Shown here in pieces: positions 1 to 64,000 of a stretch of 64,000 nucleotides of DNA. The notes beneath the pieces were generated by a model. That model did no database searches. It worked only from the letters and a program-made list of their open reading frames with translations, and was not told where the DNA came from. Numbering within the stretch: the first letter of the stretch is position 1; each line of letters begins with the position of its first letter. The translations under genes and the position numbers were made by a program. The DNA comes from Sporobolomyces roseus. Its lineage: Eukaryota > Basidiomycota > Microbotryomycetes > Sporidiobolales > Sporidiobolaceae. The DNA lies in assembly GCA_016617785.1 (NCBI GenBank), contig JADILM010000001.1, positions 620,001 to 684,000 of the forward strand. The letters run 5' to 3'.

Positions 1-24
1 TCGAAATAAATTTGCTAGTTCAGT

Positions 25-1568
25 TCAGATCTCTAAATCCTCATCCGGTTCCTCCTCATCCAAATCATCCCCCCTATCCGCCGTGTACTCGACTTTCAAT
101 CCACCACCACCTCTCACTGGATTCTGATCATCCATCTTACCCGTATAACCAGCTTCCCCAAAGATTGGTTGATTCGACCCTTCGTAAGGGTTCTGAACGA
201 GCGATCGTGCGGCGAGTTGTGAGGGTGTTAAGGAGAGCGAGAAGGGAAGCGCGGTGGTAGAGGTAGAGGAAGAAGAAGGGTTCGAGGTGGTAGAGGCGGA
301 ATTCGAAGTTTGTTGTATCGGCGGTGATAGTAGCTGTGGAACGAAAAGCTCCACCCATCGGTCGCTGATTCCCTGCGATGAATGAGAGGAAGCGTCAAAC
401 TCACAGCATCGTCTCTAACTTTCCCCATCATTCTCGGATCCAAGACTCTTCCCAACTCTACTTCCTCGACCTCCGTACCCTCCTCCCCTTTTCTCCTCAC
501 GCCCTCGAATCCCCAACTCACAACCTTTTTGTCCCCTGCGCCCGAACCCACCCCGTTCGATCTCGCAACTTTGCCCATATTGACGCCTCGACAATTCCAT
601 CCCAACACAGCTTTCCCCTCTCCTACACCTAATTCATCCATCAAGACCCTCTCGTCATCTTCATCACTCCTCTCTGGTCTTCTTAATGGATCTCCCAACC
701 CCCGCTCTCTCAAACGCGAAAGGAAATCTGTAGTTCTCAAATCTGGATCGTTCAAGGACGTCGAAGTCGGGAGTACGAGCGAGTATCGTAAGGCGAGAGT
801 GTGAAAGTGCGAGGTTGGGTGCAAGGTTAAGTGGATCGTACAGGGCGAGAGGAGAGGTGAGAGGAGGGAGGAAAGAAGCGAAGACGAGGAAGTGGGAGGG
901 GAGGTTGGGAGTAGAGGGAAATGGTCGTGATGTAATAAGAGGAACCTTGAGCCGACTAATGAATGAATGGTTGGAGAGTGATCATAGCAGCGAGAGAAAG
1001 TGTCAGAAGGAACGACGGCGAAAAAGAGAGAGAGAGAGAGTCGAAAGTTGCGAATTAGTTTCCGACGAGCAAAAAAACAAGGTGAAAGACAGTGTCAAAA
1101 CTCACTTGGTAGACCCTCGATAGCTTTCAATCCTTTCTTGACCAATCTCCAAACCCCATTGACTCCGAGTTGATCCCCTAACGAATTGACTCCATCAATC
1201 ACAACCTGTACCGCTCCCCCTCTCAATTTTGCATTCCCTACTGCCTCTTCCAACATTACTTCCAACTTTTCTTGCGCTCCTTGACTCGAGAGGTCGAGTT
1301 GTAACTGAGGACAAGTTGAAGTTGAAGCAAATGGGAAATCTTCATCCACTGTTAAATCTATTGATTGTAATCTAGCTTGATCGATTCCTGGAGGGATAGA
1401 GAGTGAAGGTGGTTGGTCTATGCATAGATAGATGGTTTGGGTTGAAGATGGTGAAGAGAGTAAGAGTTGATCAAGGAGTGAAAGACCCGGTTGGAGAAGT
1501 GAATCCGAGAGGACTATCAAGGGTGGGCAAGACGAAGTATACCGTGAAGAAAGGAGATGAGTCAACAT
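25..1568 (-). CDS. ELP5: Elongator complex protein 5 (ELP5/IKI1)
   Basis: Three exons (1568-1106, 955-405, 372-25) join in frame to 453 residues. Exon 1 begins MLTHLLSSRYTSS and has the RecA/Rad51-like layout of Elongator subunits, with alternating hydrophobic strands and no Walker A motif. The C-terminus ends in the acidic tail DDLDEEEPDEDLEI, a hallmark of ELP5. Known role: with ELP4 and ELP6 it forms the hexameric ring of Elongator, which modifies the wobble uridine of tRNAs. Introns are GTGAG...TAG and GTGAG...CAG. The gene is complete, and its stop lies 24 bases from the window edge. The family call rests on domain layout plus the tail, so it is good but not certain. Confidence 0.8.
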
Positions 1569-2051
1569 CCTTTGAGATGAAGGGTCAAGTGAGCAGGAGG
1601 AGCGTAAGGTCGAAAAGTGAAATCTCGCAACTCGGAATTCACTTTCGAATCTCGAGACTCTGCTTTAACAGTCGACAGTCGAGCCTCGAGTCGAACTCGT
1701 CCGGCACTCGACAGACATAGCAACGCTGCTTTGACCTAACTCGAAAACGGAGGGGAGAAGCGAAAACATTAAATCAAACGACGCGCTCAACTAGTCGATT
1801 TGACCACCCTCAAGCACTGCCTCAACATCAGCAGCGATAGACTACCTCCCTGTAGTCAGAACAGGCGCCCGAAATGAAAGGTAACAGACTGTTTTTTTTT
1901 TCGTTTCAAACCTTTAAAATCCCTCCTCCTCTACAACTTCGTTATCTAAATAGAACTCGACCCTGATTCTTCTCCCTCTCTCCCTCATGATATACCCAGC
2001 TTCTCCTCTCGCACTTCCTATCGCGATCCTCCGACTGTCTCCATTGTTGGT
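1569..2051. other. intergenic: ELP5 promoter and QCR6 3' region
   Basis: Non-coding as far as I can see. It holds the upstream region of ELP5 (minus strand) and the 3' flank of QCR6. Around 1700-1880 the plus strand has a 5'-UTR-like stretch leading to an ATG at 1873 followed by an intron-like segment, but the resulting product is too short and featureless to call (see rejected items). Confidence 0.4.
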
Positions 2052-3070
2052 TTACTTGAGAGCAGCGAAGATTTTGGGTGCGGCCTATAGAGAAGAGGGA
2101 GAGACAGCGTCAGCTGAGTCCCCGAATCGATGTATTTAGCTCAAGGTATATAGAGGAGTAACGTACGCAATCATCAACGCAATGCATGTAGTGGACTACA
2201 CGATTTCCAACCATCAAATTCGAAACAAGGTATCAGTATCCCCTTCCTTCTTCCTTCCTTCGAGTGAGTGCAAGAGACGTGACTTACATAACTCCTCTAC
2301 GCAAGTCTCACCATCGACGATCGTTTTACCCGCCGCGAGCCTCTCTCCACACTCTTCGAAATGGTGTTTGAAATTCGCACACACTTTGGTTTGACCGCAT
2401 GCTGTAAAAACCACTCGAGTCCTTGTCAGTGGGGCCGTGAGAGGAGAGGGAAGGGAAGAAGAAAGGAACGTACCCTCTCGGATAGCTTCCGCTTGCTGTT
2501 TTAGTGAGAAATGAAGGAGGAGAAGGGAGGAAGTGGAAAATGTCAGTATTCAGTTCGTCGGCGGAATAAGAGGAGGCGTAATTGGGGTATTCGGGAGTCA
2601 GACGGTGCTCGTGTACCGTCACATGGCAATAGAGCAGGGAGGTGAGAGAGAGTTGATCGACACCGCTTGCCTCGATGAATTCGAGCAACGTAGGGGTATG
2701 CTTCCGCTGCCTCGATCTGGTCTTTATCCACTCCCTAACTACCTTCACCTATCCTCCAATTGAGTCCCATCCCCGTCTGTAGCGTGTTTCGATAGATGTA
2801 ACTCGGGGATTCGCTGATTTGATCAAAGTAATGCCAAACGATACCCGAGTACTAGTGAGAGGGGTTGGAGACACTTACATCCTCTACTTCCTCTTCCTCT
2901 TCCTCCTCCTCTGCGGTCTCTTCAATGTGATCCTCAATGGTGTGTTCGTTCTCCTTCTCTTCTTTAACTTGGTTCACATCAGATTTAGCCTCAACCGCGT
3001 CCCCTGATGAAGCTGGTTGCTCATCCGCGTAGACTGTAGGGAAGATAGATTCAAACAAGGAGGAGAACAT
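2052..3070 (-). CDS. QCR6: Cytochrome bc1 complex hinge protein, subunit 6
   Basis: Five exons (3070-2879, 2495-2474, 2401-2288, 2195-2167, 2084-2052) give 129 residues. The N-terminal half is very acidic, with a run of eight Glu, as in fungal QCR6. The C-terminal half has the hinge-protein cysteines: AIREACGQTKVC, then FEEC, then TCVEELF and HCVDDC, ending APKIFAALK. This matches the twin CX9C-type disulfide hairpins of UQCRH/QCR6. Known role: intermembrane-space subunit of respiratory complex III that helps dock cytochrome c to cytochrome c1. Exon 2 is only 22 nt and exon 4 only 29 nt, yet all junctions keep frame and restore conserved residues. Its start codon is 144 bp from that of the divergent methyltransferase gene. 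Confidence 0.93.
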
Positions 3071-3214
3071 GGTCGTGTCGAGGGAGGAGTGAGTCGGAGT
3101 GGCTAAAGAAGAGAGAGAATTCGAATCAACTTCTCTTGCTCTCCTTCCAACTAGTACTATCAGCTTCTGCTTTCTCTCGCTCGACTGCTTTTCGAGACAC
3201 TATACTTTGATTGA
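3071..3214. promoter_or_regulatory. bidirectional promoter QCR6 / homocysteine methyltransferase
   Basis: The 144 bp between two divergent start codons must carry both core promoters and 5' UTRs. No clear TATA box is visible. Confidence 0.5.
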
Positions 3215-4572
3215 ATGGCCTCGCTCTTCTCACCCGCCAAAGATGGAGGCGTACCTACTCTCATCCTCGGTATTCTTTATTTCTTCCTTTCTTCACTCCT
3301 CATATTCAACTGACCCCTCGTTCGATTTACTCTAGACGGAGGAATGGGCACAACCCTTCAATCTTACCCAGTAGCACAACAATTGGATTCAAATTTATGG
3401 TCTTCAGAATTATTGAAAACGAAACAAGGAAGAGAAACTCTCCAAGATCTACACACTAAATGGATACAAGCTGGTGCAGACATTGTCGAGACTTGCACGT
3501 ACGTCGTCTCCTAATCCCTCCCTCACCTCGCTTCCATCTCCTAGCTGACCCTCTCTCTCTAATTTCTAGTTATCAATCCTCACTTCCCTTGTTCCTTCCT
3601 TCAACCGGTCCCTACTCCCCCGAACTTCTATCTTCCTCACTCTCTCTCATGTCCTCTGCAATTCCCCTCCTGACCTCCCTCCCCGCTCCCTTCACTGCGC
3701 TCTCCCTAGGTCCCTTCGGAGCTTCCCTCCAACCCGGTCAAGAATACGCCGGACTGTACCCACCTCCTTTCGGTCCCACTCCTTCAATCTCTCCATCCCA
3801 TATCGCCTCTGGTGAATCAGCGTTCTCTGCGGTTCCCTTACCCTTGAACGAATTCTCTTCCTCTCCCTCTGAAGCAACTCCCTCAGATTATCTCTCAGCA
3901 TGGCACCTCCTCCGCCTGCGTCACTTCCACTCGACCTCGCCTCTAGAATTCTCGAAACTCTCCCTCCTCGCTTTCGAAACTGTCCCACTCCTCACCGAAG
4001 CGAAGGCGATTCGAAGAGCAATGACCCAATTCCGAATCGAAACTCAATCGACCATTCCTTTCTACATCGCTTACGTTTTCCCACTCATCGAAAAATCCAC
4101 TCTTCAAGAACGTATAAAATTCCCAGATCCCTCTTTATCCCACCTAGAACTCGAAGAACAAGCTCCCCTAATCATCGAAACCACTTTCTCCAACTCTTCG
4201 ACCGAAGCTCTAGTACCGGCAGATGGAATTGGGTTCAATTGTACTTCACCTTTACACTCCTTGTCCCTCACGAAAACCCTCACTTCCTCTTACTCCTCCT
4301 TCTCCTCTTCTTCCTCTTCTCCTCCCACCTCTTCCTCTCCATTTTTCGTCCTCTATCCCGATGGAGGAGCAGTCTATGACGTGACAACTCGAACTTGGTC
4401 CCATCCTTTGGGATTGACGGATCGGAAATGGGCGGAAATCATTGCTGATTCAATGGGTGCCGCGAGGGAGGGAAGCATTTGGAATGGGGTTGTTGGAGGT
4501 GGGTGTTGTAAAGCTGGTGTTGGGGCTATCGGGGAACTTAGGAAGGAGGTCGAGAGGAGGGGTTGGAGATGA
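3215..4572 (+). CDS. Homocysteine S-methyltransferase (SAM4/MHT1 type)
   Basis: Three exons (3215-3269, 3336-3498, 3570-4572) encode 406 residues. The N-terminus carries ILDGGMGTTLQ, the betaine/homocysteine methyltransferase signature. The zinc-binding cysteines lie in GIGFNCTSP and in GGGCCKAG near the C-terminus, giving the required Cys plus Cys-Cys ligands. Known role: transfers a methyl group from S-adenosyl- or S-methylmethionine to homocysteine, making methionine and controlling the AdoMet/Met ratio in the cytosol. There is a serine-rich insertion just before the last domain. SAM4 and MHT1 cannot be told apart here, so no symbol is given. Confidence 0.92.
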
Positions 4573-4887
4573 TTCTGGGATTAAGAGATGTTTGTACGAT
4601 TTCGAGCATTCAATAGACGGACCTGTATCGTTCAAGACTTATTCCGGTGGGTGTGTGTTAAGCGCGCTTGTTTTGGAGGAGACTGCTATGCTGAGTCGCG
4701 CTTTTACGATGCTCTCACAGTCTCTTCGATCGCTCTAAGGTTGGGAAAAGATTGCAAAGGCTCTTGCCGACTTGTGGAGTTCGGCGTTTCAGTCTTCTTT
4801 CGGAAGGAGCACATTCCTAGTACCGTATGTACCGCGTGGTGAGCACTCGAAATCCGCGGAGTTGTCCGTCGGGAACACAAGGGATGA
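4573..4887. other. intergenic, 315 bp
   Basis: 3' flank of the methyltransferase gene and 5' flank of the Cys/His-rich gene. No coding signal was seen. Part of it could belong to a longer 5' end of the next gene. Confidence 0.35.
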
Positions 4888-5633
4888 ATGCTGATCTCCT
4901 CTCTCTCCTTCGCTCCTGCTATGACAGAACCACCCCCCGCAAGTTTTGGCTTCGCGGCAGGTCGCAGTAGATTTGCCTGTCCGCGCTGCTTTCTGCAAAC
5001 GCTCAGCGACAAACAAGTGCGTAGTAGCTCCCCCGTCTTTAGCCGAACTCTGGAGCTGAATCGCTTTTTAGGTACCGGTACCGACAGACTCTAGCTAAAC
5101 ACATCCGCAACGTTCACGACTTTGAAGATATCCGGAAGGAGCCGAACGAACGGGAAAAGTCCTGGGTTTGCGAACATTGTGAAGCAGCTTCGTACGACAA
5201 AGGGTACGCTTTTCCATCCAAGACGAAATATAATGATTCGAGATTGAACGGTTGGTTCCTCAGGCGGCAAGGTCCTCATTCTGTTGCCTGTCCCGCAAAT
5301 GCAAACCACAAAAAATCTTGTGATGTAGATGATCGAGTTTGGAACGGTAAAAAGGGTGAACAATGCCTCTTGGAGAAACCAGTGAGTCGCTCTGACTCCA
5401 AGGCTACGTACGCGAGCTAACAAGTCGAGGTGAAGGATGAGCCGGATCCCGCAGAGTCAGCATCGAAACCCTCGCAACCTATTTGGTCCGGCATCTCACG
5501 GGTCGATTGCGGCTACGTGACTCCTTCAAAGCCTCTTGGGCTTTGTTGCCACTTCCATTGCGTCCGAGGTCACTCACTGGCGAAGCGAGTCGGTTTCTCC
5601 CCTCGAAAACTTAGAATCTATTCCTCGATTTGA
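4888..5633 (+). CDS. Cys/His-rich (C2H2-like) orphan protein
   Basis: Three candidate exons (4888-5016, 5088-5381, 5430-5633) join in phase 0 to 208 residues. Splicing across the first intron assembles FACPRC...TLAKHIRNVH, a C-x2-C-x13-H-x4-H zinc-finger-like unit split by the intron. A second cluster follows (WVCEHC, then SVACP and KKSCD), and a later stretch is GLCCHFHC. VKDEP near exon 3 looks like a SUMO-acceptor consensus. I recognise no family. DNA or RNA binding is an inference from the Cys/His pattern. The start is uncertain: ATGs at 4888 and 4921 are both in frame. Confidence 0.45.
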
Positions 5634-6452
5634 TGGTTTTTTGTGAACCTGCTCTTCATATCTATCTTTATCGTATGCTAGGAATGAATGCGCCCTTTCG
5701 TTCCCGTAACGTAGAGCGTCAAGATTGGATCGATCCATAGAACGAACCGAAAAGCTGATTACACATAGAGGCCAGTACAGTAAGGATCGCTGTTGCTTAG
5801 GTAGTCTGGGAAAGAATAGAGCTGAACGTAGATGAAGACATGAATGAAATAAGCTGAAAAGAAGAGGTGAGAGTCCAGGGAAGGAGAGAGGGAAGGATGG
5901 AATGGATCTTGAAGAAGGGTCAATTCACCAGTCAGCGTTTGCTCCCTACGAGCTAAGTTCGAAGCAATCTTTCAGCTCACCTCGAACAAAGTTTGCAAAG
6001 GTCACACAGCGGTTTCGCGATTGCTCGCAAGCAAGGGAAGCTGCTGCGAGAGGAGAGATGAGCTCTGAGCTGAGGAGCGACAGTTTCGGTGAAGCGAGAC
6101 TGACCTCGGGACGATTCGAGATCTGTGTATCGAGAGGTTGCTGCAGAAGGTCGAAGATTGGATCTGTAAGTTTGAGCAGCGTGAGTTCCGCTCGGCTAGA
6201 GCAATCTGCGAGCAAGAAGTGACGTACCGGACGCTGGACTGGTCGGGCAGATTGAATTGACTCGATCCAGAGACCTGTACCACGGCGTTATTGAAATATT
6301 GGAGAATTGCGTTGCGAATGCGAGAGGAGGGGTCGGAGTCGAATACTAGAAGTTGAGGGATTCAAGTGAGTTTTTGTTCTGGGTTCTCAACGAGCACGAG
6401 AACGTACCGACACTTCCAGTAGATCGATTCGTCGTTGATCACCCTGCCGGAC
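5634..6452. other. intergenic with unexplained minus-strand open frames
   Basis: Convergent 3' region between the Cys/His-rich gene and TEN1. On the minus strand around 6350-5950 there are open stretches with native-looking codon use (for example encoding PIFDLLQQPLD) and splice-like GTACG and CAG sites. I could not assemble a frame-consistent gene with a start codon. It may hold a small uncalled gene or an extended 3' UTR. Confidence 0.3.
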
Positions 6453-7061
6453 TTAGGAATGTCGTAGCTGTACTGCTTTCACCGTCTCCTCCCATAACTT
6501 CAAATCGAATCCTTCCCCTTGTCCCTCCTCGATTCGTACCATTCTTTGCGCTACCACTAATCGAGTCGTATCCGGCTCATCAGGAGTCAACACTGCAATT
6601 TCATTCAGCGGTACTTTCTCCTCGTTCTGCGAACAAACAAGCGAGCGAAGAAGATGATCAGCTCAGCCAACCTCGAGATTGAACGGCTTGACTTACGGTA
6701 GAGCGCTCGATGAGTTCACCAAAGATCATCAACAAGTCTTTAATCTTTGGAGGTAAGTGACCACCTTGTAAGACTACTTGTTTGAGATCAACCAACAAAG
6801 TCTTCCCTCCATCCGATTTCGAACCCGTTGGATCCACTAGTAGGACAAGTGATTCTTCTGGATTATGTCCTATCACTCTATGAGCCCGCGAAGGTGGTTA
6901 GAGGGGAGAGAGAGGATGTGGGGGTTGAGAGAAAGAGGAAAGGGAAGAGAGGGAACGAACCTCCCTAAGAGACGTAGCTGCGGTGGGTCGAGTGGGTCGG
7001 AGATTGAAGGTAGAGACGAGATTGAACAGAGCTTGTAAGAGGATCGATAGCCTGGAATCAT
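6453..7061 (-). CDS. TEN1: TEN1-like telomere capping protein (CST complex OB fold)
   Basis: Three exons (7061-6961, 6877-6697, 6626-6453) encode 151 residues. The order of motifs follows vertebrate TEN1: LRLLGRV (strand 1), SLVLLVDP, TLLVDLKQVV, then DLLMIFGELIER, and a C-terminal helix after QRMVRIEEG. This is a single OB fold with the usual GxL-type spacing. Known role: with STN1 and CTC1/CDC13 it binds single-stranded telomeric DNA and recruits polymerase alpha-primase. Length fits the family (100-160 residues). TEN1 is poorly conserved and often missed by annotation. The call is from motif order, not from a search. Confidence 0.65.
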
Positions 7062-7296
7062 AGTCGAGTTTGGGAAAGAAAGAAAGAAAGAGCGAGAGTT
7101 GCTCTCCTACACTTCACTTGACTTCGCTTGAACAATCAGAAGCTTTGGCTCAGCTCCGGATACTCATATACAGCCCGCGTGGGTCAATCAGTATCCTACA
7201 CCGAGTGAGGCAGCTCAGAATTCCATCAAATCTCCACAAAGAAGAGCACCACCTCAACAGCATCTCGCACCACATGTAGCTGGTGTAGGACCACCG
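7062..7296. promoter_or_regulatory. bidirectional promoter TEN1 / helicase
   Basis: 235 bp between divergent start codons. The right half stays open in the helicase reading frame (proline/glutamine-rich, 7130-7296), so the helicase may begin further upstream through an unseen 5' exon. Confidence 0.4.
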
Positions 7297-10200
7297 ATGT
7301 ATCCTGGACAACCCACTGGTGAGTCAAGGATCCTCGTTTGAGTCAAATATGTTGCTGACGGGTTCAGATTTTGCATTCTCATTCAACCATTCCTCATTTC
7401 AGGCTTCCCACCTCGACTCCCTATACAGCCGCCACCCGTAGTCGATTTGAGACCAACGACAGCGTACCCTGCGGCTTACCCGATAGTCGGCTTCCCTCAA
7501 AATGCACCCCAACCTTTTCCTTCGCATATTCATCCTCAAGTCTTTCTTCCCCCTCCCCCTGCTCCTCCTCAGCCTTTCCATCCCGTCTATAATCCACTCC
7601 CATTTGATCCGTCTCTGTCTTTATCTATACCTTCCAACTCTCCTCATCCTTCCACGATCTCGACACCGCTTTCCCACGAAACGCCTCACTCGTTTTTCAC
7701 TAGAGCGAACCCCTCACCTCTCTCGACGCCACCACCACCATCTCATCCTCCAGGTTCTCATTCGACGCAACTCTCGATCTCGATGTCACAGAAACAGGCC
7801 TCCGAAACCCTTGCGCTCGAATCGAGGGAAAAGAAACTACGCTCAAAATCTCTCACATCCGATTCAGCTGTCGTCGAGGATAAACTACTATCTCGATTTG
7901 CACCGACCTACACACCTCTCTGGCTCAAACAAGTGAACATTTCTTACCCATCGCTCGTGATTCCTCTATCCCCTTCGTCCTCCTCAGATTCTCCTTACTC
8001 CCTAATCGCCGAGCTGTACCCTCCAAAACTCCTCCAGCACTTCCTAACCCTCGAGGCCTCCACCACATCCCGCATCAAATCCCAACTCTCATCCCTCCTC
8101 CCACAACTCTCCGCAACCTTGCAAACTTCGCCCGAACCCTCTTCTCTCCCCCTCCAGCCACTCTCTCCCTCAACCTACGCAGCTCGTTTCCTCCCTCTTC
8201 ACCTCCTGGAGTATTCCGCACGCTCTCTCGAACTCCACAAATCGAACCTCTATAACGTCCCGATCAAACCCTACGCTTCCCCCTCACTCTCGAGCAAGAC
8301 GAATCTTAACCTCTATGCACTGCCAACACCGTTCATTAGGGAATCTTGGCCGCCTATCCAGATGGGAGATACGTGTTTCGTTAGACCGTTAGTGGAAAGT
8401 GAGCAACGATGGATGGGGGTCGAGGTCGAGGCGAAAGTTTGGGCGGTCGAGAGGATTCGGGGAGAGGTGATTTTGAGTGTTGAGGAGGGAGCGATGGAAT
8501 GGTTGGGAGGAAAGGTTGAGGGGGAGAAGGAAGAGAATGGAGAGAAGGAAGAAGAAACAGAGGGCGTGAAGGTGAATATCGTTTGGAAGATCCAAGGTGA
8601 GCTCGAAGTACTCTCGCGCCTTTGATTTCTACGAATCCCTAGAGGCTGACTTGCTCGATACCGCCTTGATGCGACAACAACGTAGATCGGTTGTTTGAGG
8701 ACTGGCGGAAAGCGACGGAAATCATCGATTTACACCTACATCAGTCGCTCGAATCTACCTCCTCATCCTTTGATTCGACTTCTTTGCCACCGTCTCGATC
8801 AATCGTAGCAGCTACTGCATCAGAAGCAAGAGAATTGACGACCGGAAAGACTCCTCGCAAACGATTTCCGGTCGAAAGTTGGCTGTTTCCGACAAAGGAG
8901 GATCTGGCGGAGCACTCGCCAGAAAGTAACATCCTTCCGGTGAAAGGTAGACGATGGGTCGATCCGAAGCTAAATGAAGAACAGAAGGTAAGTCGGACTC
9001 CCCTTCCTCCGATTTGTGCGAAAACGTGACTAAGTAGCTCGGACCGCTTTGATTCGTCACAGAACGCTGTAGAATCTGTTCTATGGGGAAGACATAGAGC
9101 TCCTCTGCTGATTTCTGGACCCCCAGGAACGGGTAAAACTTCAACGATAGTCGAAGCTGTCTTTCAGATCCTTAAAGGTTCGTTTCGATGTTTCCCGCGC
9201 TCGAGCTCCTTTCACCTGACAGCGTCACTGATACGCAACGAAGTGCAGAGCATCCGAAAGCTCACGTTCTTGTCTGTGGCGCCTCGAATCCTTCGACCGA
9301 CACTCTCGCCAGGCGTCTCCGCTCTCTCATGCCGTCTCAACTCCTCCGTCTCTCTCATCCAACTCGTCCGCTGAACGAAGTCCGGAGTGATCTTCTCCCG
9401 TTTTGCCACGTAGAAGGTGATCGGTTCGGGATTCCAGACGTCCAAACTTTGCTCTCGAAACGAGTCATCTGCACGACTGTACTCGACTGCTCAATCCTCC
9501 TCGACGCTCGACTCACAAATTCGAACCTATCAACTCTCGAGCGATACCTCTACGAACGCCTACATCCGGAAATGAGCAGGACGACCCTCGAATCACCTCA
9601 TTTCGACTATCTCCTGATCGATGAAGCCGCTCAAGCAACCGAATCAGACCTACTTCCCGCTCTCGCTGTCGTCTCAACAGATCCTTCGATCTGTTCGTCG
9701 GCGCACGTAACGATCTGTGGTGATTCGCATCAACTGTCCCCTCATATCGTTTCGCCTCTTGCGAGGGATCACGATCTCGACGTTTCCCTCCTCGAACGGC
9801 TACTTCGCTTACCACTGTATGCCGATCATCCACACGCGAGGAGGAACAGGAGGAGGAATGCAGAAGTCAAGTGGGAGATGGAAACGACTCCGTTCGTCGA
9901 CTTGGTCAGGAATTATCGAAGTGTCGAGGAGATTCTCTGGCTGCCATCTACACTCGTGCGCAACATCTACTCTCTCTCCATCCGACCTGAGCTCGAGCTG
10001 ACCTGCTTTTCTGTTCTAATCGGTAGTTCTACCATGAAACCTTATTACCCTTTGCTTCTCCGACGATTCAACAAACTCCTTTACGTTCCTGGTCCGGTCT
10101 TCCTCACTCCTCGTTCCCACTCCTCTTCCAACATACCTCAGGAGAAGATTTCGAAGTGGAAGAAGGGTCTTCCTTCTACAATCCTAGCGAGATCAACTTG

Positions 10201-10965
10201 GTCGTCGAGTTTGTTCAGGATTTAGTCAGAGATGGGGAAGAGAGAGGTCATGGAAAGGTTAGAGCGAAGGAGATTAGCGTCATCTCGCCGTTCAGGGAAC
10301 AGGTTTGGAGGATTCGTTTGCGGTTGAGGAAATTGGGATTGGGAGATGTAGATGTCGGAAACGTTGAAGCTTTACAGGGTGCAGAAAAGTAAGCCGTTTC
10401 GCTTCGACTCGTCCACTCCCGAGTCGGATCGCTCACTGTCTTCCTTTCACTGCGTAGTCGTGTCGTTATTCTCTCACCTGTACGGTCGATCAATACTCGC
10501 TGGATCGAGCATGATCGCTTAACCAATCGAGGGTTGATACATGAACCGAAACGGTAGCTACACTCTCCCTCTTTCTCGAGCGGATTAAGCTTTATTGTGA
10601 GCGGATTAAGCTGAGTTATCAACTTATATAGATTCAACGTCGCCATGACTCGTGCGAAAGAGCTTCTAATCGCCGTCGGCAACGCTCAGACGCTAACTCT
10701 CGACTCGTATTGGAGAGCTTTCTATCAGCTCTGCCTGCGAAACGAATGCTACGTCGGCCCGCCCATTGCTACGACTGGAGACGAAGACTTTGTCGCTTCT
10801 GCTCAGGCGGTATCGAGGATGGAAATGGAGTACAGAGCGAGGAAAGCTGAGACGAACGGGAGTAGTCTGTCGAAGGAGGGAAAGGAGGAGACTGGAAAAA
10901 CAGGGAAGGAGCTCGAGGTCACGGTTGGACGGATGGTATCCATGCTTGACGAGGGCGAAGATTGA
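7297..10965 (+). CDS. SF1 RNA helicase, MOV10/SDE3-like
   Basis: Eight exons (7297-7318, 7403-8596, 8686-8987, 9063-9177, 9249-9955, 10027-10388, 10458-10553, 10632-10965) give about 1043 residues. The N-terminal 130 residues are Pro/Ser-rich. Helicase motifs appear in order: GPPGTGKT (I), DEAAQA (II), GDSHQLSP (III), NYRSVEEIL (IV), NVEALQGAE with VVILSPVRS (V), and NVAMTRAKE (VI). The DEAAQ box and a beta-barrel-like region ahead of motif I place it in the UPF1/MOV10 superfamily-1 group. Known relatives act in RNA silencing, mRNA decay or transposon control. The ATG chosen is the only in-frame one near the 5' end, and the open frame continues upstream, so the start is uncertain. Confidence 0.85.
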
Positions 10966-11180
10966 AGAGTGCAATAATCTATCGCTTTTGACATTTTGGA
11001 GGAGACTGTATTTCGCGAAACAAGCGAGTCACAGCCTGAGAGACGAGGATCGGTTCCGAGAATCTAGTGGTTACAACAAGGTATCTATCTATATGGTGCG
11101 AGAGTTGCGAGGAGGGGATACAAATGAGGATGAGAAGTATGAGATATAAAATGTGTATGCTAAACAAAACCCGTCCTGCT

Positions 11181-14100
11181 CTACCAATCATCCTTTCCGA
11201 TTGCTGCAGCGACGGCGCTCGACAGATCGAGATGGAAACGAGGGAAGAGAGAACTGACGACCGGCGCCTCCATATGAGCGTCGTCGTGACCCGGGATCGA
11301 ATCTGCCCAAACATGACCTCCGACGTGAGAACTGGGTAAACCGAATTTCTCCTCGTTTTCCATCTGTTCCTTCGTTCGATTCGCCTCGACATCCCTCTCT
11401 CCTTCCTCCGATATATCCATCTCACTCGTTTGTCGTGTTCCCTCCTTGTTCGAATCGTACTCTGCAGCATCCGTATCGCTTCCCGAGTTGCTTGTTCCCT
11501 CTTCCGTCAACTGTTGCAATCCAGAAGTCGAGGCTCTGCCTCGAGCAGGTGTCGCAGTTCCTGAAGCGACTGAGGGAGGGTATCGTCGTCGGAAGTGAGA
11601 AGCTTGAATTCGTCTGGCGTGTTCAGTAAGGACAGGTTGAGCGTGTTCGTTGACGACGGGCGCAATCTCGAGTGGCCGTTCATCACCAATCCATCCTTTT
11701 CCTGTGCCGAAACCTCCAGCTAAGAGAGCTCGTTTGACTGGAATCACGAGATGAGAAGGGAAACTCGATGAAAAGAGACGAGCGATGAGAACTCACTGTA
11801 AGGAGAAAGGATAGAAGCGAAATGGAACTCGACGTGATCACTAGCCCATCTTTCGAGACTTCGTTTGAGATCGACGAGGTTTTGTAAACTGGTCGAATCG
11901 ACGTGCGAAACACTCGAGAAATCGAATACGACAGCTCGTAGTAGCGGTCGCTCGTCCTTGAAGATTTCTGCATCCGGATCAGCCTTTTGCGCTGCTCGTT
12001 TCGCCAACCATGGATGAGGTCCTGGTTCGTTCCAATTTCGATCACTGTCCTCGTCGAAGACTTGTCCACATCGAGTGTGTTGTTTCGCGTAGTCGAGCAC
12101 AATGTCGGCGTCTACAGAAGCGATAGTAGCAATTAGTCAGGAAGATCGTAATACACAGAGAAGAAGAGAGCTCACAGAATGCAGCGTTCGGATAGAGGAA
12201 AGATTCTTCGAAGCGGAACACGAGAACTCCTGGTGGTGGTGGCTCGACTTGTACGAGAGGGTTCTGTACGGATCCATTGGGCTTGAGGGGTACGTAGACG
12301 TCTCGGTAAGGAGAAGGAGCTTTGACATCCTCCATCTCAGCGCGAAGTCGAACTCGACCGAGGAAAGCTCCACGGGGACGAGCAATCCTGAAGAGAAGGA
12401 GAGCTACGGATGCTCCGACAGAGACCTGAGATGGCGCAGAGACAAGTCAGCAACTCCGATTGACGAATAGACAAGTAAGCGGATTACTCACGTAGATTCC
12501 GACTTCGATCGTCGCAAATACTGAAACAATGACGGCTAAGATGAAGATGAGAGCCTCCAGGGGGCTGACCTTCCAGAAAGAGTAGACAGTTGCTGGAGAG
12601 GCTACTAGATCGAGTACAGCGTGAATGATAACCTGTCGAGCATACGAATAAGGAGTTCAGCAGCGACTCTTCTGTCTGCGAGAAGCGAGAAGCGATGAAC
12701 GAGATACGTACAGCACTCAACGCAGCATTCGGAATCCAATAGAAAGCTCCAGTCAAGGCATAAAGCGCGACGAGTACGCAAATTCCCGTAATCCATCCTG
12801 CCAGAGGTGTCCTTACTCCAGCCTTCGCCTTGATAGCTGAACGAGAGAAGGATCCAGTAGCGGGGTAAGCGGCGAAAAGTGTCCCGATCATGTTCGAGAC
12901 TCCGATGGCGACAAGTTCTTGGTCTGAGCGAACTTTGTAGTTGTTGATGCGTCCGAAAGATTTCGCAATAGCTGCAAAGGGGACTCGGCATCAGCTTGAG
13001 CTCGATGAGATTGGAAGGGAGAAGACATACCGATGTGCTCGAGGAGAAGAATGATAGTCGAAACTGGGAGTTGAGGAGCGATGAGACCGAACAACTTCGT
13101 ATCAAGGTTAGGGGTGCCAACGTGGCGGAAGCCACTGGGTACAGTCTTGAGGATCGAAATATCGTAGTCGGCGACGGCCATACCCCTCAAGTGGACCCAG
13201 GAGAAGACGGTGAGGAAGATGATGACGAAAGCGGTTCGAAGGGTAGTTGCGAAGAATGCGATTCGTTTGATGATTGGGTTGCGAGCTTTCTGCTCGACTT
13301 TTCGGAGGGTGTACCGAACGACGTATAAGAATACGAGACCGCTCAATCCGTAAGCTGCGTCGAGTCGGGTGTCTGGAAGATGCTTGAGAGTGTTGATAAT
13401 GACTTTGTAGGTTGATGCTCGAGTGTTTAGCTTGTTCGAGTAACCCATCAATGAAGGGACTTGTCCTGCGGCGATGTTGATGGCCGACCCAGTCATGAAC
13501 CCTGTCGTATGTGAGGCGGTCCATTAGCTTCTGCGTTCTCGTAGAAGAAAGGAAAGGAAAGGAAACGAACCAGCGATACTTGGAGAGGGAATGAATTCGA
13601 TCAACCATCCAATCCTGAGTAACCCGATCCCCAACACAATCAATCCACATAAGAACGCGAGCGCTGTCGCAATGACTGGTGCCGAATACGCTGCTCCTGC
13701 TTCTGTCTCCTGAACGTGCGAAATGACCCTTGCGACTTCAAGCGACATGACTGCAACTGGACCAATTCTGGATTATCGAGAAAGCGGTTAGTGAGATCTC
13801 TGGACAAGCGAGTACAGGCAACTCACGTTACATCTTTCGAAGTTGCGAAAAGAGCGTAGATGAACACTCCGACGAAAGAAGAGTAGAGACCGTATTCAGG
13901 TGAAAGGGTTGCAATTCGAGCATAAGACATTGATTGAGGAACTATTCATTCGAGCGATGGATGGAGACTGTCAGCGGCGAGGGACAAAGAGGACGTGCGA
14001 AGTCAAGGTGCAACGGGTAACTCACTCAAGACTAATCCTACAGTGAGACCCGCAATAATATCTCCTGCCCACCATTGCTTGTGCCACGGGTAGTGACCAA

Positions 14101-14404
14101 TCCACTGTACGGAAGAAAGAGAGAGATTAGTCTCGCAATTAAAAGCTGAGTAATTGCGAAGGTCACTCACGTCGACGAAAGGAAAGAGCGAATGCAGATA
14201 ACTCCCAGTCCCTTTGACTACATTCCCACTGAATGACCGTTTGAGTGTATCTGCGACACTAGCTGCCTCTACGACTTGCGCATCGTAACCTATGAATTTC
14301 TTCCCCCGAGACTTTGCACTGTCTAGCTTCTTTGACCTGCTTTGCTTTTGCTCTGATGATAGCTGAGGTGTATCGGTGGCATCCTGGCCTGATTGTGGCA
14401 TCAT
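11181..14404 (-). CDS. Sulfate permease, SulP/SLC26 family with STAS domain
   Basis: Ten exons (14404-14171, 14104-14026, 13941-13827, 13767-13571, 13501-13031, 12971-12712, 12632-12492, 12425-12176, 12111-11797, 11737-11181) give 872 residues. The transporter domain shows HYPWHKQWWAGDIIAGLTVG, VLIPQSMSYARIA, GFMTGSAINI and the hydrophobic segments of the SulP fold. The C-terminal STAS domain includes VVFDFSSVSHVDST, followed by a Ser/Thr/Glu-rich cytoplasmic tail. Known role: plasma-membrane uptake of sulfate with protons, as for SUL1/SUL2. The frame is open for 72 codons upstream of the chosen ATG but has no earlier ATG, so the N-terminus could be longer through an upstream exon. Confidence 0.93.
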
Positions 14405-14892
14405 CGCCGTTGATGAAATCGGCTGACTGATCGAAGAAGAGGCGGTCTCCTTTCGAGGGGGGTTTGAAGCGAGGGTAGCTGGGAAAGAGGGAGGGTCTGG
14501 TGGAGGGACAGAGGAAGGGCCTAATGTGATGTCTGATTGATGATTGTGCGTTTTGGTGAGTTTCGAGAGATGATGGGAGAGAAAGTTCGGAGTTGAGTTG
14601 CCCTCGCTTTCTCGAAGCACCTCATTTACCCCCTGTCTGGCCTTATCTCCTCGGAGTTATAGTCCCTCGCGAGAAGAGCAAGTCACTGTCAAGACCTCAT
14701 CGATGCATGACTTAGACTCGCTGCGAGAAACAGCGAAACTGCTCGGAATTGTCAAGTCGGTGGAAAGTTGGGAGACGGAACGAAGGTTGGACTTTGCCAA
14801 CATCATCAACACAACGCACTCGCCAACCGGACTATAGACGCAGTCAGGCAGTCAAGCAGACAGACCTACAGAGAGGTAGCAGTAACAGCAGA
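14405..14892. promoter_or_regulatory. divergent promoter region, sulfate permease / NUP188
   Basis: 488 bp between the two start codons. The first half may be translated if the permease starts upstream of 14404. No regulator site was recognised. Confidence 0.35.
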
Positions 14893-17800
14893 ATGGCAGT
14901 AGCAGCGAGTGAAACTGCTTCATCAAACACTCAACCTCTGCAAGTCCTCCTCCTCACCTCTCATATTGGCCACAGTTAAGCTAACAGAGTAGTACAGTAG
15001 AACATGGTCCAATGCCCTCCACTCACTCGAGCAGTCTTCCCCTTCTCCCACTCTCTCTTCCTTCCTCACCGACCACCTCGCTCAACTACGAGATCCAGCG
15101 AATCCCTTTCCTTCCGCCGATAGTACAAACGTATCAAAGGCTCTCACAACTACGAAACCGGGAGGACAACTCACGAAATCTCAAGAATCAGCAGCGACAG
15201 AAGTTGGAGAGAGATTCAAGGTTGCCAAAACAACAGCAGAAGCGGCAGTCAAGACATGTACGAGGAGGTCGAGGCAGGAAGATGGGAGGATGAGTGAGGA
15301 TGAATGGGAATCGGTGACGGCTTGGATTTTCGAAGAGAGGATGTCGATTATTGGAACCGTGACTTTACTTTTGAGGATTCGTAAGTTCAGCAGTCTTCTC
15401 TTTCGCAGTATGTGCTTCTCAACTTATTAAATAAGTCGATGTAGACGACGATGAAGGACACCCATGTTATTCGATCGCCGCCGAACTCATTCCCTCGATT
15501 CTCACTTCGACTTTTCCTTCGACTATCCTCAATTCTCTCGTCAATCGCACACAACAGCAACTGCCGACACCAGTTCGAAGATCTTCGACTCTCGCCAAGT
15601 ACTGGACGACGCAACTCGTTCTCGAACAGAAAGCTCTCCTCGAACTCCTCTTCCTCGTCTACTACTCTCCGACCTTTCAACTCGAAGGCTCTCACGTCGT
15701 ACAAGTATTCGAGACGGTACTCAAGGCGAAGTGGGGATCACAGCAGGAGTTGATGGGTTACATGGATCAGGAAACGCAGCTCGTCGCCCAAGAATTGGCT
15801 CACCTCTACTCGATTCTCGCTATTGAAGTCCTCAACCTCGAAGTCGTCATGGAACAGTCCGACTCGCCTTATCCAATTCCTGCACCCGGAGAAACCCCTC
15901 TTCCCACTTCTTCGCCCTTTCATCCATCTCATCTCGCCTCCTTATCCTCGACTGTCGAATCACTAGTTCAGCTGATTCCCGAGCAAGCGAGTCCAATTCT
16001 ACTGGGATGGGCGTTCGTAACTTCGAAGATCACATCCTCACTGCTAGAACGAGGAGTTCCGAATGAATACCACGATTTCGCGAAAGCGAGTCTCAAAGTC
16101 GAAACCGGATCAGGTGGACCCAATTCTCAACAACCCCTCTTCCAACTCTACACCTCTCACTCTCTCTCGACCTCTTCGAACCTCTTCCCGACTCTACTCT
16201 CCATGCTCAAATCCTCCCTCTTCGGTTACTCCCGCGCCTCTGATTCTTACTCTTCCTCAGCGAGTTCCGACCCAAACACGATCGGTTACTTGTCCGTCAT
16301 TCGTGGTCTCCTCCTCACTCTCCCACATCTTGTCCGACTACCCTTTCTGAATGAATCTCAACTCTCCGGATTATTCGAAACCTTCTCTGCCGTTTACTCG
16401 AATCCTTCTTCTACCATTCTCTGCGCTCAGTTCTGGCAGAACCTCGAACTCGAACAGGCGTCAGCAGACTCGAGTATGTTACTGGAGGAGGATCGCAGTG
16501 CTCAAAACGAAGCGGAGAAGGAAATCGTCGAGTTGGCGAGATCGAGGTTCCCCGTTCAATTCGGTCCCTTTATTCGACTTGTTCGATCTCTCACCGCCGG
16601 ACTCGTCTCTCTCACTAGCTCGACTCAATCCCATGTCACCGACGACGAGGAACTCGCCTCGACATGTTCCAGAACCGCTTTCGCCTATCTCGCTTCACTC
16701 CCTACACTCACGCACATTCTTCCCTCAACTACCCCATCTCCCTACGAATCCCTCTCTTACCCGGATCCCGAAACCGGCTACTCCATTCGATGTACTCGCG
16801 CAATCCAAGTTTCGCCGAGTCTCTCAATCAAGGAAGGAACGATGGGAAGATTGGTCTCACCACCTGGAAGGAAACCATTAGTGGTATCGTGGGATGTGGC
16901 GTCAGGATGGAGTGCGTGGCAGTTGATTGGAGATCTGGTGATCGATTTCGCAGGGTTTGGCAGTGGAAGAAAGAAGGGAAATGATGTTTTCGGAAATGGA
17001 GCTGGAGGGGAAGGAGATCATCCAGTTGCGTGGGAGAACGATGCGGAGAAGGAAAATGATCTTGTTGATGCTATGGAACTCCTCAAACTCGTACTCAAGG
17101 GCGATCCTTCCCTCGGTTCGACTATCCTCGAACACCTTTCCTCAACTTCAACAAACAGCTCGAGACCGGATCTCATCGAGGCCTTGTTCAAGATTCTCGA
17201 CAGATCCCTCAGCATCCCTTCTATTCCTACGAGACTCGTTAGCTCCCTGATCGAACTCATCGCCGCTCTCCTCCCTTCATTCCCCGGTGTCGTCTGGACC
17301 TTCCTTCGTGGCTCGCCTCAACTCTTCTCGAGCTCGGCAGGCTCAAAATTCGGGTCAAGGTTCCAAGGAGGAAGCTCGTACACCAACATCCTTTCCTCCG
17401 AGAAGATTGCTGGTCGATATCCAGTCACTCTGTCGCTCCTCACTCTCGTCCACTCCCTCGTCCTCGAAGCACAAGTCGCTTCAAGAGTCGTCTCTCCCGA
17501 ATACTCTGCCATCAAGCAAGGTGTACTCGTGAGAGCATTGAATTGGGTCAAAGACGAAGTCTGGAGTGCGCACCTCCACTGGAGATACAGTGGGTTAGGA
17601 CAGAAGTTTGAATTGGCGAAGAAGATGGTGGACGTCTTCGGATTGGTCGTCGAAGAAGGTGAACTCGAATCAGGACTCGAGAAAGGGAACTTCTCAGCAC
17701 CAGTCAAAGTCGTCACCGATACTTTCCTTTCAAACTCTTCTTCCGCTGGAGTCGCCCAACTCGCCCCTCTCCTCTCAAGTTTCACATTCGGCTCGAGCTC

Positions 17801-20800
17801 TATCGAAACCTTACATCGAGCGGGAAGGTACCACGATGCTTTGGTTCTCGAAGATCTCGTCGAATCGACTCTTCGCCTCACCTTACAACTTCTTCGACTT
17901 CGCTCACTCGTCCAAGGCTCTGCCTCTTCACTCCTCGAAAAGCTCCTCCTCTCGTCCGATTCCTCCGTCAACTTATCGCTATCATCGTCCTTCTCCCCCT
18001 CTGCATCTTTCGCTCGTTCATCCGGTTCTTCCTCTCGACCAGAAATCCTCGAATGCCTCGTATCCTTTGTGACCTCTCCTCTATCGAGTACGATCGCCGT
18101 TCAAGCAGCGAAGGTCGTCACTCTCCTCACTGTCCTCTCGGCAACTTCGATCGCTCAAGATCGAACGGGACTCGTTCCACTGCTTGGAGGCAGCGACAAA
18201 GCACGAGAAACCGTCGTTGCGCTCTTGTCTATCGTCGGCGATTCGACCGGACTCGTTGAAGTACATGTCGCAGTTTGGGATCTTGTTCGTGACGATTCGT
18301 TTTCCTCTTTTCTGTATCATTGATGGCTAACTCGGATCGACTCTGTACGCAGCTGTCTGCCATCATCGAATCACAAACTGGGCTCGCGATGCTTGTCGTC
18401 ACCGGAAGTCAACACACGGCTCTCGATCTTTCACTCACGACAACTAGCGACAAAGGCAAATCGAAGGAACAGACTCAGCCCTCGCCTCTTCCCCGACCAA
18501 CTCTCGCCAAACCTCTCGCCAAAACCGCGCTCGACATCGTCGTCGAAAAGTTGGGGTCCTGGAGGTCGTCGTGGGAGAACGAACCAGAAGTTTTAGCTTC
18601 GATCCTTCGATTCCTCGACTACGTCTGGCAGCATCTCGCAGATTACGCCGAGTCGATCGATGAGCTGAGGAAGAAGAAGGAACTGTGGAAAGGTCTGGTC
18701 GAAATCGCCTTTGAGGAAGCTGGAGCGGAACCGATCGAAGGAGACGAAGTCGAACCGTACTGTCACCGACTCATGGCCAAATCGCACGCATTGAGGACGA
18801 TCGTACTCGACACAGAGTACGCTATCGATAAATTCGGCCCTAAAGCGCAAGATACGGCTAGTTTCTCAACTTTCGCCGTTAGTTTCAAGGATACGAAGAA
18901 GCTTCTCACCGCCCTCACCGCCGCCATCGATTCTTCCTGTGATCCTGACCTCCATCAAGATGTCAACGAACTCATTCGCACTTCCTTCCCTGACCTCGAC
19001 CTCACCTCCCTTCGATTACCACCTTCTGCGCACCCTCTCGACCGATCACGAACTTTCGGAACCTCTTACATCTACTCGCTTCCTCTTCTTCGACGACACC
19101 TCGACGGTCATCTAGCACAAGAGAATGATGGTGAACAGTCGATGATTGGTCACGAAGCTTTCTCCGAAATCGTCGAACAAACAGCAAGGCTCAATTGCAA
19201 CTTCTCTCTCCTCGAGGCTCAGATGTTGGGAACGACGAGTTGGAGACAAGCATTGGAGACACTATCACCATTAGTGAGAAAGGATGTAGCGGTTCAAGGT
19301 GCGATATCGGGATGTATCACGGACATCGCAAAGCAAGTCGCTCAGGAGGACCGAGGAGGACAAGTCATGCAAACCCTTCATGGCGAACGTCTCGAGATTC
19401 TCTTATCTCTCGTTGAGATCCTTCACAACTCGTCAGGACCGGAGACGACGCCAACTACGATCGCTCTCATTGGAGAAGTCAGTTCAATCTTTGGTAATTC
19501 CTCGCTCGACTTGATCGACTCGCTCTCCCGCAAAACGAAACCTTCTTTCCACTCGCCTCTCCTTCGAATCGTCTTCTTCCTCTCGGCACAGATCAATTCC
19601 TCCTTCTCCACTCCATCCTCTCTGCAATCCCTTTCCCATGACGACAAGACTCAACTCAACACTCAGGTTGCCTCCGTCCTCCGAATTCTTCTCTCCTCCC
19701 TCCGCGAACTCTTCCTCCTCGCTCGAGCCAGCAAGACGTTCGAAATCGAACAGGATCTTTCCCTTTCCATCGCCCTTCTCTCCCGACTGCTCGATTCTCC
19801 CTTCGCTCCTCCTCCAGCATTGTGGCTCGCTCAATGTCACTCCCTTGATCTCTTCCGTACGGCTCTAAACGTCTTCGTCTCGACGAACACCTTCGATTCC
19901 GATCAACCTCTCTACGCTCCTCTCATTCTCGACTTCTGCCTTCTCGTCGCCAACTCGTCACCTCAAGCCGCCGAGCAAATCGCTCTCGATGGAATCATGA
20001 CCGCTCTTACAAACAATGCCTTGACTGAGGCTGCCGAATCCGGCGCAATCGCGATTACTTCCCCCGTCGATGGCTCGCAAACAACACAACATCGTCTCTG
20101 GACTTCGATGCTCGCCCTCGTCGTCTCCCTCGTTTCGGCCCTCGGAGACTCGACTCGATTCATCGAGCAGGATGTGACAGGATTCGCTCGACTCTACGGA
20201 TCACAGATCGCTCGTGCCCTGAGTTGGAGCTCAGATTCGCCGATCACAGCAGTAGGATTGGAGGAACTCTCCCTGGTCGTCGCTTTATTGCAAGGAATGG
20301 CGAAATCGAGCTCTCGAGGAGGGTCTTCTTCACTCTCGACAAGTGTCACGGCCGCCTTCATCGAACAAACGTTACACCTCCTGCAACATCTCGTCTACGC
20401 TCTCCTCCACCCGAACCACCTCTCTTCCCTCATCGAAGGAACCACCCCCGAAGAGCGAAATAGTATCGAGAAGGAGACGAACGAATCCTCGCCAAAATCA
20501 ATCAGTGAAGCGGTTAACCTCGCCATCCTGAGACTCGCTCAGAACATTGTCGGAACCCTGATCGACTTCACCGATGCCTGGAGTATGTTGACAAGAGAAG
20601 CTACGGAATGGAGGTCTGAGAATGCAATCATCTTACCGGTTAGTCTCCCTTTCTCTTCTCAGCAGTGATCTCAACTGACCGAGTATGCTCTCCGAACTAG
20701 ACGGCAACCGTCACTGCGAACGAGAAGACATCAATCGGTACAATACTCGACCTGATTTCGCATTGCACCGACCTCCTTCGCGCGAATTCGACCTCCACCT

Positions 20801-21108
20801 CATCTTCACCCTCCGCCTCCTCTGTATTCCCAACACTGCCTTCACCGTCGCCTTCCACAAGCCGCGCCGCTGCTTCCGATACCCTCGAAGGCTGCCTACT
20901 ACTCGCAACGACACAACTCGGTCTTTACGGCATGATCGGATCAGGACCGCAACAAGGGCAGAGGGGTGCGTCGTTCTCGAGGACTCTGACAGAGCTATCG
21001 ACAGAGCTCGTCGAGTCGATAGACAAAGCGACTGCTGCTGAAGGAGGGAAAGGAGATAGCGGGCGTTTGTTAGCGTTGTTGAAAGCTCGACTTGCGAGCT
21101 GGTCATGA
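14893..21108 (+). CDS. NUP188: Nuclear pore complex protein NUP188
   Basis: Five exons (14893-14943, 14993-15380, 15445-18284, 18353-20638, 20701-21108) give about 1990 residues, the usual size for NUP188. The protein is almost wholly alpha-helical and leucine-rich with no FG repeats, as expected for an inner-ring scaffold solenoid. The N-terminal RTWSNALHSLEQ is like the start of fungal Nup188. Known role: binds NIC96 in the inner ring of the pore. Exons 3 and 4 are long single frames (2840 and 2286 nt). The first intron uses a weak donor (GTCCTC) with a good GCTAAC branch site, so the first 17 codons are the least certain part. Confidence 0.8.
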
Positions 21109-21866
21109 ATTTGAGTACATCTTTCTCTTCACATTGTCGGTGTCTTCAGCGGAGAGATGGTGTCGATGCGAGCGAGACGAGGGGTCCGTTTGACGAGAAC
21201 AGCTACAGGTCTTCTCGACGCAGTGACTCTGCTGCTGAGCGTATTGAGATCGATCATCATCGCTCTAGTCACCGTCGCTCTTTCGTCACGATTCAGTGAG
21301 GATCCATAGGGTCGCGAATTCGAAAAATCGTCCCAGATCCTCGAACGCGCGAACACTCGCCAGATAAGAATAGATTCCACGCTTTGAGCTGCGAATAGAT
21401 TCCATCTTTCCTCGCTCGATTCCGGTGATCAGTGTACTGTATCGAATTTGGATTATTTCAGCAGATCTCTGTAGCCGTCACTCGCCCAAAATTCCAAATG
21501 CGTGTGTAGATACGCGATCCTGATCGCAAGGGTCCGCTGCGTTGCACAGGGACTCGTGCTGTGCGCTTTGAAGAGAAGAACGATAAGCGGTGAAAGTCGA
21601 CGGGAAGAAGCGAACGTATTCTTCTAGCGGGAGCGGGAAGAAGCTTTCTCACTTTCAGAAGAAGGACAGCCACGCGCTACAGCAAAGTTTAGCTCTCGGA
21701 AGAAAGTCCTCGATTGGAATTGAAGAGCCGTCTGGAACAGAACCATTCGAAATTGCGGCCTTCTTTCTGCTGCGCTCACGATTCTTCGATCGAAGGTTAG
21801 AAAGGGAAGCAGACGATCAAGGTTGTCTTCCTTCTCCCTACTACTCATTTTCAGATTCCACCTACC
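21109..21866. other. intergenic, 758 bp
   Basis: 3' flank of NUP188 and promoter of the DOMON-b561 gene. Open frames here are short and conflict with each other. No tRNA or repeat was recognised. Confidence 0.4.
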
Positions 21867-23466
21867 ATGAAACCTCGCAAGCTAGCTTTGAGTGCGATTG
21901 CGCTTTGTGCACCTCAACTCGCTTCAGCCGCCCTCACCTCTTCGCAGCTTTCCGCCGTCTTCCCGGGTGCTACAAATCTGACAGGAGGGACGCACTCTCT
22001 CAGTGACATGGTTGTGACTATCGTTTCCAACTCTAGTGAGCACTCCATTTCCTGAATTCGCTACTCAAGCTGAACCTTTACCCCTTTACAGCTCATGGTT
22101 TATGGCATCTCAACTTGACGAAAGCGTCGATCGAAGAGACAGGTTGGATGGCGGTTGGATTAGGCACTGTAAGCTCCGTTCCAATCGATTCAGTCGGCGG
22201 GCAGCTGATCGTTCGAGAATCGCAGAAAATGTCGAATGCAGATTACTTGATCGCTTACCCTACACTATCGGGTTCCAACATCGACTGGAGTCTTTCTCAT
22301 CGATTACCGGGGTCAGGCTCACACGGAGATCCCAGGATGGCCACTTCTGGATCAAATACCTTGACATTCTTCACCCTCGTTCCCAATCTTTCATCCTCGA
22401 CTTCAGGCTCGCCCTACACTACAGTCGCTTGGCTACGAGCACTTCAAGTTCCTTCAGACTATCCTACCTCCGCTTCAGTATCGAACGCAAACGTCGACCC
22501 TTCACAGAGCATCAAAATGACTTACGCATCTGCTTCGAAAAGCGTCGACTCGACGAGCGAAACTGCCGAGATCGAGCAGCATAACAACGCTTTCGGATCT
22601 TTCTCGATGGATGTTAGCCAGCCTCTCAATCTCGCGGCATCTGACCCGGTTGGAGGAGGAGGAGGAACTCAGCAGAAATCGACGGGATGGACGAAACGGG
22701 ACAAAGTTCTCGTAGCGCATGGTGAGGTCGAAGACTCTTCTCGCTCGTCGTTGTAGAGATCGTTGCTGACTATACGCCGTCCACAGCTGCGATCGGATCG
22801 CTCGCCATTGTTCTTTTCGTTCCGGCGGGAGTTCTCCTTGCTCGCCTTGGACGATCGAATTCCTGGTTCCCGCTTCATCGAGCGATACAAGCTCTCTCAG
22901 TCGTACTCCTGATTACGGCTGCTGTCATGGGCATAGTCGAGACTGCCCCTGGACCTCATTTCTCAGATACTCATCAAAGGTTAGCTCACCTCATTCCATT
23001 TCTCTCCTAATCCCTCGCTGATTTCGGATCTTCTCTCCCTAGACTCGGTATCATTCTTCTCGCTCTCTTCGTCGTGCAACCTATCCTCGGCATTGTCGGA
23101 CACAAGACTCAAGGTGGATCTCCCCTCACTTCCGCTCATCCTTCGTTCTCTCGACCTTTCCCTTCGATCGTACGAAGTATACACATCATCCTCGGCTTGG
23201 CGATTGTAGGACTGGGGTACTGGCAGGTCGAGAGCGGCTTTGACGAGTGGCAAACGTCGTCTGATCAATTGACCGAGGTCCCGACGGCGGTCAAGGCAAT
23301 CTTCTGGGTTCTCCTCGCCATTGCTGTAGCTGCATATGCCATCGGATGGGTGGTGCAGATCGCGAGGGGAAGGAAGTTGAGGAGGGAGAATGGGACTGGC
23401 TCGAATAGTTCTCTCGAACCGATGTCGCAAAGGAGCGAGGAGCTGTTCAGCGGCGGACGCACTTAG
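21867..23466 (+). CDS. DOMON domain-cytochrome b561 membrane protein
   Basis: Four exons (21867-22035, 22092-22721, 22787-22979, 23043-23466) give 471 residues. It opens with a signal peptide (MKPRKLALSAIALCAPQLAS). A DOMON domain of about 180 residues follows (GLWHLNL, ETGWMAVGLGT, MSNADYLIAYP, typical of CDH-cytochrome-like DOMON). The C-terminal half has the cytochrome b561 transmembrane core, with histidines in VAHAAIG, PLHRAIQ, SDTHQRLG and RSIHIILG that would bind two hemes. Known relatives move electrons across membranes from ascorbate or other donors, for example for ferric reduction. The donor here is unknown. Confidence 0.88.
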
Positions 23467-23533
23467 TTGAAGACGTTAGATGCCCCCCCTCTCTTCGAAA
23501 TATGAATCTAGATACGTGTCTATCGCATTGCCC

Positions 23534-25202
23534 TCACCGTTGTACAATTGACCATTTCCCTTGTCGTACTTTCTCTCTCCCTTCTTTACTCAATCCAAGT
23601 CCAACTTCTCGTTTTCCCTTCGCCTGCATGAACTCGAGCGCCCATCCTCCTTGACTGATAGCCCATACGAGAGTCGAGGCGTAGAAGAAATTGGCGTTCC
23701 CTGAACCCGAGTAAAGCCAGAGATGGTGGAAAGTAGGAAGGAGGAGTAAGGCGTAGAGGGGAAGAAGAGTGTGGAAGAGAGGGGAGGAGACATCTGTACC
23801 GAGCGGTTGGGTTCAGCCTGTGTTCTGGGCTGTGAGAGGAAGAGATTGACTCACAAGGGAGGAGTTCGCTGAAACAAGCAAGCAGAGCGTGCCAGAGCGC
23901 GTAGTCACCCAGTGTAGGATAGCTCTTCAACAGTGTGAAACTTCCTATCAGCATCGTGATCGCAAACAAGGCGTCTTTGCTATTCGAATGGTAGAGTCGA
24001 AATCGATCAGTCAAAATCTCATGGTGGTAGAAAGCTCGGGAGAAACGTACCGATAGAAGTAAGTGAGAGGTGCGACGTAGACTAGAGGATGAAGGGCAAA
24101 TACGACGAGGAAGAACGAGCGGAAATGATCGAACATTTCGATGAAGAAGTACCAAGCGAGACCAATATTCGGAGTCAGATCAGGAATCGTCAAGCTGTCA
24201 CCTCGGAGCAGGTCAGCGGAAACGCATCGTAGCGTATAAAGAGATCTTGAGACGAACATGACTCCGTATACGCTCGAGAGGAAAGCCCAACTTCCCGTCA
24301 TCCATCGACTGAACCCAAGAAGCATCGCTTGATGACCGGCGAAAACGAGCACACCTCGGACAGCATCGTTCTTGAGCGATCTTCTCGATGTCGAAGCGAT
24401 TTGGGTTTGATTGACGAGGAGGATCAGGGGAGGAAGGAGTAGTATCGGGTGAAGGGAGAGATGAGTTGCGAAAGAGAGGAGGATTACTGCTGAGATCGGC
24501 GAGTCTATTCCACGAAGAGTGTCAGCCTCTCTGCACTGTACTGCACTGTATAGTATAACGGAAGATGTGCGAACTCGCCTGATACTGCTGATTCGAGAGC
24601 GAGAGCGAGGAAGAGACTTGAGAAAGTGATAGTAGAACGAGCGAGGGTTGTCGCGATTGAGAACGGATGCAGAAGATATCTGTGGACCGACGCACTGCTC
24701 GATCATTTGCTCAGCAACGATAGAAGTCAGTCTTAGGCTCACAAGTTGGCTATTCGTGATCCATTCCAGCGTTTCTCTCCTTCTTCTTCGAGTAACTTTC
24801 CCCTTCGTCGCCTATCTGCAACCTTTGACAACGCCCAAGCTATTCCAACATCTGCCAGTGTCCATGTGAAGAAGCTGAGCCATTCAGGACAAGTCGTCGA
24901 GTCGGTGAGAGGTCCTATCGAAGCGAGGAGAAGCGGAGGTGTGTGAAAGGAACCGGCAGCATAAGGGTCTTTGTCGAGCTTTGTGAATAGATAATAGCCT
25001 TCTTGCACTAGTTCAGTCGATTCAGATCAGCACTAGAAGTGGAAGGGAGTGAGAAAGATGTAGCGAGAAACTTACAACGTTGCCAGGAAGACAGAGGAGA
25101 AGTAAGCTCGTTGCGATGAGTGAGGAGTGCTGGTAAAGGGGTATAAGCTAGTACAGCTCTGATAGCTACCCCTTGAGCTAATTGCCGAGTGATGTCGCTC
25201 AT
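23534..25202 (-). CDS. GAB1: GPI transamidase subunit GAB1/PIG-U
   Basis: Seven exons (25202-25076, 25007-24743, 24679-24579, 24504-24258, 24194-24051, 23979-23855, 23793-23534) give 422 residues. Diagnostic motifs are FHTPPLLL near the N-terminus, YLLHPFSIATTLARS, the central DLTPNIGLAWYFFIEMFDHF, and NANFFYASTL near the C-terminus. Many hydrophobic segments show a multi-pass ER protein. Known role: subunit of the complex that attaches GPI anchors to proteins in the ER lumen. The third intron is GC-AG (24578-24505, donor GCGAGT); only this choice keeps frame and conserved sequence. The gene is divergent from the acyl-CoA dehydrogenase gene with 93 bp between start codons. Confidence 0.93.
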
Positions 25203-25295
25203 GTTTCAACTTGAAGAGTTCTTCCCTAGCCTCGGGCCGACGACCTCTCTCCTCCCCTCCTTCCACCTTTCATTCACCTCCCAGACGATACAACA
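25203..25295. promoter_or_regulatory. compact bidirectional promoter GAB1 / acyl-CoA dehydrogenase
   Basis: Only 93 bp separate the divergent start codons. It is pyrimidine-rich on the plus strand. No TATA box was seen. Confidence 0.5.
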
Positions 25296-27390
25296 ATGCC
25301 TTACGGATCCTTGACACCCTTTGCCGAACCCGCTTTCTATCGAGTGAGTCCTCCCTTCTCTCCCTCTTTCCCTTTTCCCGCTCCCCACTTTAACCGAGAT
25401 TCCCTTCTCCCCTTCCACTTCCTCCCCTTCCACTCTCTCCTCAACAGGATCTCCCTTCTCCTTACTACAAAGAGTCTCATGAAAGACTACGAAAGGCTAT
25501 ACGGGAATGGACAGAGTGAGTTTTTCTCTCTTTCAAGGAGTTCCTTCGCACTCTTGACTGAAGTGGGATCGTTTCTCCGTATAGCAAATACCTCATGGAC
25601 GTCCCTTACGAATGGGAGGAGGAAACGAAATGCGTCGACCCGAAAGTTTACCAACAAATGGCAGACGACGGTTTACTCGTCGTTCTCGCTTTCGGTACAA
25701 AGATCCCCAAGAAATGGGCGAAACCTGATGGTACCGTCTTTGGTGGTGTCAAGGTCGAGGAATGGGATGGATTGTGAGCTTTTTTCGTCTGGTTTAGGCT
25801 TTTTACTTCGCTGATCTTTCTTCGCTGTCTCAGCCACGACATGATCGTGATCGACGAACTACACCGCTGTGGCAGCCTGGGCGTAGGACAAGGTCTATGT
25901 GGTGGTTTACAGATTGGTGAGACTTTTGGGAACCCTCCTCTTGACCTACCCGCCGAGCTGACGAGCAATCGACTCTTCAGGTATTCCTCCCATCTACAAC
26001 TTTGGCTCTCAAGAGCTTCAAGATCGAGTCCTCCCCGAGATCCTCAGCGGAAAGAAACGTATCTGTCTCGCCATTACCGAGCTCAACGCCGGATCAGATG
26101 TCAAGAACCTTTCGACTTCGGCAGAATTGAGCAAGGATGGCAAGCACTTCATCGTCAACGGTACGAAGAAATGGATCACGAATGGTGTCTACTGTGACTA
26201 CTTCACGACCGCCGTTCGCACTTCTGGCAAAGCGGGAGATCTCAAGGGAATCTCTTTTTTGCTGATTCCGAAGACTGAAGGTGTCACAGCTCGCAAGATG
26301 TCTATGGCGGTGAGTTCTGACTGATATTGAACCCCTCTATGGTCGAGAGCTGACTGGAACGTCGCTCACAGGGCCAACATTCGGCGGGAACGACTTATCT
26401 CACGTTCGAAGTAAGTGCACTATCCTTCGCCAACGTACTCAGAGCTGATGGGAAAGCGTTCGTGAGTAGGATGTCCGAGTCCCAGTCGAAAATCTGATCG
26501 GAGAGCAAGATCAAGGATTCAAGCTCATCATGAGCAACTTTGCTCACGAGAGGTGAGACTGTTCCTATCATCTTTCTCTTCGATGTCGCTGACTACCCAT
26601 CTATCGTCGCAAGGTTGATGATTGCGTACGTTGCACAACGTCTCTCGCGAGTCTGCATCGAGGACGCTCTCAACTACGCTTCGAAGAGGAAGGTGTTTGG
26701 GAAACGATTGATCGATTCGGAAGTGATCCGCAACAAGGTGAGTCTGCTTTTCTGACTGTGACCGAATAAGCGACTGACCTGGTGTGTAGTTTGCAAACAT
26801 GGCGAGAGTTGTCGAAGCGCAACAAGGTGAGCCTACTCTTCTGCCATGACTCTGCTACGATTACTAACGACTCCTTGATACATAAGCTTGGCTCGAGGTT
26901 TGCTTTTCTCTTTCACTATTCCGCGTCGGCGAGCTGATATAGAGCTCTCTACTTTGCAGTCAATCGTCTACATCTCGAACAACCTCCCTCACGATCAAGC
27001 GAATGCGAAACTCGGAGGATTGACCGCTCTAATTAAAGCGAACGCATCTATCGCTCTCGAATTGGTGGCAAAGGAGGCAGTACAGATCCTAGGAGGTATT
27101 GGATTGACGAAGGGAGGAATCGGAGAGCGTATCGAGCGAATTAGGCGTGATGTTACCGGAGTCAAGATCCCAGGAGTGAGTCTTTCGCACCTTTCTTTCG
27201 TCGTTTCTCGTGATGTCGACTGACTTTCTCGATTGTTCATAGGGATCTGAGGAGATTATGCTCGATAACGCAGTTCGTGAGTCGAAAGAAAACGCCATCG
27301 TCCCTTTCTTTCGACTTTGACTGATTCCTCGTTCTCGCTTGAACAGGTCAAGAGATCCGTCTCGCCCTCAGTATGGGTGCGAAACTATGA
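25296..27390 (+). CDS. Acyl-CoA dehydrogenase family protein
   Basis: Thirteen exons (25296-25343, 25448-25515, 25585-25773, 25834-25916, 25981-26309, 26372-26410, 26470-26552, 26614-26737, 26790-26826, 26887-26897, 26960-27175, 27243-27276, 27347-27390) give 434 residues. Family motifs are present: ICLAITELNAGSD and GTKKWITNG (FAD and substrate binding), FEDVRVPVENLIGE, ASKRKVFGK, and QILGGIGLTKGG. Known role: FAD-dependent alpha,beta-dehydrogenation of acyl-CoA. Exon 10 is an 11-nt micro-exon. Where many family members have a catalytic Glu in a YEGT motif, this protein reads IPGGSEE. I see no clear mitochondrial presequence or PTS1. Confidence 0.93.
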
Positions 27391-27658
27391 GCGTATGAGT
27401 CTCGCTCGAATACTCTAGTCTATCATCGGTGTATTGGTACTTTTCTCTCGGATGTACGGAATCTCGATCGTCAAGTTTCTCTTACGCGACTCGTTGCGAA
27501 CTCCGCTAAGCGATCGAGATTGCGAGGGAGGCTATGATATCTATGAGGCTATGCAGGGTCAAGAGCGCGGTGAGTGAAAGACCGGCTAGAGACACGCTTC
27601 TTCAGCACGCGAACTCGCCTTTCGCTCTCTCTTCTCTTGCAACCACTTCTCCCGGGTC

Positions 27659-28918
27659 ATGTCACAATTGCTCGGAGCCTCTTCAATCGTCCCGCAAACT
27701 GTCGATAGCATTCTCGACATCATCAACGAGATTGGTCAACATTGGCTCGACACCGCGAAATCACGCTGGTTCGGTCCACGTTTGCGCCTCGAGGTAGCCT
27801 GCATGTAACTCTGGCGAGAGGATACGACTCAGTACATTCGATCTGTCATGCCGGGACTCGGTCTTCGACTTCAAAACATGCAAAGTGCTGAAACCGAGTA
27901 CGCATTCGTCGTCGAGCACTACAAGTACATCAAGAATTACTTCATCAAAATCGACGAAGGATGTCATCGCCCTGGGCAGCTACATCCGAAGTACTGGGAA
28001 CCGACTGATCTCGTGAGGTTTTCGGCGTTTCGAGAGGCATTGTCTGATTCTCATTGGTTTTTTCTGACAGCCCCGCATAGCGACCAACCTGGAATTTGCG
28101 GAAGACGACGAGGATTCCAGAGACAGGTTCAAAAAGAGCTTCGACGGAGCCCTCAAAGGGTATGGGTCAATCATGGTACGCAAGCTTTCGTAAATTTTGC
28201 GAAAACGGTTCGAAGCTGATTGACACTCCTCTCCCCAGGTCACCTTGCGCCTCTTCGAGATCTCCCTACTCGTACCAAAGCAACACGCTGCAAGCCTACC
28301 CAGTAGCGGACCAGTGAACGGGATCTTGTTGCGCAACTACATTCGTCAAAACGGAGAACAAATTCTTTCTCTCGTCTGGCGTCTCAACAAAGTCGTCGAA
28401 TCAGGCTGGAATCGCTCGACTGTAGAAGATCAACCAGCTCGTTTGAGTCAAGCGGCTCTCCGAAGCGAAGTCACTCGTCTGTTGCTGGCATGCAAAGAAG
28501 AGGTGAAAGCTGAATACGAGAAAGGTCGTAATGACAAAGTAATGACCGAATCACTCATTACCCAACTCGAGAAGAAGATAGTAGAGAAGGCAGAAGACGC
28601 GAAAGCCGTCTCACTTGTACGTTTGACTCATCTCGTCTTCACACTAGCTCATTCGCTCGTTGTGTTCTATAGCCAGACTGGCCAAATGTCCTTGGCAAGC
28701 TCTTCCTTGCCAGCAAAGAACAAGTGAGGCTTCCTATCATCGCTTGTGAGGGTCGTTGAGCAGTAGATCGACCCGCGAGCTGATCACACTTTCTCCCTCC
28801 GTAGCGTGATCGTCGCATCGCAAGATCTCAAACCTCAAACTCTCTTTCGCTCTCCCAATCTCGCGTACCCGAGGAATACATTCCGCAACGTCGTGTTGAG
28901 CAGAACGATGTATCATAG
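27659..28918 (+). CDS. Orphan protein A, all-phase-0 introns
   Basis: Six exons (27659-27793, 27833-28012, 28071-28175, 28239-28616, 28673-28723, 28805-28918) give 320 residues, and every exon is a multiple of three. The protein is helical and charged, with no signal peptide or membrane segment. A stretch around residues 210-250 (LACKEEVKAEYEKGRND and on) looks like coiled coil, and the tail is Ser/Arg-rich. I recognise no domain. Codon use and splice sites match the neighbours, so it is probably a real gene. The first intron is only 39 nt. Confidence 0.6.
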
Positions 28919-29424
28919 TCATAAGGTGGCTTCGCAATGTGTTCTTCGATTTTACTTTCTTCTGATTTCTTTCTATGTCTCCTTCTCTGTACCTGCCAGT
29001 GCCTGTCTTCCCCAAGTGGATTGTTCGTCTTGATTGCCTCTGCGTTGTAAGGATGAATGAGATCACCATTCGAGCGGAGAGCGATTTTCGAAGAGAGGGT
29101 CAAAGCGACGTTTTACATTTTCAGCTCTCTGACCTTCGCTGTACGGTCTGCCAGCGGGATGATAGCATGAGATTCTTGTGATGCTCGCTGAGCTTGAGCT
29201 TATATATCGAGCGGATTTGAGCAAATTTTCTTTAGACTTTTTTCGCCTTCCCTCGAGACGCGCGAGGAATCACAGCGACGAGGGTCGTGAGCTTCTCCTC
29301 ATTCGTGGATCGATCATATCCGCTACTCTCGGCTCCGGTTTCTCCGCGGTCTCGAGAGCGGAACCTATTCTCATCCCTTCCCCTTTCCCCTTCTCTCTCT
29401 TTCCTTTCCTCACGTAGCAACTCA
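28919..29424. other. intergenic, 506 bp
   Basis: Separates two tandem orphan genes. No convincing coding sequence; promoter of orphan B. Confidence 0.4.
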
Positions 29425-31215
29425 ATGTCGACACAGAAGAAGAGTAAAGCCCGCTCCAAACGCTCGAAAGCTCCTGGAGAAACTAGTGAGGATGAGTCTT
29501 TATCCGCCTTCGAAGCAAAAGTCGACGCAATCAAAGCCAAGTGGGACAGAGAGAACGGCACGGAATTGTGTAAAACTGTTGGAGGCACAGAATGGAGCAG
29601 TCAAGGATGGTCTGACAACTTCAAAGCCGCATTTCATTCTGTCGCATGGGAAGAACAGTCGAAAACTTGGAAGTCGGGCACGATCAATTGGCTTACTGAT
29701 CGACAAGGTCAGGACATCTACAAGAGCGATTTCGTACGTGGCATAAATCTATACACAGTCGGATCAAGCTGACATTCCGATTTGGCAGCCATCGATCGAA
29801 CGCTTCCTCAAATCGCGAAAGGTCTTACCGGTACCACATCTCGCGCTGGATGACAAGGGTCTGAGTTGGCTACAAACAATCATAGTGCGTGTCCCTCTCA
29901 ACAGTCTCTTCTCTTGACATCGTGCTGAAAGTGTCATCGGAAGGACAGAAACAAGATTTCGAGTCGCTCGTTCGTCGCAAAACTCTAGAAAGCCCTCCCG
30001 ATCAGGCCAGCATTAGGGGGGAATGCAGGAGATTGCTGCTTGAGATTGCGAAGCTGCTCAACATGGTTGACACAAAGTACGGTTGTGGGCGTTTACACAG
30101 ACTTTCCGTCTTCGCGGAGAACGTTTTGAGCATGCGAGACAAGACAGCCTCAACCGAAGTTTACGTGGTTTTGAAAGCTTGTAAGGAAATTGTTAGCCTG
30201 GCGCGCGACGACAAATTTGCGATCCCGACATCAGCTGTCGTTGCTTACTACATTGTTCGTTGTCCCCTTTTCGCTCGTATCCGACGAGACCTTCGATACT
30301 GACGCCTATGGATGCTCCAGCCTCTGATCGAAGTCATCAAAGAGGCCGCAGGCGAGGCAGTCGCTGAGGTAAACAGTCAGGCCAAATCAAAGATAAACGC
30401 CAGGAATTCGGCGAAAGTAAGTTCTGCGATGCCTTCTCCTACAAGACTGTCTCTATTGAATTCATCTGATGTACGTCTATTTTTTGCATCCGTCTAGCAA
30501 GCTATTTCAGAGGTTCTCAATGACGATGCAAGCGACTACGACTCGGAAGAAAGAGCGGGTACAGAGCGGGAGGAGACTCCGAAGAGAGTAAGTGCCTCTA
30601 CACTGTCATCTGCTCTATCAGCATCTCATTGAAGAAGTACTGATAACGCTGAGTGATCTGCGCAGGCGTACACCCCCGTCTCGAGACGAGCCTCTCCAAA
30701 CGACGGACCCTCGAACCCAAGCGAACCCTCACTCGCGAGAGCACACTTTTCACGCAGGATTGAGAATATTGCTCTCCACTACGGAAGCTACCGCGAACGG
30801 TTCCACAACGAGGGAGGAGAAGCACTGAAAGCGAGACTTTTCGAGCTCTGGAAATGTTTCCACTATGGATACAACGAGGAGCTGGACTGGCTCATTGCTG
30901 GACTCGAGAGCCTACTAGATCGTGAGCCTCTCTTGCCCAATCCCAAGACTATCGTACGTTTTCTCCCGTTTTCCACTCTCGTGCCGTCCTCGACTATTGA
31001 CCCCCGAAACACCGATCTTCTATGGTGCAGCCTCGCTCAAAGGAAGAACTCGAAATGTTATGGGAGATCACCAGGAGTCACAAAGAGAGTGAGTTTTGCT
31101 TGTCGATTCGATTAACCGCCCATATCGGAATTGACCTTTCGATGATGCAGAGACTCCTCATTTTGGATACTTCGACCACTGGCGCAAGTATGGATGGTAC
31201 CCGCGTCGAGAGTAG
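29425..31215 (+). CDS. Orphan protein B, almost all phase-0 introns
   Basis: Eight exons (29425-29733, 29789-29884, 29949-30254, 30321-30416, 30498-30587, 30666-30953, 31031-31088, 31151-31215) give 435 residues. Six of the seven introns are phase 0 and the last is phase 1. It begins MSTQKKSKARSKRSK, a basic stretch that could be a nuclear localisation signal. Helical central regions (including a repeated NSQAKSKINARNSAK-type segment) follow, then an acidic/Ser linker and a Trp/Tyr-rich C-terminus ending FGYFDHWRKYGWYPRRE. I recognise no domain. Same strand, style and intron phase as orphan A, but I see no clear sequence similarity between them. Confidence 0.6.
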
Positions 31216-31505
31216 CCAAGTCTCACAAGCATGTCTGTCACGACAGAGCGCACCCATTCGTCGAAATATCTCTTCCCTCCGATTCCCTCCGATTCCTGTT
31301 TGTTTCCCGTCTGTCCTCCCGCAATTGTAGTAACTTCTTGTACTTCCTTTCGTGCTGTCTGATCAGGCGAGCGGCGGTCTGTCACCGCTCGTCTTGAGAG
31401 AAGAGGAGGAAATAATACCATTCGAACCCTTGACGATGCTGAACTGAACGTATTGCACTGCGATTTACATCTACGCTCTCCCGCTCTCCCGCTCTTCGAC
31501 CTTCC

Positions 31506-32558
31506 CTACCCAAGCACTTGATTCTTCTTACTCTTCTTCTTCTTTGGACCTTTTGTAAAACTTCTCCAATCCGTCACTCGATCTTCCCTACTCCCTGTTG
31601 GAGCGATATCGTTCCATCAGTCTCCGTCCCTCGAGTACACAGATCAAGAGAGTGACTGCTTACCTTCCCACCGTTCCTTCTCGTCCGCTTTCCGTTTCCT
31701 CTCTGCTACTGCATCCTCGACTCTCTTAGCTTCGGCACCTTCCGCAATCATAGTCATTTTCTGTACCCTATTTCTCGATCCCATCTGATCAGCATCTTAT
31801 TCTCACTCACGCGAGAGGGAGAGCTCTTACCTGCGTCTCCTCAATTCATCATCAACCATGATTTCTTTCGCTTTCTTCCTCACCCTCTCCTTCAAATCTC
31901 CTTTCCCATCTTCCGATTTCCCGAGTGCCTTCAACTTGTCATGATCGTTTGGTTGATCCGGTTTCAACCCGACTTCTCTCAGCACCAGCATTCTCGCATC
32001 CCTCAAAGTATCATCTAATGGATTTCGTTTCGTCGGATCCGAGAGTTCCGTTTGCGCCTATCCGATCAAAGAAGGGTCAGCGCGTGAAAGAAGGGTGAGG
32101 AGAAGGGGGGTAGAGAGGAGAGGAAGTACTTTTTTGAGTAAATCGAACGCTTCGATACCTCTAGGATGTTTCAGTTTGTCTGGATGAATCAATAATGATT
32201 TCTTTCGATACGCTCGTTCTAATCACTCACTCACTCACTCGTTGATGAGCGTACTCACTAAAAGGGAGAGAGGAGAGAGAGGACTTGCGGATATCTTGAT
32301 CTGTGATTCCAGAATCTGGCATCCAGTTCAACTCTAGGATTTCATATGGGTTCAATTTGAAGCATGCGAGTACTCGTAGCACCTGTAAGACTGTTTGGAT
32401 CAGCTCAGTATGGAGAGAGAGAGAGGGGAGTTAGTTACCTCTGATTCCCTCGATAAGAGAGAGGCTTCCTGATTCAAGATCTTTTCAAACTCTACATCAT
32501 CGAATAGAGGATCATCATCTTGTTGTTCTTGTTTGGCTTTGCCTTTGATATCTGACAT
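31506..32558 (-). CDS. SPF31: J-domain spliceosome-associated protein, SPF31/DNAJC8
   Basis: Six exons (32558-32439, 32382-32289, 32218-32130, 32057-31831, 31767-31664, 31594-31506) give 240 residues. The J domain starts NPYEILELNW and holds the HPD tripeptide in YRKKSLLIHPDKLKHP. The rest is a charged helix with a Lys-rich end (TDWRSFTKGPKKKKSKK), the layout of DNAJC8. Known role: nuclear co-chaperone found with splicing factors. The second intron is GC-AG (32288-32219, donor GCAAGT); using it restores DQDIQRAYRKK exactly. The start codon is 65 bp from that of GUP1 on the other strand. Confidence 0.93.
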
Positions 32559-32623
32559 TGTCGAGTTGAAGTGAAAGAGGTAACGAGTTCATCTTGACTC
32601 CGTACTCGCTTACAATTCCCTCG
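32559..32623. promoter_or_regulatory. very short bidirectional promoter SPF31 / GUP1
   Basis: 65 bp separate the two divergent start codons, so each gene's promoter or 5' UTR must overlap the other's, or one start lies further in. GUP1 has a later in-frame Met (MTQWSL) that could be used. Confidence 0.45.
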
Positions 32624-35044
32624 ATGCAACCATTTGATCGAGTAGCATCTCCTACACCTCAAACAATACATCAACGAATGACCCAATGGTCTCTAACAGA
32701 TCTTACCGTCTCAATTCCAAATTCCTCCTCCTCCTTTAAGAACCCCACATTATCAACTACAACTCCTTCTCCCTCAACTAGATCAAGACGGAACACCAAA
32801 GAGTTCTATTTCTACTACTTGATCTTCCTCGTAGTAGTACCCAATATGTATCACTCTGCTGTGAAAATTTCATCAAGTTTCGTTCAACCTCTCTTTCCCT
32901 TCTTCTCTCTCTCTCGCTAACTAAGCTTCTTTGATGGTTTAGGTAAGAATCCATTATATTGGACTTATCAACACAAATTATCACAAGGTTGGTTCTTCAA
33001 TTGGAAAGTAGTAAGTGACCCTTTCCTTTCTCTCTCTCTCACTCTAAATTCGCTCAAAACTAAACTCTCTCTCTCGGGTAGGATAACTCTGATCATCAAT
33101 ATTACCTATTCCGTTCCCACCTCCCCCTCTTATCAATCCTCTTCATTTCCTACCTCTTGCTCTCTCACCTCTCGCGTCGAATCCTCCCCGAAACTAGAAC
33201 TGCTCGTTCTCATTTCATTCTCGGATTCTCATTCGTCATGCTAGCTGCATTACATGGAACGAGTTTGATCAAGATGTTGATCATCTTGTGGCTCAATTGG
33301 AGGATTGCGAGAATCGCTTTGAGCGAGGACAAGGGAAAGAGTGTGAGGAGGGAATGGGTTCCTTATTTGACTTGGGGATTCAATGTGGGAATGTTGTTCA
33401 TGAATTCAATTCATGGTGGATATGAATTTGGATCGATCTCCTCGACTTTGAATTGGCTCGTTAGTCGGGATCATTTCTTCGAAAAAAGCTCTTCATATGA
33501 CTGACTCTTTCCTTCGTCGTTTTGTGCTTTGGAATTTAAGGACGAGTACAAAGGTTTGTTACCGAGATGGCAGATCATGTGGAATATCTCAATGTTGAGG
33601 ATCATCTCGTTCAATATGGAACTCTATTGGTCATCAATCTCAACGAGCTCTGTTCCCTCTTCCTCAGTGCGTCTTTCCCTTTCCCTCCTCGGCCCTGCTC
33701 TATCTCATCTCTTCTATTCATAGGTCCCACTCACTCCACGCGCTCTCCAGCAATCGACGACAATCTCCCCCGATCCCGTCTCGAACAACTTCTCATTCCC
33801 TTTATTCCTCTCCTACGTCTTCTACCCACCTCTCTACCTCGCAGGTCCAATCCTATCTTACCCATCCTATCTCTCCCAACTCGTTCCCTCCTCCTCCTCA
33901 TCCGAGTCGGAAGATGAAACCTCCATCTCCTCGATCCTTCGATACGGTTTCAGATTCTTGACGAGTTTGGGAACGATGGAGTTTGTATTACATAGTATGT
34001 ATGTAGTAGCGATCAAAGATTCTCCTGGTGATTGGTGGATCAATTTGGGTCCTATGGAAGTATCAATGATTGGATTTTGGAATTTAATCATCGTTTGGTT
34101 AAAGGTTCGTTTCCCCCTTTTTTTCCTTCCCTCCCTCTCCCTTCTTCTTCTTGAGTAGAGGGAAAAAAGCTGATAAGAGAAATGAGATGGGGAGAAATAG
34201 TTGTTGATACCATGGAGGTATTTCAGATTGGTCAGTTTAATGGATGGGATCAATCCACCGGAGAACATGGTCAGATGTATGGCGAATAATTATTCGACTC
34301 TCGGATTCTGGAGGAGTTGGCATAGATCTTACAACCTCTGGATTATCCGGTACGTACCTCTTGACTCTTCTTTGGATGAGAATGAAATTGATCGAGGAGA
34401 GAGAGAGGGAATGACTAGGTATTTGTACGTACCGTTGGGAGGGAGTAAAAGACCTCTACTTTCGACTTTGGTCGTGTTTACTTTTGTCGCGTTGTGGCAT
34501 GATTTGAGTATGAAGTTGTTGGCGTGGGGATGGATAGTCAGTCTGTTCGTCATTCCCGAAATGATCTGCACTACTTTGATCTCCTATAAAAAAGTGAGTT
34601 TTTCCTCTACTTGTCATGTTCGAGAGTGAGCTGATTCGGATCAAATGAGTAGTACGGGGAGAATTGGTGGTATAGGCATCTGGCGGCGGTGGGGGGAGTG
34701 TTCAATGTTTTGTTGATGATGACTGCTAATTTGGTTGGATTCGTCGTTGGGATCGATGGTGCGAAAGGATTATGGACGAAAATGTTGGGGACTACGGATG
34801 GTAGGTCTCTCCGAACCTTTCTCTCCACGTGTTTCGAGAAGCTGGGCTGATGGGATTGAGTGGAATTAGGGAGGGTGTTCATGGGTTTAGCGAGTTGTTG
34901 TTTGTTCGTCGCGGTTCAAGTCATGTTCGAATACAGGCAAGTTCTGGTTCTCGCTCATCTCATAGTCTTGTACGATCGCTGATGAGCTTGTGTGGAACTT
35001 GTAGGGAGGAAGAACGTCGAAAAGGAGTAAATCGTAGATGTTGA
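32624..35044 (+). CDS. GUP1: Membrane-bound O-acyltransferase GUP1
   Basis: Ten exons (32624-32876, 32943-33010, 33082-33459, 33541-33666, 33724-34104, 34201-34349, 34419-34593, 34653-34800, 34870-34936, 35005-35044) give 594 residues. The MBOAT core is clear: [20 protein letters not shown] followed by [13 protein letters not shown], and the catalytic histidine in [16 protein letters not shown]. About ten hydrophobic segments are present. Known role in yeast: ER enzyme that puts a long fatty acid on the sn-2 position of GPI-anchor lipid; the family also includes HHAT-like proteins. A Ser/Glu/Asp-rich loop precedes the core. The ninth intron is GC-AG (34937-35004, donor GCAAGT). Confidence 0.94.
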
Positions 35045-35185
35045 TCATCGCGGTCGGTTTTTGTTTTGCATCGTTTACGCATATCTACGCATATAGCTGT
35101 ATTGTATTATCGTTTTCGCATCTATTAGCTCTAGAGAGATCAATAAATGACAATGCTGGTAATACCTTGCATTCGACAGAATGAT

Positions 35186-37366
35186 CTACTTTTGTTCCTC
35201 TTCTCCGTCATCCTCTTCGATCCCTCGTACTTCCCATTCTCCACTGACGTCCCATCGACTTCCAGGAGCTTTCGCACTGACGTATTTGACGAATCCCAAA
35301 ACTCCAGGGTCCCTCAACACCAAATGCAATCGGTTGAAAGTCGGTTCGAGACTCAACAAAGTCGAGTCGTCTTCCTCCATCTCCTCCTCTTGTTCTCCTT
35401 CTTGTGTTTGCTCAGCCCCGTGCTCTTTCTCACTCTCCTCCGATTTCGATTTTCCTCCTCCTCCTCCTCCATAAGTAGCTTCATCTCCCCCTTCATCTCC
35501 AACGAGCCAAATATCCCAACCACCTGCTTCACCTGCCTCCCAAATCTCCTGATCCTCTTCCTCCTCCTGTTTAGGGGTCAAGTTCAATCCGATATCTAAT
35601 TTCGCTTGAGGTCCTTCTTCTTCATTTCCTTCTTCTCCTTCGTTTGCTGCGGGTTCACCTCGTGCGAGAGTGTAGTCGAGTCCAGGTCGGAATCGACGAA
35701 TGTTGGTGGTATGCGCGACGGGGAGGAGGGAAGTGAGAGTAGCGATCAAAGAGGCGAATGCAGAGGATTGGAAGAGGGTCTCGAGTTCGGTGAGGAGGGT
35801 TTCGAGGCGTTCTGAGGGTGACGTTGAGGTGGAGAGGGAGAGGTAGCGTTGCAAGTGAGGAGGTCCCACAACTTGCCATCCTTGTTCTTCTCCAGTCGTG
35901 TGAGCGGGAATCAAGTTGACTTTCTGACCATTAACTGTAACTCCTCTTCGATCTTTCTCAGTTTCGAGATCTTTCGCTTTGATAAGAGATTCGAGTTCGG
36001 TCGCGATCGAGGGAGAGAGGAAATCGGATAAGACGAGGTGGGAAGTTTCGACGAATTGCGATCGAAGGTGAGAGATGATTTTGGGAGACGTGTAGGCCGA
36101 GTTGAGGTACTTTGAGAGGTAGGCGAGATCGGAAGAGGAAGGGACAGTAGGTAAGGGGAGGGAGAGAGGTTCAGGATAAGGTGTAGGAGCAGAAAGAGTC
36201 GTTGCATACTAAATCTCGATATGATGCGTCAGCCTTGTTCGAAGCTCGATTGAGAAGAGGGTTGGACGTACGAGTTGCTGCAGACTACTCTTTGGCATGA
36301 AACCTTCACTTCCTTCGTAACCTTCTTCTCCCTCGACCGGTTTGTGAAACCAACCTGAGAGACTGACTCGAGCTCCAACTCCTCCCTTTTGACCATCTCC
36401 TACGACTGCGACTTCCTCAACAGAGTGGAAAGAGTGTCCAGGTTGGACTTCGAAGAATACGAATTGATTGAAAGAAGGCTGCGAACAGGCATTCGGGTTA
36501 GCGAGAACTTCAAGAGGTGGACTAGAGATGAGGACTAACGGGGATAATGACAGTAGGCTTTGAGGCGGGTATATTGGGTCGATCGGGGTTCTCGTCGTCT
36601 GCTTTGACTACTGGGTAAAGCTCGAGGGCTCCTCCCCACTGTCGAGATCAACGAGAGCGACCGTCAGAAAAAGTCGCAAAGGTCGAAAGTCAAGCGAGGG
36701 AATCACCTCAGGTTTCCACGCAGGTTCATCGAGAGGTAGGTACAGAATGAATGAGATCCTTCTTGTACCGATAACATCGTCGTGATTGAGTAGATAACAC
36801 CCTTGACGGTATTCGGCGCAACTCATATCCGTCTTGCTTCCACTCAATGGCCCACACCCAGTCACTTTCTGTAAGAACTTGCGAAAGGTTTCCGAGTAAA
36901 GAGCATCTCGAAGTTGGAGGAGAGTTGGAAGAAGTGCGAGTTCAGATTGAGGAAGTCCAGAGAGGTTGGTCAAATCTCCCGTTTGATTGATCTGTGGAAT
37001 GATGGAGTCTGAGCTTATAGTTGTTAAAATATTTGCTCGAGCAGCTCTAGCTCACCTTGTCTGTTGTGGACGGAGGGAAAGGTTAAGCAAGATCTAGTTT
37101 TTTGATGATGATGGGAAAAGCGTACAGATATCAGTCTCCTTCTCTGTAAAGCTCAGCTGTTCTGTAATCTCCTGCCTAGCCTTTCTCAAAAAGTCTTGAT
37201 CAAACAGCTGATTGATCACGGCGTGTCGGTAAGGTGTTGAAGAAGAGTGATTTTTTTGAAGTTTCTCTAGGTTCTCTGCTTGTAGCAGAGTAGGGTGGAA
37301 GGGTAGAGGTGCTTCATTCGAAGTCTTTTGTCGCTTAGCTGATGGTTCGGGAGGTGGTGAAGTCAT
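35186..37366 (-). CDS. TPA1: Prolyl 3,4-dihydroxylase TPA1/OFD1
   Basis: Six exons (37366-37126, 37060-37056, 36991-36707, 36638-36540, 36478-36272, 36208-35186) give 619 residues. The 2-oxoglutarate/Fe(II) oxygenase core has the HxD iron motif in [15 protein letters not shown], the second His in [11 protein letters not shown], and the 2OG-binding Arg just before LSGWFHKP. A second, degenerate double-stranded-helix domain follows, broken by a long Glu/Gly-rich acidic insertion. Known role: hydroxylates ribosomal protein uS12, affecting termination fidelity, and in fission yeast controls the sterol regulator Sre1. Exon 2 is 5 nt (ACAAG) and recreates the conserved ETDIYKINQTGDL. Confidence 0.93.
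37056..37060 (-). other. TPA1: 5-nt micro-exon of TPA1
   Basis: The five bases ACAAG on the minus strand are flanked by CAACAG upstream and GTGAGC downstream. Included, they turn T|AC AAG into Tyr-Lys and keep the frame between exons 1 and 3, giving the conserved DIYKINQTGDL. Skipping it would shift the frame. Confidence 0.8.
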
Positions 37367-37557
37367 TTTCAGGATAAGTTGGAAAGAGAGAGCGAGAAAT
37401 TCGTCGGAGAGGGATCTCTCATTCGCAAGTCTCGCAGGCAGCGTAAACGAGTTTGATGACAACCGAGAGACACCAACGAAAACACCTTTTGATTGCGGAC
37501 TTCTGAAATCCTTCGGAACTACCCAAGTATATAAGAAAGAGGAGAAACGACGACTTT

Positions 37558-40291
37558 TTAGTAGAACGACTTGACCTGGCATTCGAAGCTATCGGCAGAG
37601 TCCTGATCACCTCCCGTGTACACTCCGATTTTGGGATACGGGCAAAGCTTGCGTTGGAAAGCGACTCCGTTCGCTTTGTTCGCATCTTTGTAGGAAGAAG
37701 CGACGATCTCGTCGGGAGCGCTAGCGTTTGTCGTACTTCAATCAGCAACGCTTCAAGGACAAGAGTGGGACGAGGAGCGACTCACTTTCCATTCTCAACC
37801 CAATCGAGGAGTGCGAGTACCATGTCGTGCTTTTTGTCGAATTCGCTAGATTGTCCAGTTCCGTTCAAAGCGAGAGGCTTTTGTGAGGCTTGACCAAAGT
37901 TGTAGGCACCTGGTCCACCACTGCAGTGAGCAACACCGGGTGCTGTGAGTTAAGAGGACACAGTCAGGCAAATGTTGGAGAAAGACAGGAGAAACGAAAA
38001 AGTTCACCTTCGAACATCCGGAATGAATTGTCGAGATCCGCTGGATATCCTAACGCTTTACGAACAGTCTCGTAGTACCACAGAGTCGATCCGGATGGGA
38101 TGAGTGTGTCGGCCATTCCCACGTAAGTAATCAGCTTGCCGTGTTTCAAGAAATCTGAAATATCGCCTTCCCAAGCATTCGTTTGGCCTGCAGGGAAGAG
38201 CGCGAAATAGTCAGCACACGTTGAGTGTATAGTGGCTACAGCGATGAAACGGGAGAGGTTCGGGACGAGGAGAAGCGAAAAAAGAGGTCAAAGAGATTAC
38301 TCACCGGGATCAGTCTCGTCTGCGATCTTGATGAGCTTCTCGAATTCGATCTCATCGGTGACGTTGAAGTCTCCTAGCGACGTTTGGTTCTGTACCTGGT
38401 AGTAGAAGTACGCAGGAGCTGTGTGGGAAGAAAGAAACGGGTGTTAGCGAAACGAAATGTCGAGAAGTATCGATGGAAAAAACATGCCAGGCCCGTAGGC
38501 AGACCCCCCAACCGAAAAAGCAGCTAGTCCTTCACTACCAGGCATGAAGCCGGGGAACAGGAGTTCAGCATTTGTCACGCTGTGGTAATCTGCCCAGATT
38601 CGATACATGCGGTCGATCTTCTCGTAGCTCAAACAGCTCGATGAGTTGGCGTAGGGCTGATCGCATGATAAGATCGAGAGTTCAGGGCGACAGACGAGAG
38701 GATTCGTGATAACGTTGTCTTTGACCCCGTCGAGTTCGTCGCATTGGCGAAGAACCTGTTCATCGGACAAAGCCAAGGTGCGACGACAGGGAAGGTCAGT
38801 CTCCGAACAGCACGCAGTACTCTTCATTGTCGGTGAAGGAGAACGAGAAGCTTACCTCAGCTCCGATTGTATCGTAATCAGCTCGAGTTAAATAAGCGGA
38901 CGTGTTCTGTTTGTTCACGATCGAATTTATCCTCCACGTTTGGCTGTTTAGCCTAGACCAGTACTGAGCGGCCGCACCTTTGAGCCCGAGCAGAAGGAGG
39001 AAGTACAGGAGGCAGGGAAGGGAGAAACGAGAAGTTCAGCTTCGAAGCCCAAATCATCTGGAATGCGTCAGGCTCACCTGCAATGACACCATCGTACGAG
39101 TCTGGGAATCTCTGAATCGACTTTAGTCCTTGTTTACCTCCAGAGGAACAGCCTATCAAGCAATACGATCGAAATCAGCTCTTCGCTCGAGAGGTCCTCG
39201 ATTGAAACTTGCAAAGACGTACCGTTCCAAATAGCCGTCTTGTGAGCCTTGCCGTAGTAGGCCTATCGAGCGAAGAGGTGAGTCAGCTCAAGGATCGGGG
39301 TGCGAAGCAAGCCTTGCTCACCTTGATGAGCTTTTTCGAGTAATCGGTTGTGAGCTGCACAGCGCGCCATCCGAAATCGATCTGCGACTCGGGACTACGA
39401 GTGAAGGAGGTAAAGAGTAGTCAGTAAGAGACTAGTGTTGTTCGGAGACTGAGAATAAGGGAAAAGATGGCGGACTTGTTGAGGGCGAAAGTTCCGTCTC
39501 CGGAGGTCCCGATGTGACCTTCATTGAGGAGCGTCGATGAGATGAGCTAAGTGATCGTATTCGGGGAGTATTGGTACGGAGCGGGAACTCACCAGCATTG
39601 GTTGATGCGACAGCGAATCCGTACTTCGTGATAGGAACTCCCATGTCGAGGAAGTTTACACCACCGGCGACTCTGAAGACGAGAGATACCATTGTAGCGA
39701 GGGATATCAGCGAGATGAGCGACGAGAATAGAACAGGTGGAGGAAGAAGGGAAGGAAAAGAGGAAAGCGAGCTCACCCTCCGTTACCGACCATCATGAAG
39801 CGTTCGTTCCATTCGTCGGAAGTAGGAAGCCAAAGCTCGAATTGAACCTACCGAAACGGACTTTGTCAGTTCCGAGAGAAAGAGAAAGTGTCGGGGAGAG
39901 AAGGAAGACGTACCTTTGACAAGTTCGACGTGTGAATGTAAGCTCCGAAACGACAGAAGTCTGGGAGATCGGGTACAGCAGTAGGATACGCAGGACTGCC
40001 ATATTCTCCCCAGTCGGAAGAGGAGAAGTTTGTTCCAGCTATCGAAGCGAAGAGACGTCAAAATGAAAGAAAGCGACGAAGGAAGACGGATCGACCATAG
40101 AAGAGAGGATGAGACTGACCAGGATAGTTTTGAGCAGCGTAGACCTCCAAGTTGGAAAGAAGCTCAGGTGCCGTCTTCCAAAGCTCTTGACAAGCTGAAC
40201 CCCATCGTCGTTCAACTTTCGGTACGGCGGAAGCTTGAGCTGTTACGAGCGACGCAGCTAGGGTCGCTGCGACTGCAGTCGAGAAGATCAT
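37558..40291 (-). CDS. Secreted tannase/feruloyl esterase family protein
   Basis: Fourteen exons (40291-40120, 40038-39914, 39847-39777, 39672-39593, 39518-39476, 39394-39322, 39262-39223, 39152-39078, 38977-38856, 38755-38488, 38418-38305, 38187-38008, 37942-37786, 37720-37558) give 560 residues. A signal peptide (MIFSTAVAATLAASLVTAQA) marks secretion. Family motifs: MMVGNGGVAGG, the nucleophile in NGCSSGGKQG, DGVIAGAAAQYWSRLN, and the catalytic His next to a Cys in PGVAHCSGGPGA, where the two Cys would form the known disulfide near the active site. Known role: hydrolyses gallate or ferulate esters from plants; the substrate cannot be told from sequence. One intron is GC-AG (38487-38419, donor GCATGT). 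Confidence 0.93.
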
Positions 40292-40782
40292 TTGTCGAGG
40301 TGTTCTGAGGGTTGTCGAAGTCTTGAGGAAAGTTGAGGGAAAGAGAAGAAGAAGCGAGAGAAGTTGAGGAGAAAGAAGGAAGGAAGAGAGGAGCCCCGCT
40401 ACGATAGAGACTACGGTACCGGTCATATCGACTTTTGAACGGGTAAGATTCGTCGGAAGAACAGAATCGCCGTCTCGAACCGGAGATTTTGCAAATTTGA
40501 TCGTCTGGCCTTGCAAAGACTTCCCTCGTGAGCAGTCGATCGACGCTAGCCTATTTTCGTTTGCTGCGTGGGCAAATCGTTCATCCAGAGTTTGAGGAAG
40601 CGGTCTAATAGAGGTGGGGAGAAATTAGCGAGGAGGAGGAGAAGGAAGGAAAGATAACTCACTCTGGGGCTGAAGGCGTAGTTCGGGACGCACAACAGAA
40701 AGCTCTGACGAGGCCTTGACTGGCAATAGGAGAGATGAGTGATGTAAGAGAGAGAGAACTCGGTCGAGAGCGATCGAGAGAA
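40292..40782. promoter_or_regulatory. tannase upstream region, bounded by a transposon
   Basis: 491 bp from the esterase start codon to the left end of the hAT-like element. Open frames here are shadows. The promoter must lie within this stretch or inside the inserted element. Confidence 0.4.
40775..40782. repeat. target-site duplication, left copy (outer element)
   Basis: CGAGAGAA before TATGGTTGG. The identical 8 bases are at 42920-42927 after CCAACCATA. Confidence 0.8.
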
Positions 40783-41009
40783 TATGGTTGGCAAAATTTA
40801 CGGCTTTACGTCGTAAACTACGGTTCCGTACGACTTTTTACCGTAAAGAGTACGGCTACTTACGGTACGGAGGTGGCTGGACTTACGGCTCGTATCGTAA
40901 CCGTACCGTAGACCGTACGTATATAAATCACAAACTCCGGCCGACTTCTTACGGAAAGTGCTCTGGCTCAGTCGCAATCCTCTACTTGATGTTTTTGTGG
41001 ACGACCAGA

Positions 41010-41016
41010 GTTCAAT
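41010..41016. repeat. target-site duplication, left copy (nested element)
   Basis: GTTCAAT directly next to the left inverted repeat. The same 7 bases follow the right inverted repeat at 42501-42507. Confidence 0.75.
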
Positions 41017-42500
41017 CTCTGTGAAAACGTAATTGCCAAAATTCCATCTGAGTTCGATTCCAGTTCCCTCGAGTTCCGCGCATTCGTCAGGCGGGAGTTC
41101 TTCCAAGATTCCGTCCGGTTCCATCCTGATTCCGCGTCATGTCATCCTCCGCCCTTGAGATGGAACCCGACTCGCAATGCTCTTCTTAGTCCGCTTATAG
41201 CTCTCGGAAGCTCTTATGAGTTCCATGCGAGTTCCAGCTCGATTCTCACGGGCTTCGCACTGGGTTCCTCCTCTATTTCGGTTGCTCGCTCGCTCGCTCG
41301 ATGCTCGCACAAGTACAGAGATAGTAAGTTATTCTCATTACACACTAGATGAACTACAACAATAAAGGGATAAAGGGATGACTAGAGACGAAAGATAGAC
41401 GCGAGAGCAGATCGGGAGTCGAACAAAATCTAATGATATTCAGGACAGAGGATCAGCACTGGCTCTGGCAGAAGAGAGAGGAAAGGTAGCTCACCAATAA
41501 GGGACTGGGCAGAGATGGATTGAAGCAGAACGATCCGAGTCAGAAGGGAAAGAAACATGAGCGATCCAAGCAGCAAAGAGCGGTAGCATCTGAAGCAGCA
41601 TGATAGTCAAAGCAGGGGCTCCTGGTTGCTCAATGAGGGGAGTCTGCGACCTCTCAAGGGAACGGGAGGGAAGGGAAGGGAAGGGAAGGAGAGGGTAGGG
41701 GAGGTACGGGAGGAGGAAGGGGATCACTCAACAAAACAACGTGCTCGAAGAGCAGGGAAGTTCAACAAGAGTGATGGGAAAGCTTACCTAAGGGAGACCT
41801 GGCTTTCTCCTCCGAACACTGACGCTATGCGGGTCAACGAAGAGCTTGATGACTGGAAACCGGTTGTTGTTTTGTTGGATGACGAAAAGTTGAATGAAAA
41901 AGTTGGACGACGAGAACGGCGTAGGAGGAGGGAATTAGAGGATGGACAGGATAAGTGTAGGTAACGAGAGCTGTCAGGTGGTCAAGAGAGTGTAGTACGA
42001 TGAGATGTTGAGGAATTGTTGGGAAGAAGTGAGAAGAAGGAAGAGAAGAGGGAAACTTCCCGCGCGCTCGAATTTCTGTTTTTTTTTTCGCTAAGTCCAT
42101 CTCCTCGCTTTTCCCGCCACTGCCGCTTTACTATCCCGTCATTGAGAACGCTTTAACGAACTCAATCATCCTGTGTTACCAGTGCAAATGATCTAACGGT
42201 GCTTTGCCATGTTCGATAAGCAGTTTTCGAAACGAGAGTGACAAAACATACCGCTATCGCAATGCGATTGAGCGTGGAATCGAGGTGGAACTGCTTCGCA
42301 CCGAGGTAGAACTAGCTCCGAGGCGCAACAGCACTGCGAGAGAACTCGCCTTCACTGTCGGTGGAATTTGGAGAGAACCGCCTTCAGAGCATACCGAGAT
42401 CGTCAAGTCTAGAAGCAAATGGAACTTGGGAAGAATCGGAAGAGCTCGCGGAATTGAGAAGCGACTGAGATGGAATTTTGGCAATTACGTTTTCACAGAG
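41017..42500. mobile_element. second DNA element nested in the first
   Basis: The ends are inverted repeats of at least 35 bp with one or two mismatches, beginning CTCTGTGAAAACGTAATTGC at 41017 and found inverted up to 42500. The flanks are a direct repeat GTTCAAT (41010-41016 and 42501-42507), or 8 bp (GTTCAATC) if the outer C is counted as target. GTTCC/GGAAC motifs are frequent inside both ends. The middle (about 41350-42150) has ordinary-looking sequence with purine-rich tracts and no transposase. It could be a non-autonomous element with captured host DNA. Confidence 0.75.
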
Positions 42501-42927
42501 GTTCAATCCTGACACCTCGCAATCATTCTTGCGAGGGCTTTGCATGGTCGCGACCTCCATTCTGCATGGAGAGCTAGACCCGAGTTGCTGTAGAGCCGTC
42601 GAGTCTTGCGAAAGTATAGCAATCGCGAGTTTTGACAACTCTTTCCGTCGATTTCTCGGTCTTTCTTTTTTGCGGCTTCGACTCTTACGAAGTGTGCACT
42701 CTCGTGTAGTCCACCTCACCCTCTGGATACGACTTTGAGTCATAAATTGGCCCGCGGAAGAGAGTTATCCGTAAAATCCGTACTACGGTTACGAGGTCCT
42801 TCCGATACGGCTACGAGTACGGTACGGAAAGTCTACGGTTACGGAAATCTGCCGTACCGTAAGCCGTACGTGAAAAACGAGTGACTTACGAGTACGGTAC
42901 GTACGGAAAACCAACCATACGAGAGAA

Positions 42928-43451
42928 CTTCAAATGCTCACCATTCACCAGTCATCTCGCCAAGTACCCTGCGTAACTTCCGCCAGACCCAGAGACCGTC
43001 TAGTATGAGCCTCCTACCAGCGAGGAAGCGCTCAACAGCCAGATCGCTCCTGTATCAAACGAAATGACCCTTCATCTCGGAAATCGCTGCTTCGCCCTAC
43101 TGGACTCGTTAGCAGGCTCAGCGTTACCTCAGGAGGAAGGGAGATAGCTGATGGAGCAATCAACGTCAACAGTGGGACCTCTCGCTGTGAGGGGAATGCG
43201 ATATGGGTTAAACAATTCGACTCACCATCAACTCGCTCGAGACTTCCTCCTCTCGCTCCATTCGTCTGATGCTGGGTCCATAGGAGGATGAACGAAGGTT
43301 TCGTGATGCAGGGAGGCAGCTCGAGACGACTCTACTCCGCGGACAACATGATCGAAATGGCTCCTATCTTCAATCGGGTCTCTTACCTTCTCTCACCCTC
43401 TCCATCTCGCTTCGCCCCTGGCAACGACCATTCCGTTCAATAGATACCGAT
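42928..43451. other. intergenic between transposon and orphan D
   Basis: 524 bp with no coding call. It contains the presumed promoter and 5' region of orphan D. Confidence 0.4.
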
Positions 43452-44401
43452 ATGGGTCTCGAAAACTGGAAGTCTCGATTGCACGACCTTGAAGCGTACC
43501 TCGACGAGATCGAGAAGCTTGCGCTGTCGAGACTGGCCACGGACTACGGAGACCCTGATCCACAGACACGTTCTCGATGGAAGGCAGTTTTCGACGGGTG
43601 GAAGGAAGAAATGAAGGCAACTTTGCCGGTTTGCGTCAACGAGAACAGGTATTGGCGTAGAATTCAATATTTGCTGGAAAGTTTTACGCGCGATGTAACA
43701 CGAGGACTGGATGTAAGCTTGTTCCATCACCTTGAGAGACGCTTGAGCTGATTCAGATTTTCCTAACAGGTCCTTGATCGGAACGGAGATGTTGTTTCGC
43801 AGATGCGGGCTCGGATCGTCCTCGCTACCGTTCAAGCCAAGTCTCCCCCGTCAATTCCGGACTGGGTCGACGACACTCATCATCCTATCCCCGTCCCCAT
43901 CACCGTGAGGCGACTCGCGGAACTCGGGGATCGCTTAAGGTCGATGCAGAACAAGATCAACGAGGCGAGGCGACCGAGTTATGAATGGAACAAGCTCACC
44001 GCATGGACTGAAGCCATCGAGACCGCGATGACTCTTCACGTCTGGCTCGATCCGGAGTGGGCCAAGATCAATTACATGTTGGACGAAATCATGTCGTACT
44101 TTGAGAAAGGAGGAGATGTGCGAAACTCCCCTCACTATCATCATCTTTCGTCCTGCTTGCTGACATTGCGCTCTTACTTTCGATGCAGCTCCTTGATGAC
44201 TCCGGACAGATCAAGCAGAACTTGACGTTTCAAGGATTATTGAACGCTATGAAGGAACCTTGGATTTTCAAGCAACGTTTCCCTCGACAAGGGCTGATCT
44301 TGCGTTCGCTCGAGTCGACGAGACGCATCAGCAGTCGAGTCGCTCGTCGACACGGGATCCAGACTCAAGGCGTCGCGGAAGAAGGAGGAAGTTACTTCTG
44401 A
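43452..44401 (+). CDS. Orphan protein D with internal repeats
   Basis: Three exons (43452-43712, 43770-44117, 44189-44401), each a multiple of three, give 273 residues. Exons 1 and 2 show the same layout: a helix rich in charged residues, then a Trp-containing stretch (WKAVFDGWKEEM; WNKLTAWTEAIETAM), then a segment ending RDVTRGLD or FEKGGD at the splice site. Exons 2 and 3 both start with a similar V/L-LD-x-x-G (VLDRNGD, LLDDSGQ). This looks like an exon-encoded repeat. I recognise no family. It is close to a transposon insertion but uses normal host codon and splice patterns. Confidence 0.55.
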
Positions 44402-44735
44402 AAGATCGGACTTTCGTTTGTTTATTTATCTGTACTTGTAAAGTCCGTTCTTCGTGCAGACTAAAGCAGTATCTATGACCGGACGCTCGCTATCGCTTCG
44501 AGCTGTCTGCGTCATCGTGAAGCCCGTCAAAGAAGTGTTGCGAAATCAGACGAGAGGAGCTGATTTTCGATGAAAAAGTCAAAGGACCGGGATGGGGCCA
44601 ACTCGATTTGGAGATAGCTATCGAAGTCTTCTTTGGGGGCGGTAAGTTCGGATTACTGACTTGAGAAAATTCGAATATTTGAGGTGAGCGAAGGGAGGAG
44701 CAAAAAGCAGCAGGTCTCCTTCAACCAAGCCAACC
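44402..44735. other. intergenic, 334 bp
   Basis: Promoter region of the EBP1/cdb4-like gene. No gene seen. Confidence 0.4.
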
Positions 44736-46522
44736 ATGTCTACTACCACTCAAGCTCCTACTGCTCCTGCTTCAGAGGTCGCCCGTACGTCTAAAGTCTC
44801 TCTAGTGACTCTCGTCAAAGGAGATGAGAGGGTTTCATCTCGACTGACTTTCTTTTGATCTTCATCTCTCCATCTCCACACTACCTCTGACCTCCTGAAC
44901 ACCTCCCACGAACCTAACGAAACATCCAAATATACCCCTTGTCCTCTTCCTGACTCGTTTAATCCTCTCCTTCTTCCCCTCGCTCAACGGCACGACCTAC
45001 CAACTTCGACTTAAATCTCATCACTCTGTTCAACCACTGTAGTTCCCACTGCTACCCTCGACAAGTACAAGGCCGCCGCTACCGTCGTCTCATCTGTCCT
45101 TCAACAAATCATCTCAAAGGCTACTGATGGAAAGAACATTCTCGAACTCTGCGAGGAAGGTGACAAGCTCGTCGAGGAGGGTGTAAAGGGTCTCTACAAC
45201 AAGGTCAAGGGTACCCCCAAAGGTGAGTCTCTCTTCAGTATTGTCTCTGCTCCTACTTTAGCATATACTCATTTTTCGCTCAATCGCTCTTTCTCGCACA
45301 GGTATCGCTTTCCCTACCACTGTCTCCGTCAACAACGTCATCCAAAACTTCTCCCCTGTCCCAAGTGACAAGGAAGCTGCTGCTCAAGCCCTCAAATCCG
45401 AAGATATCGTCAAGATTGTCGTAGGAGCACACATCGATGGTTATCCCGTTGTTGCTGGTGAGACGTGAGTTATACCTTCGACTCTGAATACCTAACATTT
45501 AGACGATACTGACGAGACCTGTTTCCCCACGTTGGATAGCATCGTTGTTGGATCCGAGTCTGTTTCTGGTGTCAAGGCCGACCTCATTCAAGCCGCTTAC
45601 CAAGCTGGAGAGATCGCTCTTCGTACCGTCAAGCCCGGAGTCCGAAACTGGGAGGTTACCGATGCTATCAAGTCTTTGTTCAAGGAGTACGAAGCTTCGG
45701 GAGTCAAGGGTGTAGAGGGTATCCTTTCTCACCAAGTGCGAATTATCTCTCTGTACTGTAGAATCGAGGCAGAGCTAATATTGTCGATTGTAGTTCACTC
45801 AAAACAACCTTGAAGCCAAGAAGGGTCTCGTTTCTACTCCTACCGCTTCTCAACGAAGTGATTCCGATAACGCTTACCTCTTCGAAGAGGGAGAAGTTTA
45901 CGGTCTCAACATCAATGTTACCAACGGTGACAAGACTGTACGTATCACACTCATGATCCTCGTCCTTTCCTCGAATGACTTGACTGATAAAGAGTGTTTC
46001 CAATCGTTTAGCCCAAAACCTCCGACATTCAAAAGACCACCATCTTCTCCAAGACCCCTACCACCTACATGCTCAAGATGAAGACTTCCCGAGCGACCTT
46101 CTCTGAAATCTCTACCAAGGCTGGATCTTTCCCCTTCACCCTCCGAATTATGGAAGACGAGACTCGCGCACGAATGGGTGTAAAAGAGTGTGTTCAACAT
46201 AACCTCGTCAAGGGTTACGAGCTTACGTGAGTTCCCGCACCCTCCCATTGTCCCCTTCAAAAGGGGAAAGGAAACTGATTAAGGATTGATGATTTTCAGT
46301 ACCTGCGACAAACCTACCGATCTCACCGCCAACATCTTCCTCACTTTCGCCGTTACCAAGACTGGAGCCACCCGAATCTCTCTTCCCCCTACTTACTACT
46401 CTGCCGAGAAGGTCAAGAGTGAGGTCCAACTTTCCGAGGAGACAAAATCGACCCTTGCGAAGAGCTTGAAGGCCAAGGTACAGAAGAAGAAGAAGACTCC
46501 TGCTGCTGAGGAGAAGAAGTGA
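44736..46522 (+). CDS. PA2G4/EBP1 (cdb4)-type methionine aminopeptidase-like protein
   Basis: Seven exons (44736-44784, 45043-45222, 45302-45464, 45540-45735, 45794-45937, 46012-46226, 46300-46522) give 389 residues. The pita-bread fold is recognisable: ILELCEEGDKLVEEGV, AFPTTVSVNNVIQNFSP, DIVKIVVGAHIDGYP, and GVEGILSHQ. The C-terminus is Lys-rich (AKVQKKKKTPAAEEKK), as in EBP1, where it binds RNA. Metal ligands of active methionine aminopeptidases are not all kept, so it is probably not a peptidase. Known relatives (human PA2G4, fission yeast cdb4) bind 60S ribosomes at the tunnel exit. The first intron is unusually long for this region (258 bp), as often seen in highly expressed ribosome-related genes. 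Confidence 0.93.
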
Positions 46523-46929
46523 ATAGGTTGATGGTCAGAAGAGGGGCTTACTTATGAAAGATGAGGAGAAGGGAGAGGGGAGAGTGAAAATAGCATACTG
46601 AACAATCGTATAAAATTAGCAGTGAAATTCTCTCTGTTCGTTTCGCAATCTCTATCGTATCGTTCTCGTTGCTCTCAAGATAAGAGGAAGAGATAAGCAT
46701 AAAATCTCGGCGACCTTTTTGCGAAATCATCATGAGGTTTTCTCAAGACTAGCTTTCTCCCCTCCCTTTTCTCCTCACTCCACTTCGTTCTGTCACTCGC
46801 GCATCACTCAGCGATACTCCTCTCGATACACTGGCCTCTACACGATTGAATCAACTCGAATCTCATCTCAAATCTAATCCTCCTTCTCCTTCCTCGACTC
46901 TCACTACTCAAACACTTACTCAAACCAGC
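46523..46929. other. intergenic, 407 bp
   Basis: 3' flank of the EBP1-like gene and promoter of the GST gene. Frame upstream of the GST start is open without an ATG from about 46846. Confidence 0.4.
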
Positions 46930-48148
46930 ATGTCTACTCAACCAAAGATCACTGTTCATTGGTTGGATCAATCGAGGGCTCAACGAGTCTTGTGGTTATT
47001 AGAAGAGGTTAGCTTCCAATCTCCCTCTTGCAAACTTCCCTCTCCTCGAATTTCCAGGCTGATTGAATCTCGTTCGTTCGTATAGCTTGAGCTCCCTTAC
47101 GAGCGTTAGTCTACCTTTGCCCTCCCTCTGAACCGCCTCTATAGAGACAAGAACGGCTTCCGGCATCAACTCTCTTACCGATCGCAACCCTCGAAGAGTC
47201 CTCTAACTGACGACGAGCGGGATGTGATGATATAGTCAAAACTTACAAGCGGGATCCGAAGACGATGTTGGCTCCTAAAGAATTGTCGGATGTTCACCCA
47301 CTCGGAAAGGTCAGTTTTCACTCATCTCCCCTTAATCTCCAGTCTTATAGAGACGGTCACCATGGGAAGGAGTAGCTGGATATTGGACACCGACATGGTT
47401 GTAGGCGAGGAGTGAACTTGTACTGACTCTTCTCCTTTGCGAATGGTTTCGAACAGTCTCCCGTTATTACCATCGATGAAGGCAAGGGTTCCGCGCCCCT
47501 CGTAGTCGCTGAATCAGGAGCAATCTGTGAACTCCTCATTGAACGATACGGCATGAAGAAGTTGGGATACGGACCTGAAGGAGACATGAAGCAACGAGCT
47601 GATTATCTTTACTGGATGCATTGGGCCGAGGTACGCTTTAGTTCTCTCTCTCTCGTATCTCTCTCCTTTCCCTCAGGGACTGATACAAGAGATTGTGAGG
47701 AGTACAGGGTACCGCCATGACTCCCCTGATGATCGCGATCGTTTTCGCACAAATCCCTAAACAAGCACCATTCCTCGTTCGACCCATCGTAGCTGGTATC
47801 GCGGCTGGAGTCAACGCACAATTCATCCGACCTAGGCTGAAGAACAACTATGGGTTTGTCGAGGAATGGTTGAAGGGAAAGGAATACTTCGTCGGAGATC
47901 ATCTATCAGGTGCTGATGGTACGTTCCATCCTTGTCTCACCTACTTCGCCGACTCAAGCTGAGAAAGTCTGTCGCGCGTGCGTACAGTCATGATGTCGTT
48001 CATTGCGGAATCCCTCGAAGCTGCTCCCCTCAACAACGCCGACTACCCCAATATCACCAGATGGCACAAATCGATTCAGAACAGACCGGCTTATCAAGTC
48101 GCAGAAGAAAAGGGTGGCAGGAACGATTTGACCATGTTCGTCAAGTAG
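46930..48148 (+). CDS. Glutathione S-transferase (GTT1-like)
   Basis: Six exons (46930-47007, 47086-47104, 47236-47309, 47457-47630, 47708-47918, 47988-48148) give 238 residues. The N-terminal thioredoxin-like domain reads VHWLDQSRAQRVLWLLEE, LELPYE, and later KSPVITIDEG with VVAESGAICELLIERYG, the glutathione-binding ES motif. The C-terminal helical domain includes GDHLSGADVMMSF, the conserved GST folding motif. Known role: conjugates glutathione to electrophiles; GTT1 of yeast is ER-associated. Exon 2 is a 19-nt micro-exon. Confidence 0.93.
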
Positions 48149-48518
48149 AATAGATCGGAGAGAGTGGGATATCGATATGGTTGAAGTCTTTGTCTGTACG
48201 AGATAATGAAAGATCAGTTTACGAACAACGCTACGAGGCCCGCAAGCTTCGCTCGAAGGACAGGGCGAGCTTGATCGCTCGCAATACTGCATCTGGATTG
48301 GCGAGAACAGGCTGCAGCGAGAGAATCTGCAGCTTCATTCGACTTTTGCGACAAATCGGTGCGATTCGTCTCATGATTGACTGTTGGCTGAGCTCGAGTA
48401 CTCCGGAGCTGCTTCATTCATGCCTCTGAGAAACAGATAGCCAAAGTTCGGAGTGATGCGAAACAAACGTCGTTAGATTTGCGAAATTCCTCTCTTCGTT
48501 CAAACGATTCACTCAACA
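48149..48518. other. intergenic, 370 bp
   Basis: No gene seen; promoter region of the AP-3 mu gene. Confidence 0.4.
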
Positions 48519-50416
48519 ATGGAAGGTATCGCGATTACTGATCACTCTGGGTAAGTAGCTCTGCACTCTTGTCTTCTACGCCTAGCTAACGCAACTTCCC
48601 TACAGTCGGCGAATCCTTTCAACTCATTTCCCCTCTTCACTCCGAGCGAATCTAGCAATAGACGCTGCCATCGCATCTCCCAACCCCGTAATCTGGGTTC
48701 CAGGTACAAGGAATACTTCAACTAAAGCACACGCCCACTCATCAGATGAGTCGAGCGATGAGGAAGACGAGGAGGAACAACCTTGGAGGAGTGATGAACC
48801 CTCATCAACACTAGCTAGATCAGGCAATAAAGATGGATTGGCTGTATGCCAGGTAGTAAGAGGGACTGTGAGATATATCGCACCCGTCAAAGCAGATAGT
48901 GCGCAGCTCTACTTCCCTCCTCTCACTCCCTCCTCAAGTTCGCTGAACCTTTCTTCCCCTCTAGTTGACCCTTTGATCCCTTTGACGTTCTTGACGGAGC
49001 TGCACGAGGTCTTACAGAACTACATAGCGGGCACAGTATCAGAAGCGAGTCTCAAGGTACGTCTCGATTCTTCCTCATCTCGTAGTTGATTCGTAAAATC
49101 CTCATTCACTCGCCCGTTCTTGTTCCAATCAGGATAACTTCGATGTCGTACTCGCATTACTACAAGAGATGTTGGCGAACGGAAGACCTCAGCTCTCGCA
49201 GGCTTCACAACTGAGAGAATTGGTTGATCCTCCTTCTGCACTTCTCGCAAAAGTCGCTCTCAACGCTGCCAATGTCGCTGGGTGAGCCTCTATTACTCTC
49301 TATCTGTATGACTACTGCGTCTGAGCGCATGTGGACTCGTGTAGACTCGCTGTACCGATACAGTCAAACGCAAACGCTCTTCTCGTTTCTCCTCTCCCTT
49401 GGCGACGGCAAGGGATCAAGTACAATTCGAACGAGATCTGTAAGGCTCCCTTCACATCCCCACGATCGACCTCGCTCATCTGACCCTATGACAGATCTCG
49501 ACATGACTGAAACGCTCTCTTTCACTCTCGATCCGAATGGGAAACCCCTTAGCAGTTCAGTCTATGGCGATCTGAACTGTCGTTCTCGACTATCGGGAAT
49601 GCCGGATCTGACACTGTCCTTTACGGATCCTACTGTACTCGATGAAGCGCCTGCTTTTCACTCTTGCGTGAGGTACTCAAAATGGGCTAAAGACAAGGTC
49701 GTTTCATTCGTACCTCGTATGTATCCTCTCCTCGCTCTTCGATCTCTCGGACTCTCACTGAAAGTCGTCATCTATTCTTGATCAGCCGACGGAGCTTTCC
49801 AACTCCTCTCATTCCTTCACACTCCACCTCGAACCTCTCCCGCACTATCACTCGCACTTCTCCCCTTCTCCCTCACCTCCTCAATAACGCTCGGTTCCTC
49901 CGGTGGATCCTTCTCCCTCACTCTGACCTCCCGTGCTCCACCTTCTCGACCCCTAACCAATCTAATCATCCGAATCCCTCTCGCATCCGGTTCGAACGGT
50001 GTGACAGCAACGACTTCGGGAGGAGCTTACAAGAAGGACGAGGAGGGGAGGAGTATAGGTGGAGGTGCGGGACGGTGGGAGGTTGAGAGTGATCGAAGGG
50101 AAGGAACGGGGGGTGGTCAGACACTCGTTTGGAAAATCGATGAATTGGTTTCGACTGATCGACCTGCTCTTTTGACCGGTCAATATTACGCGTGAGCTCA
50201 AACATTCTCTCAGTCTCAGAGATGGCACTGATGGTATATTGTGCTTGCAGAGGAGAGAAAGCGAGGAAACCTCCATTCTTCACAATGACTTTCGATTCAC
50301 CTTCTTCTGGATTCTCGGGATTACGCATCAACTCTCTCAAAGTCGGAGGAGAGATGTACAGCGTGTACAAAGGAGTCAAGACAAAGGGGAAAGGAGAAAT
50401 CGAAGTCAGAACTTGA
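48519..50416 (+). CDS. APM3: AP-3 adaptor complex mu subunit
   Basis: Seven exons (48519-48550, 48606-49056, 49133-49281, 49345-49439, 49495-49716, 49786-50191, 50251-50416) give 506 residues. The longin-like N-terminus has an acidic Ser/Glu insertion. The mu-homology domain is marked by VYLDMTETLSFTLDPNG-like sequence, the family signature VYGDLNCRSRLSGMPDL, and FVPPDGAFQLLSF. Known role: medium chain of AP-3, which recognises Tyr-based sorting signals on the Golgi-to-vacuole route. The signature VYGDLNCRSRLSG separates AP-3 mu from AP-1 and AP-2. The 3' end is 54 bp from the end of the convergent GCD7 gene. Confidence 0.93.
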
Positions 50417-50470
50417 TAGCTCTACTTCTCGAGTAATTCGAAAATTGCAACAAGATTGCGATTTCAGTGA

Positions 50471-52295
50471 TCATGATGAACCGTACATATCGTTCAAGAG
50501 ACGATACAGTAGAGATGAAGGGTGTCCACCACTGTGAAATCGCGAAGTAATGTCAGCCCGACTTTGCCAGAAAAGGAGAGAAGAGAAAGAACCTACAGAT
50601 TCGAGATGTAAAGGTTGACCAATTCAGCCGAAACGACATCGTAGTAAGGGTTCAACACTTCCGTATCCTCCTCCTCTGCCATCCCTCCACTCAAGCTCGG
50701 AATTTCTGTTGATTTGAGCACCATTTCTGGACTACCCAAATCCCTCATCCCCCAATCTCCCTCTCCCAGGTAAACCGGACTAAACTTGAACATTCCCCCT
50801 ACTACTACCACTGGTACTCTCATTCGATTTGCGGCGAGACAGAGAGGGAGGGAACCGGAGATGGAGAGGAGTGCTCCGTCGGCGAGGATCAGGTGTGGAC
50901 CGAGGAGTACTTTCGAACAGCGAGGGAGAAGGGCAAAGATGTTGGAATCGGGAATGAGGATCGTAGGGATGTTGGCAGCTGATAAAGCCAAGGCTGTTTC
51001 TCGACCGGAGAATCTGAACGATGGGAGAGAAAGGTCAGTTTGAGGGAACGATGCAGATGAGGGAGGAATGGAAACCCACGAAGGAGCGGTTTCAGCTACA
51101 ATGACTGTGAACTTGCGTTTCCGTGCTGCGTTCTTGAGGAATGCTTCGACAGTTTTCGAATGTCCGATCGTAAGGATGAATTCGCTGTTTCGAGTTTGGT
51201 CGTGAGCAATTAGAGTGAAGACGTCAAAAAGAGAAGTGTTCACTCACCCAGAATGAATATGGTCTATTGACTGTTCTCCTACACTTCGATAAGTCATTTC
51301 CACCTCATCCATCAACTCCTGAATCGCCTCGATGAAAACCGGTTTCAAATGGAAACTCCTCTTCGAAAACTCCTCCTCTCTGATCGCGGAAGTATCGATT
51401 GTCGGTCTTGAGAACGCTGTAGGTCGCTGCAAGATCTGGGACGAAGAAGGGGATTGTTGTTTTGGAGAAGGAGGAGCAGAACTGGAGGGGGTCGATGCGA
51501 GGGACGTTGACGCTCTCGGTGTCACTTGAGGTACCCCTTCTGGTGTTGGCTTGTGTCCTAGCAAGTCGAACATACTGCTGAGTGCTCCACTCTTTGCTTG
51601 ATTGATCAGGTCGCGATCGTGGTGGAAGAAAGGTTCAGTTGGAACTCCTGCGACGGCGGGAGTTTGAGGGACGAGGGGAGTAGAAGGTGAAGAGGAAGGA
51701 GAGTGGGCAGCGTCGAGGTGGTTGGAAAGTGCGGTAGCGTATTCTTCTCGCATGAGAACGCAGATTCGACGACACATGTTGGTTACGACGAGTTCTACGA
51801 AATCAAAAATTTCATGTCAGCTCGTTTCCTTTTTACTGCTCCCGCTCGAGATTAACGCTTGCTCATCTCAGATCCTCCCTTCGATAGCCGAGGGAGCAAC
51901 CCGTCAAGGAAGGAAGGACAAGTTTGACTCACCTTTCGGACCCGCATCCTGCAACACTTTGCCAACCTCTTCTACGTGACTGATGAGCTGATCAAGCGAG
52001 TTGAACTTGGCACTTGCGACTACCTCCCTCAACAGTCGAATGACCTCTAGTGCTACTTGACGAGAACCAACAAGTTGTCTGATTTTGGAGAGGAAAGAGC
52101 TGTCAACGAGCGAAGAGAGCAAAAAGAGAGAGTGGAGCGTACCTCCTACGTAGCTTGACTGCTAGTGACTCTATCCTTCTGTGTACATTCGGTTTACTGA
52201 CTGATTCAGTTAACATTCCCTAAAGTTTAGATGAACACCAACAATTCATCAGCAATCAGTTTATTCAGCTTGTAGTAGCTGATAGAGCTCACCAT
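50471..52295 (-). CDS. GCD7: Translation initiation factor eIF2B beta subunit (GCD7)
   Basis: Seven exons (52295-52293, 52219-52143, 52078-51933, 51794-51248, 51184-51080, 51013-50597, 50531-50471) give 451 residues. It has the eIF2B alpha/beta/delta fold: KPNVHRRIESLAVKLRRRQ, HDRDLINQAKSGALSS-type linker, ILTIGHSKTVEAFLKNAARK, VLLGPHLILADGALLS, and the C-terminal NPYYDVVSAELV...GGHPSSLLYRLLNDMY. Known role: regulatory subunit of the guanine-nucleotide exchange factor for eIF2. The best start is an ATG that is itself the last codon before the first intron. A Ser/Pro-rich insertion sits in exon 4. The last intron hides an in-frame TAG that would truncate the protein if retained. Confidence 0.92.
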
Positions 52296-52480
52296 TATAG
52301 TTCTTGTAGCCTCTGGATTCGATTTCTGGCAGGCTTTGATGTAGACGGGAGGAGACAAAGGTTCGCTGCCGCAACTTTTCCCCTCTTGACTGGCTACCCT
52401 TCACTCACTAAAAATTGCTCTGCTTCTTTGGAAGTCTACCGCTAGTCAGAGAGCTCTGAGAATCGCTGACTCACTCCCAC

Positions 52481-53981
52481 ATGCTCGTTCTCTCGTGTCC
52501 GCTTCGCTCCTACCCTTTCTCTCTCGTCTCGTTTGTTTCTCCAATCTGTGTGCTCTGATTCTAGCAGGCTCTCGTCTCACAACCCTCAAGGCGCCAATCT
52601 TCGAAGTCGACCCACTTTGGTGCTGGCCACGCCGCGGAGTCTTTCGGAGGTTGTGAATGCGTTATCTCTCGTCGTTTCAAACTGCTTCCCTTCTGCCTCT
52701 TCCACTTCACCTTGTATGGCCGGTATATTCAGGCGCAGAGGAAACGGTCCGACCGTGCAGGAATTGTCGAGGGTAGAGATAGAAAACGGGGATTCGTGAG
52801 TTCTTCTAAAGCTGATCGACCCTGCTGCAGATAGACTAATCTAGTCGAGCGCTACGAACAGGGACGATAGCGTTCACTCTTACAAACCCCGCCGTCGCAA
52901 ACGGGATGCTTTCGTACCCGAGTCTCGTTTAGGGAAGGACCAGAATCCGGTTCGCTTTCTTTCTTTCTATTGCTCGCATGCCAAGCTGAACTTCATGCGT
53001 TCTATACTTGTGTAGAAGCGATGGCTTATGCCACTTCCCGACTCCGGGTACCTTAGCGATTACATTAGTCAGCAAGTAAGTCGACTCGACGAGGTATTCG
53101 GCTTGTCGTGCATCAAGTACTGACACTTTGCGAGTTGTCAAACAGCCTCAGATACACAACTTCAACCCGAAGGAACCGCACAATACGAATGAGACTACTG
53201 CATTCAGAATTCGTGTCCGTAACGAAGCGTATCGACAATATTGTGCTCAAATCGGAGACGCTTACTTTGATAAAGCAGTAGGCCTCTCTCATTTCCGCAA
53301 AACACATAGCCATGCACTGACTTGCATCGCGCTTCACAGTGTGCCTTTGCGAGTGGAGTACTGCCAGAATGGCAACAGTTTGTCAAAGGCAAAGATGCGC
53401 CGAACGATGAACACAATGTAAGTTGCTCGTTACTCGAGCTGCTCTCAGCATATCTAGTCTAACATCACGGCTCTTTTGCAGCTCCTCCGTCCTGTAGGCC
53501 CCGCCTTGCTCGCTTCCTCATTACGATGCATCGGTCAACGATTTCTGCTCTTCCGAAACAGGACTTGAGCAAAGAGCAACAATACGAGCGAAACCTAGCT
53601 GCGCCGGTCGACTATCTCATCTCGAAGTATCTACAAGCGGAAGACCTGCAAACGGAACCCTTCAACAACGCTCGACAGGTGCAACAAGCTCGAGAAGACC
53701 GCTTGTCAAAGATGGAGGAAATTCTCGAGCGAGCATCACACGGACTCCATGAGCTCAAACAGCAGGCGGTACCCAAGCGAATCTCCTATGGCTTACCCGA
53801 GATTGCGAGTCATTCGGTGAGTTCGTTTCCCACCGTACTCTCAGTGAAGCTGAGCAATAGCCTTTTCCAGCTTTTCGAAAACAACGTCGTACCAACTCAA
53901 GGCCAGGGAACTCGCACACCGTCAACTGGAAGTAGACACCACAGGTCGTCGGATCGATCATCCCCGACGATCGCTTGTTGA
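52481..53981 (+). CDS. Orphan protein C, all-phase-0 introns and a 12-nt exon
   Basis: Eight well-supported exons (52565-52795, 52845-52949, 53016-53075, 53146-53277, 53340-53417, 53482-53493, 53562-53816, 53871-53981), all multiples of three, encode about 327 residues. A first exon starting at the ATG at 52481 is likely but its donor is unclear. Features: a basic cluster (YKPRRRKRDAF), a globular middle (FRIRVRNEAYRQYCAQIGDAYF; GVLPEWQQFVKGKD) and a coiled-coil-like segment (RQVQQAREDRLSKMEEILE) near the C-terminus. I recognise no family. Exon 6 codes only for LLRP. The last 24 bp overlap the 3' coding end of the Hv1 gene on the other strand. Confidence 0.5.
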
Positions 53982-54902
53982 GCGACGACTTGGCAAGCGA
54001 GCTGGCGCCACAAACTGGCTCTCGACTTCTTCTTCTCCTTGACTATCCGTTCCCTGTTCCAATTCCCTCACTCTCCTCCTCAGTCTCTCTACTTCTCCTC
54101 TCCATTCTTCTCTCTCCGCTTCCCATCTTTCCCCTTCGATCGGACTCTCTTCACTCGCTCTCTTCCCTTGTTTTCTCTTTTTCCTCTTTTCTTCCTCCTC
54201 CTCGAATTCGTGTACCTCTTCCAGACTTGCCAACAGCTTTATCACTCTCCACAGTCTCAATATAATTAGTAACGAAGCTACCGACTCCAGTGGACCCTGA
54301 TTTTGGAATCACACTCGGGTCAGCTCAGCGTTTCGAAATGGTGAGGAAGCGTGAGATTTCGAACGAACCTGCGCGCCTACAGCGAGGATGAACGCTCCGA
54401 TTATCACAATCGCGTCAAAGAGATGTAGGAACCAATGTTCAGCGTGATGAGGGAGAGGGAGGTAGTAGGTGATTCCGAAAGCGAGCAAATCCGCTGGTAT
54501 CTCGAGAATGAAGAACCCTACAGTTTCGTTCATCTGTCAGGATGCGTCACACGCCGACGAGAGCGAAGGCGTACCAGTGATGAACAGCGAGAAATATTCG
54601 AATAGCTCGAGGATGACTGAATCTGAAGGACAGCTATTTGTGCAGATACAGCTCGAGTCCTTGAGGTAGTCCGCGAGGATTGAGGAGATCGAGAAGATAA
54701 ACTCGAGGCAACTGAGAGCGATAATAGCTGAGCCCGAATGGATCGTCAGCAACCTTTCGAAGCCCGACGAAGAGAGAGAAGCCTCACTCCAATGCCACTG
54801 AGAGGTATCGAGTGCGTGAGCGAGAAACGCTTGAAGCCGCTTGTATGGGGCGCCGTCGTTCGGAGGGACGAGGGGGAGATAGGGCTGTCGTTTCTCGAGC
54901 AT
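53958..54902 (-). CDS. Voltage-gated proton channel, Hv1/HVCN1 family
   Basis: Three exons (54902-54575, 54517-54369, 54296-53958) give 271 residues. Four transmembrane segments form a lone voltage sensor. S1 is about residues 55-80. S2 contains FFILEI (Phe112 and Glu115, matching the human charge-transfer Phe and Glu153). S3 is LFDAIVIIGAFILAV (Asp144, matching human Asp174). S4 is LLIILRLWRVIKLL (Arg173, Arg176, Lys179). The S4 RLWRV sequence is diagnostic. A long Glu/Arg/Lys C-terminus (about 190-250) is a predicted dimerising coiled coil, as in animal Hv1. Known role: voltage- and pH-gated proton exit through the plasma membrane. There is no pore domain, so it is not a cation channel fragment. 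The start chosen is the first in-frame ATG. Confidence 0.88.
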
Positions 54903-55272
54903 CACAGCAACATTAGAGAGGCAAAGCACGAGAGGCAACGCATCTGCCTTGTCTCGACTCGCTCCGGCAGCTCCGCGGTCAACATCCTGAGAGTCTAGAC
55001 CATCAAAGAACCTCGAAAGTTGGTCCGTGCAGATTCTGCGAAAATGTCTAAACCCGATCGTTCGTTTCTCCGTTCGACCCCTTTCGAATGCCTTATCTTC
55101 AAATGATCAGCTGACTGCGGTCCGGTTACTTCCCGTCAATTGAACGCCAAACCCTTGTTCCGCCGAGCAACGAAGTTCCTTTCGATTGTGAACTCTTTTT
55201 CTGCTGTTCTCTTCCTTTCTCGACACTCTTTCGACAGCTCTTTCAGAGAGACCGACTTTGGTTACGCTCAGA
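54903..55272. promoter_or_regulatory. divergent promoter Hv1 / 7-TM protein
   Basis: 370 bp between the two start codons. No gene or repeat seen. Confidence 0.4.
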
Positions 55273-57189
55273 ATGGATCGATCAATGCTAGATCAGACGA
55301 TCGCTCCCCTGGTGAGCAGAACCCCCCAAAATTGATTTTTCAAGCTTGTTGATTCCCTTTCTCTCTGGCCAGCTTATCGCAGTCTGCCTCTCGTTTCTCG
55401 CTGCAGGGGTCGTATTCGCTCTAGGTGAGCTACAAGAGGATCTCTATTCGACACCAACTTATGCTGACACTTCACAATCTCTTGCTCTAAACCCGACGAT
55501 CCCTTATTGATCTCCCTTCGCCTGTTCGAACTTAACATCTCTCGACGGTAGCAATGACATATTGGACCAAGTTCACGGACGATCACGCTTGGATACGCGC
55601 ATCGGTCGCTTTGAGCGTTTCATGGCTCGGCTTAGATACGATTTTCAACGTTCTCTGGTGAGTCTATCTTTTCCTGACCGGGCTCGATCAAGACAGTATA
55701 CTGATAGCTGGGAGATGTACAGGGCGTACGACTGGCTGGGTGAGCGTCTTTGATCGCTTATCTCGATTCGAATCCTGCGAAAGCTCATCCTCTCGCATTT
55801 TAGTCACGAATTTCCTTGATCCTTCGACTCTGATGCGCATGCCGTGGCAATTGACGGCTTACTGTATCACCATGTACGTTCATCCGTCCACTGACTGACC
55901 CCGTCTCACCCCTTTGACTGCTATTCGGCCTTTCCTTTGAACAGGCCTACCGCCGTCCTCGCTTCGCAAGCCTTCTTCATCTGGAGAGTGTGGATCATAT
56001 GTGGCAAGAAGAATCCACTCCTGGTGGTAGTCCTGACCTCGATCTGCCTAGCATGTTACGGTGAGTTCAGCTCATTCGTTTTCGGAAGACTTCGAAGCTG
56101 AAATCCCAGTTCATCCGCCGTAGGTATCGCAATCAGGATGGCGATCTTCTGCGCTCAACATGAAGAGCTTGCTTCGTTCGGAGAGCTACACAGCGTCAGC
56201 TGGGCTTGGCTTGCGGGAACTTTCGTCGCAGGTTCGACTATCCCTCCTTGTTCCTTTCCGTCCTCCGGACTGATCTTTAGTATCCTTCACACAATACAGA
56301 TGTTGGCATCACGTTCGTATTGGTCTCGCTCTCCCTCCTCTGTTCACGGTCTTGACGCTTTCGTTGGGGCCCATAGAGCGAGTGTCGTTTACTACCTCTC
56401 AATCCGACCTGCGAAATCGATGAAAGGTTCAGGCATGAGACCTCGAAGCTCGCTTTTGCAGAAGATTGTCGTTCGAGCGATTCAAGCGAACGCGCTTGCC
56501 GCTTTGTGTCAAATTGGAATGATCGCGTGAGCTCGACTTTCGATTAGTAATTGAAGTGGGACTTGACTCACTTTACGGAGACCTAGATTATACGCTCGTT
56601 TCCCGAATGGACTCACTTACACGATGCGAGTTGTTCTCTTATCGTTTTCCTGATTTGCGTGACATTTCTGAGCTGACGATCTTGATGGTTTGATCTGTAG
56701 TTTCGGTTTCATGGAGTCAAAGGTAAGGATGGAGCCGATGCAAACCCTGTGGCAAAGTGTACTGACCTGCTGAGTCCCTTGACAGATCTACATCGCTTCA
56801 TTCATCGCAACCCGCACGTTCAAACTTCCCTTTCTCGTTACCTACCTTGTCCTGAACCAAGTCTCACTCCTTGTTGCTCAGTGAACATTCGATCCGCCGT
56901 CAACCCTTCGAAATTCGATTCCTCTCACTCTAATCACGAGATCGCACTTCGCAGTTTAGGACTTTCTGATCGATCTCACCCTCACCCATTCCCAAAGAAC
57001 AACACAATCATCGTCACTCACGAAGTACACCATGTCGAGGAAGATGGCGAGTCCGAAGTGGGAGGAAGGGGAAGGAAGGGATCGGAGAAGAAGGGATTTG
57101 GGGATCTTGAAGTTCAGGTCAGACTCCCTGAGTTGGCGAGGAATCCTAGCTCGACGAAGGGTGACGTCGATGTGTACGGCTTGGCGTAG
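55273..57189 (+). CDS. Multi-pass (7-TM) fungal membrane protein, DUF6534-like
   Basis: Exons supported in frame: 55273-55311, 55373-55424, 55552-55657, 55723-55739 (17 nt), 55804-55873, 55945-56060, 56124-56231, 56300-56348. Next come candidate exons 56377-56526, one from 56587, 56701-56724, one around 56787-56830 and the last to 57189. The sequence gives seven hydrophobic helices: ending in LLIAVCLSFLAAGVVFALA, ALSVSWLGLDTIFNVL, MPTAVLASQAFFIWRVWIIC, LLVVVLTSICLACYGIAIRM, and FGFMESKIYIASFIAT near the end. The pattern (Trp-rich loops, FxIWRVW, SKxYxxSFxAT) is that of the DUF6534-type proteins expanded in basidiomycetes. Function unknown. The intron 56349-56376 would be only 28 nt, and I could not put the junction near 56620-56700 in frame. 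Confidence 0.65.
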
Positions 57190-58176
57190 GAATGGAGGGG
57201 AGAGGTCGCTGGTCGACGATAGAAAGGTGTTTGGTCTCGTTTGTGAGAAGTTTCAGTACCTGTCTGTGTCTGCGGAATAAAGTCAATATGTTCCGAGTTT
57301 GGAAGCGACTTGCGAGAGACGAGTCGAGACCGGAATCGAAAGATTGGCGGTTGAATTCGAGCGAGACTTCGAGCGATATTGAGGGATCGACGAGAGCAGA
57401 GAATCTTCTTCGAAGCGGAATCTTGGAGCTTGACGAGCAAGGAGCAGCAAGAGTGAAGTGCACCGACAGAGAAGTTTCCGAGCGAGACGAGGAGCGTGAT
57501 CGTTGAAGAGTCTTCGAAGAGAGTTGACGATTCGAAAGTCGATCTTCGAGATAGTCGGAACGAGAGTAACGCTTGTGAGTGGCACTTGGGGAGTCGCGAC
57601 TGATGTACTGGATTCGTTGAGTAGTAGAAGAGATCATCGTCTTGAAGAGTGAGCAAAAGCGAGAGAGGTTTGTTCTTCTTCGAGCGTGATCGAAACTTCT
57701 TGAGCTTGAAGGTCCGGAGAATCTTGAACTTGAGGTTGAGAGCGCCCAGGATCAGCTAGAATTCGTTTCAGCTGATCCCTTCTCCCCTAAATCCCAACCT
57801 TTGACTTCATCCATCATCAAACTTTGATCTTTTCGATTTCTTAACTAGCTTGGCCGATTCCTGGTAGCAACGATTGATTGAAAGCTCGTTCGTATAGTCA
57901 AGAGACTGCCTCGGAGCTTGATCGTGCTAGCGACTTGGGCTGAGAGCTAGTTGAGAGGTTGAAAGATCAAAGATTGATGAAAAGGGAGAAGGAAAAGGAG
58001 GGAGACAGGAGAGAGTGGTCGCTCTCTTCGAGTGTACTAGAGTTTGCTGTGCATTCAGGTGTAGATGCAGAACGATCGAAAGTGGGCTGGAGTGGATGGG
58101 AAGAGGGAGAAGAGATTGATGAGATCTTTGCCTTGTCTAGTGTCTTCCCTCTCCTGCAAGATTCATGCAATGTTGA
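57190..58176. other. intergenic, 987 bp
   Basis: 3' flank of the 7-TM gene and promoter of the BED gene. Overlapping open frames occur on both strands at 57150-57650 but have no start, splice or domain support. Confidence 0.35.
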
Positions 58177-59039
58177 ATGATGCAACCCGATGATCTATTC
58201 AACCACGACTACTATCCTATCGCCAGTACTTCTACTCAGCATTCGCAACTCGATCAACATCTTTACTCTCCCAATTCTCAACCTTTCGACTCACTTCAAG
58301 ATGACTATGGACTAGGAGATCTAGGCGAACTGCACGAGACTACTTTCGGATTGGGAGGAGAAGAACAGGAGGAGCAGGAGGAGGAGGAAGCAGATTCAAC
58401 TCCTGCGAGCACAACTTCAATCGGAGACGCAGCTAAGAAGAAGGTAACATAGGTCGCTTGAACTGGACTCTGGCTCATACTGACGCTCTCGTTCAATAGG
58501 GTGGAAGACCTAGAGATCGAGTATGGGAGTTGTTCGAAGGTGAGCTCATCCTTTCTCTCTTCTTTTCATTCAATTTCGCGATTAAAACTCTCCCTCACGC
58601 TACAGGCGATCGTACACTCGCAACCTGTCGGTACTGTGATTGGAAGAGTGAACATCCAAAGACTTTCGGGATGAGGGCTCACGTCAAAGCATGCGAAAAC
58701 GTTCCTCAAGACAAGAAACTCGAATTCAAGCAGCTGGAAGAAGCGAAACGGGAAGCGAAGAAGTCACAGAAGGATTCGACGGCGAGACCGAGGACTGTAT
58801 CGAAGGAAACGGCGGAAGCTGTGAGAGCTGGGATAGAGAAGAAGAAAAAGCTTGCGAAGGAGAAAGCTGCTCAAGAGGAGGAAAAGTTGAAATCATTCGA
58901 ATCTGCTCCTCCCGTTGCTGGCCCATCCTCTCCTCCGAAGAAACGAGTAAAGAGGGACCACCAAGCAACGAGTTCGGATGGAAGAGGTCAAGAGGAGGGT
59001 TTCGACTCGCTTCCTCCGACGACGACGACGACGAGGTGA
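58177..59039 (+). CDS. BED-type zinc-finger protein
   Basis: Three exons (58177-58443, 58500-58539, 58606-59039) give 246 residues. An acidic N-terminal region (Glu/Gln/Asp-rich, about residues 55-75) is followed by a BED finger: GRPRDRVWELFEGD, then TCRYCDWKSEHPK, then MRAHVKAC, giving C-x2-C...H-x3-C ligands and the conserved Trp-x2-Phe. The C-terminal half is Lys/Glu-rich helix with a PPKKRVKRD nuclear localisation-like signal. BED fingers bind DNA and are shared by hAT transposases and host regulators. No transposase catalytic domain follows, so this is a host-type regulator or a domesticated fragment (inference). Confidence 0.75.
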
Positions 59040-59156
59040 GTTCATGCGGAATTTGACGGAACGGACAAATCGGAGAAATTCATTGACTGACTTTCTCTCT
59101 CTTACTTTACTACTCGATCATTTGGAACCCTACAAATCGGCTGCGATAGGCTCAGA

Positions 59157-59959
59157 ATGGCTACTACACCTACTTCAGGGCTTCAATCAGCTCCTCCTGC
59201 TCCTCCAGTTCAAGCCCCACCTCCACGTTCCCCCATCACTTGTCATGGTACGCTACATGCTCTCCTCTATAGGATGCTCTTTACGTGTGAGCTGATTGAA
59301 AGCTGTCAATATATCCACACCCCTCTCGAATCGCTCTCATCAATCTCGAACCTTCACTCAACATCCTCTCTATTCAATTCCCTCAGTTCTCGATTCAACC
59401 TCAGGGAAACCTGCACCCGATATGCGAATTCGACTCGATCGTCTGAACCCTCAAACAGGTTTCGCTATTCAAGGACAGAGGTGCGCTTTTCCATTTCGTA
59501 TTTTCTCGTTTCCCTCCCTCCTCTCCCTCTCCCTCTCCTCTCTCGTCCTCTTCAATCATTCTCCTCGACTCACTCACTGATCTCTTCTCCTCACATAGCA
59601 TGACGGACAAAGATGGAAGGTGCAACAACCTGCTTTCTCCACAGACGGTCCTCGAAACCGGAATCTACAAGATCACGTTCTTTACAAGTGAATACTTCAC
59701 GCAAAGGGGCATCAAGAGTTTCTATCCATTTGTCGAAGTCCCGTTCAACGTGGACTCGCCCCAAGAACATTACCAGTACCTTTTCATTTCGCTACTTCTC
59801 GATTTTCGCGCTTACGGAACTTAATCGATGCTTCCATGCTCTAGTATACCTCTCCTGCTATCTCCCTATGCCTTCAGCTCTTACAGAGGAGTAAGCTCCT
59901 GTTTCTCTCGTCGCCGTCGGGAGCCTCCTCGCTGATATTCAATCATTTCGCAGTCCTGA
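59157..59959 (+). CDS. 5-hydroxyisourate hydrolase (transthyretin-like)
   Basis: Five exons (59157-59247, 59387-59480, 59599-59775, 59845-59890, 59954-59959) give 137 residues. After a Pro-rich N-terminal extension of about 25 residues, the family signature starts at TCHVLDSTSGKPA, continues with DKDGRCNNLL and FYPFVEVPFNV, and ends HIPLLLSPYAFSSYRGS. The terminal YRGS is the family hallmark. The final exon codes only for the last Ser and the stop. Known role: second step of urate breakdown, turning 5-hydroxyisourate to OHCU. Catalytic His, Arg and the C-terminal tetrapeptide are present. Confidence 0.94.
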
Positions 59960-60259
59960 AGAATTAGATTACGATCTCTCTCTCTCTCTCGACACCGCAG
60001 ATTCAGCTTTTGTTGCAAGTATAGATGTAATACGACGATCAGTGCCTGTCGCTATCGAATTCCGGAGTCGATCTTTTCGTTGTCGTCGGTCTCCATCGAT
60101 CTTCGTTTCTCTCGCTTTGCAAGCTCTCTCATTCCGATCCGTCTTCGAGCTGGATTCAGCGTCAAGCAGAGATATGTCGCGTGATGCTCGCGATGTCAAA
60201 TTCGAGTGACTCTGCGAAATGTAGCAACATTCGATCCGAATCTACAAAAAAAGGTTTCT
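59960..60259. other. convergent intergenic region, 300 bp
   Basis: Lies between the 3' ends of HIU hydrolase and the methyltransferase gene. No gene seen. Confidence 0.4.
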
Positions 60260-61472
60260 CTACTTCCTTCGCCAAACGACCATTTTCTCCCTTCCCTCGT
60301 GTCCTTCACTCTGCTTCGTCGGCGTCTCACAATATACCTTTCTGTAAATCGAGTAATCCGGTCTTCAGACACGACTGTAGTGAGACGTCGGAGAAAGGCA
60401 AAACTCACTCGAAATTCGAAGAGAGAACTTGATCGTAAGCTTCTTCCGAGACTGAATAAGGTGGACCTCCTTCACGATCTCCATCTATAGTACTAGCAAT
60501 CATCAGCTCGAGATTTTGAGCTAGCGAAGGAAGGAGAAGAGTCCGCACCGATTGGATATTGAAGAGTGATCAAAACACCATCTTTCCTGATCACTTCAGC
60601 GTATCGATCGCCCCATTTCTGTCTCCATGACGGAGGGATCGCGCAGAAGAAAGTGAAATCGTAGGCTAATGAGAAAGGCTCGTCGAGGGAGAAAGCGAAG
60701 AAATCGGCTGCTTGACTATCGAAGCGATGACAGTTCAGCAGCTGACGACAGGGGAAGGGGAAGTAGAGTGAGCGTACAATGTCACGTTTGAAGGAGCTCC
60801 AGAGAGGGATGAGTGGTGTTCTCTCGCGGCGTCAACAGCGGTTGAAGATAAATCCATTCCAATTGCGTCGATTCCTTTCGACGCGAAGAAGATCGCATCG
60901 TATCCCTGTTTGCGCTTCCTCAGTCGATCAGAGCGTCCTTCACAATGTACGATGTAAGGGTTCGGACATACCCTTCCACACCCAGCAACGAGAGCTTTCC
61001 CACTCTTTAGTGAATCCCACTCCATTCCCGTTTTCTCCCATTTCTCTTCGATGAGCTCCCTCAAGCTCGGTTGTACGTCCTTCATCTTTGAGTCCCACGG
61101 CGTAACATTGGACCTCCACGCGCCATCCCAAGCTCCTTCAGCAGCTACTCCTTGCGAGGGATCTTGAGAAATCAGTTCTCGGAGCTTGAGGATCTCGGCG
61201 GGCATTTGTGGGGCCATCTTGGAAAGGTATGAGTACTTGTGAGGGTCGTGGACGGTGTCAGGGGGAGTGGATTGAGAGAAAGGGAGAGGGGAAGGGAAAG
61301 AGACGAAGGTGGGGATCGAAGATGAGAACAAGCGACGAGCTTTGCGGTGTAGTCGAAGGGTGCGAAGTTGCTTGAGTAGAGCTAGGTATGCCAGCGCGAG
61401 AAGCGGAGTGATGAAAAGGATGGGAAGAGGCAACTTTTCGCAAGAATCCGAGTCGACTTTTAGATCTCGCAT
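60260..61472 (-). CDS. TPMT-like thiol methyltransferase with N-terminal membrane segment
   Basis: Five exons (61472-60972, 60905-60778, 60715-60549, 60484-60409, 60341-60260) give 317 residues. The SAM-binding site is LVAGCGRGYDAIFFASKG (motif I) followed by AIGMDLSSTAVDAA. The catalytic-domain end is EGREKMVVWRRK, as in fungal thiol/thiopurine methyltransferase-like proteins. The first 45 residues contain a hydrophobic stretch (LPLPILFITPLLALAYLALL), so it may be membrane-anchored or imported. An internal Met (MAPQMPAEILK, about residue 86) could give a soluble form. The exon 4-5 junction restores NFEKVYCETPTK. Substrate unknown. Confidence 0.85.
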
Positions 61473-61673
61473 GCTCTCCCGCCGTGTCAGACAGAGCAGA
61501 GAGACATGAAGGACACGGAAAGAGCGAAAGCGAGTCAGAAACGAAGCCCAGTTGGATTTCGCAGATCTGATTCTGACCTTGACTTTTCGTCTCTCGAATT
61601 TGCGCCTCTCGATCCTGATCGTAACGCTCGAGTATCGTGAAGCTTAAAGGAACCGGTCTGTGGAGTATCCTTC

Positions 61674-63216
61674 TCAAGCTGGAGGCAGGAACAAAGCCCA
61701 CAGAACGGTCGCGATGCTACCCCAAACGATCGAATACTGAACCCATCTCTTTCCCCATCTCCTTCTCCCTTCACCTTCACTCCCTTCTGACAGCAAAAGA
61801 TCCGCAGCATACCACCAGACAACAGGGTTTGGTATACACAGCCTGAGAATGATTTGAACGTGGGACGAAATGAGGAGGAGTAGAGTTGTCGCTGTGTGAA
61901 GGTGAATGAAGGGAAGGAGAGAGGGCGAGAGGAACGGTCGAGTTGGCGTAGATGGAGAGAGCGGGGAAGAGGGTAGGAGAGAAGAGGGTAGGAACGGAAG
62001 TGTTCGGGAGATGACGAGTCGAGGTTGGGAGGAATAGTAGGTGTAAGAAGCGGCGAAAGAGAGGAGGAGAACTGGGGAGGCGAGGAAGAAGTTTGGAAGT
62101 TGGAGTAAGGTCCAGTAGCGGAACGGTCCGACATCCCTGAGAAATGCGATGACTGAATCAGCTTGCGATCTGCAGAAAGCGAAATGAGGTAACCTTCACT
62201 CACCAGTAATGGCTCTGAATCCAACCGTAGCTGAATCCGAATGTCGATGAGCACCAGGACCGTGAGGTACCGGCAGGGGAGCAGTATTCTCGATAGGCGT
62301 AGGCTTGAAAAGCGAAGAATGGAGAGGCTGAAATGAGGGAGAGGACGGTTGTTTTGACGATTCCGCTTGCGAGGAGCTGTCCATCGATCAAGACTCTGAG
62401 TCAGTCCGGTACAGGCGGGTTCAAGGGTCGAAATAGTGCGAACCTGAATCAAAAACCGATTCTTCCGAAACGGTTCCTCGAGGATGTACCTCCAACCGAA
62501 GAATCCCAGTCCTATCACCGCACCCTGCGCTCTGAATGTCGATCCCAATGCGAAGAGTAAAGCTGCTGACAGGTTTTGTCGTCGAACGAACGCGAGCATA
62601 CCGGCGAAAGTGAAGAATGCAGCGAAAGGTTCGGTATAGGGAACGGCATGAAGGACTGCTCGAGCTGGAGCGAGGAGAAACAGTATTGAGGTAGCAAAGG
62701 AATGTTTCTGGGACGAAGAGAGACCAAGGGTCAACCTAAGAACTGGATTGTCAGCGAAATCAGGAAGAAGAGAAAAGAAAAGGCTCACTTGTTGAGCAAT
62801 ACTGCTGCCCCTGTCGTAGCGAACGTCGTGCTGATCATTCCAAATAAGACTGAATCCCCCACAGAAGCCTCTTTTGCGCCCTTGACCCATCTAAGCAGCT
62901 CTGCACCTCCTTTGAGTAATATCGGAAGACCTGGAGTGAAAGCCAATCGTTGTTCTTGCGTGTAGCCTTCCTTTGCGATCTCGAGGAAGTACACGGTATC
63001 CCATCTCACGAATGCTTGGCAGAATGGGTTGAGAGGGGAAGAGAGTCGGGCAGCTGAAGCATCGAAAGAGGGGAGGAAGGAATGAGTAGCGAGGAGAGCG
63101 AGAGAAGTGACCAGTCGTAGTAGGAGTGATAGTAAGACTATAGATAGTACGGGTCGATCCAGTAGAGCATATCTCGAGTATGATGTCGTCGACATGAAGC
63201 CAAAAACGAGTTTCAT
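61674..63216 (-). CDS. GPI18: GPI mannosyltransferase 2 (GPI18/PIG-V)
   Basis: Four exons (63216-62789, 62735-62444, 62376-62204, 62136-61674) give 451 residues. Family motifs: FVRWDTVYFLEIAKEGYTQEQ in the first lumenal loop (the Asp is the catalytic residue of this GT-C family), FTPGLP, PYTEPFAAFF, STFRAQG, and the C-terminal IPNPVVWWYAADLLL. Eight or more hydrophobic helices. Known role: adds the second mannose to the GPI precursor in the ER lumen. The start codon lies 68 bp from that of the divergent F-box/LRR-like gene. Confidence 0.94.
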
Positions 63217-63284
63217 CTTCTGAGTTGCTTCACTTCACTCACAATCTTCGGAACGCACTTAGGACGACTTCGAGATGTCACAAG
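63217..63284. promoter_or_regulatory. very short bidirectional promoter GPI18 / F-box-like gene
   Basis: 68 bp between the divergent start codons. Confidence 0.4.
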
Positions 63285-64000
63285 ATGCTATATGTGTCCC
63301 TACCGTAAGTCCCGGTATTCCTGTTGTACTCTCGAAGTGCAATCTCATCTTCCCTCTTTTTCTCAGGTTGATCGATTCTCACGAGATCTTGGACTGCATC
63401 TTCGACCACGCCTATCTCGGCTGGTTCGGGAAATGCGAAAGTCAGCCAATCTCGAAACGTCTTCTTCCCTTCCACCAGCGCGTCCTTCTTTACACTTTCT
63501 CTCCTCACAAATGGAAATCACTCCGTCTCTTCAACCGCGCCATCACTCGTGATCCGACAATGGTCATTCACATCAAGCGTGTGAATCTCGAGTACCTTCA
63601 CATCAAGAGCTGGGAAAGAGGACAGAAGGAAACACGACATGCGGAATCGCTCGCTTCCCTCCTTCGCTCGATTCGCAATGTGGAGGAAATCACATTTGCG
63701 CAGGATCCGAGCGAGATGGCTGTCGTATTCTGGGCCCAGGTCGACCAGCATTCACGTCTCTTCCCGAGGTTGCGTTCGCTAAAAGTGGAAATTCTCAACG
63801 AAGTCCACGGGACTAAAAGTGGAAATTCTCAACGAAGTCCACGGGACACGCTCGCCTACTACTGGACTCAGTCCTCTCCGACATCTTCACACCCTCACAG
63901 AGCTCACGGCTTCTTGGCCCTTCGCATCGACCATCTCTTCGACTCACATTGTTCACCTACCTCTCGTCAAAGAGCTTCACTTCGAAGGAGAAGGCGCTGG
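63285..64000 (+). CDS. F-box/LRR-like protein, partial and frameshifted
   Basis: Exon 1 (63285-63304) joins exon 2 (from 63367) to give MLYVSLPLIDSHEILDCIFDHAYL, where the Leu/Pro-Asp-Ile-Leu pattern resembles an F-box start, followed by LRR-like strands (RSIRNVEEITFAQD; FPRLRSLKVEILNEV). The frame runs cleanly to about 63810. There a 34-bp tandem duplication shifts it: the sequence after the second copy continues the LRR-like protein only in another frame (LRHLHTLTELTASWPF). The gene runs off the window. Either a recent disabling mutation or an assembly error. Confidence 0.5.
63781..63848. repeat. 34-bp perfect tandem duplication
   Basis: Two direct copies of a 34-bp unit starting AAAAGTGGAAATTCTC, back to back (63781-63814 and 63815-63848), differing only at the last base. 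34 is not a multiple of three, so the duplication breaks the reading frame of the gene it lies in. Confidence 0.9.

What the first reader, a model, noticed from the sequence alone, without database searches (positions are those of the whole stretch)
53958..54902. Fungal Hv1 proton channel with Glu at the human Asp112 position and Lys as third S4 charge
Seen: a four-helix voltage sensor with S4 LRLWRVIKLL and a long coiled-coil tail. In my alignment human Asp112 (S1 selectivity residue) falls on Glu67 (SCLEF), and the third S4 Arg is Lys179. Human Phe150, Glu153 and Asp174 are all kept. Known: Hv1 is well studied in animals and only recently shown in fungi; Asp to Glu at 112 keeps proton selectivity in human Hv1. 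Inference: a working channel with altered gating slope or Zn response.
Basis: partly seen in the sequence, partly recalled or inferred. Interest (0 to 1): 0.78.

Follow-up and report, generated by a model that had tools for sequence, protein, structure and literature searches.

The report
Yeast proton channel with altered filter
A yeast-like fungus carries an otherwise ordinary voltage-gated proton channel whose selectivity-filter aspartate is a glutamate and which also lacks a second acidic residue thought to help the channel open, a pairing seen in several Sporobolomyces yeasts that standard recordings could test.

Summary
The gene is real: a fungal Hv1 voltage-gated proton channel on the minus strand (54902..53958), the only Hv1 locus returned from its 22.4-Mb genome.

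Glu47 does fall on human Asp112: relatives align without gaps, and a family profile aligns without a gap to mouse Hv1 there (single-sequence phmmer disagrees). Lys as third S4 charge is the fungal norm: 40 of 40 fungal or unnamed rows showing the site, window included.

Both changes go together: 6 of 6 Glu rows are neutral at 185, 29 of 29 Asp rows acidic. The Glu rows are the window, a close metagenome relative, and Sporobolomyces salmoneus, ruberrimus, phaffii and carnicolor: effectively one lineage, with S. blumeae clouding how many events. The window also has Ser at Glu119.

Most likely a working proton-selective channel with shifted gating and weak Zn2+ block (a general fungal trait). No function was measured. 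New variant of a known kind.

The parts
54788..54902 (-). Hv1 exon 1: start codon and N-terminal tail up to the start of S1 (..SQWHW)
   Evidence: aligned with relatives
54728..54787 (-). Intron 1 (60 nt, in frame, no stop), read as protein in the 271-aa model; GTGAGG donor, GCTGACG branch-like site, CTCAG acceptor
   Evidence: sequence; absent from 9 of 9 named Sporidiobolaceae homologues; 11 of 20 identical to P0001 against 98 of 101 in the next exons. P0001 starts V-R-L here, as if a GTG AGG donor were read in another frame, implying 61 nt there (inference from its letters)
54575..54727 (-). Hv1 exon 2: S1 (Glu47 = Asp112 site, Ser51 = Val116, Ser54 = Glu119, Asp58 = Asp123), Cys-rich S1-S2 loop CICTNSC, first part of S2
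54702..54704 (-). GAG codon of Glu47, the selectivity-filter position (human Asp112)
   Evidence: profile alignment to 3WKV
54518..54574 (-). Intron 2 (57 nt)
   Evidence: of the enumerated donor/acceptor pairs, the one that keeps all of S2 in frame; homologues align there without a gap
54369..54517 (-). Hv1 exon 3: rest of S2 (Phe92, Glu95) and S3 (Asp124; Ala135 at the Asp185 site)
54381..54383 (-). GCT codon of Ala135 (human Asp185 position)
   Evidence: profile alignment to 3WKV
54297..54368 (-). Intron 3 (72 nt) in the S3-S4 loop; other splice choices were possible, this one aligns without a gap to relatives
   Evidence: the unspliced metagenome translation P0002 carries an insert at the same place
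53958..54296 (-). Hv1 exon 4: S4 (Arg153, Arg156, Lys159), linker, charged C-terminal tail (heptad-like stretch about residues 197-220) and stop codon

Best explanation
A fungal Hv1: a four-helix voltage sensor without a pore domain, probably dimeric, that conducts protons through its own centre when depolarisation and an outward proton gradient move S4 outward. At the selectivity filter Glu47 takes the role of Asp112 and pairs with Arg156 (R2) in the open state, excluding other ions. Its outer vestibule has no S3 partner acid (Ala135 at the Asp185 site) and no acid at the Glu119 site (Ser54), so Glu47, with Asp58 at the mouth, is the main outer countercharge. The longer Glu side chain (in human Hv1, D112E opens earlier and faster) probably offsets part of the cost of losing the 185 acid (in human Hv1, D185A opens later). 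Expected: a proton-selective channel with little Zn2+ block, a changed voltage range and perhaps a changed dependence on outside pH, which relieves the acid and charge load of NADPH oxidases. Shown here: the gene, its splicing by homology, the residues, and their joint distribution. Inferred: all function, dimerisation, the offset and the physiological role.
Against: No current from any member is known to me. Single-sequence phmmer inserts a one-residue gap and puts Ser51, not Glu47, opposite Asp112. Asp112 and Asp185 are described as selectively conserved in Hv1 and predicted necessary for activity; the non-conducting relative HVRP1 lacks both. EtHv1, the measured natural-Glu channel, keeps an acid at 185, so it is no precedent for the double change. 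The pair is seen in effectively one lineage, so drift or hitchhiking can explain it. S. blumeae, from the same Sporobolomyces clade by genome tree, has the Asp/acid state. The Pfam Ion_trans score is just under its cut-off (24.5 against 25). The Foldseek search alone had no match at E <= 0.001.
Confidence: 0.64

Rival explanations
1. A working, fairly ordinary fungal Hv1 in which Asp-to-Glu at 112 and loss of the 185 acid are neutral drift in a lineage with relaxed constraint on the outer vestibule; no compensation and no special physiology.
For: D112E is described as similar to wild type for selectivity in human Hv1 (PMC5065317, passages). Other sites vary in the family: R2 is Lys in P0035 (S. 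ruberrimus) and P0039, R1 is Met in P0005 (S. blumeae), the Glu119 site is Ala in P0024 (S. salmonicolor); dinoflagellate channels also lack Glu119 (PMC5298346, passages). The two changes may each be a single event on one branch.
Against: Glu and a small neutral residue (A, S or T) at 185 are kept together across diverged channels (54-61% identity between the window and the four named Glu species over the aligned VSD). A D185 change alone shifts opening by tens of mV in human Hv1.
Confidence: 0.24
2. The clade's protein is a voltage sensor that no longer conducts protons, or does so poorly, like HVRP1/TMEM266 in animals, and serves as a sensor.
For: Two acids said to be selectively conserved in Hv1 are changed, and the Glu119 site is Ser as well. 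HVRP1, which does not conduct, has Val at the 112 site, and M185D is among the changes listed as correcting its mismatches to Hv1 (PMC4148356, passages).
Against: A carboxylate is kept at the filter in all 6 Glu rows, with the S2 F-x-x-E and S3 Asp; S4 reads R.WR..K in the 4 of the 5 Glu rows that show it and R.WK..K in S. ruberrimus. Human channels with either change alone are reported to conduct protons selectively.
Confidence: 0.09
3. The S1 register is off by four residues: Ser51 sits at the Asp112 site, the filter has no acid, and the channel would leak anions.
For: Single-sequence phmmer against human and mouse Hv1 places a one-residue gap that sets Ser51 opposite Asp112.
Against: Gapless alignment to Asp-bearing relatives, WHWTIIALSCLEF against WHWTIIGLSVLDF. 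The 15-row profile aligns to 3WKV without a gap through S1, with the D/E column on the mouse Asp; the 43-row MAFFT alignment agrees. In the P0025 model the Glu is mid-helix.
Confidence: 0.03

Closest known systems
SlHv1 (Suillus luteus) and AoHv1 (Aspergillus oryzae), characterised fungal Hv1 channels (PMC7910559; sections 6 and 15 and passages seen)
   Same: Voltage sensor without pore, R.WR..K in S4, Cys near the outer end of S1, no Zn-binding histidines
   Different: That paper states a conserved S1 Asp in all its fungal Hvs; the window has Glu. Their sequences were not in hand here; the agaricomycete homologues found are 27-35% identical to the window protein and have Asp at 112 and Glu (Asp in Coprinopsis) at 185
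Hv1 proteins of Sporobolomyces salmoneus, S. ruberrimus, S. phaffii, S. carnicolor (P0025, P0035, P0036, P0037; database entries, named only as hypothetical or uncharacterised proteins)
   Same: Glu at the S1 filter site, Ser at 116, T/A/S/S at 185
   Different: They keep Glu at the 119 site, Ser in the window; S. ruberrimus has Lys at R2; 54-61% identity over the aligned VSD
[quoted passage not shown]
   Same: Natural Glu at the selectivity position, reported proton selective
   Different: Keeps an acid at 185 (E136) and at 119 (E69) and, as insect channel, R.WR..R; the fungal Glu group is neutral at 185 and has K3
HVRP1/TMEM266 (PMC4148356, passages)
   Same: Hv1-like VSD without an acid at the 185 site
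   Different: Has Val at the 112 site and does not conduct; the window protein keeps a carboxylate at the filter

Membership tests
Hv1 voltage-gated proton channel | Four-helix voltage-sensor domain without a pore domain | tested here: met
   251-aa protein whose Pfam Ion_trans match (24.5 bits, just under the cut-off of 25) covers only the VSD part; the model of the homologue P0025, not of the window protein, shows S1-S4 only and matches solved VSDs
Hv1 voltage-gated proton channel | Sequence homology to known Hv1 | tested here: met
   Several of the 22 hits bear source names such as voltage-gated hydrogen channel 1; 5OQK and 3WKV are the top two PDB matches and rank third and first for the profile
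Hv1 voltage-gated proton channel | S4 motif R.WR..R (R.WR..K in fungi) | tested here: met
   LRLWRVIK, Arg153, Arg156, Lys159
Hv1 voltage-gated proton channel | Acidic residue at the mid-S1 selectivity site | tested here: met
   Glu47 in place of Asp; single-sequence phmmer gives another register
Hv1 voltage-gated proton channel | S2 F-x-x-E and S3 Asp174 charge-transfer residues | tested here: met
   F92, E95, D124
Hv1 voltage-gated proton channel | S3 acid at the Asp185 site (described as special to Hv1; I treat it as typical, not defining) | tested here: not met
   Ala135; neutral in 10 of 43 rows, the window included. I keep the Hv1 filing because D185 changes alter gating and not selectivity in human Hv1; its absence is itself the finding
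Hv1 voltage-gated proton channel | C-terminal coiled coil that dimerises | tested here: inconclusive
   Charged tail with heptad-like WEAEREEWRGEVERLRRRVRELEQ (residues 197-220), alignable to tails of P0002, P0003, P0024 and P0035; no coiled-coil program was run
Hv1 voltage-gated proton channel | Voltage- and delta-pH-gated, proton-selective current | not testable with these tools
   Needs electrophysiology

The most novel reading that the evidence does not exclude
In a Sporobolomyces lineage the outer countercharge system of Hv1 was rebuilt around one residue: Glu at the filter stands in for the Asp112/Asp185 pair (and in the window branch for Glu119 too), giving a channel that stays proton selective and delta-pH gated without the S3 acid otherwise reported in Hv1. 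It is a natural double change whose two halves have opposite effects on gating in human Hv1.
Probability: 0.4. Interest if true: 0.62.

Novelty: new variant of a known kind. Interest (0 to 1): 0.46.

Why it matters
Asp112 and Asp185 are singled out as acids special to proton channels and are both proposed in the countercharge model of delta-pH gating, a mechanism described as still not understood (PMC5938591, passages). A lineage that swapped one and lost the other, beside close relatives that kept both, is a ready set of natural channels for testing what each acid does for selectivity, voltage range and pH sensing. In the literature searched (nine searches) the passages I read report natural Glu at the filter only in polyneopteran insects and large Limulus channels and state Asp for all fungal Hvs examined; I saw no report of a natural conducting Hv1 with a neutral residue at 185. 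This is limited to an open-access library and to passages; supplementary alignments were not read.

Tried and rejected
Rejected: Lys as third S4 charge as a novelty (fungal norm). The 271-aa gene model (retained intron). A second Hv1 copy: the genome search with P0003 scored one candidate place and returned only this locus (the tool scores best candidates only). tRNA genes or Rfam families in the window: none found.

Results against the reading: the ML tree places S. blumeae (Asp, acid at 185) inside the Glu group with weak support (92/47 and 97/40), and two changes are counted for each site. Holding the 10 Glu/neutral rows together is not rejected (p-AU 0.265), and without S. blumeae they form a clade at 98/94. 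A published genome tree also has S. blumeae in the same Sporobolomyces clade as the four Glu species (PMC12093110, passages), so the change came after its split or it reverted. Rows dropped: human, P0041 and P0034 from the tree, and P0005 as well from that; the columns of sites 112, 116 and 185 were left out of all three trees. Some rows are near duplicates (P0030 with P0037, P0035 with P0039).

Full report
What is there. On the minus strand between 54902 and 53958 lies a gene of four exons (54902-54788, 54727-54575, 54517-54369, 54296-53958) for a 251-residue protein. The window is C1:620001-684000 of a 22.4-Mb, 15-contig genome. A search of that genome with the homologue P0003 returned this locus alone, as two exon matches.

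Correcting the gene model. Nine of 9 named Sporidiobolaceae homologues lack the 20-residue stretch SEASLSSSGFERLLTIHSGS before S1. Exactly there the DNA has a 60-nt intron-like sequence, GTGAGG...GCTGACG...CTCAG. Removing it gives WHWTIIALSCLEF, against WHWTIIGLSVLDF in Rhodosporidiobolus azoricus. In the metagenome protein P0001, itself an unspliced translation, the next two exons are 98 of 101 residues identical to the window but the intron stretch only 11 of 20. P0001 begins V-R-L at this spot, as if a GTG AGG donor were read in another frame; that would make its intron 61 nt and not translatable in frame. This last point is an inference from protein letters.

Register of S1. Single-sequence phmmer puts a one-residue gap in S1 and sets Ser51 opposite Asp112. 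I do not follow it: the relatives align without a gap, the profile aligns to 3WKV without a gap in S1, and MAFFT of 43 rows agrees.

Residues across 43 rows (window, human, 41 hits). Sites 112 and 185 are both visible in 35 rows. Glu at 112 goes with a neutral residue at 185 in 6 of 6: window A, P0001 A, S. salmoneus T, S. ruberrimus A, S. phaffii S, S. carnicolor S. Asp at 112 goes with an acid at 185 in 29 of 29, human and the alga Chlorella included. Eight rows do not show site 112; 4 of these have an acid at 185 and 4 (P0002, P0030, P0038, P0039) are neutral and group with the Glu rows in the tree. All six Glu rows have Ser at 116; one Asp row (P0041) has it too. The third S4 charge is Lys in 40 of 40 fungal or unnamed rows that show it. 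The window and P0001 have Ser at the Glu119 site; the other rows that show it have Asp, Glu, Gln or Ala.

History. Trees were built without the columns of sites 112, 116 and 185. With all 43 rows, S. blumeae, a long branch with the Asp/acid state, falls inside the Glu group with weak support, and two changes are counted for each site. One clade of the 10 Glu/neutral rows is not rejected (p-AU 0.265, 40 rows). Without S. blumeae the 10 rows form a clade at 98/94 (39 rows), in two parts: window + P0001 + P0002 (96/82) and the four named species with three fragments (100/98). A published genome tree puts S. pararoseus, S. salmoneus, S. carnicolor, S. ruberrimus, S. phaffii, S. koalae, S. roseus and S. 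blumeae in one clade and S. salmonicolor with S. johnsonii in the other (PMC12093110, passages). So the pair probably arose within the first clade, after S. blumeae split off or with a reversal there. This is effectively one lineage: the co-occurrence is striking but is no statistical proof of coupling.

What the literature says of these sites (passages read unless stated). Lys3 is standard in fungal Hv1 (PMC10377628; PMC7910559, section 6), with gating charge near 5 in the two measured channels. PMC7910559 states a highly conserved S1 aspartate in all fungal Hvs, so a fungal Glu is an exception to print. Natural Glu is known in stick and gladiator insects and large Limulus channels; EtHv1 is proton selective and keeps acids at 185 and 119. 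Human D112E opens more negatively and about five times faster; it also alters coupling between inhibitor sites of the two subunits (PMC4568520). D185 changes shift opening strongly positive (+65 mV for D185A in an R1H background) without altering selectivity, and Asp112 and Asp185 are called selectively conserved in Hv1 (PMC5065317). A dinoflagellate channel and coccolithophore channels have Glu at 185 (PMC5298346 and PMC3119654). HVRP1, which does not conduct, has Val at the 112 site and no Asp at 185 (PMC4148356). Zn2+ blocks the two tested fungal channels poorly, which the authors ascribe to missing histidines; the window has Glu82 at the His140 site and no His in its S3-S4 loop.

Mechanism. 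Most likely a proton-selective, voltage- and pH-gradient-gated channel whose filter is Glu47-Arg156. Losing the 185 acid should make opening harder, Glu in place of Asp should make it easier; the two may offset each other. Fold and family are well supported by homology; selectivity is inferred from human and insect channels; the offset is a hypothesis. Of seven FAD_binding_8 places in the genome, two were looked at further and match the human cytochrome b-245 heavy chain (NOX2) best among solved structures (E 1.6e-27 and 8.3e-20), so the usual partner of Hv1 seems present, though no link was tested.

Verdict. Real gene, right key residue, partly wrong gene model, one claimed peculiarity that is the fungal norm, and one unnoticed feature that makes the case worth testing. 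A new variant of a known kind.

Noticed in passing
[quoted passage not shown] The two entries are near duplicates.
   Followed up: partly
P0005 (Sporobolomyces blumeae): The first S4 charge is Met (LMLWRVIK), the branch is long (1.18) and the protein short (180 aa); a divergent or mis-modelled channel.
   Followed up: no
window 53526-53981, + strand: A convergent neighbouring ORF (pieces gave no Pfam match) ends at 53981, so its coding end would overlap the Hv1 stop at 53958 by 24 bases tail to tail; it too seems to hold an in-frame intron-like stretch, GTGAGT...CAG.
   Followed up: partly
G000 C1:4654747-4654965 (-) and C5:764309-764494 (-): Two NADPH-oxidase-like FAD domains (WHPFTISSAP, WHPFSITSAP) in the same genome, best PDB match the human NOX2 heavy chain; the other five FAD_binding_8 places were not examined.
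   Followed up: partly
window 54630-54650, - strand (Hv1 S1-S2 loop): Three cysteines, C65, C67 and C71 (CICTNSC); C67 and C71 are invariant in a 7-row Sporidiobolaceae alignment, but C71 has no counterpart in S. carnicolor. A possible disulphide or subunit link at the outer end of S1.
   Followed up: no
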